From: SAR202 cluster bacterium
GTDB lineage: Bacteria > Chloroflexota > Dehalococcoidia > Lucifugimonadales > UBA826
Assembly: GCA_009392815.1 (NCBI GenBank)
Contig: VFFS01000038.1
Location: 1-33,707, forward strand
Length of the DNA stretch: 33,707 nucleotides
Direction of reading: 5' to 3'
The translations under genes and the position numbers were made by a program. Under the pieces are notes generated by a model. The model worked only from the letters and a program-made list of their open reading frames with translations, made no database searches and was not told the DNA's origin. Positions 1-33,707 of the stretch are shown here, in pieces; position 1 is the first letter of the stretch; every line of letters starts with the position of its first letter.

Positions 1-325
1 CGAGCCATCCTTCAGTGCCTACTTTATCTGGTTCCGCCGTGTGCCAAATATCCATCGACCGGAAATGAGATCTCGGAGAATTTGCGTACCCAATTCCATG
101 GATAATAGCCATATTCCCTTTTTTATATATGTCCCTCATAGGAGACATGGATGGATGTAACGCATATTCTGTATCTATGGCGAGCATATCCGCCTCCGGT
201 ATGCTCAGAGATCGTCTGTTGTCGTAGTAGTTGCTGTCGTTGTAGGGGATAACTGTATTGAAATAGTCGTTTCCCCCGGACAATTGCAGAACAACTATTA
301 CAGGTTCTTTGCTTTTCGTGACCAT
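1..325 (-). CDS. DUF1501 protein, N-terminal part (cut by window edge)
   Basis: An open frame of 108 codons runs from an ATG at 325 out of the left edge of the window with no stop, so only the N-terminus is present. The start is fixed by a strong GAGGAGG-type Shine-Dalgarno about 6 nt upstream. The translation begins with a short hydrophobic stretch ending in LQLSGGNDYFNTVIPY, followed by YYDNRRSLSIP and later HPSMSPM. These are hallmarks of DUF1501, a family related to sulfatases/alkaline phosphatases whose members usually carry a secretion signal. It lies 46 nt downstream of the DUF1800 gene on the same strand. DUF1800 and DUF1501 genes are a very common pair, so the two are almost certainly cotranscribed. 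The biochemical role of the pair is not established. No twin-arginine signal is visible, which is less usual for the family. Confidence 0.9.
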   Translation of the reverse strand, partial: MVTKSKEPVIVVLQLSGGNDYFNTVIPYNDSNYYDNRRSLSIPEADMLAIDTEYALHPSMSPMRDIYKKGNMAIIHGIGYANSPRSHFRSMDIWHTAEPDKVGTEGWL

Positions 326-371
326 ATTTGCCTCCTCTACTTGTAGTTCAGAGCCCTTTTGAATTCAATGT

Positions 372-1781
372 CTATCCAAACTGATACTCTCTAGTCGATG
401 CGATTAGCGCGAGCATTTCGCTGGCTCTAACCGCAGATTGTTCGTAGGATTTTTCATCCCAGGTTATATCTCCCTGTTCATTGGCATGAGATATAAGTTC
501 ATCTCGTGTTTTGTCCTTTACTGGCAGCGGTCCCATTTGTTCAAGACATTTCTCAACAAGTTCTTCTGGTGACATGCTCCCGTCATCGCAGTCAGCAATT
601 TTGGAAATAATCTTTTTCACACCAGGAAGGTTGGTGTCGCTAAGTCGGTCAGATACGAAATTGACCCTCTTAACAAGCGCCCCACTGTTGATCCACTCCC
701 TGCCTGTATGCCAGCCTTCGACACTTGGAGGATCCAATATATCTTGACCCATGTATCCTGGTTCTTTGGCAGCAGCTTCTAATCTGGGGTCGGGGCCTAG
801 AACGTCTTCCACGAGACGCAGTGTTCCAACGACCACTTCGACCGGGCTTTTTACTCTCTTATAGGCGGATTCTTTAAAAAAGTCTGAGTTAAACAAGACT
901 CTTAGTACTGGCTTCACCTCATAGTTTTCCTCAACAAGTACCTTTGCCAGTTGATCCACCGCAGCCGGGTTTCTTGGCGGTTCTATGTTCCATGCGGGGA
1001 CTTGAGGCTCATCTTCAACAAAAAAATTATAGAGGTGACGAGCTATAAATTTTGAGCAGGCCTCTTGTTGAAGGATGATATCGATGATGTCTTCACCGTC
1101 GAAATTCCCCGTATGGCCTAGGAATGTTTTTTCCGTGTAATCATGGTCTTCTGCCCTAAACTCAAATTTCCAAGGGTGCCGACCATATGGATATCTAGGC
1201 ATTTTTGCGCCTATGGTCCATCCAGTAAACGCTCTAGAGCATTCAAACACATCGGTTTCCGTGTAATTGCCCACTCCAAGGGAAAATAGTTCAAGTAGCT
1301 CACGCCCCCAATTCTCGTTTGGAGCATTTTTATGATTTTCGTTGTTGTCCAGCCAGAATATCATTGCTGGGTCTCTGGCTAGGTTTACCAGAAGGGTTCG
1401 ATAATTTCCCATGCCTTCTTCCCGGAACATGGCAATCTGATCCAGCAGATGGTTACAGTTATCTACTTTCGCGTTACCAGTAGCAAATACGTGATGCCAA
1501 AAGAGTGCCATTTTCTCTTGAAGAGGTCGTCGTGTGTTCAACATGAAATAGAGCCAGTTTGCCTGGCCAGGTCCGGATGCTCCGCCCGGGACTTCAGTAA
1601 TTGGGTGGCGTCTTAGTAACGAATATTCATCGACTGCCTCCTCAGAGTCGAGGCTCAAAAGTTTTTCTACTGTGCCCTCGTAACCAATTTCGCAAAATAT
1701 ATCGAGTTCCTCACCGCTTGCCCCAAACCCCGCACGCCTTAAAAGATGGGCTAATAATTCTTTTTCTGCCGTCACAGTCAT
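372..1781 (-). CDS. DUF1800 family protein
   Basis: 469 residues, a normal length for DUF1800. Family features include the N-terminal HLLRRAGFGAS segment (about 12-22), a central EKMALFWHHVFATG stretch, and the very conserved NENWGRELLELFSLGVGNYT block near residue 155, followed by an AFTGW motif. The C-terminus ends in an ASTREYQFG-type tail, also typical. The ATG at 1781 has a strong AGGAGG 6 nt upstream. The gene precedes the DUF1501 gene with a 46-nt gap, the usual family arrangement. No catalytic activity is established for the family; the pair is often suggested to act together at or outside the membrane. No signal peptide is evident here. Family assignment is firm; function is unknown. 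Confidence 0.93.
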   Translation of the reverse strand: MTVTAEKELLAHLLRRAGFGASGEELDIFCEIGYEGTVEKLLSLDSEEAVDEYSLLRRHPITEVPGGASGPGQANWLYFMLNTRRPLQEKMALFWHHVFATGNAKVDNCNHLLDQIAMFREEGMGNYRTLLVNLARDPAMIFWLDNNENHKNAPNENWGRELLELFSLGVGNYTETDVFECSRAFTGWTIGAKMPRYPYGRHPWKFEFRAEDHDYTEKTFLGHTGNFDGEDIIDIILQQEACSKFIARHLYNFFVEDEPQVPAWNIEPPRNPAAVDQLAKVLVEENYEVKPVLRVLFNSDFFKESAYKRVKSPVEVVVGTLRLVEDVLGPDPRLEAAAKEPGYMGQDILDPPSVEGWHTGREWINSGALVKRVNFVSDRLSDTNLPGVKKIISKIADCDDGSMSPEELVEKCLEQMGPLPVKDKTRDELISHANEQGDITWDEKSYEQSAVRASEMLALIASTREYQFG

Positions 1782-2045
1782 ACCAACCTCCTATCACAAA
1801 TACAGGTGAATTATCCTGTTTTTAGATACACTTTATTGCACCTTCGTATCGTCACAATTATGGCATCCTGATTTCTCATGTCAATAACCTCCCATTTGTG
1901 GAATTATTTGCCTAAATAACTCATATGTGTATGGGTTGTGTTTTGCGCTTAGTACTTATTAAGGTTTCGCTTCTGATTCTGGCGTTTTCTCTTGACCCAT
2001 GTCATATCATTACCCCCTAGGACATAATGCTTTTGGAGGTGACAT
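1782..2045. promoter_or_regulatory. Divergent intergenic region between DUF1800 and the VOC gene
   Basis: 264 bp without a gene, between two divergent starts, so it must hold promoters for both sides. On the minus strand a TTGTGA (1852-1857) and TAAAGT (1830-1835) separated by 16 bp are a plausible promoter for DUF1800. On the plus strand TTGACC at 1992-1997 is a good -35 match, but no convincing -10 lies 16-18 bp downstream, so the start of the VOC transcript cannot be placed. No strong hairpin or repeat was seen. Confidence 0.35.
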
Positions 2046-2519
2046 ATGCCAGCAGTAGCAGGATTAGGTCATGTGGGGATTTATACGCATGATTTATTTA
2101 AGATGAGAGACTTTTATTCTCGCGTGATGGGGTTAGAAATTACGGATGAAGAAACAGAGGACAGGGGTATAGTCTTCATGTCATCTAACCCGGAGGAAGA
2201 GCATCATGAATTTGTTTTGATGAAAGGAAGAGACGTACCTGAAGGTTCCAAGATGGTTCAGCAGATCTCTTTTTACGTCAATACACTTTCAGAATTAAAG
2301 CAGTTTCACTCGGTTTTTAAAGACGAAGAGGTTCGTATAGAACGCACTGTTAGTCATGGTAACGCGTTTGGTATGTATGCCCTTGACCCTGAGGGGAACA
2401 CTATAGAGGTTTATTATAGAACCGGGTTCCCCGTTCCTCAGCCCTGCGCAGATCCGGTTAACCTTGAAGATGCAGAGGAGTTATTGCTAGATCAGGCCAG
2501 ATCTCGAATACCTGCTTAG
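2046..2519 (+). CDS. VOC-fold extradiol-dioxygenase-like protein
   Basis: 157 residues forming one vicinal-oxygen-chelate module. It opens with LGHVGIYTHDL (His9). It has a second metal-ligand candidate in EEHHEFVL (His53/54), and ends with VSHGNAFGMYALDPEGNTIE, which fits the PROSITE-style extradiol ring-cleavage signature (His104 catalytic, Glu121 third metal ligand). This suggests an Fe(II)-dependent ring-cleavage dioxygenase rather than a glyoxalase, although classical enzymes such as HsaC and BphC have two modules (about 300 residues). The start at 2046 has a TTGGAGGT Shine-Dalgarno 6 nt upstream. The gene sits 15 nt before a flavin-dependent hydroxylase gene, a pairing that fits hydroxylation of a phenol followed by cleavage of the resulting catechol. 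The substrate is unknown. Confidence 0.85.
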   Translation: MPAVAGLGHVGIYTHDLFKMRDFYSRVMGLEITDEETEDRGIVFMSSNPEEEHHEFVLMKGRDVPEGSKMVQQISFYVNTLSELKQFHSVFKDEEVRIERTVSHGNAFGMYALDPEGNTIEVYYRTGFPVPQPCADPVNLEDAEELLLDQARSRIPA

Positions 2520-2534
2520 TCAAGAGGTTATACA

Positions 2535-3692
2535 TTGCTGAATACATGGCCGGACGATCGACTCGAAAAGCGGGAAGCTTTGTTGAGTGCTGTGTCATCG
2601 ATTTCGGACATAGTGGCTCGGAATGTCTCATTCGGCGAAGAACATTGTTATCTACATCCAGATAGCTGGGATGCTATTCATGATAGCGGTCTTCTTTCCT
2701 TGAAGTTGCCTTCAGAAATTGGTGGGGCTGAGGCAGATCCTGTGACTCAGCTTGAAGTATTGACAGCTTTGGCCTCAATAGATACCTCCGCCGCGTGGTG
2801 CACTATGGTAAGTGCCACAAATGTTGGGTCGGCGGGGGCTTTTCTTTCTGATACTGGGATAGACATAGTCTTTGCTGATGAATCTTCTACGTCTCACCCA
2901 TCTATTGTTGGGGTAGGTATGCCGTTCGGAGAGGCTATTCCCTCTGAAAACGGTTTTTTTGTAACCGGAAGATGGCCCTACGGTAGCGGCATAAAGGGAT
3001 CAGAATGGGTCACGGCGGGAGCCAAAGTTTTATCTGGAGCACAGCCTAGTGGGGTTTCGGAAATAAGAGCGTTATTCAGAAAATCAGAAGTTAATATAAT
3101 AGACAACTGGAATGTAGCAGGTTTGAGAGGAAGTGGCAGCAATGATTACGAGGTTTCTGAACTCCACGTTCCTCTGGCGCTCACTTGGTCAGGGGATGAC
3201 CTCCCATTGAGAGGTGGGGATCTATACAGAATTAAGAGACCCGCTTTTGTGGTGTTTGGGCATGCAGGGATTGCGATTGGGACAGCAAAGAGATCATTAG
3301 AAGAAATTAAATCTTTGTCATTTTCTAGGACAAGGGGAGTTCCCGGACAGACTTCTATTGGAGATAGTCCCCATTTCCAAATGATGCTGGGAAATATTGA
3401 CCTAAAGATGCGATCCATTGAGGCACTGTCAAAAAGTGTATTTGAACAGGCGTGGGATGTCGCTAAGTCTGGAAATATTCTTTCTGAGAAAGAACAATTT
3501 AGGATCAGAGCAGTAGGTGCATGGGTGACGAGAGAATCTCTAGATATAGTAGACTCGTGCTTCCATGCTGCCGGTGGTTCCGCATTGAACATGGACAATC
3601 CGCTTCAGCAGTGCTTTAGAGATATGCATGCTGCAGCCCAGCATTTTATGGTAAGCCCTGATCACGTTAGCAGCTATGGCGCTATCTACTAA
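2535..3692 (+). CDS. Acyl-CoA-dehydrogenase-fold flavin monooxygenase (HsaA/HpaB group D-like)
   Basis: 385 residues with the acyl-CoA dehydrogenase fold, but with the features of two-component flavin-dependent hydroxylases. These are an N-terminal helical domain with LKLPSEIGG (about 55-63), a FVTGRWPYGSGI segment (about 142-153), NWNVAGLRGSGSNDYEV (about 193-209), and the C-terminal SPDHVSSYGAIY end. HsaA- and HpaB-type enzymes take reduced flavin from a separate reductase and hydroxylate phenols. No reductase gene is present in this window. The TTG start at 2535 is supported by a GAGG seven nt upstream and by the tight spacing from the VOC gene. An acyl-CoA dehydrogenase proper is less likely, because its catalytic Glu region is not recognisable and the neighbour is a ring-cleavage-type protein. 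The amidase gene follows 49 nt later and may be in the same transcript. Confidence 0.82.
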   Translation: MLNTWPDDRLEKREALLSAVSSISDIVARNVSFGEEHCYLHPDSWDAIHDSGLLSLKLPSEIGGAEADPVTQLEVLTALASIDTSAAWCTMVSATNVGSAGAFLSDTGIDIVFADESSTSHPSIVGVGMPFGEAIPSENGFFVTGRWPYGSGIKGSEWVTAGAKVLSGAQPSGVSEIRALFRKSEVNIIDNWNVAGLRGSGSNDYEVSELHVPLALTWSGDDLPLRGGDLYRIKRPAFVVFGHAGIAIGTAKRSLEEIKSLSFSRTRGVPGQTSIGDSPHFQMMLGNIDLKMRSIEALSKSVFEQAWDVAKSGNILSEKEQFRIRAVGAWVTRESLDIVDSCFHAAGGSALNMDNPLQQCFRDMHAAAQHFMVSPDHVSSYGAIY

Positions 3693-3741
3693 CCTTCCCG
3701 GAGAAACTTTAACCACTGAAATATTAAAAGGGAGTTGAAAA

Positions 3742-5175
3742 ATGGCAGAGATAGATCAGAATCTAGCTTTTGAGCCTGCAACAAAAATTGGTGAACTTAT
3801 AAAATCAAAAGAGTTATCTCCAGTGGAGATAACAAAACTATATCTCGAGCGAATTGAAAAACTTGATTCAAACCTAAATTCGTATTTGACCGTAACAGCC
3901 GATATAGCTTTAAGTGCTGCTCAAAAAGCTGAAACTGAAGTAATGGGAGGAGGTGAGTTGGGAGCACTCCATGGTATTCCTATTTCTATTAAGGATCTTC
4001 AGATGACGAAAGGGGTTCGTACAACAGGAGGATCTCTAGCCTATAAGGATCGTATTCCTGAAGCGGATTGTGCGGTGGTAGAGCGTGTTCTAAAAGCCGG
4101 GGCAATCATGCTAGGTAAGACCAACTCCCCAGAATTCGGGTTATTAGGTGCTAACGAAAATCGATTGGGAGATCCTTGCCGGAACCCATGGAATGTGGAT
4201 AGAACCTCCGGAGGTTCTAGTGGAGGAGCAGGGGCATCTATTGTTGCAGGCCTGACATCCCTGGCAACTGGAGGGGATGGAGGTGGATCGATCAGGATAC
4301 CGGCAAGTTTTAATGGTATCTATGGGATAAAGCCTACCCAGGGGAGGGTTTCTAGTTTCTCTGGAGCTTTGACTTCTCCGTTGGCGAATTATTTGAGTCA
4401 ACAAGGGCCACTGACACGGACAGTGAAAGATTCAGCGCTATTGTTACAGGTATTGGCAGGTTATGATTCGCGAGACCCTGGCTCACTTAGGGCACCAGTG
4501 CCTAATTTCTTAGACTCTGTGACTAGAGAGATATCAGGTTTAAAAATTGGGTGGAGCCCGGACTATGGATATGCGTCGGTTGATAGCGAAGTTCTCTCTA
4601 TTACTGAGAGTGCAGCCAATGTTTTTACCGAACTTGGATGTACGGTAATTGAATCCAACCTGAAGTTGGAAGGAGCTTTTGATACATGGTTCACACTTTT
4701 TGCTGCGGGAGCTTTTGCCACACAAGGCCATTTACTTGATGATGAAAAAGATCCTTTGACATGGTACGCCAGGTATGCAATTGAACACGGCTCAAAAACG
4801 ACTGGGGCTGATTATGTGAAGGCGGTAGGGGAGAGAGATAGGATGATTCAATTATTCGAGGATGAGTTTGAAAAATTCGACATAATCCTTTCCCCCACAA
4901 TGGCAGTTACGGCATTTCCTACAGACGCCTATCCAGAAACAATTGGAGGCGAAGAGCCATATCCTAATCCAGAATGGGGATTTTTACCGTTCACACACCC
5001 TATAAACACGATTGGTTATACTGCGGCCAGCGTTCCTTGTGGTTTTGACACAGATGGGATGCCAGTGGGTCTCCATGTTTTAGGGAAACATGGAGACGAA
5101 GAGACGGTACTCGCTGTAAGTGCTGCTTTTGAGGAAGCAAAACCCTGGATTCAGCATCGGCCTTTGCTTAGCTAA
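3742..5175 (+). CDS. Amidase (amidase signature family)
   Basis: 477 residues, typical for amidase signature enzymes, which hydrolyse carboxamides to the acid and ammonia or an amine. The Ser-cisSer-Lys triad is visible: Lys84 in the SIKDL segment, the cis-Ser in TSGGSSGGAG (Ser159/160), and the nucleophile Ser183 in GGDGGGSIRIPAS. The ATG at 3742 has a GGGAG about 6 nt upstream. No signal peptide is seen, so it is cytoplasmic. The related Glu-tRNA(Gln) amidotransferase subunit A is unlikely, because no gatB or gatC partners are nearby and the C-terminal region (TASVPCGFDTDGMPVGLHVLG) is that of a stand-alone hydrolase. The substrate cannot be read from sequence. It follows the VOC/hydroxylase pair on the same strand and converges on the deacylase gene. 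Confidence 0.93.
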   Translation: MAEIDQNLAFEPATKIGELIKSKELSPVEITKLYLERIEKLDSNLNSYLTVTADIALSAAQKAETEVMGGGELGALHGIPISIKDLQMTKGVRTTGGSLAYKDRIPEADCAVVERVLKAGAIMLGKTNSPEFGLLGANENRLGDPCRNPWNVDRTSGGSSGGAGASIVAGLTSLATGGDGGGSIRIPASFNGIYGIKPTQGRVSSFSGALTSPLANYLSQQGPLTRTVKDSALLLQVLAGYDSRDPGSLRAPVPNFLDSVTREISGLKIGWSPDYGYASVDSEVLSITESAANVFTELGCTVIESNLKLEGAFDTWFTLFAAGAFATQGHLLDDEKDPLTWYARYAIEHGSKTTGADYVKAVGERDRMIQLFEDEFEKFDIILSPTMAVTAFPTDAYPETIGGEEPYPNPEWGFLPFTHPINTIGYTAASVPCGFDTDGMPVGLHVLGKHGDEETVLAVSAAFEEAKPWIQHRPLLS

Positions 5176-5226
5176 CAATTGCATTGCTAAAAATTTGAAT
5201 TTTGAAGTCTGGTTACCGTGATTGGA

Positions 5227-6795
5227 TTAGTCTATTCCTCTTCGTAAGGCTCTGCCTGGGGTGACACCAGTGTTATTGCCATCATCAATAACAATCTTGC
5301 CGTTTACTATCACGTAGTCTATGCCGATAGGGTATTGTTTTGGATTTTCTTTAGTCGCTGGGGCTTTTACAGTGTCTGGGTTGAATAGAACTATATCCGC
5401 CTTATAGCCGTCCTTGATTAGACCTCTGTCTTTTAAGCCCAATCGTTGAGCCGGGAATGACGTCATCTTTCTTATGGCTTCAGGGAGTCTCAGCTGTTTT
5501 TCAGCTCTCACAAATTCAGCAAGCACAACAGGAAAGCACCCGTAGGTCCTGGGGTTTGGATATTCCCCAAACAGAATTGCGTCGCTTGCTACCATCCCGG
5601 CAGGGTGAGAAACGAATGCTGGAAGTGTTTGAGGATTAGTACCCAGTCCAACCGTTGAGATACCAAGGTTTTCGTCCAGTAGTAAATCAAAAAGTGCGTC
5701 TGCTGGATCCTGATTTCTTAGATTGGCGATCTCAGTGATTAATAAACCATCATAAATTTTGTTAGCTTCTTTTGTAAAATTCGTTAGCCAATTGTTTTCC
5801 AATCTATCTATGGTTATCTCTTTTTTCATTCTCGATCTATCATCAGGATCTCTGAGAGCAGCCATTAATCTTTCTGGCCCTCCATCTTTTGCCCAATGAG
5901 GTAACCCTATTGTTATCGTTGTGCCGGAATAAGGGTAGGTATAACAATCAAAAGTGACATCTAGTCCTTCGATCCGAGCATTGTCGACCAAGCCTAAATA
6001 ATCAAGATGACTTCCATCTCCTTGGTAGCCTTGTCTGAAGTGTGTCAAGTGAATAGGGATACCGGACCGACGACCAATTTCTATCGATTCTTCCCATGGA
6101 GCAAGTACCCCTTGTTCTTTTAAGCTAGCACGTGTGTGTGTGTGGTAAAAGCCTCCCAAACGGGCGCTTTCGTCGGAAAGCTCTATTAACTCTTCAGTTG
6201 ACGCGTAAGCGCCTGGGGGATAGTCAAGGCCGGTGGATATTCCATAAGCTCCTTCCTCCATACATTCTCTCACTACAGATCTCATATTTGCTATTTCAGC
6301 ATTATTCGCTGGTCTTTGCTCCCACCCCACCCCCCATATTCGTACAGGAGAGTTACCGAGTATGTATGCTACGTTTACCGCCACAGTGCTTTCGTATTTT
6401 GATAGAAGTTCACTTACTGTTAACCAGTCGGGTGGCATGGGTGGGTATCCATTTAGTCCTGAATCCAGCCAGATGTATCTTTCAAGCTCCTCCGTTGTTT
6501 TAAAAGGGGCGTGTGAGATGCCATCTATTCCTACCAACTCTGTTGTCACCCCTTGGCGTACTTTAGGATCATGGTGTGGAGCCCCCAGAATGGTTAAGCC
6601 AGCGTGTGAATGAAGATCTACAAATCCAGGAGAAACAACATATCCTTCCGCATCTATGTACCGATGGGCTTCAATATCAGATAGATCACCTCGGTGGAGT
6701 GAAATTGTGTCTCCGTCAATTCCGACAGCGCCCTTATAACCAGGGTTCCCGGTTCCATCCAATATGGTTCCATTATGTATCAATATATCGAGCAT
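5227..6795 (-). CDS. N-acyl-D-amino-acid deacylase / D-aminoacylase-like amidohydrolase
   Basis: 522 residues of the amidohydrolase superfamily. The metal-binding HxH is in GFVDLHSHAG (His62, His64). Further conserved blocks are FYHTHTR, IPIHLTHFR and the metal-ligand region MVASDAILFGEYPNPRTYG, and the C-terminal RLGLKDRGLIKDGYKADIVLF is the usual composite beta-domain end. D-aminoacylases hydrolyse N-acyl-D-amino acids to D-amino acids plus a fatty or acetic acid. In the characterised Alcaligenes enzyme a Cys (in a VGNCG motif) is a metal ligand; here the same place reads VGIDG, so Asp91 replaces it. The substrate may therefore differ. The ATG at 6795 has an AGGAGG eight nt upstream. The gene is monocistronic, convergent with the amidase and divergent from the LLM gene. 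Confidence 0.88.
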   Translation of the reverse strand: MLDILIHNGTILDGTGNPGYKGAVGIDGDTISLHRGDLSDIEAHRYIDAEGYVVSPGFVDLHSHAGLTILGAPHHDPKVRQGVTTELVGIDGISHAPFKTTEELERYIWLDSGLNGYPPMPPDWLTVSELLSKYESTVAVNVAYILGNSPVRIWGVGWEQRPANNAEIANMRSVVRECMEEGAYGISTGLDYPPGAYASTEELIELSDESARLGGFYHTHTRASLKEQGVLAPWEESIEIGRRSGIPIHLTHFRQGYQGDGSHLDYLGLVDNARIEGLDVTFDCYTYPYSGTTITIGLPHWAKDGGPERLMAALRDPDDRSRMKKEITIDRLENNWLTNFTKEANKIYDGLLITEIANLRNQDPADALFDLLLDENLGISTVGLGTNPQTLPAFVSHPAGMVASDAILFGEYPNPRTYGCFPVVLAEFVRAEKQLRLPEAIRKMTSFPAQRLGLKDRGLIKDGYKADIVLFNPDTVKAPATKENPKQYPIGIDYVIVNGKIVIDDGNNTGVTPGRALRRGID

Positions 6796-6935
6796 GCCGG
6801 CCTCCTAATTATTCTGTTAATGACTTCACCTAAAACTTCGCTTCCTTCCTTAATTACAAGGGATCAATGCACAGTATGAGTATCCCTTTATGTGATTTAA
6901 TGGGAAATCATAGGATCAGCAATCCAACATTAAAC

Positions 6936-6963
6936 TTGACTAGTGTGGGTAGTTTAATATGAT
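6936..6963 (+). promoter_or_regulatory. Sigma-70-type promoter of the LLM oxidoreductase gene
   Basis: TTGACT at 6936-6941 and TATGAT at 6958-6963 are separated by 16 bp, one of the cleanest promoter matches in the window. Transcription would begin near 6970. That puts an in-frame ATG at 6959 inside the -10 box, so it cannot be the translation start. The downstream ATG at 7001 with its AAGGAGA Shine-Dalgarno (6989-6995) must be used, with a leader of about 30 nt. Confidence 0.6.
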
Positions 6964-7000
6964 CCGCAATAGAAATCAGTTTTTGACTAAGGAGAGCCAT

Positions 7001-7846
7001 ATGACTATTGGGATTTCGACGCCATTACCCGCTTACAAGGTGAACGCTGGTTTCATGGCCTCAAAGGCGGAACTATTGGGATTTGAATCAATTTGGTACG
7101 CGGAACATCCTGTATTACCTGTTAACACAACCAGCAGATTTCCTGGTTCTGAGGATGGAGTAATACCTTGGACATATGCACATTTTGCAGACCCATTTAT
7201 TGCTTTAGCGCAAGCGTCAGGGACGACCTCTAAAATTAAGTTAGCCACCGGAATAACTTTAGTTCCCGAGAGGAATCCATTGGTCCTCGCGAAAACGGTG
7301 TCGACTTTGGATCTTTTCAGTGGTGGGCGTTTTCTCTTTGGAATAGGTACAGGTTGGTTGAGAGAGGAAACGGAACTGATGGGGGGTGACTTTGATCATA
7401 GGTGGACTCAGACAAAAGAGTCTCTACTTGCGTTGAAGGAGCTCTGGACAAAAGATGAGGCTGAATTTCATGGTAAATATTATGATTTCCCCCCTGTAAA
7501 AATGTTTCCGAAGCCTGCTCAGAACCCACATCCGCCAATATTGATTGGGGGCATGGCGAAAAACGTATTGCGTCGTATTGTCGATGTAGCCGATGGATGG
7601 TTGCCGAATAGAGTTACTCCCAAAGATGTGGAAACAAGTAGAAAAGAGTTAGATACTCTTGCGAAAGATCGGGGCAGGGATCCAAATACAATCACGATTA
7701 CTATTTATGGACAGCCAGCTGATAGACGGGCTGCAGAAGATTATCTGAATGCTGGTGCAAACAGGGTAGTAGTGAGGCCGGAATATAAGGAGACTGAGGC
7801 GGAAATGGCTTCTGAATTAGAGAGAATTGCTGAGGAGGTTCTTTAA
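7001..7846 (+). CDS. LLM-class (luciferase-like) flavin/F420-dependent oxidoreductase
   Basis: 281 residues from the start chosen here. It has the bacterial-luciferase-like TIM barrel: an N-terminal GISTPLPAYKVN strand, FESIWYAEHPVLP, the conserved LATGITLVPERNPLVLAKTVSTLD region, and the GRFLFGIGTGWLREE motif followed by FHGKYYDFPPV and PPILIGGMAKNVLRR. These fit the TIGR03619-like, probably F420-dependent, subgroup. Such proteins are redox enzymes, sometimes monooxygenases, of unknown substrate. A longer frame from 6959 exists, but its ATG lies inside the promoter, and the SD-preceded ATG at 7001 gives the normal family N-terminus. It is a single gene with its own promoter, ending 26 nt before the convergent AlaX gene. 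Confidence 0.9.
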   Translation: MTIGISTPLPAYKVNAGFMASKAELLGFESIWYAEHPVLPVNTTSRFPGSEDGVIPWTYAHFADPFIALAQASGTTSKIKLATGITLVPERNPLVLAKTVSTLDLFSGGRFLFGIGTGWLREETELMGGDFDHRWTQTKESLLALKELWTKDEAEFHGKYYDFPPVKMFPKPAQNPHPPILIGGMAKNVLRRIVDVADGWLPNRVTPKDVETSRKELDTLAKDRGRDPNTITITIYGQPADRRAAEDYLNAGANRVVVRPEYKETEAEMASELERIAEEVL

Positions 7847-7872
7847 AGTAATCTGAAATAACCATGCCAAAA

Positions 7873-8583
7873 TCAGGGGCTTAGTTTAATCCGCAGTCTC
7901 TTGTTTATTCGGCCTTTGCTCTCGTGTCCTACTACTTCGATTCGACCTACCTCGCGGGTATTGGCTACATGTGTGCCTCCATCGGCCTGAAGATCCAATC
8001 CAACTATATCTACAGTACGGACCTCTTTTATAGCAGGTGGTAATTTGTTGATTTTTAAACGAATTAGATCTGGAATTTTGAATGCCTCCTCTCTGGGAAG
8101 AGTTCCAACCACTATTTTTCTTTCCTCTTCAACTTCTCGGTTGATCAAATTTTCCATTTCGATAGCAAATTCTGTGGACATGTTCTCCAATTCAAAATCC
8201 ATCCTAGCTGCCAGTGGGGTCATATTACCTCCGGTTACTAGAGCTCCATAATCCCTCCAAACAACACCACACAGAATATGCAACGCCGTGTGAGTTCGCA
8301 TTAGTTGATATCGGTTGTCCCAATCCAATGATCCATGTATTTTTGTTCCTACGCTTGGAATGTCCCCGTCGAGTTTATGTATAAGTTGGCCTCCAGTCCT
8401 GGAAAGTTTTTGCACTGAAGAACTGCCGTTTTCCCATATAATGAACCCTGTATCAGATGGTTGGCCTCCTCCTCCGGGATAGAAAGCGGTTTGGTCTAGA
8501 GCTATTCCTGTATCAGTGACGTGTGTAACTACCGCATCAAACTCTTTTAAATAGCTGTCTTGGTAACAAAGTATTTCCGTCAC
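7873..8583 (-). CDS. AlaX-type alanyl-tRNA editing protein
   Basis: 236 residues, the medium-size AlaX class: an N-terminal half like the AlaRS linker domain, with FYPGGGGQPSDTG at about 35-47, and a C-terminal editing domain. The zinc site is visible as HTALH (His98 and His102) and DGGTHV (His205). AlaX hydrolyses mischarged Ser- or Gly-tRNA(Ala) in trans. The usual third zinc ligand, the Cys of a CGGTH motif, is Asp201 here. The GTG start at 8583 has AAGGGG about 6 nt upstream. It lies 29 nt downstream of the thiolase-like gene on the same strand and is probably the last gene of that transcript. A role in metabolite hydrolysis rather than tRNA editing cannot be excluded given the ligand change. 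Confidence 0.87.
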   Translation of the reverse strand: MTEILCYQDSYLKEFDAVVTHVTDTGIALDQTAFYPGGGGQPSDTGFIIWENGSSSVQKLSRTGGQLIHKLDGDIPSVGTKIHGSLDWDNRYQLMRTHTALHILCGVVWRDYGALVTGGNMTPLAARMDFELENMSTEFAIEMENLINREVEEERKIVVGTLPREEAFKIPDLIRLKINKLPPAIKEVRTVDIVGLDLQADGGTHVANTREVGRIEVVGHESKGRINKRLRIKLSP

Positions 8584-8612
8584 TTTTGCCCCTTTGTATT
8601 CTTATGTCGTTT

Positions 8613-9788
8613 CTAGTCAGGTGGAGAATTTGTAAATATGAGGCTTGCTGCCGCCATAAACATTCCCCCGACGCCTTGGCAGAAAGATACTTCTACGTTG
8701 GGTACTTGATTAGAGGCCTCACCCCTTACCTGTCTAATAGACTCCTGGATCGCGAACATCCCGTACATTCCAGTATGTGTATATGAGAGTCCACCTCCGT
8801 TGGTATTCATAGGCAAACTTCCGCCGGGAGAGGTGTTACCTTGCTCTATAAATGCCCCTGCTTCACCTCTTGATACGAATCCAAGATCTTCTAGACCATA
8901 AATAGGTAAATGAGCAAATGCATCATAAATCATCAAGTGGTCTATATTGCTTTGATTGAGGCCTGATTCTTCAAAGGCCTTCTTGCTGGAAATTTTGAAT
9001 GCAGTGGAAGATGTCATATCGTACATTTGACTTACGATCGGCGTTTCTGCGGATTCTCCTGTTCCTAAGATGTAAACGGGATCCTTCGCAAAGTTGTTTG
9101 CTCTATTACTTCTTGTGATTATTAATGCTCCACCCCCATCAGAAACTAAGCAGCATTCCAGAAGATGAAAGGGGTAACAAATCATCCGACTTTCTAGGAC
9201 GTCTTCGATTGTTATTAGATCTCTGTACATGGCTCTGGGCACTTTGTTTGACCATTTACGTTGGGCAACGGCAACGGAAGCCAACTGTTCGTGGGTCGTA
9301 CCCGTTTCCTTCATATATCTCAGGACTCCCAAACCAAATTGGGTTGTAGGCCCGTATACGCCATAAATTGATTCAAACTGTCCAGGGAAGCTACTGTCCC
9401 TCAAACCTTCTAAACTTGAATCAGAAAAATTTGAATTAGAACTTTGTCCTACTCTGCTTTTTCCACTCTCTGCCATGGACACTAATACCGTGTCACAGAG
9501 GCCGCTTGCGATTGCAGCTGCCGCATGCCTCACATGTATTAGAAAAGAGGTTCCTCCCACCTGAGTATTATCTATCCATTTGGGCGTGATACCGAGGTAA
9601 TGCGCGAGAGCGACCGGATTCATTGTCGTAGCGATTCCGTCTATTTCTTTCTTATCAATCCCACAATCTTTGATTGCGTTTACTGACGCATCGACATGGA
9701 GCTGGAAAGGAGTTTTATCCGGAATATTCCCGAGTTCGGTGGTTTCTGAAGCTCCCACTATGGCAGTTTTATACCTGAGTGACTCCAT
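8613..9788 (-). CDS. Thiolase-like protein without nucleophilic Cys (SCP-x/Ltp2-like aldolase or acyltransferase)
   Basis: 391 residues with the thiolase fold: TAIVGASETTELG at the N-terminus, AAAIASGLCDTVLVSMAESG (about 90-109), VSDGGGALIITR, GGSLPMNTNGGG, a THTGMYG block with His338, and the C-terminal SFCQGVGGMF with Cys370. In true thiolases the acylated Cys sits in a CGSG-like motif. The matching place here (near residue 78, QVGGTS) has Gly. This absence is a feature of Ltp2-like retro-aldolases, which need a DUF35 partner to cleave steroid side chains, and the gene here is preceded by a DUF35 gene 48 nt upstream. The assignment to aldolase is therefore plausible but not proven. A weak ribosome binding site and the conserved N-terminus support the ATG at 9788. 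Confidence 0.85.
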   Translation of the reverse strand: MESLRYKTAIVGASETTELGNIPDKTPFQLHVDASVNAIKDCGIDKKEIDGIATTMNPVALAHYLGITPKWIDNTQVGGTSFLIHVRHAAAAIASGLCDTVLVSMAESGKSRVGQSSNSNFSDSSLEGLRDSSFPGQFESIYGVYGPTTQFGLGVLRYMKETGTTHEQLASVAVAQRKWSNKVPRAMYRDLITIEDVLESRMICYPFHLLECCLVSDGGGALIITRSNRANNFAKDPVYILGTGESAETPIVSQMYDMTSSTAFKISSKKAFEESGLNQSNIDHLMIYDAFAHLPIYGLEDLGFVSRGEAGAFIEQGNTSPGGSLPMNTNGGGLSYTHTGMYGMFAIQESIRQVRGEASNQVPNVEVSFCQGVGGMFMAAASLIFTNSPPD

Positions 9789-9836
9789 TTTTAATGATTT
9801 ATTTCGAGTGCTTTATTATTGATTCTATCTGTGTTT

Positions 9837-10259
9837 TTAGTTTTCATCCGGGCACCACTTTGGGATGGTTATATCTGGGGCAACGTCTTCAAAAACAACT
9901 CTTAAGGACATATCCAATATGAGATTTTCCGGAGTATTCTCTATCCCCACTATATTGGACATCATTCTCGGCCCCTCTTCCAGCTCCACTATGGCTATGG
10001 CATATGGAGCATCGTCCTCAAAACCTGGTGCTGGACGATGGTTAATCATGTAAGAGTATAAAGAACCTCTTCCGCTCACCTCGAACCATTCAATGTTTTG
10101 GGATAAGCAAAGCGGACACACCATTCGCGGATAAAAAAAAGGTTTCGAGCAATCGATACAGCGTTGTATCCATAGCTCATGTTGAGCAACCTTCGACCAA
10201 AAAAAATCTGACTCTGGGGTCGGGATGGGGATAGGCTTTCTATATATTTTGTCAGTCAT
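9837..10259 (-). CDS. DUF35 / OB-fold nucleic-acid-binding-like protein with rubredoxin-type zinc ribbon
   Basis: 140 residues. An N-terminal helix (PESDFFWSKVAQHELWIQRC) leads into a zinc ribbon with Cys34, Cys37, Cys48 and Cys51, followed by an OB-fold domain (GRGSLYSYMINHRPAPGF and YAIAIVELEEGPRMMSNIVG). This is the standard layout of DUF35 proteins, which form complexes with thiolase-fold enzymes: ChsH2-DUF35 with the Ltp2 aldolase, and the archaeal HMG-CoA synthase/thiolase complex. It is first in a minus-strand unit with the thiolase-like gene, so the two products very likely form such a complex, the DUF35 chain positioning the CoA thioester. The start is the only good ATG, with a GAG-type weak SD. 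Confidence 0.92.
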   Translation of the reverse strand: MTDKIYRKPIPIPTPESDFFWSKVAQHELWIQRCIDCSKPFFYPRMVCPLCLSQNIEWFEVSGRGSLYSYMINHRPAPGFEDDAPYAIAIVELEEGPRMMSNIVGIENTPENLILDMSLRVVFEDVAPDITIPKWCPDEN

Positions 10260-10345
10260 GAATCTCTAGTCTGGATCTACGATATTAAGTATATTTCCAT
10301 TTACATTGTAATTGTCCGCATTGTATGGACCATCCATTATTCGGG

Positions 10346-11809
10346 TCAATCGGTACTAGGGGTACTATTGAAAACCTTGGCCCCTATCGACCTAATCATC
10401 CCTTTAAATATAAATGCGTGAAGCGGGAGTAGAGAGTACCAATATAAATAGCCAGTAAAGGAATTAGAGTAAAAAGATGCAGTCTGCCATATCCTTGTCG
10501 TAGTCGGTCGTGTTTCAACTTCAAATTTGAGTGTGGCTTCACCAGGAAGTTTCATTTCCGCTAGAAATGTGACCATTCTATTTTCTGCTGTGTCTATTAT
10601 TCTCCACCAATCGAGAGTGTCTCCAATTATAAATTTGTCCTTCTCTAATCTTGATCGTCGCATTCCAACCCCACCGACCAAAAGATCAAACCACCCCCTG
10701 ATACGCCACAATATATTTGCAAAATACCACCCGTTACAGCCGCCGATTTCATTTATGGGCTTGATTGCCTCTAAGGCATTACTATCAACATCGATAAATC
10801 TTGTGTCCTCAAATTTATATTTGAAATCTGAGAGATTTATGCTTCCAAAGCCAACTCCCTTTGGTGTTTTGCTAGCGGAAGAATTTGCATCAAACCAGCG
10901 TGAAACGGGACCAGTTTCTGAGTCTTCTAATACATGTTGAATAGCTTTTTTATATGTGACCGGAGTGATTGGAAACATTTCCATCCCGCTTCTTTCCGTC
11001 ACAACACTGTCGGTTGTCAAACTGTTGATCAATTTTCTTCCCGCTCTCGCATATACAGGTGTTACCAGACCTAGCCATAGACTGGATAAGTGTGGAGTTA
11101 AAACGGGGACAGATATCATGGCGCGCTTTATTCCACGTTGGTGACCGTATTCTTTCATAAGGTCCTTGTACGATACTTTGTCAGGGCCCCCTATTTGAAT
11201 AATTTTGCTCCCATTGAAGTGGGAATCGGCGGACATAGATAGATAATCGACCACATCCTCGATCCAGATAGGTTGAGCAAGTGAAGAGACCCACTTCGGC
11301 GTAATCATAGCGGGGAGCCTTTCAACCAAGCTCTTCATAATTTCGTAGGACAAACCACCCTTACCGATAATAATCGAGGCTTGGAATTCAATGCATTCGA
11401 CAGAAGAGGATCTAAGTAGCTCTCCCACCCTTAGACGGCTGGATAAATGTTTGGAAAGTTTACCAGTTTGTGTTGTTAAACCACCGAGGTAAATAATCCT
11501 TTTAACACCGCTATTTGTAGCTTCATTCAAAAAGTTTCTAGCACAGGTAATTTCATCCTCATCAAAGTCATTGTCAGAGGCCAAAGAATGTACCAAATAA
11601 AAGGCTGTATCTATATTTTGTAATTTTTTTGAGACAGTCTCTGACCTTAATAAATTACACTCCCCTATATCTATTCCTTTACCATGAAAACGTTGCTTAA
11701 ATGCGACTTTATCCCTTACCAAACATCTGAGTTTGTGGGGACCAACCGACATTTTTTCCGTCAGGCGGGAACCTATATAACCAGAAGCCCCTGTTATTGC
11801 TATATTCAT
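10346..11809 (-). CDS. NAD(P)-binding SDR with C-terminal DUF2867
   Basis: 487 residues in two parts. Residues 1 to about 300 are an atypical SDR with the Rossmann motif GASGYIGSRL (7-16) and AFYLVHSLASDNDFDEDE. Residues from about 330 to 480 are DUF2867, recognised by GWYFANILWRIRGWFDLLVGG, a DTLDWWRI segment and the end YWYSLLPLHAFIFKGMIRSI. This fusion is widespread and is often linked with light- or lipid-related clusters; its reaction is unknown. The ATG at 11809 has an AAGGAC about 8 nt upstream. It is the last gene of the DICT unit, 90 nt after the DICT-USP gene. Transcription may stop in the 86 nt that separate it from the DUF35 gene, though no clear terminator is visible. Confidence 0.9.
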   Translation of the reverse strand: MNIAITGASGYIGSRLTEKMSVGPHKLRCLVRDKVAFKQRFHGKGIDIGECNLLRSETVSKKLQNIDTAFYLVHSLASDNDFDEDEITCARNFLNEATNSGVKRIIYLGGLTTQTGKLSKHLSSRLRVGELLRSSSVECIEFQASIIIGKGGLSYEIMKSLVERLPAMITPKWVSSLAQPIWIEDVVDYLSMSADSHFNGSKIIQIGGPDKVSYKDLMKEYGHQRGIKRAMISVPVLTPHLSSLWLGLVTPVYARAGRKLINSLTTDSVVTERSGMEMFPITPVTYKKAIQHVLEDSETGPVSRWFDANSSASKTPKGVGFGSINLSDFKYKFEDTRFIDVDSNALEAIKPINEIGGCNGWYFANILWRIRGWFDLLVGGVGMRRSRLEKDKFIIGDTLDWWRIIDTAENRMVTFLAEMKLPGEATLKFEVETRPTTTRIWQTASFYSNSFTGYLYWYSLLPLHAFIFKGMIRSIGAKVFNSTPSTD

Positions 11810-11899
11810 GTAGAGTCCTTAGTTTCAGATGTGATGGGATACAAATTTTTCCAAAACATCAGAACTATTGTAGGGTGCAAAGTCATCATTTTCATTCGC

Positions 11900-13000
11900 T
11901 TACACATGTGCCTGTCTGAAATATCCGTCATCGGTTGAAACCATTAGTTGGGGCGTATTAGTGTTTTTGATCTGACCAAGGGTATTTCCTACAATTCTGT
12001 CCACAAGGCTCGGGAATTCGTAATATTGGGGGACTATTACCACGTCAGCCTTTTCTCTATTTGCAATTTCGCCTATGGCCTGAAATCCGTGTTTCCCGGC
12101 GAGCAAGGCGCTGGCATGTAGGCCCTCGTTTTTGAACTCTGCTAACTGTTGACTTAGATGAGACCTTCCGAGTGTATTCACTTCATCTCCAGACAAATTG
12201 ATCTCAGTCCAGGTAGTCCCTGGAGGACCTGGATTTACAAAATAAGAAGCCGCTGAAATATCGTATAAGATAGCCTCTGCTTGGAGAGATTTACAAAGAG
12301 ATATTGATGATTTTAGCGATTCTTCTGTTCCTGGAGAAAGTTTATCGGAAGGTTTATCTTGAGTTATTACCATAACTTTCTTTACCTTGCTCTCAAGTGT
12401 CCTAGATAATGTCTCCACGCTTAATGGTTGCAACTCCTTATTTAGACTTACTGAGTCTAAATGCGAGATAAGAGACTTGATTACGCGCTCATCTGATGAC
12501 ACAAACCCTTCAAACATTTTCTCGGGATCAGACAATTTTCCCTGGCCGAATATTTCTTCTGATATCTCCCAGCCTATAAAAGCGATCGGGGTGGGACTTT
12601 CGCTTACTAAAAACCATTGATTTTCAACATTGGATACTGAGAGATCCAGAGATGTCCAATTGTTTACTACAGACAGTTGATGTGGTGTTGGTTCACCGAC
12701 TCCATAAGCGTGGATCTTTGTACCGCTATTTTTAAGTTGCTGATATCTTTTTAGCTCGCTATCTACTTTATCAACTCTTTGGAAACCTACATATAGGGTG
12801 GGGTTTTGAGACGAACGCGAAAGTTCGTCTTCTATCTGCCGAGTTATTTCAAGCATTTTCGAAGAGCCATGCAAGAATTCGAAACCTTCTATGGGAAGCC
12901 CATTTTCTCTAAGGCTATTGTCCATGCGGAGGACGAACTCTCTTACAGGGCTACCCATAGTGTTGGTGCCCGAAGAGCTTAATTTCCAGTTAAAATTCAT
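11900..13000 (-). CDS. DICT sensory domain fused to universal-stress-like domain
   Basis: 366 residues. About 45-180 match a DICT domain: LYVGFQRVDK, LKRYQQLKNSGTKIHAYGVG, QWFLVSESPTPIAFIGWE, the GQGKLSDPEKMFEGFVSSD block, then ERVIKSLISHL. DICT was defined in diguanylate cyclases and two-component proteins and has been proposed to work in light responses. About 206-356 (KKVMVITQDKP to TPQLMV) read as a UspA-like Rossmann domain with the typical VDRIVGNTLGQI near the end, although the nucleotide-binding glycine motif is incomplete. There is no output domain such as HTH, GGDEF or kinase, so it may act by protein contact. The ATG at 13000 has a GAAAGG SD and overlaps the end of the preceding gene by 11 nt, implying coupled translation. 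I am fairly sure of DICT and less sure of the C-terminal half. Confidence 0.8.
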   Translation of the reverse strand: MNFNWKLSSSGTNTMGSPVREFVLRMDNSLRENGLPIEGFEFLHGSSKMLEITRQIEDELSRSSQNPTLYVGFQRVDKVDSELKRYQQLKNSGTKIHAYGVGEPTPHQLSVVNNWTSLDLSVSNVENQWFLVSESPTPIAFIGWEISEEIFGQGKLSDPEKMFEGFVSSDERVIKSLISHLDSVSLNKELQPLSVETLSRTLESKVKKVMVITQDKPSDKLSPGTEESLKSSISLCKSLQAEAILYDISAASYFVNPGPPGTTWTEINLSGDEVNTLGRSHLSQQLAEFKNEGLHASALLAGKHGFQAIGEIANREKADVVIVPQYYEFPSLVDRIVGNTLGQIKNTNTPQLMVSTDDGYFRQAHV

Positions 13001-13367
13001 TATATAAACCTTTCATTAGTTTTGCGGATGTTTTTATACTTTTTACCTCCAGCCCGGGAAGTAAGCCCACTCTGCTGAGCAGACTTGGAGTCGCCCTTCG
13101 ACCTATCACGAAGGCAATTTCTCCCATTAGAGATACATTCAAAGTTTTACCCATGTCTGTTAGAGAATCGGAAATCTTTTTCAACATGATTCTCTTGGAT
13201 AATGATGGAGGTATTAATTTTGATGCGTTCCGATTTAACCTAGTTACATTTATGTTTATTTCATTTCCTTGAAAAGATAAAGAGACGTCGAACTCAGGTG
13301 CCTCAACCCTAAGGGATCCATCAATGTGAAACTTTTCTTTCAAGGAGCTGCTAGTCATTCCTTCCAC
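12990..13367 (-). CDS. Hypothetical protein, beta-rich N-terminus
   Basis: 125 residues from a GTG at 13367; an in-frame ATG at 13358 (122 residues) is an alternative. I do not recognise a family. The first 50 residues are alternating polar/hydrophobic and likely beta strands (FHIDGSLRVEAPEFDVSLSF, EININVTRLN). The rest is probably helical, with a cluster of basic residues (SKRIMLKKIS) and a GRRATPSLLSRVGLLPGLEVKS segment. No signal peptide or membrane helix is seen. It overlaps both the upstream 74-residue gene (17 nt) and the downstream DICT-USP gene (11 nt), so the three are translationally coupled. A protein partner for the DICT product is a reasonable guess only. Confidence 0.7.
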   Translation of the reverse strand: MEGMTSSSLKEKFHIDGSLRVEAPEFDVSLSFQGNEININVTRLNRNASKLIPPSLSKRIMLKKISDSLTDMGKTLNVSLMGEIAFVIGRRATPSLLSRVGLLPGLEVKSIKTSAKLMKGLYNEF

Positions 13368-13575
13368 TCGAGTCCATTTTTTCAGATGTGCTTATACTTA
13401 CCGCTCCATTTAGGGACCATTTTGCTCTTGGTGAAGAGTCACCAGTGGTCTGAGGTACTGAGACATTCAGGTTTTCAAAGGAATAATGGATCGTTGTATT
13501 TCTTTCATTTAGGAATGTGTAGAGCCCTTGAGCCAGATCTATCCATGCGCTCATTTTGGTATTTTCATTTGACAT
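13351..13575 (-). CDS. Small hypothetical protein in the DICT unit
   Basis: 74 residues. The ATG at 13575 has a very good AAAGGAG about 9 nt upstream, and the gene overlaps the next one by 17 nt, which argues strongly that it is real despite its size. The sequence begins SAWIDLAQGLYTFLNERN (helix), continues with a likely beta region (TTIHYSFENLNVSVP), then a proline/serine-rich turn and WSLNGAVSISTS. No family is recognised; no membrane segment and no cysteines are present. The C-terminal LNGAVSIS and the GSLRV of the neighbouring 125-residue protein look vaguely alike, so the two may share a beta-module origin, but I would not press this. Confidence 0.68.
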   Translation of the reverse strand: MSNENTKMSAWIDLAQGLYTFLNERNTTIHYSFENLNVSVPQTTGDSSPRAKWSLNGAVSISTSEKMDSSGRND

Positions 13576-13606
13576 ATTTAATTCTCCTTTTTACGGATTA
13601 TTTTTA

Positions 13607-13747
13607 TTAGGCAGCAGTTTTTTCCTGGTATCTATCTTCCACTTTGTAACGTCTACCGCACATCAAACATTGCAGCTCGAGACCTTCGTGTTGCTTCAAT
13701 TCAACGATGTTGCCGTCGCATCTGTTACATCTATATTTGTGTTTCAT
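13607..13747 (-). CDS. 46-residue zinc-ribbon protein
   Basis: Starting at the ATG at 13747 the product is MKHKYRCNRCDGNIVELK followed by a second CxxC in LQCLMCGRRYKVEDRY. The two CxxC pairs about 20 residues apart are a classic treble-clef/zinc-ribbon arrangement. A longer frame from 13816 exists, but its extra 23 residues have no ribosome binding site. The 13747 start has AAAGGA about 10 nt upstream and gives a protein that begins right at the zinc ribbon. The gene is the first of five on the minus strand after a 154-bp gap, so it probably lies next to a promoter. Such mini-ribbons may bind nucleic acid or an enzyme partner; the function is unknown. Confidence 0.7.
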   Translation of the reverse strand: MKHKYRCNRCDGNIVELKQHEGLELQCLMCGRRYKVEDRYQEKTAA

Positions 13748-13901
13748 ATTGCATATATCCTTTATAATTTGTTGTTTAACACAAGTCAGTGTATCAAAAT
13801 ATATACCAAAGTGCAACTATGTGTGTGGAAATGCAAATACCTAATGTGATAGGACTGGAGAGGGTGTCAAGTCAACTCGGATTTTTACAGAAGTGGAATC
13901 G
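13748..13901 (-). promoter_or_regulatory. Gap with likely promoter of the zinc-ribbon/DICT unit
   Basis: 154 bp with no gene separate the nine-gene unit from the zinc-ribbon gene. On the minus strand TTGCAC (13812-13817) and TACACT (13789-13794) lie 17 bp apart and are the best promoter match. A small inverted repeat ACAC-TGACTT-GTGT (13781-13794) overlaps that -10. A second TTGACA is present further upstream. No terminator-like hairpin with a T tract is evident, so read-through from the upstream unit remains possible. Confidence 0.35.
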
Positions 13902-14888
13902 CTAAGGATAAGAACTCTTGGTTAGATCATTTAACTGGTCTTTAATCGAATGTTGCCAAGATCGGGATCGAAAATTAAGGTCTTTCTCCGCCAGTCTTGA
14001 TGATATGTTTGAGTTGCTCCACAAGGTCCGAAGTGAGCTTGCTGTGAAATAGGTTTCCCGACCGATTAATTTATTCATCCAACCGTTTGTTTGACCAGCC
14101 AATAACGCTACTGAATTTGGTATGCGAATTATTGGCATTTTTTTATTGGTCAGCGAGCATACATACTCCAGAAATTCTTTAACCGAAACTTTACTCCCCG
14201 ATAAAAGATAATGCTGCCCGTTAGCTCCCATAGTGATGCTGTTGAATACGGCAATGGATACATCGCGCACGTCCACAAAATCATATGCTCCCGACACGAA
14301 GGCGTGTGTTCCGTATTTAATGTGTACTTTCAAAAATTTGCCGATTTGTGAGGATCCAGGGTCGTGGGGTCCTATTATTCCAGTAGGACACAGTACACTG
14401 GTCTTAAGCTTTCCAGACTGAGCTGTTTGTAGAACTTCTAAGGTAGCTTCTGCTTTGCTGAAGCCATAGTCGTCATGGGTGAGATAGGGGTCAATTTCAG
14501 AAATTTCGTCGATCTGTTTTTCCCCAGATCCTGGAGATATAGCTTGGATGGAACTGACATATATCAGTTTCTCAACACCAGCCTCATTACATGCCTCTAT
14601 TACGTTTTTAGTTCCTTGGACGTTGATTCGGGTTAACTCTTTCCGTGCCAGTGGCATAACCGAGATCTTGCTCGCGAGGTGAATTACGTATTCGGAATCG
14701 GATAAGGCATTTTTCAGGCTTTTCACATCATCCAAGTCGGCTCTTTTGACATCTAGTCCGATGCTCCGAAAATATTCCGCATTTGAACTAGCTCTGCATA
14801 TTACACGAACAGGTAATTTTAACTCGTTTATATGTCTAACTAATGCGTGTCCCAGATGTCCGGTGGCCCCTATGATGGAAATGCTCAT
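13902..14888 (-). CDS. NAD-dependent epimerase/dehydratase (extended SDR, dihydroflavonol-reductase/3beta-HSD-like)
   Basis: 328 residues from the ATG at 14888. The Rossmann motif IIGATGHLGHALVRHI starts at once. IHLASKISVMPLARKELTRI and the VNVQGTKNV-type segment are typical of extended SDRs. YGFSKAEAT holds the catalytic Tyr-x3-Lys, and LCPTGIIGPHDPG follows. Similar proteins act on hydroxy or oxo groups of steroids, flavonoids, hopanoid precursors or glycolipids; the substrate here is unknown. A longer frame from 14945 adds 19 residues and overlaps the upstream gene by 53 nt. I prefer 14888, 4 nt after that gene's stop, because the fold begins there, although neither start has a strong SD. 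It is the ninth and last gene of the coupled unit that begins at 22033. Confidence 0.87.
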   Translation of the reverse strand: MSISIIGATGHLGHALVRHINELKLPVRVICRASSNAEYFRSIGLDVKRADLDDVKSLKNALSDSEYVIHLASKISVMPLARKELTRINVQGTKNVIEACNEAGVEKLIYVSSIQAISPGSGEKQIDEISEIDPYLTHDDYGFSKAEATLEVLQTAQSGKLKTSVLCPTGIIGPHDPGSSQIGKFLKVHIKYGTHAFVSGAYDFVDVRDVSIAVFNSITMGANGQHYLLSGSKVSVKEFLEYVCSLTNKKMPIIRIPNSVALLAGQTNGWMNKLIGRETYFTASSLRTLWSNSNISSRLAEKDLNFRSRSWQHSIKDQLNDLTKSSYP

Positions 14889-14892
14889 ATTA

Positions 14893-15672
14893 CTATCGAT
14901 TAATTTCGATGTTGTTTTGCTTCGATCTGGTTGAAGAATGCTCATTTGATTTTTTAATCTTTAACGCCAATAGGCTCAGTCCTACTGCTCCAATAGCTAC
15001 TAATATTACAGACAAAGGGACGAATAATTGGTGGTTCCACAGGTTCGTATTCCCATTTTGATCATTGTCGTGGAATTTTCGTACTTCCAATATTGTTGAC
15101 GGTAATCTAGCTATATCGGACACCCCAAATCGCTCTTCTTTACCTATTGCTACCCATAGTTTTCCCGTGTTGTCTTCTAAATCCAGACTTACTAGATGAT
15201 GCAGGCCTGTTTCAGAGATAGAAATTTCTTTTTTAGTCAGAATCCAAGAATTAGTATCTGTAAATGGTTCGTGAAAGGGGGTTAGTTTTGCTCCATTAGT
15301 GATGATATGTGAGTCTATTAGCTCAATCGGAGATTGATTGCTTTCACTGGGTTTAATCAGAACTATTGTTGGTCGAAAATTCCTAACCTGTTCCAGGGCA
15401 GGTAGTCCAATTTCCAAATTCAGAATTTGCCCTGGCTCGGCTTCGAATGCAATCCAAGATTGGTCAGATGTTTCATTCAATACTTGGTATATGACTTTCG
15501 ATATTTGTATGTCGCTCAGCCTCAGAGCGTTATCGAGTGTCTTGTTTTTATCGAGAGCTAGATATGGGACGTGTGATTCAACAACGCCAACGTGGACCAA
15601 CGGGATCACAACGAGACAAAAAAAAATAATTTTCAATAGCCATAAATTTTTAAACTTTGTTAGAGCTGTCAT
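14893..15672 (-). CDS. Membrane-anchored ectodomain protein, unknown function
   Basis: 259 residues. An N-terminal hydrophobic segment (about 9-31, LWLLKIIFFCLVVIPLVHVG) is a signal peptide or anchor, and a second one (about 221-241, LFVPLSVILVAIGAVGLSLL) precedes a basic C-terminal tail. The ~190 residues between are predicted to be extracytoplasmic and beta-rich. QSWIAFEAEPGQILNLEIGLP recalls bacterial pre-peptidase-type beta-sandwiches, and FHEPFTDTNSWILTK and KLWVAIGKEERFG look like conserved blocks. I do not know the family name. It overlaps DUF1365 by ATGA and is followed at once by the SDR, so it belongs to the lipid unit. It may be an envelope-side partner, but that is a guess. Confidence 0.8.
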   Translation of the reverse strand: MTALTKFKNLWLLKIIFFCLVVIPLVHVGVVESHVPYLALDKNKTLDNALRLSDIQISKVIYQVLNETSDQSWIAFEAEPGQILNLEIGLPALEQVRNFRPTIVLIKPSESNQSPIELIDSHIITNGAKLTPFHEPFTDTNSWILTKKEISISETGLHHLVSLDLEDNTGKLWVAIGKEERFGVSDIARLPSTILEVRKFHDNDQNGNTNLWNHQLFVPLSVILVAIGAVGLSLLALKIKKSNEHSSTRSKQNNIEINR

Positions 15673-16487
15673 ACAAATGGGAACTTTATCTTGGATATAA
15701 AGCCTTTAGCTGGAGATATATGACTATCTTTCGCTGGTACGGGTTTTTTATAAAAATCTATTTTCTTTTTGAAGAAAAGTACGCGAGCGATTTTCAGTAT
15801 TCTTAACTCAGTAAATAACACAGTTGTGACTAATTTTGGCAACATCTTAAGAAGTGATGACTTTTGCATTGGCGTTAGATTGCCAGAGAATTCAGTTGTT
15901 ATCAATGGCAGACCATGTTGGTGCAATTTGATGTGAATTTCGACACTGTTTTCTGAAAATGAAAACTTAAATGTATATTCACCTTTCCTGGATATGAAGG
16001 GTGATACATGGAATCGTTTGGATGAAAAATACTCCTTATTTTCGTGGTCGAACGATTGGTCGTCGAGGTAGTAGATATGTGATTCTCCGAAGGTGTTATG
16101 GACTTCGACTGCGACGTCACGAATTTTATTGTCGGTGTGAAAACGAAAGTAAAAGGTTGCAGGGTTAAAAGAGTATCGAAAAATACTTGGAGTGGTAAGG
16201 ACATAAATATTATCTTTTTCGGTGATGTCTGCAAAATATTTTGATAATTTAGATCCAAGACTTTTGCAGGATTCATCGATGTAATCAGAGCTTTGAATTT
16301 TTAATAAACCATTGCCGTTGTATGACATCGGCCAGATGTCCAGCGCACCCTTTTCCAGCTGATTCAGATTGAGAAAAAGCATGGTGTGTTTAAATCGGAA
16401 AGAATGGAGTGTAGGGGCCACTCTACTGTGTACGAGATATCCTGAAGCTATAAATGACTTATTCAGACGGTCCTCGGCTTGTCTCAA
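15669..16487 (-). CDS. DUF1365 family protein
   Basis: 272 residues. Family landmarks are LVHSRVAPTLHSFRFKHTML near the N-terminus, FRYSFNPATFYFRFH in the middle, VAVEVHNTFGESHIYYL, and the SKRFHVSPF block. DUF1365 proteins are nearly always encoded next to an FAD amine-oxidase-like protein and a CFA-type methyltransferase, as here, and are presumed to work on phospholipid acyl chains; no activity is firmly assigned. The TTG at 16487 overlaps the amine-oxidase gene by 29 nt. No good SD is visible, so the exact start is uncertain and could be a few codons later. It overlaps the next gene by ATGA. Confidence 0.9.
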   Translation of the reverse strand: MRQAEDRLNKSFIASGYLVHSRVAPTLHSFRFKHTMLFLNLNQLEKGALDIWPMSYNGNGLLKIQSSDYIDESCKSLGSKLSKYFADITEKDNIYVLTTPSIFRYSFNPATFYFRFHTDNKIRDVAVEVHNTFGESHIYYLDDQSFDHENKEYFSSKRFHVSPFISRKGEYTFKFSFSENSVEIHIKLHQHGLPLITTEFSGNLTPMQKSSLLKMLPKLVTTVLFTELRILKIARVLFFKKKIDFYKKPVPAKDSHISPAKGFISKIKFPFV

Positions 16488-17727
16488 ATTTTATCAAGTC
16501 TGAAACTTCCTTTCCGGATTTATAACCATCTTCATGAAATCCATACCCTGTGTATGCTCCGCAGAATTTTATTCTTCCTGATTTGTTGAGCATGGGAATA
16601 ATTTTTGATTTTGATTGCTCCGTATGTGACAGAACAGGATGGGTAAAACTTGTTTCATACAGAATGTTAGATGGATTCGGAGGTTCTTCAGGACTTACAG
16701 TGACTAGAAATTTTGTGTTTGATTCTATGGATTGGAGTAAATTCATGTTGTAGGTCGTATAGGTGTGGTCGGTGGAGTTGCTGGTTTCTGTTCTTATTAC
16801 ATTCCATGAAGCCCACATCTTTTTATCAATTGGCATAAACGATAAGTCGGTGTGGAGATATATTTTATTTGGAGAATATCTAACTGACCTTAATATACTG
16901 GACTTTTGGTTCGATAGGTTCTCTACAATATTTAAAGCTTGGTCGGCGTGAGTCGCTATGACGGCGTAATCATAATTTGCTGAAATTCCTTTTTTTGTCA
17001 TTACACACACACTATTTTTTGTTTCTGTGACTTTTGTGACTTCTTCTCCTGTTTTTATTAAGCCTTGAAAATAATTTTCAAAGGCATTCAGGTATGTAAC
17101 ACTTCCTTCTTTAATGGAGTACCATATCGGTCGATTCGTAAGTTGAAGAAGGCCGTGGTTATCAAAAAAAGTTGCGTATGTGCTAACAGGTATTTTTTCT
17201 ACCTCAGTTTTGTCACAGGACCATATGGCTGAGGTAATTGGTTTGAAGTAGTTTTCGATTACTTCCTTAGGACATCCCGACTCTCTTAGAAAGTCAATTA
17301 CGGAATAATCTTCATCTAAAGACGACAGGTGTATTTGTCTGAGCTTCCTAGAATATTTATATATATTGATAAGAGTTTTTAAACTATTAAAGTTCCAGCT
17401 AATCAAAGTAGAACTCAATCCCTTTAACGTTCCTGCATAGGCTATTTTCTTCGAATAGTCAGTGAAAGAAAATGACATGGAAGTTTTCTGACTCTCAACT
17501 TTCAATTCTGTTAGAAATTTTGAAAAATGAGGATAATTTCTGTCATTAAACACAATAAATCCAGTATCTACATTCCACACTAAACCTAGTTCATCCTCAA
17601 CGGATACGGTGTTAGTATGCCCCCCTATGTGAGAGCTTGACTCGTAGATAACGATTTCATGCTCCGCATCTAAATTGTATGCGGCAGAGATGCCTGAAAT
17701 GCCAGAACCTATTATCGCGACTTTCAA
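16459..17727 (-). CDS. FAD-dependent amine-oxidase-like protein (COG2907 type; possible acyl-chain desaturase)
   Basis: 422 residues. The FAD-binding motif is at the very start (VAIIGSGISGISAAYNL, GxGxxG), followed by YESSSHIGGHTNTV and DTGFIVFNDRNYPHFSKFL, both diagnostic of the COG2907 group. The C-terminal FCGAYTGYGFHEDGYKSG closes the FAD domain. In Rhodobacter a flavoprotein of the amine-oxidase type is, as I recall, the UfaD desaturase of furan fatty acid synthesis, acting on methylated acyl chains of phospholipids. The same step is possible here, since CFA-type proteins and DUF1365 are adjacent. The TTG start overlaps the stop of the preceding methyltransferase (TTGA), so translation is coupled. 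The family is certain; the reaction is inferred. Confidence 0.9.
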   Translation of the reverse strand: MKVAIIGSGISGISAAYNLDAEHEIVIYESSSHIGGHTNTVSVEDELGLVWNVDTGFIVFNDRNYPHFSKFLTELKVESQKTSMSFSFTDYSKKIAYAGTLKGLSSTLISWNFNSLKTLINIYKYSRKLRQIHLSSLDEDYSVIDFLRESGCPKEVIENYFKPITSAIWSCDKTEVEKIPVSTYATFFDNHGLLQLTNRPIWYSIKEGSVTYLNAFENYFQGLIKTGEEVTKVTETKNSVCVMTKKGISANYDYAVIATHADQALNIVENLSNQKSSILRSVRYSPNKIYLHTDLSFMPIDKKMWASWNVIRTETSNSTDHTYTTYNMNLLQSIESNTKFLVTVSPEEPPNPSNILYETSFTHPVLSHTEQSKSKIIPMLNKSGRIKFCGAYTGYGFHEDGYKSGKEVSDLIKFETSRGPSE

Positions 17728-18740
17728 TTCAGATCTGCTTTTTTGGAGAATAAATGTTGGGCTATATGCCAGTCATTACCTTCGTTGAATTTAAAAAGCT
17801 CTGAGCAAAAAATCAGAAATAGTCTGTACTTGTTTAAATAAGAATTGTCATTGTATGCCGATAGTATTTGTTTCTTGTTTTTATGGAGGTTAGAAAGCCA
17901 AAATTCTAGGCTTTTATGATAATGAATGCCCGGTATGGTCCACGTTTTATCTAATTTAAGAGGTATTTCTAGTTCTTGATAAAAATTCCTATAGGGCATC
18001 ATTCCGTCCGTAAAGAAATGTCTGGACATCCAAGAAGTATTCGTATTATCAAAAAACTGAGGGAAGTACCGATGGGAAAAGACTTGGATGAACAATATGC
18101 CTCTGTCGTTCAACCATTTATCAACTTTTCCAATAACAGTTTCAGGATTTCGTAAGTGTTCAAACATTTCAATCGATGTGATCCGATCAAAACGCTGATA
18201 TGTCTCGAAATCATTTATATCTGATTTAACTGTCTCGAGATTAACGAGATCCAAGTTCTTTGCACGGTCATCAATGAAACTTTTTTGAATACTGGAATTA
18301 GTCAAGGCTTTAATTTCGGAGTTTTTGAATTTAGTAGCCATCTTGATTGCAAGTGAGCCCCAACCTGCACCCAAATCTAGAATAGTATGACCATCATCTA
18401 TCGATGCCTTATCAATGTATTTGTTTAGTGTTTCGTTATCTGCATCATCTATTTCGTCGCAACCCATGGGCCAGTATGAGCCGCTGTATTTCATTGTTTT
18501 GCCAAGAACATGTTCAAAGAAAACTAGAGGGATCTCATAATGTTGATCGTTAGCTTCCGACATGCTTAGCGCTATAGAACCCGATAGTGATTTCTGCTTG
18601 AAGGACGTTTGTGCTTGCAAAATGTCGTCACAAGTTAATTTTTTTAAGCGTTGTTGGTATCTACGCAATCCTTGCCTTACCGCATATCTGAGGACGGAAT
18701 CAGGAAGAATTCCACTTTCAATAATTTTATCTGTCAACAT
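17724..18740 (-). CDS. CFA-synthase-like SAM-dependent protein lacking the Cys (UfaO/coclaurine-NMT-like group)
   Basis: 338 residues, shorter than classical CFA synthases. The SAM motif LDLGAGWGSLA is at 121-131, with SIEMFEHLRNPE after it. HYEIPLVFFEHVLGKTMKYS and the FIQVFSHRYFPQFF and SRHFFTDGMMP blocks place it in the branch that includes plant coclaurine N-methyltransferase-like proteins and the Rhodobacter furan-fatty-acid cluster protein. The Cys that follows the YS pair in Escherichia coli Cfa (Cys139) is Gly87 here (KYSGSYW), so it is unlikely to make cyclopropane rings. The ATG at 18740 is preceded by AGGAAG inside the end of the upstream cfa gene, 4 nt apart. Oxygen insertion or another acyl modification is possible. 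Confidence 0.87.
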   Translation of the reverse strand: MLTDKIIESGILPDSVLRYAVRQGLRRYQQRLKKLTCDDILQAQTSFKQKSLSGSIALSMSEANDQHYEIPLVFFEHVLGKTMKYSGSYWPMGCDEIDDADNETLNKYIDKASIDDGHTILDLGAGWGSLAIKMATKFKNSEIKALTNSSIQKSFIDDRAKNLDLVNLETVKSDINDFETYQRFDRITSIEMFEHLRNPETVIGKVDKWLNDRGILFIQVFSHRYFPQFFDNTNTSWMSRHFFTDGMMPYRNFYQELEIPLKLDKTWTIPGIHYHKSLEFWLSNLHKNKKQILSAYNDNSYLNKYRLFLIFCSELFKFNEGNDWHIAQHLFSKKADLN

Positions 18741-18744
18741 TCAA

Positions 18745-19938
18745 CTAACGCTTCCTATATGAAATTTGCAAAGTATTGATATGCTCGGAGCGAAAAGCTC
18801 CTTCACAGTAACTGAAGTAATAAAAGAATTTTCGGAAGTCACGTTCCTCGAATCCTAGTTGCTCAATTTTCGGCCAGTTGGATTTAAGCTTATCTCTCCA
18901 AATTGCAAGTGTTTTTGAATAGTGGTGGCCAATTTTTTCACTACGGTAAATTTCGAAACTATGTTTATTAGCTGAATCATTTAGTATTTTTGGGGAAAGT
19001 AATAGCCCTCCAGGAAAAATATATTTTTGTATGTAGTCACAATTTTTTCTATAGGTATCGTACCGATCATCCGGCACAACGATTACTTGTATTTGTAAAG
19101 AACCACCAGAATCTAGGAGAGTGGAACATTTTTTGAAGAATGTATCGACACCATTGTGTCCAACAGCCTCAAGCATTTCCACTGAAAATATATGATCAAA
19201 CTTGCCTTCTATAACTCTGTAGTCCTTATGTTTTAAGTCAATGACAGTTTGCAAGTCGTTTTCTTTAATCCTCTCATTGAATGATTCAAATTGATTCTTA
19301 GATAAAGTGACTGCGGATACATTTAAAGAGTGGATAGTTGCGGCGTTAAGTGCCAAACTGCCCCACCCACATCCAATATCAAGTATTGATTGCCCGGGCC
19401 TGGTATTGGCAGCATTAATTAGACGGTTTATTTTTGTTTGCTGAGCCACATGTAAAGAGGTCTGGTTATCTTCAAAAACTGCACAAGAATATGTCATGGA
19501 GTTGTCCAAAAAGCCCTGGAAGAAATCATTGCTCAAGTCATAGTGATCGCTAATGTTTTTTTTCGCCCTTTTTAAAGAGTTTTTTGACTTTATATATTGG
19601 GTTATTCGGGCGGCGATTTTAGCGGGTGCATATACCCCAATTGAGTTAGCTAAACCGTGGGAAGGTTGGGTGGAGAGATGTTGAAATAATTTCGGTAGAT
19701 TATCGTGATCCCATGTTCCGTTTAGGTATCCTTCAGCGAACCCGAGGTCGTATCCTGACACCAGATCCCAGAAAAATCTCCAGTCTTTTATGACAATTGG
19801 TTCAACATCATTTTTTTTACCTCTATTTAAATCATATGTTTTTCCGTCGGGAGTAATTATGCTTATGCCTGACTGGGCAAAGCTTTTTATAATTGGCTTT
19901 GACATGGCATGACCCGCTAGATTCATTAAAGAATCCAT
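18745..19938 (-). CDS. cfa: Cyclopropane-fatty-acyl-phospholipid synthase family methyltransferase
   Basis: 397 residues, close to the 382 of Escherichia coli Cfa. An N-terminal lipid-binding domain (FAEGYLNGTWD at about 67-77) is followed by ISDHYDLSNDFFQGFLD, the active-site region SMTYSCAVF with Cys152, the SAM motif LDIGCGWGSLA (186-196), VEMLEAVGH, IQKYIFPGG and HYSKTLAIWRDKL, and the YYFSYCEGAFRS end. It transfers a methylene or methyl group from SAM to the double bond of a membrane phospholipid acyl chain. Whether the product is a cyclopropane or a methyl-branched alkene (as for UfaM) cannot be told. It follows the diiron desaturase gene by 3 nt, which fits a desaturate-then-methylate order. 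Confidence 0.92.
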   Translation of the reverse strand: MDSLMNLAGHAMSKPIIKSFAQSGISIITPDGKTYDLNRGKKNDVEPIVIKDWRFFWDLVSGYDLGFAEGYLNGTWDHDNLPKLFQHLSTQPSHGLANSIGVYAPAKIAARITQYIKSKNSLKRAKKNISDHYDLSNDFFQGFLDNSMTYSCAVFEDNQTSLHVAQQTKINRLINAANTRPGQSILDIGCGWGSLALNAATIHSLNVSAVTLSKNQFESFNERIKENDLQTVIDLKHKDYRVIEGKFDHIFSVEMLEAVGHNGVDTFFKKCSTLLDSGGSLQIQVIVVPDDRYDTYRKNCDYIQKYIFPGGLLLSPKILNDSANKHSFEIYRSEKIGHHYSKTLAIWRDKLKSNWPKIEQLGFEERDFRKFFYYFSYCEGAFRSEHINTLQISYRKR

Positions 19939-19941
19939 GGC

Positions 19942-21027
19942 TCAAGATAACCCCAAAGGGCCTACTGGGGACTCTGGTTTTTTAAGAAATCCCTCAATAT
20001 CGAGTTTTGCGTACACGTATCGTTTCAACGATTTACGTAAATAAAAATGTACTTTTTCCAAAAGATTCATCGGGACCTCTTTTTCATTGGCTGTCAGTCC
20101 AAGCTGTTCCAACATAGCCTCACCAACTATTCCGTGACTAGCTGGAAAAGTGTTTAAAGCTTTTTTTACCAGCGTATTGGGCACCTGATCTATAAATTTG
20201 CGTTCACTTGCTGTTGCATATTCTATGAGTAGTTTTCCTAGATTCCTGTTGTCATCCAAAGCCATATTTAAGTTCGCAACTATTCTTCTCAGAAGTTCTA
20301 TTACTGACCCGTTCATTTTGGGTATCCACTCCTGGGTTTTACTCTCTATATCCGACACATTTGGAATGTGATTTGATGGCATCTGGAATGAAGTTGAAGC
20401 ATTTATTATCTCTGTTAAAAGTGAGGGGTCTGCTTCTAATTGCAGTGCAGTAAGGTTACGAAACTGCACCGTATGTAGAGCTTCTCTTCCTTTAACTTTG
20501 CTGATCACTTTCGATGTGTTGCTATTGGCAGGGAAAAATCCCCTTTGCAGCTCATACCAATAATCAGTTATGCATTCCTGAATCATTCCGTATGTTGTCA
20601 GAGCTATTGGATGAAATCCGGATGCATGCTTTGTCTCGTACTCCACCCCCTGCTTTGCTTCATCTATGTCCACACGTAAGTCCGTTTCATTTATGCCGAA
20701 GTCTACCAATATATTTTTGAACGGGTCAGCATGTCCATATTCGTCTGGCTCCCAGAAACCTAGTACGTAATCTTGTAACCATTGGGCACCATACATGCGT
20801 GCTCCAATTTGAAAAGTTTTTGAGTATTGATCTGTTAGTGACTCAGTTATCAATGATAGTCTGAAGCTATCAATCAAATCATCAGCGGTCATGCCACTTT
20901 GTACTATTAGATCTTCGGGTGAAAATGACTCAAACATTGATTCGAGATCTTTTGAATTTACCGTTTTGAGTTTGGGGATTTGCTCCTGAACGTAGGAATC
21001 AATAACGAGATTGGTTTTAGATTTCAT
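19942..21027 (-). CDS. Acyl-ACP-desaturase-like diiron protein
   Basis: 361 residues, helical throughout. A complete set of candidate diiron ligands is present in the spacing of soluble acyl-ACP desaturases: Glu62, Glu96 with His99 (DEYGH), Glu151, and Glu182 with His185 (EALH). The surrounding FWEPDEYGHAD and GMIQECITDYWYELQRGFF segments agree with that family (plant stearoyl-ACP desaturase, mycobacterial DesA). It probably introduces a cis double bond into an acyl chain using O2 and ferredoxin; the electron donor is not encoded here. A non-desaturase diiron oxygenase of the same fold is possible. The gene precedes cfa by 3 nt, so the alkene it makes may be the substrate of the methyltransferase. 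The ATG at 21027 has only a weak SD. Confidence 0.82.
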   Translation of the reverse strand: MKSKTNLVIDSYVQEQIPKLKTVNSKDLESMFESFSPEDLIVQSGMTADDLIDSFRLSLITESLTDQYSKTFQIGARMYGAQWLQDYVLGFWEPDEYGHADPFKNILVDFGINETDLRVDIDEAKQGVEYETKHASGFHPIALTTYGMIQECITDYWYELQRGFFPANSNTSKVISKVKGREALHTVQFRNLTALQLEADPSLLTEIINASTSFQMPSNHIPNVSDIESKTQEWIPKMNGSVIELLRRIVANLNMALDDNRNLGKLLIEYATASERKFIDQVPNTLVKKALNTFPASHGIVGEAMLEQLGLTANEKEVPMNLLEKVHFYLRKSLKRYVYAKLDIEGFLKKPESPVGPLGLS

Positions 21028-21065
21028 TTTATGAGTCGCCTGTAAACTAACTTTTTTTTAGTAAA

Positions 21066-21482
21066 TTATTTTTCTTTTGTGACCGGCCATATGTACGGCA
21101 AATTATCGGGAACATGCCACTCATACTGGGAGTAAAATTCAAAATCCTTTCGAAGAAGATTGGATCTATGAGACTCATGGAATTTTTCCCCACCTATGAA
21201 TGGAGGAACTTTGTATATTGCGCTATGTTCTGTGAGTTCCATAGTGTTATTGAAGCCACGGTCTACCCACTCTAGAATCATTGAGTTTTGGTAGGCTGCA
21301 AGAGCGTCGGGAAAGCCTTTCCACATTAGGACTGCTGGATGTGTCAGCCATCCCCCGTTTTTGCGTTCTCCTGATATTATTCGCCGAATTTGATAAGCCT
21401 CCACCCGTTGTTTTCCCAGGCGTTTGTTATCCAGGCACTTAGCCGTTTCTGTGAAATTACTATAGGGAAGAAAAGTTTGCAT
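21066..21482 (-). CDS. MSMEG_6728 family protein (pyrimidine dimer DNA glycosylase-like)
   Basis: 138 residues. The N-terminus MQTFLPYSNFTETAKCLDNK, then RLGKQRVEAYQI, GWLTHPAVLMWKG, and the C-terminal FHESHRSNLLRKDFEFY and LPYIWP blocks are those of the MSMEG_6728 family, annotated as related to the T4 endonuclease V (Pyr_excise) fold. T4 endonuclease V removes UV-induced cyclobutane dimers using its N-terminal Thr; after Met removal this protein would begin with Gln, so the chemistry may differ. It stands between the five-helix membrane protein (14 nt) and the desaturase gene (38 nt). Its place inside a lipid unit next to a light-sensor gene fits a UV-protection regulon. Confidence 0.88.
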   Translation of the reverse strand: MQTFLPYSNFTETAKCLDNKRLGKQRVEAYQIRRIISGERKNGGWLTHPAVLMWKGFPDALAAYQNSMILEWVDRGFNNTMELTEHSAIYKVPPFIGGEKFHESHRSNLLRKDFEFYSQYEWHVPDNLPYIWPVTKEK

Positions 21483-21496
21483 TTTATTACTCTTTA

Positions 21497-22033
21497 TTAC
21501 TTATGAAATAAAATCACCCATATCACCGCGTCAAAAACAAGGCAATGGAACGTTATTGATGCCAAGCCTGCTATAGCGAGATATTTTGTTACCACTCCAA
21601 TAGAATCGATATCTGCTGAGGCTGATATGTAAAGTAGAGCTAAAAGAGCCAAGGCAGTAACCCAAAGCGAAGCAATGGAAACAATCCACCAAATGGAGTT
21701 TTGAGTCTTCAAATAATAAATAGTGGATGGCATCCACAACGCTGCGGATGTTAAGAATATGGCAACCAACATCACTACAGTGTAAGATCCGAGGTTGCTG
21801 ACTTCATTAAAGTTGACTAAACCATCCCTAAACAAGCTGACATAGCAAAACAGTAGGTACCCTAGAGCTGAAAATAACATTGACACCGTGAGAATGGTGC
21901 GAAGAGCACCGTGAACTCCACCCCATAACGCTTCTCGATACTCGGAAAACGACGTTATTCCCCAATAATAACCTCCCAATACAGCTAATCCGCCGAGTAT
22001 ATTCGACAATACAAATAAGGTTTGCGTGCTCAT
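21497..22033 (-). CDS. Integral membrane protein, about five TM helices, unknown
   Basis: 178 residues. Hydrophobic segments lie at about 6-24, 45-68, 83-103, 113-137 and 148-175, with short loops; SFSEYREALWGGVHGALRT and NFNEVSNLGSY are the polar loops. No known family is recognised. It is the first gene of the long minus-strand unit: its ATG at 22033 lies about 34 nt downstream of the start point predicted from the TTGTTT/TATTAT promoter, and an AGGGG is 12 nt upstream of the ATG, which is a long spacing. The next gene follows after 14 nt. It could be a membrane sensor, transporter or quinone-type partner of the lipid enzymes; nothing in the sequence decides this. Confidence 0.78.
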   Translation of the reverse strand: MSTQTLFVLSNILGGLAVLGGYYWGITSFSEYREALWGGVHGALRTILTVSMLFSALGYLLFCYVSLFRDGLVNFNEVSNLGSYTVVMLVAIFLTSAALWMPSTIYYLKTQNSIWWIVSIASLWVTALALLALLYISASADIDSIGVVTKYLAIAGLASITFHCLVFDAVIWVILFHK

Positions 22034-22065
22034 GTTTGTTCTTAACCCCTACCAATTAATTTCAA

Positions 22066-22083
22066 CATGTACTATAATACATG
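22066..22083. promoter_or_regulatory. Operator candidate: near-perfect 18-bp dyad between divergent units
   Basis: CATGTACTATAATACATG has two perfect 6-bp arms (CATGTA/TACATG) around a 6-bp centre, with 8 of 9 base pairs symmetric. It contains the minus-strand -10 (TATTAT) and a plus-strand TATAAT. It is located in the only divergent gap next to the gene for an XRE-type DNA-binding protein, so it is the natural binding site for that protein or another dimeric repressor. No second full copy was found in this window. Binding is inference. Confidence 0.6.
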
Positions 22084-22102
22084 CAAATGGTTTCAAAAAC
22101 AA
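22074..22102 (-). promoter_or_regulatory. Sigma-70-type promoter of the nine-gene minus-strand unit
   Basis: Reading the minus strand, TTGTTT (22097-22102) and TATTAT (22074-22079) are spaced by exactly 17 bp. Transcription would begin near 22067, giving a leader of about 34 nt before the ATG at 22033. The -10 lies inside the 18-bp dyad, so a protein bound there would block RNA polymerase. Confidence 0.55.
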
Positions 22103-22119
22103 TTACTTAAATAAAATGA

Positions 22120-22197
22120 TGGCTCATAGTTGGGGCGTTTCTACCGCGGGTGCCCATAAGACTTCTATAGGTTTAATGAAGATTTAGTCATGAGCCA
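22120..22197 (+). promoter_or_regulatory. Possible structured leader of the TIGR01777 gene
   Basis: TGGCTCAT (22120-22127) and ATGAGCCA (22190-22197) are perfect 8-nt complements enclosing 62 nt. Inside, TGGG/CCCA (22131-22134/22153-22156) and CTTC/GAAG (22162-22165/22178-22181) could pair, giving a three-way-junction shape. The Shine-Dalgarno of the next gene follows immediately. An 8-bp pairing can arise by chance in a region this size, and I cannot match it to a known riboswitch. Confidence 0.25.
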
Positions 22198-22212
22198 CGG
22201 AGATAAGGAAAA

Positions 22213-23646
22213 ATGAAAATATTGATGGTTGGAGCAACAGGATTCATTGGTAAAGCAACTGTTGCTTTTCTTCAAGGGAAAAACCATGAGGTTTCAGCAT
22301 GGGTGAGAAACACGGATAAGGCTATTGATATGCTCGGTGATGGGGTTAGGCTCATATCATCTGTTAAAAATCCCAGAGATTTGAAACAGTATCTTGAGGA
22401 AACTGATGTAGTAATAAATTTAGCGGGACGCCCCCTGGCAGGAGTACGTTGGACAGATAAGAGGAAACTGGAATTTTATGAAAGTCGAGTAGTTGTCACC
22501 AATTTAATATCAGAATCTATAGCGATGTGTGAAAATCCACCCAAGATTTTCATTTCGGCTAGCGCCGTTGGAGTATATGGAAACAGCGGAGCTGCAGCTA
22601 TTGATGAAGAAAGTGCTGTCGGCCAAGATTATTTGTCTCAACTATCTGTAGAGTGGGAAATGGCTGCTAATCGGGCTACTGAATCAGGGGTTCGAGTTTG
22701 TAACATAAGGATCGGAGTTGTTTTGGGAAGGGAAGGTGGCATGTTGCAACAGTTAATTCAAAGTTTTGATTTTGGTGTTGGTAGCTATTTGGGGGACGGG
22801 AAACAGAAAGTTCCATGGATACATCTCATTGATGTTGTCAGGGCCATAAATTTTTGTATAGATAATGAGGAATTAAATGGTCCTGTTAATCTTACGGCCC
22901 CTCATGCGACTAGTGGTAAGGAATTTGCCAAAAATTTGGCTTCATTAACCAATGCATTCATCGTTATACCGATGCCTAAGTTCGTCCTGAAATTGATTTT
23001 TGGAGAGGGTGAAGTAGTTCTGACGAACAGCCAAAATCCGTTGCCGGCGAAACTTCTGGAGTCTGGATTCAGGTTTGAATATGATGTTCTTAGATCAGCT
23101 CTGGAAGCCGAAATACATCCTGAAAAAATTGTAGTTAGTAAAGCAGGACTACCTGCCGAAAGTCCCGTCCATTCTTCTAAGCCCCAATATGAACTAAAAA
23201 CTTCTGTTTCACTGAAATGTGATCATGAAAAGGCTTTCAATTTTTTCTCATCCCCTTTAAATCTTGGATTAACTACCCCCTCTTGGCTAAATTTTAAAAT
23301 TACTGACATGCCTTTGTCCGTTTCGAAAGATTGTGAAATCGCCTACGAAATTCGGCTATGGTTCTTTCCAATCAAGTGGAGGACCAAAATTCTTGAGTGG
23401 AATCCCCATGAATCCTTTATCGACATGCAAAAAGAAGGTCCATATAGGTTATGGGTTCATAGCCATTTTGTAGAATCTACCTCAAGAAATACATCGTTAA
23501 TGACAGATATAGTTCGGTACAGTGTTCCAGGAGGCTTTTTGGGTAGGCTGGCACATTACTTGTTTATAAAAAAATCGCTAACAAGAATTTTTGGTTATCG
23601 GAGAAATATGATTCGTATGAGACTTGGGTTTGTAACGAGCGATTAG
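22213..23646 (+). CDS. TIGR01777 SDR-type epimerase fused to SRPBCC domain
   Basis: 477 residues in two domains. Residues 1 to about 300 are a TIGR01777 (YfcH-like) atypical SDR: MVGATGFIGKATVAFL, VINLAGRPLAGVRWTDKRK, ISASAVGVYG, RIGVVLGREGGML and VPWIHLIDVV. Residues about 325-470 are a START/SRPBCC lipid-binding-type domain (YELKTSVSLKCDHEKAFNFF, then RTKILEWNPHESFIDMQKEG and the VPGGFLGRLAHYLF end). The same fusion occurs in other bacteria, often with photolyase or light-inducible genes. The reaction is unknown; a hydrophobic ligand is likely. The ATG at 22213 has an AAGGAAAA SD. The gene ends just before the B12-photoreceptor gene, whose SD is separate, and both are downstream of the shared divergent region. 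Confidence 0.9.
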   Translation: MKILMVGATGFIGKATVAFLQGKNHEVSAWVRNTDKAIDMLGDGVRLISSVKNPRDLKQYLEETDVVINLAGRPLAGVRWTDKRKLEFYESRVVVTNLISESIAMCENPPKIFISASAVGVYGNSGAAAIDEESAVGQDYLSQLSVEWEMAANRATESGVRVCNIRIGVVLGREGGMLQQLIQSFDFGVGSYLGDGKQKVPWIHLIDVVRAINFCIDNEELNGPVNLTAPHATSGKEFAKNLASLTNAFIVIPMPKFVLKLIFGEGEVVLTNSQNPLPAKLLESGFRFEYDVLRSALEAEIHPEKIVVSKAGLPAESPVHSSKPQYELKTSVSLKCDHEKAFNFFSSPLNLGLTTPSWLNFKITDMPLSVSKDCEIAYEIRLWFFPIKWRTKILEWNPHESFIDMQKEGPYRLWVHSHFVESTSRNTSLMTDIVRYSVPGGFLGRLAHYLFIKKSLTRIFGYRRNMIRMRLGFVTSD

Positions 23647-23656
23647 TTTGTCCAAT

Positions 23657-23662
23657 GAGGAG
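23657..23662 (+). promoter_or_regulatory. Shine-Dalgarno that sets the start of the B12/XRE gene
   Basis: GAGGAG lies 9 nt before a GTG at 23672. The frame is open back to a TTG at 23648, but that codon has no SD and its first codons would contain this site. The GTG gives a product beginning TNHLVEKLTETL, the expected first helix of the B12-binding cap. Confidence 0.7.
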
Positions 23663-23671
23663 AAATTTGCT

Positions 23672-24541
23672 GTGACCAACCATTTAGTTGAAAAGTTGAC
23701 TGAAACCTTGCTTGCTGGAGACGCTTCGGAGAGTGAATTGGTCCTACAGGAAGCTTATCTAAATAAATTTTCTGCTTTGGACATTTACCAGAGCATATTT
23801 GTTAAAGCTATGAATAGAATTGGCATGCTTTGGCATACTGGTGAGATAACGATTGCTCATGAACACAGGGCCAGTGAGATAGTAATGGGTCTCACCGATA
23901 AAGTGGCTGACAATACGCCGCATCTTTCAATAAACGGGTTTTCTGCCCTAGTTGCTTGCGTTGAAGATGAAAATCATGTTCTCGGAGCCAAACTATTTTC
24001 TAGCATTTTGGAAATTAATGGTTGGGTAGTACATTATTTGGGATCTTCAATGCCAGCAGTGGACCTGAAAAGCTTTTCAGAAGAAACAGCCCCTGACGCC
24101 ATCATCCTAACCGCAACATCAACTGATAGGACAGCGAGAGTCTATGAAGCTCTAGATTTACTAAGTGATCTAAATAATGACCCAGTTATTCTTCTAGGGG
24201 GTTCAGGTGTTTCTGAGGAGAAGTTTAGTGACCAGTTAGTGGCTCAAGACTTATCCTCGGGATTAGATTTGCTGGAAAAAAACTTGAACATCGGCACAGA
24301 TCTTCATGGATTGGAACAGGTTTTAATCGGGATCGGAAATAATATACAGAACTTACGTAAGGCAAGAGGAATGAATCAGGGTCAACTTGCAGACATTGCA
24401 GGAGTTGATAGGGCTTATATAAGTTTGGTAGAAAATGGGAAACAGAACTTAACGCTTGGAGCTCTGGTTAAACTGTCTGAGTCTCTTAGTGTTCCAGTGT
24501 CGGCTCTGGTCCCTACCTCAACTAGGGGTATTACAAAATAG
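23672..24541 (+). CDS. CarH-like B12-binding photoreceptor with C-terminal XRE helix-turn-helix
   Basis: 289 residues. Residues about 1-80 form the four-helix cap, with LWHTGEITIAHEHRAS carrying Trp54, His55, Glu64 and His65 in the spacing of the Thermus CarH Trp131/His132/Glu141/His142 set. Residues about 88-205 are the Rossmann B12-binding domain, with His102 in ENHVLG (the lower cobalt ligand, ExHxxG) and HYLGSSMP. Residues about 222-280 are an XRE/HTH_3 domain (LRKARGMNQGQLADIAGVDR, YISLVENGKQNLTLGALVKL). CarH and LitR normally carry an N-terminal MerR HTH, so the output domain and its position are exchanged. CarH binds DNA as an adenosylcobalamin tetramer in the dark and falls apart in light. 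By analogy this protein would repress the divergent units in the dark. Methionine-synthase-like or corrinoid-enzyme roles are unlikely given the HTH. Confidence 0.9.
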   Translation: MTNHLVEKLTETLLAGDASESELVLQEAYLNKFSALDIYQSIFVKAMNRIGMLWHTGEITIAHEHRASEIVMGLTDKVADNTPHLSINGFSALVACVEDENHVLGAKLFSSILEINGWVVHYLGSSMPAVDLKSFSEETAPDAIILTATSTDRTARVYEALDLLSDLNNDPVILLGGSGVSEEKFSDQLVAQDLSSGLDLLEKNLNIGTDLHGLEQVLIGIGNNIQNLRKARGMNQGQLADIAGVDRAYISLVENGKQNLTLGALVKLSESLSVPVSALVPTSTRGITK

Positions 24542-24569
24542 CGTTCTAACACACATATAATTGCAAGGT

Positions 24570-25151
24570 TTAGAGCCTTCGGTATTGTAACTTGAATTTT
24601 ATGAGTATAGATGCTGAAAGCAGAAGCATGGTGGTTGAGTTTAGAAGATTCGTATTTATCACCCAGTCGGCTAATACGCTTATTATGAACGCTGAAACTC
24701 CTGTGTAACTGGGTCTTTTTGTGAGTAAAAGTATTGCTCCCGCCGGTGGTATGGCGACCAGGGCCCCTAAAGGGATAAGCCCTACTCCTGCACCCATTCC
24801 AGCTGCCATACCAGTTCCTCCACTTATTCGGAATGGAAATCTTATCTGGTGTCCGGCCATTAAGCTGAGAATGGATAGGGAGGAAATCCACGAAGGTTGG
24901 TCAGTTAAGGTTAATGGCAGTGTTACTGCGAGTCCTTTACACAGATCTAGGAAAAATACGGTAATCCCTGCTATTGGGCTTATCTCATAAAATATATTGG
25001 AAGCCCCCGGGTTTCCAGTACCAATGTTCCTAATGTTGAGCCCACTCATTTTGCTGATCATATCGCCCAATTGAGCGACACCTATGAGATAGCAGAGTAT
25101 TATCCATAAGGTGATCCATAAATATGTTTCGAAAAAATTGTTATCAATCAA
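24570..25151 (-). CDS. plsY: PlsY-like glycerol-3-phosphate acyltransferase (divergent)
   Basis: 193 residues with five or so membrane helices. PlsY motifs are present: motif 1 as RNIGTGNPGASN (41-52), motif 2 as FLDLCKGLAV (Asp69, Lys72), and motif 3 as GHQIRFPFRISGGTGMAAG (100-118). In authentic PlsY motif 3 contains GGKG; here Thr113 replaces the Lys. PlsY transfers an acyl group from acyl-phosphate to glycerol-3-phosphate, the first step of phospholipid synthesis. The change may mean an altered acyl donor or a paralogue with another role. The TTG start at 25151 has no visible SD; upstream starts would run into the divergent gene only 26 nt away. It converges on the B12/XRE gene with 28 nt between. 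Confidence 0.8.
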   Translation of the reverse strand: MIDNNFFETYLWITLWIILCYLIGVAQLGDMISKMSGLNIRNIGTGNPGASNIFYEISPIAGITVFFLDLCKGLAVTLPLTLTDQPSWISSLSILSLMAGHQIRFPFRISGGTGMAAGMGAGVGLIPLGALVAIPPAGAILLLTKRPSYTGVSAFIISVLADWVINTNLLNSTTMLLLSASILIKFKLQYRRL

Positions 25152-25177
25152 GTTAGAATTCTTGAAATGAAGGGATT

Positions 25178-25561
25178 ATGTCTGGAAGAGTATTTAAGAA
25201 TAAAGAACTAGAAGATAAACTTTACAAAGATGTTGCATTTGTTAATACCCTGCTAAAAATACTCCCTCTCCTTTTCTCAATAGTGTTCCTACACGCGGGA
25301 CTGTCTGGAAATGCTCAATTTAGCTTAGCAGATAAAGTGTCTTTATCCAGCGGTTACATTGTTACAACAGTAGGATTTATATGCTGGGCAGCAGCAGCAA
25401 TCATGGCGACGAAGGATATTGTGTTGTTTCGACGGGAATCCACTTCGCTAAAAGATATGTTTAAAACATTCACGGAGCAGTTAGTAACTTTGGGTGGCGC
25501 TCTAGTTCTCTGTTCACTGATTAATGTGGTGGTATTCCTTTATTACCTATTGTTTCAATAA
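25178..25561 (+). CDS. Small membrane protein, three TM helices, unknown
   Basis: 127 residues. After a charged N-terminus (KNKELEDKLYKDV) hydrophobic segments lie at about 23-43, 57-80 and 103-126. No family is recognised. The ATG at 25178 has AAGGG about 5 nt upstream. It is divergent from the plsY-like gene with only 26 nt between starts, so their promoters must overlap, and it is followed on the same strand by the acetyltransferase gene after 37 nt. Cotranscription with that gene is likely. Confidence 0.72.
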   Translation: MSGRVFKNKELEDKLYKDVAFVNTLLKILPLLFSIVFLHAGLSGNAQFSLADKVSLSSGYIVTTVGFICWAAAAIMATKDIVLFRRESTSLKDMFKTFTEQLVTLGGALVLCSLINVVVFLYYLLFQ

Positions 25562-25598
25562 ACAACTTTTATTAATAAAACATATGGAGTGACCAATT

Positions 25599-26789
25599 GT
25601 GATCGAATATCGAAAAAATACGTTGGACGAATTTGCTAGAGTCAAAATCACTAATGCAAGGGGAGAAAACGGTTACAGAACGGAAACTGATCTCCATGCA
25701 CATAGATTGATATTTGAACCGGACAGGGCTTGGTCAGCCTTTGATGGTGATCATATGGTTGGTAATTGTGTAAGTTATCCAATGACAATGAACATACCTG
25801 GCGGTTCAATCCCGATCGCGGCCGTAGCATCAGTATCGGTTCAGGCAACTCATAGAAGAAGGGGCATAAATAGGAGCATGATGAAGCTCCAACTAGAGGA
25901 CATTTATTCTAGAAACGAGCCATTAGCCGTTCTTCAAGCATCAGAAAGTATTATTTATGGACGGTACGGGTATGGGATGTCTTCATTTGAGGATACTTTT
26001 TCAATAATGAAAGAACATGGAGCTTACGCTCACGAATTCAAACCTTCTGGAGAATTGTTTTTTTGCGAGGAAGATGAGGCTAGAACCATATTCCCTGATA
26101 TATATCAATGTGCGACACAGGATAGAGTTGGTACTACAATTCGCGATGATAATTGGTGGAAATTCCGATTTTTAGAGCCCGGCCTTAAAGGAGGAGATCC
26201 TCGAAGCTGGTTTGTGAAACATGTGGAGTCCGGGAGAAATACTGGTTATGTGAGGTACACCGTTGAAGGACGTGTACTTCATGTATTGGAGCTTATTGCT
26301 TCCACATTCGAAGCATACAGTGCATTGTGGCGCTTCTGCCTAGATATGGACTTGGTGGATACCATTAAAGCTGCGCATAGACCTGTTGACGAAGAACTAC
26401 GTTGGATGCTCGCCGACCCTAGGAGGCTAATAAGCAGTTCAGAAGACAGATCCTGGGTACGGTTGGTGGATGTCAAAGCTGCTTTCGAGAAAAGATCATT
26501 TTCCAGTGAAGGATCTATAACACTTCGTATAAAAGACGACTTTCTGCCCTGGAATGATGGAGTCTATACGCTTTCAACAGATGGTAATGATTGTGAATTT
26601 ACAGTTAGTGAAAAATCCCCCGATATTACACTTTCAACATCTGATGTGGCGGCTGCATATCTCGGCGGAGTGCGGTTTAGTCTTCTAGCAAGATCAGGGA
26701 GGATAGATGAAGATACAGCAGGCTCAGTAGAGCTGCTTGATAAGTTGTTTTCGACGGACCGTATGCCGTGGTGTATTGACGGGTGGTAA
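25599..26789 (+). CDS. Eis-like GNAT N-acetyltransferase
   Basis: 396 residues, nearly the length of mycobacterial Eis (402). The N-terminal GNAT has the acetyl-CoA motif VSVQATHRRRGINRSMM (R86-R88-G89) and SESIIYGRYGYG (Tyr120, at the place of the Eis general acid). A second, degenerate GNAT-like domain follows, then a C-terminal SCP2-like domain (about 300-396) that ends in WCIDGW. In Eis the free C-terminal carboxylate serves in catalysis, so an intact C-terminus matters and is present. Eis acetylates amines including aminoglycosides; many homologues have unknown substrates. The GTG start at 25599 has GGAG 10 nt upstream. The stop codon abuts that of the convergent CocE gene without a gap. 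Confidence 0.88.
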   Translation: MIEYRKNTLDEFARVKITNARGENGYRTETDLHAHRLIFEPDRAWSAFDGDHMVGNCVSYPMTMNIPGGSIPIAAVASVSVQATHRRRGINRSMMKLQLEDIYSRNEPLAVLQASESIIYGRYGYGMSSFEDTFSIMKEHGAYAHEFKPSGELFFCEEDEARTIFPDIYQCATQDRVGTTIRDDNWWKFRFLEPGLKGGDPRSWFVKHVESGRNTGYVRYTVEGRVLHVLELIASTFEAYSALWRFCLDMDLVDTIKAAHRPVDEELRWMLADPRRLISSSEDRSWVRLVDVKAAFEKRSFSSEGSITLRIKDDFLPWNDGVYTLSTDGNDCEFTVSEKSPDITLSTSDVAAAYLGGVRFSLLARSGRIDEDTAGSVELLDKLFSTDRMPWCIDGW

Positions 26790-28565
26790 CTAATGATCAA
26801 CTATTGGCAGTGTAACGTGGGATCTGAGCTCAGAAGAATGGTGCACCGTCTGCAGAGCGGAAACAAACTCCAGTTCCGAACCGATTTCTCCTCCGGTGTT
26901 TAGGTTTCTATCGAAGCGCGGGAAATTGCTACTTGAGATTTCTAGTCTTATTTGGTGCCCTTTGAGGAAAACATTACTTGTAGACCATAGGTCTATGGAA
27001 TATTCGATGATTTCACCGGGCTTTACGAAAGAAGCTGGTTGTCTAGGCTGACGAAACCTCGCCCTTATAATTCCATCGGTTAAGTTTCGAGCGAACCCTT
27101 TGGTATCTACATCGACAAGTTTTGCTGTGAAATCAGTGTCCTTGGCAGTGGTTGAGGCGAAAAGGCTTACCGAGATAGGGCCGGTCACCTCTATTGGTTT
27201 TTCGAGCGGTGGCGTTGAGTATACCAAGACGTCGGATCTTTCTTCTATTGGTCTCTGGTCAAAAACTCCATTTTGCATAAACACATCGTCACAACAAAGT
27301 CCACCTCCTGAAGTTGGGACTGGAAACTGTGGATTGTAATGATATGAGTCAGGTGGTTCATTGTCAGGCGTAACCTGGCTTAGGCTTCCATCTCCACGTA
27401 GGGAATTTGCTCCTCCACTACTGTGCAGATAGAACTTTGTATCAATAGCTCTATTCAAAGGCCATTCATCTTCATCACGCCATTCATTTATCCCCATGAC
27501 GAATATACGGACTGATTTTTCGATGGGTTCTTTTGTGATATCACCTTTGAGCCATTTGTCAAAGAAAGAAAGTGTTCTCCCATGGATATTTTCTTTGTCT
27601 CTACTCGACATTGTCCCGTAGTTGTAGCTTCCTGCTAGGGTTCCTGTGTTTCCATGTACCCAGGGCCCTATTAGTAACCTCTGTCCGTCGCGGGCGGAGG
27701 CGTTAGCTCCAAATTTTTTCATACCAGTAAAATTCTTTATGGTGCCGCCTTGGAATATGTCATGCCAACCACCTATGTTTAAGGCTGGAATCTGAATTTT
27801 GTCATGGCTGTCTTGGATTGATAGCGCCTGCCAGTATTGGTCATATTCTGGGTGGCTTAGCCAGTCATAATAGTAAGGTGCCAAACCATTTTTGAGAGCT
27901 TGCATTTCAGATAATGGCAGGTGTTGGAATTCAGGATTTAGGTTGTCTTTTGACGAAATAAGTTTTTCCAGCATGGAGTTTTCCAATTTAAGCTGGCGCG
28001 AAAGATTATTCCAATTCCCGTGAGCTAGTGAGCCGACCGACCAAGAGAGATTAAATCCGAGTTCAAAGGCGCCACCTTGCCATGCCCATCCTTCGTGATA
28101 GTCAGAAGCAGTTACTGTGGGAACTATCGCTGTTAGCGAAGGGGTTTCGGATTTGGCTGCTAGCCATTGGGTCGCTCCGACGTAGGAAGCCCCGTACATA
28201 CCAACTTTTCCACTGGACCAAGATTGTTCAGCAGCCCATTCGATTGAATCAGCTCCATCATCTGTTTCGTTTACAAAAGTATAGAATTCCCCCTCAGACG
28301 AGTATCTTCCTCTAACATCCTGTATCACTACTGCATACCCTTGACTTGCAGCGTTTATCGCATCTAGAGCTCCGGATCGACTTGCTGCAGAAGATTTGTC
28401 ATAAGGTGTACGAGTCATTAGAACAGGGTATTTTCCATCAACTGCCGGTCTGAAGACGTCAGCATAAGTTTTTGTTCCATCTCGCATCGTAACTTCTAGA
28501 TTTTGATCGAACAGTATTGATTTATTCACAGTAATAAAATCCCTCCCAGCTGCTATGTTTCCCAT
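26790..28565 (-). CDS. CocE/NonD family serine hydrolase
   Basis: 591 residues from the ATG at 28565. N-terminal MRDGTKTYADVFRP, VIQDVRGRYSSEGEF and the nucleophile in VGMYGASYVG (Ser127 from this start) show the X-prolyl-dipeptidyl-peptidase/alpha-beta hydrolase part. The C-terminal half contains the jelly-roll domain (VTGPISVSLFASTTAKDTD). Family members cleave esters or amides (cocaine esterase, acylases, glutaryl-7-ACA acylases). No signal peptide is seen. The frame is open up to a TTG at 28700, but that would overlap the divergent MFS gene by over 40 nt, and its first 45 residues have no family match. A GTG at 28529, with a GGGAGG 12 nt upstream, is another candidate. I prefer 28565 but the start is not certain. 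Confidence 0.88.
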   Translation of the reverse strand: MGNIAAGRDFITVNKSILFDQNLEVTMRDGTKTYADVFRPAVDGKYPVLMTRTPYDKSSAASRSGALDAINAASQGYAVVIQDVRGRYSSEGEFYTFVNETDDGADSIEWAAEQSWSSGKVGMYGASYVGATQWLAAKSETPSLTAIVPTVTASDYHEGWAWQGGAFELGFNLSWSVGSLAHGNWNNLSRQLKLENSMLEKLISSKDNLNPEFQHLPLSEMQALKNGLAPYYYDWLSHPEYDQYWQALSIQDSHDKIQIPALNIGGWHDIFQGGTIKNFTGMKKFGANASARDGQRLLIGPWVHGNTGTLAGSYNYGTMSSRDKENIHGRTLSFFDKWLKGDITKEPIEKSVRIFVMGINEWRDEDEWPLNRAIDTKFYLHSSGGANSLRGDGSLSQVTPDNEPPDSYHYNPQFPVPTSGGGLCCDDVFMQNGVFDQRPIEERSDVLVYSTPPLEKPIEVTGPISVSLFASTTAKDTDFTAKLVDVDTKGFARNLTDGIIRARFRQPRQPASFVKPGEIIEYSIDLWSTSNVFLKGHQIRLEISSSNFPRFDRNLNTGGEIGSELEFVSALQTVHHSSELRSHVTLPIVDH

Positions 28566-28653
28566 ATGATTGTTTTTTGTTATTGATTTAACTTTCGTAA
28601 ACTTATCATGTCTCCTGTACCATGCGCAGAGCAATATTGGAGTACCTGAAAGC

Positions 28654-30114
28654 ATGTTAAGTAATTTCGGTAGTAGAAATTCCTTCGGGAGCCTCACCAA
28701 CTACAAATGGTGGGTTCTTTTTGCTGTCTCTGTTGGGTTGTTTACGTCAGTATTTGACCACGGTAGCGTCAATGTAGCACTTCCTTCAATTGCTGACCAC
28801 TTTCAGACTGATCTACCAACGACACAGTGGATCGTTATTGGGTATGGATTAACAATTGCGGCCTTGCTGTTGCCTATGGGACGACTTTCAGACATTGTCG
28901 GAAGAAAAATTATATTTGTTCTTGGATTCATAGTATTTACAGCGGGAGGTTTTTTAGCGGCAGTATCTCTCAACGTTGAATTTCTGATAGGAGCCAAAAT
29001 AATTCAGGGAATCGGTTCCGCTATGACTCAGGGAACCTCAATGGCAATGGTGATTTCAGCTTTTGGCGACAAAGATAGGGGGAAAGCTCTGGGGCTAACC
29101 ATGAGTGTGGTTGGCGCAGGAGCGGTGGTCGGACCGGCTGTGGGTGGGTTTTTAGTAGATTACCTCGGTTGGGAGTCAGTTATGTACACTACCGCCGGTC
29201 TAGGTGTAGTGTCATTAATAGTTGCCACCGTTATTTTGGACGCGACCCGTAGTGGGGGTGGGCCCGGTGTGGATGACAGTTTTGACTGGCTTGGAGCCAC
29301 TTTTTCCGCGTTTACACTTATTTCACTACTACTGGCACTGACTCTTGGGTCGCGTTACGGTTGGGATTCATTGTCTGTGATTACGGCATTTGGGATTTTT
29401 GTCACATCGGCAACATTGTTTATATGGTGGGAATTGTATGTTGAGTCGCCGATGCTGAACCTTAGGTTGTTTGGCACGGGCTTGTTTACCGCAGGAGTGT
29501 TGGCAAGCTGGGTGTCATTTTTAGGAACCCAACCCGTCAGGTTTCTTATTCCATTTTACCTTCAATTTGTACTTGGATTTAGTCCATCCATGATCGGATG
29601 GATAATAGTGCCAAGTGCTTTCTGCATGGTCATAGCAGGCCCCATAAGCGGCCGGCTTTCCGATAAATACGGTTGGCGTATATTTAATGTTGGAGGGATG
29701 TTAGTTGCTGCTCTTGGGTTACTGATGTTAGTGAATCTAGACGTAAAATCGTCTGTTCTGCTGGTATTAGCAGGGATGGTTGTTCAAACCCTTGGTTCGG
29801 GAACTTTTTGGCCATCCAATAACAGTTCTGTGATGAGTGTTGTTTCTCCTGCCAGTTATGGGGTTATATCATCATTTATGAACTTAGTTAGAAACTCTGG
29901 GAATGTTGTTGGTATCGCCGTGTCCACTGCTATTGTCACAGAAACTATGGGTTCGATGGGTCATCCACCGACTCTTTCCGCAATAAACGATTCGAGTGGA
30001 TTACCTATATTGAGTGCCTTTACGGCTGGTTTGCGAAATACTTTCTGGGTTTGTTTTGGACTTACTTTGGTAGGGGCGGCTGCATCACTGGTTACAATGA
30101 CGAAGAATAGGTAG
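28654..30114 (+). CDS. MFS transporter, 14-TM DHA2-type
   Basis: 486 residues from the ATG at 28654. It has about 14 hydrophobic segments. Motif A is GRLSDIVGRK, motif C is VVGAGAVVGPAVGGF, and the first helix carries SVFDHGSVNVALP, similar to the DHA2 motif D1. DHA2 permeases are proton-driven drug or metabolite exporters, but a catabolic role is possible since a hydantoinase-type gene follows 49 nt downstream. The frame extends upstream to 28570, yet the added 28 residues are not typical, overlap the CocE promoter area, and lack an SD. At 28654 a GGAG lies 12 nt upstream, a long spacing. Function as exporter or importer is not decided. Confidence 0.88.
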   Translation: MLSNFGSRNSFGSLTNYKWWVLFAVSVGLFTSVFDHGSVNVALPSIADHFQTDLPTTQWIVIGYGLTIAALLLPMGRLSDIVGRKIIFVLGFIVFTAGGFLAAVSLNVEFLIGAKIIQGIGSAMTQGTSMAMVISAFGDKDRGKALGLTMSVVGAGAVVGPAVGGFLVDYLGWESVMYTTAGLGVVSLIVATVILDATRSGGGPGVDDSFDWLGATFSAFTLISLLLALTLGSRYGWDSLSVITAFGIFVTSATLFIWWELYVESPMLNLRLFGTGLFTAGVLASWVSFLGTQPVRFLIPFYLQFVLGFSPSMIGWIIVPSAFCMVIAGPISGRLSDKYGWRIFNVGGMLVAALGLLMLVNLDVKSSVLLVLAGMVVQTLGSGTFWPSNNSSVMSVVSPASYGVISSFMNLVRNSGNVVGIAVSTAIVTETMGSMGHPPTLSAINDSSGLPILSAFTAGLRNTFWVCFGLTLVGAAASLVTMTKNR

Positions 30115-30163
30115 ATTTCGGAGATGTTATCAACATAAAGGGAAAAATTGGAAGGGGAGAGAT

Positions 30164-31576
30164 ATGCACGATTTATTGATATGTAACGGGACCGTGGTCA
30201 CTGCTTCAGGGGTTGGTAAATTCGATATTTTGATTGATGATGGGAAAATAACTGCTCTTACGTCCACCTCAGATAATAAGGCGAAAGCTTCCAAAAACAT
30301 CGATGCTTCTGGGCGAATTGTTATACCTGGAGGGATAGAGCCTCACGCTCACATTGGTGGGCCTCGTCAGCCCGAAAGGTCTGGGGCCTTGCCGGTGTCA
30401 AAGGCAGCCCTGTATGGAGGGACCACAACAGTTATTGACTTCGCGACGCAGATACCGGGTCACGATCTATTTCATGCTGTACAGGAAGCGGAGGATCGAT
30501 GGGCAGGGAATGCTTTTACCAACTACGCTTATCACCCGATAATCACACACGGTGCGGATCTAGATTCAATACGGCAAATACCTGAACTAGTTAAAAATGG
30601 AGTGGCTTCCTTCAAGATATTTACAACAAGTATTAGGCCACCAAGTCCTCAGATGCAGAACAATCACATCGACTTTGGCCGGTTAAGTGAAATTATGAAT
30701 CAGGTGGAAGAGGCTGGAGCGATTCTTTTAGTTCATTCTGAAGACGATGAGATGGTTCATTATAACTATGACCGTCTTAAGACAACGGATGAATGGGATT
30801 GGTGGAATATGCATAGGATACACACCAATCAGTCAGAGGATTTGTCTTTCAGGAGAGTTACTAGACTTGCCGAAAGAACGAACTGTTCTGTCTATTTTGT
30901 TCATGTTAGTGCTGAAGAAGGCGTTAATGAGATTAAAAGGTGTAGGTCTCTTGGTCTGCCAATATATGGTGAAACCTTACACAATTACATCTGTTTCACT
31001 TCTGATAATTATCGTGAAGATAACGGTATGAAATTTCATACCTATCCATCTTTGAAAGGGAAGTCAGATGTTGATTCTCTCTGGACTGGCTTGATGGATG
31101 GAACGATTTCAACTTTGGCAACGGATCTGGTTTCCACCACGTGGGAAGAGAAAATTAAGTACAAGACAGTGGCCGACGTCACCGGAGGTCACAATGGGAT
31201 TGAAACGAGGGTAGGTATTGCCTACACAGAAGGTGTCGTAAACAGAAATATGTCGCTGGAGCGATTTGTAGATATTACTTCAACTAACGCGGCCAGAATT
31301 TTGGGATTGTATCCTCAAAAGGGTGTTATAGCCCCAGGAAGTGATGCAGATATCACTATAGTAGATCCCAGAATCGACAAGACATTATCGATGGAAGATC
31401 TTCACTTGGAGAACTATAGTATTTGGGAAGGATGGCATATAAAGGGATGGCCAACTACTACTGTTATGGGAGGGGAAATCGTTGTTGAAAATGGCATATT
31501 AACTATCGATGAACCACAAGGGAAATTCGTTGAAAGATGTATATCCAACGAAATCACGAAATCACCTGTCTGCTGA
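30164..31576 (+). CDS. Dihydropyrimidinase/hydantoinase-type cyclic amidohydrolase
   Basis: 470 residues. All six binuclear-metal ligands are recognisable: His61 and His63 (GIEPHAHIG), carboxylated Lys151 (ASFKIFTTS), His191 (LVHSEDD), His247 (YFVHVSA) and Asp321 (ATDLVS). GKSDVDSLWTGLMDGT before the last ligand is typical of D-hydantoinase, dihydropyrimidinase and allantoinase. The family opens cyclic amide rings (hydantoins, dihydropyrimidines, allantoin); the exact substrate cannot be read. The ATG at 30164 has GGGGAGAG 5 nt upstream. Together with the MFS gene it makes a transport-plus-hydrolysis unit. Confidence 0.9.
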   Translation: MHDLLICNGTVVTASGVGKFDILIDDGKITALTSTSDNKAKASKNIDASGRIVIPGGIEPHAHIGGPRQPERSGALPVSKAALYGGTTTVIDFATQIPGHDLFHAVQEAEDRWAGNAFTNYAYHPIITHGADLDSIRQIPELVKNGVASFKIFTTSIRPPSPQMQNNHIDFGRLSEIMNQVEEAGAILLVHSEDDEMVHYNYDRLKTTDEWDWWNMHRIHTNQSEDLSFRRVTRLAERTNCSVYFVHVSAEEGVNEIKRCRSLGLPIYGETLHNYICFTSDNYREDNGMKFHTYPSLKGKSDVDSLWTGLMDGTISTLATDLVSTTWEEKIKYKTVADVTGGHNGIETRVGIAYTEGVVNRNMSLERFVDITSTNAARILGLYPQKGVIAPGSDADITIVDPRIDKTLSMEDLHLENYSIWEGWHIKGWPTTTVMGGEIVVENGILTIDEPQGKFVERCISNEITKSPVC

Positions 31577-31633
31577 GCTGTTGTGAAAGGCCCTAAATTG
31601 AGTTTTTAAGATTTGGCAGGGGCGAAAGTGGTA

Positions 31634-31657
31634 GAAATAGGTTACTGATCCTATTTC
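31634..31657. terminator. Convergent hairpin between the hydantoinase and threonine dehydrogenase genes
   Basis: GAAATAGG and CCTATTTC are perfectly complementary over 8 bp with an 8-nt loop. The hairpin lies in the 74 bp between two convergent genes and includes the stop codon of the minus-strand gene. A T tract is only partial on either side, so it may be a weak bidirectional terminator or simply protect transcript ends. Confidence 0.4.
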
Positions 31658-32598
31658 AATTTGTCTTCAAGATTACTGTACATATCGTTAACGAGGGCAG
31701 CCATATCAAAATCTGGCTGCCATCCCCACTCCTTTCGTGCGGCGGAGTCGTCTAGCGATGATGGCCACGAATCTGCAATAGATTGCCTCAGAGGATCCAC
31801 ATTGTAGGTAATGCTAAATTGCGGGTTTATTTTTTTGATTGCCGATGCTAGTTCCGAAGGAGTAAAACTCATCGCGTGAACATTGAAATCCGAGTGGTGA
31901 GAAAGTGTGTTAATGCTCGCGGTGGATAGGTCTAATAGTGACTTTATGGCATCTGGCATGTACATCATTGGGAGAATGGTATCGGGACCAAGATAACACT
32001 CATATTTATTATGAGCTATTGCGCCATAGAACATTGCAACTGCGTAGTCCGTAGTTCCTGCAGTCGGTTCTGTTTTCCAGCTTAGTACTCCAGGTAATCT
32101 TAGGCCTCTCACATCTAGTTTAAATCGTGTATAGAAGTAATTTCCCATGAGTTCTGTGAATACCTTGGATATTCCGTAAGTCGTTGATGGGCGTTGTATT
32201 GTGTCGTTAGGTGTGGACTCCCTCGGAGTGTCTGCTCCGAAAGCTGCGATTGAACTAGGGATAATAACTTGTTCAACATTTGCCTCAAGGGCTACAGTCA
32301 ATATATTAAAAACACCATTAATGTTAACTTGATGGGCTGCGTGTATATTGGATTCGGCGAGTGCGGACAGAATAGAACTTAGATGAAAAATTCTTGTTAC
32401 ATTGTGATTCTGAACGATGGCTTTGAGTTGATCAAGGTTTGTAACATCAACAATCTCGGAAGGACCTGAAGAAGCGATTTCTTCAGGTAATGGAGTTTTG
32501 TGCCTTCCAGCAAGGACATTTTGCGGTCCGTGTCTTTGTCTAAGTTCAGATACGAGCTCAGTGCCAATTTGCCCTGCCGCTCCTGTTACTAAAATCAT
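31651..32598 (-). CDS. L-threonine 3-dehydrogenase, SDR type
   Basis: 315 residues, the GalE-like (short-chain) form of threonine dehydrogenase, which oxidises L-threonine with NAD to 2-amino-3-ketobutyrate. Visible are GAAGQIGTELV (6-16), IIPSSIAAFGADTP, the catalytic Tyr141-x3-Lys145 in YGISK, LRLPGVLSW, and a C-terminal set very typical of the family (MSFTPSELASAIKK, ITYNVDPLRQSIADSWPSSL, AARKEWGWQPDF). The ATG at 32598 has no strong SD. No 2-amino-3-ketobutyrate CoA ligase gene is nearby. The FabG-like gene lies upstream on the same strand, 68 nt away, and may be in the same unit. Confidence 0.92.
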   Translation of the reverse strand: MILVTGAAGQIGTELVSELRQRHGPQNVLAGRHKTPLPEEIASSGPSEIVDVTNLDQLKAIVQNHNVTRIFHLSSILSALAESNIHAAHQVNINGVFNILTVALEANVEQVIIPSSIAAFGADTPRESTPNDTIQRPSTTYGISKVFTELMGNYFYTRFKLDVRGLRLPGVLSWKTEPTAGTTDYAVAMFYGAIAHNKYECYLGPDTILPMMYMPDAIKSLLDLSTASINTLSHHSDFNVHAMSFTPSELASAIKKINPQFSITYNVDPLRQSIADSWPSSLDDSAARKEWGWQPDFDMAALVNDMYSNLEDKLK

Positions 32599-32666
32599 AG
32601 TTTCACTAATTTGTTTTTTGTTTTGTTATTGAGACTAGTCTCATATGATTTGAAGTTGCCACTTTT

Positions 32667-33419
32667 TCAGATCATTAAATCTCCCCCATTTATGTCCAGA
32701 GACGCTCCAGTTATATATGATGCCTTGTCAGAAGCTAGAAACATTACTAGATCCGCTACTTCGTCTGGCTCTCCAAGCCTCTGAATAGGAAAGCTATTTG
32801 CATATTGGGCCACCAATTCATCAGATATTGTCGCTCGTACCATTTCGGTATTTATCAGACCAGGGCAAAGGGCATTAACTGTTATTCCAAATCGAGCCAC
32901 TTCTTTGGCTGTATGTCGTGTTAGTCCTAAGATAGCTGCTTTTGCAGCAGTATAATGAGCACCGCCAACGGTGCTAATATTTTTGCCGGCGGTAGACGAA
33001 AAATTGATAATTCTTCCCCAGTTGTTTTTTTTCATAGCTGGAATTACTTTCTTAGTACATAGGAAAGTGCTTGTGAGATTTCCTTTAATTACAAATTCCC
33101 ATTCAGCCAGTGTTATGTCCACTATTGGAGTGGGTCTAAGGACTCCTGCATTATTTACCAAAATATCCACCGAACCGTATTCACTTACGGAGTTTTCAAC
33201 CATGTCATCAACAAAGTCTTCGTCTGCAGCATCTCCAATTTTCAGTGAGCAAATACCACCCGAATCCTGAATTAATTTTTGTGTTTCCTCTCCGAGACGT
33301 TTATCTAGGTCATTTATGATGACAGGAATATGTTCCTGGGCTAGTCTAAGTGCTATAGCCCTTCCCATACCTCGCCCAGATCCAGTTATAAGAGCACTAT
33401 TAATGTTCATGTTTAGCAT
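32667..33419 (-). CDS. SDR-family oxidoreductase (FabG-like, 3-ketoacyl reductase fold)
   Basis: 250 residues, classical SDR length. The cofactor motif TGSGRGMGRAI (12-22), NNAG (89-92), Ser142 with Tyr156-x3-Lys160 (HYTAAKAA) and the TNxxM-like INTEMVRA segment followed by a GEPDEVADLVMFLAS block and a GASLDINGG end are all in place. It reduces or oxidises a hydroxy/oxo group with NAD(P)(H); FabG in fatty acid synthesis is possible, but no fab genes are near, so a catabolic dehydrogenase is more likely. The ATG at 33419 has GAGGAT about 8 nt upstream; another ATG three codons later is possible. It is preceded by a 266-bp gene-poor stretch. Confidence 0.9.
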   Translation of the reverse strand: MLNMNINSALITGSGRGMGRAIALRLAQEHIPVIINDLDKRLGEETQKLIQDSGGICSLKIGDAADEDFVDDMVENSVSEYGSVDILVNNAGVLRPTPIVDITLAEWEFVIKGNLTSTFLCTKKVIPAMKKNNWGRIINFSSTAGKNISTVGGAHYTAAKAAILGLTRHTAKEVARFGITVNALCPGLINTEMVRATISDELVAQYANSFPIQRLGEPDEVADLVMFLASDKASYITGASLDINGGDLMI

Positions 33420-33685
33420 CTATCAATATCCTCGAAATTCCGTAGTCAGACTAGGCAACGTTATGGACTGTATGGTTATAGAGGGATACCCATTTATACA
33501 TGAAGTATTTTCAATTAGGTGAAGGCATCAACTTATTTTATTTTAGGCGCGGTGGATTGGTCCAGTTTCAAGTGCGAATTCTTAGTATTCTGCCCCATGT
33601 TGATTTTATTCGGGCTCTGAAAAATCTACCTTTTCCCAGTAATGTACCTATGGATATCAACAATAAGTAGTAAATCGGAGGGATC
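33420..33685. other. Intergenic region at the right end
   Basis: 266 bp without a convincing gene, between the FabG-like gene (minus) and a possible gene start at 33686 (plus). A TTGATT at 33601-33606 with AATCTA at 33624-33629 (17-bp spacing) is a weak plus-strand promoter match. No repeat or hairpin of note was seen. Confidence 0.4.
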
Positions 33686-33707
33686 GTGATTATATACAAA
33701 GCCCGGT
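33686..33707 (+). CDS. Possible start of a gene cut by the window edge
   Basis: A GTG at 33686 is preceded by GGAGGG at 33677-33682 and is followed by seven open codons (MIIYKAR) to the end of the window. The SD is strong but its spacing (3 nt) is short. Nothing can be said of the product. Confidence 0.3.

Follow-up and report, generated by a model that had tools for sequence, protein, structure and literature searches.

The closest described systems are the light-sensing regulators of the CarH/LitR type, in which a module of cap and Rossmann domain accommodates adenosylcobalamin (AdoCbl). In TtCarH, H132 forms the bis-His light state, and recent work found it to be required for dissociation of the tetramer (PMC10442372). 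The published signature of light-type cobalamin domains reads GxxW-EH-GxxH-GxxxP (Yu et al. 2024; PMC11796333). That study, which surveyed 1561 sequences bearing the signature, reports that such domains are fused, at the N- or the C-terminus, to helix-turn-helix (HTH) domains and to domains of other kinds. The bare architecture class is therefore already known; XRE is not named in the text considered here. The initial annotation of the DNA analysed in this work, which knew of no characterised example, thus has to yield with respect to the architecture class and holds with respect to the XRE version: searches of the open-licence literature brought up no paper in which this version, or the clade, regulon or operator belonging to it, is named.

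Cultured SAR202 strains are inhibited by light, which has been called unexplained, with heliorhodopsin being proposed as a possible regulator; cobalamin, B12 or a photoreceptor are not mentioned in the text of that report (PMC10444878). The stretch of DNA studied here (33,707 nucleotides, referred to as the window) stems from a SAR202 cluster bacterium and encodes a protein that combines a cobalamin domain with a C-terminal XRE domain (CBD-XRE).

Domains and residues of the regulator

The gene and its parts are located as follows (positions in the window):

23672–24541, + strand: CBD-XRE regulator gene, 289 aa, GTG start
23687–23887, + strand: B12-binding_2 four-helix cap, residues 6–72 (Pfam, E 4.7e-14; AF2 helices 2–80)
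23831–23836 and 23861–23866, + strand: cap residues W54-H55 and E64-H65
23945–24214, + strand: B12-binding Rossmann domain, residues 92–181 (Pfam, E 4.5e-11; fold matches)
23975–23977, + strand: cobalt ligand H102, inside the Rossmann domain like G124xxxP128
24344–24502, + strand: C-terminal HTH_3 / Cro-C1 domain, residues 225–277 (Pfam, E 4.3e-12; PDB sequence matches to C.BclI and C.AhdI)

An open reading frame check placed the GTG at 23672 and the stop at 24541, with the stop of the upstream SDR gene 25 bp before the start; translation might alternatively begin at a TTG at 23648. All three domains exceed the curated Pfam cut-offs, and the HTH_3 domain, with 46.3 bits against a cut-off of 23, belongs to the XRE (Cro/C1) family. 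A MerR domain is absent, the only DNA-binding part given by Pfam being of the HTH_3 type at residues 222–277. The order of B12-binding_2, B12-binding and HTH_3 bears out the initial annotation, which had placed an XRE HTH at the opposite end of the protein. The best NCBIfam match is the CarH equivalog, though with 72.7 bits against a cut-off of 400, and since a MerR domain is missing as well, the regulator is not a CarH/LitR protein by membership.

The residues known to matter for light sensing in CarH, which the initial annotation had considered kept, were all found (W54, H55, E64-H65 and H102) and are near-invariant in relatives. The cap carries GxxW and Wx9EH within GMLWHTGEITIAHEH (residues 51–65), invariant in the family alignment, the GxxxP element is present as G124-SSM-P128, and the cobalt-ligand stretch reads E100-N-H102-V-L-G105. 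The GxxH element takes the form D99-E-N-H102, such that the histidine is kept and the glycine is replaced by aspartate. This glycine is retained in 32 of 42 non-redundant relatives, Asp99 being a feature of the window's genus, and a strict signature filter would consequently miss the window's protein, though not most of its relatives. In an alignment of 32 sequences, G51, W54, E64, H65, H102, G117, W118, P128 and the XRE core are invariant. The column of H55, which follows the tryptophan and corresponds to TtCarH H132, is occupied by histidine in 35 of 42 distinct proteins.

The AF2 model calculated from the 32-row alignment has a mean pLDDT of 91, and a linker of lower confidence (approximately residues 201–220) joins the cobalamin module to the HTH. 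The nearest solved folds are those of photocobilin (Z 28), CtMerR (Z 25) and TtCarH (Z 21); MetH is also matched with a Z of 23.7, and the fold alone can therefore not tell light sensors from methyltransferase caps. A PduO-type cobalamin adenosyltransferase that could supply AdoCbl is encoded in the window's genome.

Phylogenetic place and distribution

A tree was calculated for 71 cobalamin domains, including that of a corrinoid protein (L092) from the window's own genome. Corrinoid and MetH proteins split from all Wx9EH domains with a support of 100/100, and Wx9EH is absent from every corrinoid/MetH row compared. A corrinoid methyltransferase or MetH-like cap, which had been named beforehand as the finding that would speak against a CarH-like sensor, was rejected on these two grounds. 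All XRE-fused cobalamin domains form one clade (94/95), the sister of which is MerR-type CarH including TtCarH (96/88; for MerR-CarH, 100/99 was also given). In an earlier tree without Chloroflexota MerR-type rows the XRE clade reached only 70/94, so that support for the sister relation comes from the larger sample, which consists mostly of Chloroflexota sequences. The description of the protein as a CarH-like sensor thus has to be refined: it groups with the light-sensing cobalamin domains, as sister to the MerR-CarH clade and not inside it. Judged by sequence, the regulator is built on the same light-sensor module as CarH.

The full-length CBD-XRE architecture is present in 20 of 60 related genomes and in 12 of 400 genomes sampled from the phylum. 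It occurs at 27 named loci, every one from Chloroflexota (SAR202, other Dehalococcoidia and two Caldilineaceae MAGs), and one of its carriers is the cultured Ca. Lucifugimonas marina JH1073. Among the sequences searched, it was found only in Chloroflexota. Its recurrence in the 20 genomes and at the 27 loci means that the regulator is no chance fusion. A gene-fusion artefact or assembly join was rejected because the architecture is intact in dozens of loci, an origin from phages because matches in phages and viral contigs cover the XRE domain only, and spread by plasmids because no plasmid record spans 80% of the protein.

Gene neighbourhood and predicted operator

The following features of the window surround the regulator gene:

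11900–13000, − strand: DICT-domain protein; a homologue adjoins photolyase in two relatives (L031, L161)
15669–16487, − strand: DUF1365 protein (PF07103, E 5.1e-52), UfaO-like by family only
16459–17727, − strand: FAD amine-oxidase/phytoene-desaturase-like protein (PF01593), UfaD-like by family only (UfaD described in PMC7380195)
17724–18740, − strand: CFA/UfaM-like SAM methyltransferase 2 (PF02353, E 1.7e-37)
18745–19938, − strand: CFA/UfaM-like SAM methyltransferase 1 (PF02353, E 4e-81)
19942–21027, − strand: conserved orphan protein of the cluster, without family match
21066–21482, − strand: pyrimidine-dimer DNA glycosylase, T4 endonuclease V type (Pfam PF03013, E 4.7e-23)
21497–22033, − strand: conserved membrane protein; its gene opens the divergent cluster
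22034–22212, no strand: divergent promoter region separating the lipid cluster (−) from the SDR and regulator genes (+), from sequence
22068–22081, no strand: dyad TGTACTATAATACA with a TATAAT-like core, proposed as operator and conserved in position within the family
22088–22101, no strand: weak second dyad TGGTTTCAAAAACA, with a mismatch, exactly 20 bp on
22213–23646, + strand: TIGR01777 SDR (ThyD/YfcH-like) with C-terminal extension, upstream of the regulator on the same strand

The layout in the family is that of an SDR gene followed by the regulator gene, both facing a divergent cluster for a membrane protein, the orphan protein, two CFA-family methyltransferases, an FAD amine-oxidase-like protein and a DUF1365 protein; the TIGR01777 SDR is present in all ten family loci that have this neighbourhood in whole or in part. 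In Rhodobacter, furan fatty acids are made by UfaM (a methyltransferase), UfaD (a flavin desaturase resembling phytoene desaturase) and UfaO (which carries DUF1365), with raised levels of them in a chrR mutant (PMC7380195). As genes of the UfaM, UfaD and UfaO families are united in the divergent cluster, it plausibly makes furan fatty acids, an assignment by family only. The orphan protein is the most conserved neighbour from the lipid cluster (41–88% identity across the family) and has no match in Pfam, NCBIfam or PDB; a WEPDEYGH stretch in it is at most reminiscent of di-iron desaturases.

In a distant relative (L031), the regulator gene resides beside genes for a DICT protein and photolyase, and in Ca. 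Lucifugimonas (L045) beside those for photolyase, GTP cyclohydrolase I (folE) and an SRPBCC-like protein. In both of these relatives (L031, 6369–7114; L045, 9320–9941, − strand), the regulator is separated from the photolyase group by a small zinc-ribbon-like ORF and the gene of a small, DUF378-like membrane protein. Within the window (10346–13000, − strand), the DICT-domain protein adjoins an SDR/DUF2867 protein, and homologues of both flank photolyase in L031.

Photolyase is encoded in 11 of 20 regulator-positive genomes versus 1 of 40 negative ones (Fisher p 5e-6, kinship ignored). Counted by family outside the window's own, the numbers are 6/9 positive versus 0/~31 negative. The sole photolyase-bearing negative genome (G008) has the cluster together with the dyad on a contig that breaks off short of the position of the regulator. 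Photolyase was not found in the window's own genome, which is 88% complete. In one MAG of the family, a MerR protein in which Pfam detects no B12 domain is encoded on the same short contig as photolyase (L153, 428–1399, − strand; G013:C212), and contamination is possible in this case. The light-inducible regulon of Pseudomonas LitR comprises phrB, an SDR gene, an FAD oxidoreductase gene, ufaM and folE, i.e., the same kinds of genes as the CBD-XRE neighbourhoods (PMC9758184). The TtCarH gene itself adjoins phr, a phytoene/squalene synthase gene and uvsE. The gene context, as assigned from sequence, fits defence against light and photo-oxidation.

The proposed operator is a dyad of the type TGT-N8-ACA, which recurs with at most one mismatch in the cluster promoter of nine of ten family loci. 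The exact pattern of the first dyad occurs once in the window and at two places in the window's genome. A search of 16 family genomes with TGTNYTATARTACA gave 14 places, ten of them in this promoter, and the reversed control gave two matches. The only other place in the window's genus is upstream of an ABC (MacB/FtsX) operon (G000:C33:401, G001:C17:11637). Homologues of this ABC pair are encoded directly downstream of the regulator in a distant relative (G047, locus L043; 58% and 34% identity end to end), which together with the dyads at the ABC operon provides an independent link between regulator and site. The operon (L146, G000:C33, 441–4558) is preceded by two tandem TGT-N8-ACA dyads 20 bp apart (381–414) in the window's genus only, the ABC-operon dyads not being kept in other genera of the family. 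Strong TGT-N8-ACA pairs 20 bp apart exist in L023, L028 and both ABC promoters. Two of the 14 places are near the start of an apparent purD gene (G002 and G009; L139/L149 and L143/L150), where the dyad would not be expected to have a role.

When the family's 14-bp site was scored on the upstream regions of distant relatives, no clear matches were obtained. Upstream of distant regulators the longer dyad TGT-N12-ACA is the commonest (13 of 20 regions, those of the family included), in an exploratory comparison in which 200 shuffled sets yielded at most 12 regions for any dyad. Pairs of this dyad are spaced by 32 bp in 5 of 15 regions and by 31 bp in two more; in shuffled sequences the mean of the maxima was 0.36 and none of 500 shuffles reached five. 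Across 19 full distant loci, all pairs with 31–33 bp spacing lie just upstream of the regulator except one in L031, which precedes the DUF378-DICT-photolyase group, and genome-wide in 14 genomes the exact TGT-N12-ACA pair occurs at five places, three of them just upstream of the regulator. The spacing of the pairs varies by lineage (20, 26 or 31–33 bp). A spacing of 20 bp comes close to two helical turns and one of about 32 bp to three, which would be expected of two HTH dimers that belong to the same multimer and contact the DNA on the same face.

A sigma-70 scan detected no −35/−10 pair at the dyad in the window, and an Rfam search returned no match of any kind, hence no cobalamin riboswitch. 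The half-site is short (TGT/ACA), and conservation of a −10 box alone may explain part of the centre of the operator. That the tandem TGT..ACA dyads are the operator of the regulator is nevertheless a strong prediction.

Mode of action and comparison with known systems

We consider it probable, at roughly 70%, that the regulator is a light-released transcriptional repressor that works like CarH and is built differently. In the dark, its 205-residue module of cap and Rossmann domain would bind AdoCbl, with H102 as the lower ligand and the adenosyl group packed against W54 and E64-H65, and would multimerise. The multimer would gather the C-terminal Cro/C1 HTHs into two dimers that occupy a tandem pair of dyads from the same side of the DNA, and the bound dyads would cover the −10 region of the divergent promoter, such that the putative furan-fatty-acid/UV-repair cluster and the regulator's own operon would both be repressed. 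Green, blue or UV light would cleave the Co–C bond, H55 could take the upper face like H132 in TtCarH, and the broken multimer would fall apart and allow expression of both operons. Cofactor binding, light effect, oligomer formation, DNA binding and repression are what we infer beyond architecture, residues, phylogenetic place, context and dyads. The replacement of the GxxH glycine by D99 in the window's genus and the failure to find photolyase in the window's own genome count against a light-released repressor, and so may the record title of the nearest named relative, 'OGT_505m', if it denotes a sample from 505 m, where light is scarce.

A regulator that senses the level of AdoCbl as a metabolite, with light being incidental, could make do with an identical cofactor pocket, and in one genome a CobA/BtuR adenosyltransferase is encoded about 3 kb from the regulator gene (G054:C1:1724336-1728380). 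With this one exception, however, gene calls at the inspected loci revealed no recognisable genes for B12 biosynthesis or transport beside the regulator, its neighbours being genes for photo-oxidation and UV repair; photolyase co-occurs and the bis-His residue is largely retained (35/42), all of which makes a metabolite sensor unlikely. It is a little less probable still that the cobalamin domain acts as a B12-independent structural multimeriser and that the signal comes from a partner, e.g., a rhodopsin, a LOV protein or an antirepressor. CarA of Myxococcus, a CarH paralogue with canonical B12 motif, represses without B12, and residues alone therefore do not prove B12 dependence. Class II LitR is the effector of a LOV photoreceptor (PMC9758184), SAR202 isolates possess heliorhodopsins (PMC10444878), and the D99 change in the window's genus would also agree with a structural role. 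On the other hand, the pocket residues are near-invariant across the phylum, which would be needless in a dead pocket, although CarA too keeps the canonical motif. That the regulator is a light-responsive activator is the least probable of these alternatives: some Cro/C1 proteins activate and the dyads were located relative to start codons, upstream of which they lie, but the strongest dyad holds a TATAAT-like hexamer, tandem sites sit at the regulator's own promoter, as is usual for autorepression, and CarH is a precedent for a repressor.

Returning to the light-released repressor, we see slightly better than even odds that CBD-XRE proteins constitute a second, independently wired family of B12-dependent light repressors, in which a cobalamin multimer and Cro/C1 dimers on tandem palindromes in helical phase govern the photo-oxidative defence of SAR202 and other Chloroflexota, and that the multimer broken up by light serves as a module for dimeric HTH output in general. 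If so, B12 light sensing would work with two DNA-binding domains that are unrelated and sit at opposite ends of the sensor, and with two operator grammars. The way in which a cobalamin multimer places its DNA-binding domains could then readily be studied by comparison, and a new optogenetic part would be at hand. The CBD-XRE gene is also a testable candidate for the light sensitivity of SAR202; Ca. Lucifugimonas marina JH1073 has it beside the genes for photolyase and GTP cyclohydrolase I.

With TtCarH and the CarH/LitR proteins (PDB 5C8D/5C8E), the regulator shares the AdoCbl cap and Rossmann module, the equivalents of W131, H132, E141, H142 and H177, the position in a sister clade and the photoprotection neighbours; it differs by a C-terminal Cro/C1 HTH in place of the N-terminal MerR domain. 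CarH operators consist of 11-bp direct repeats (nAnnTnnACAn; PMC8156234), unlike the predicted tandem dyads, which agrees with the different operator type proposed in the initial annotation. CtMerR (8JBS/8JBT) and the light-type cobalamin domains compiled by Yu et al. (2024) have the GxxW, EH and GxxxP elements in common with the regulator (PMC11796333). Photocobilins (8J2W, 8J2Y) exhibit the closest fold (VIA-align Z 28) and share the Wx9EH cap. They possess a bilin-binding globin-like domain, for which the regulator has no room, since the cobalamin module (residues 1–207) and the HTH (214–277) fill its 289 residues, and its output is DNA binding. C.BclI and C.AhdI, controllers of restriction-modification systems and the best PDB sequence matches of the HTH (E 5e-8), have no sensor domain and serve another function than the regulator; controller proteins of their type bind tandem dyads as pairs of dimers.
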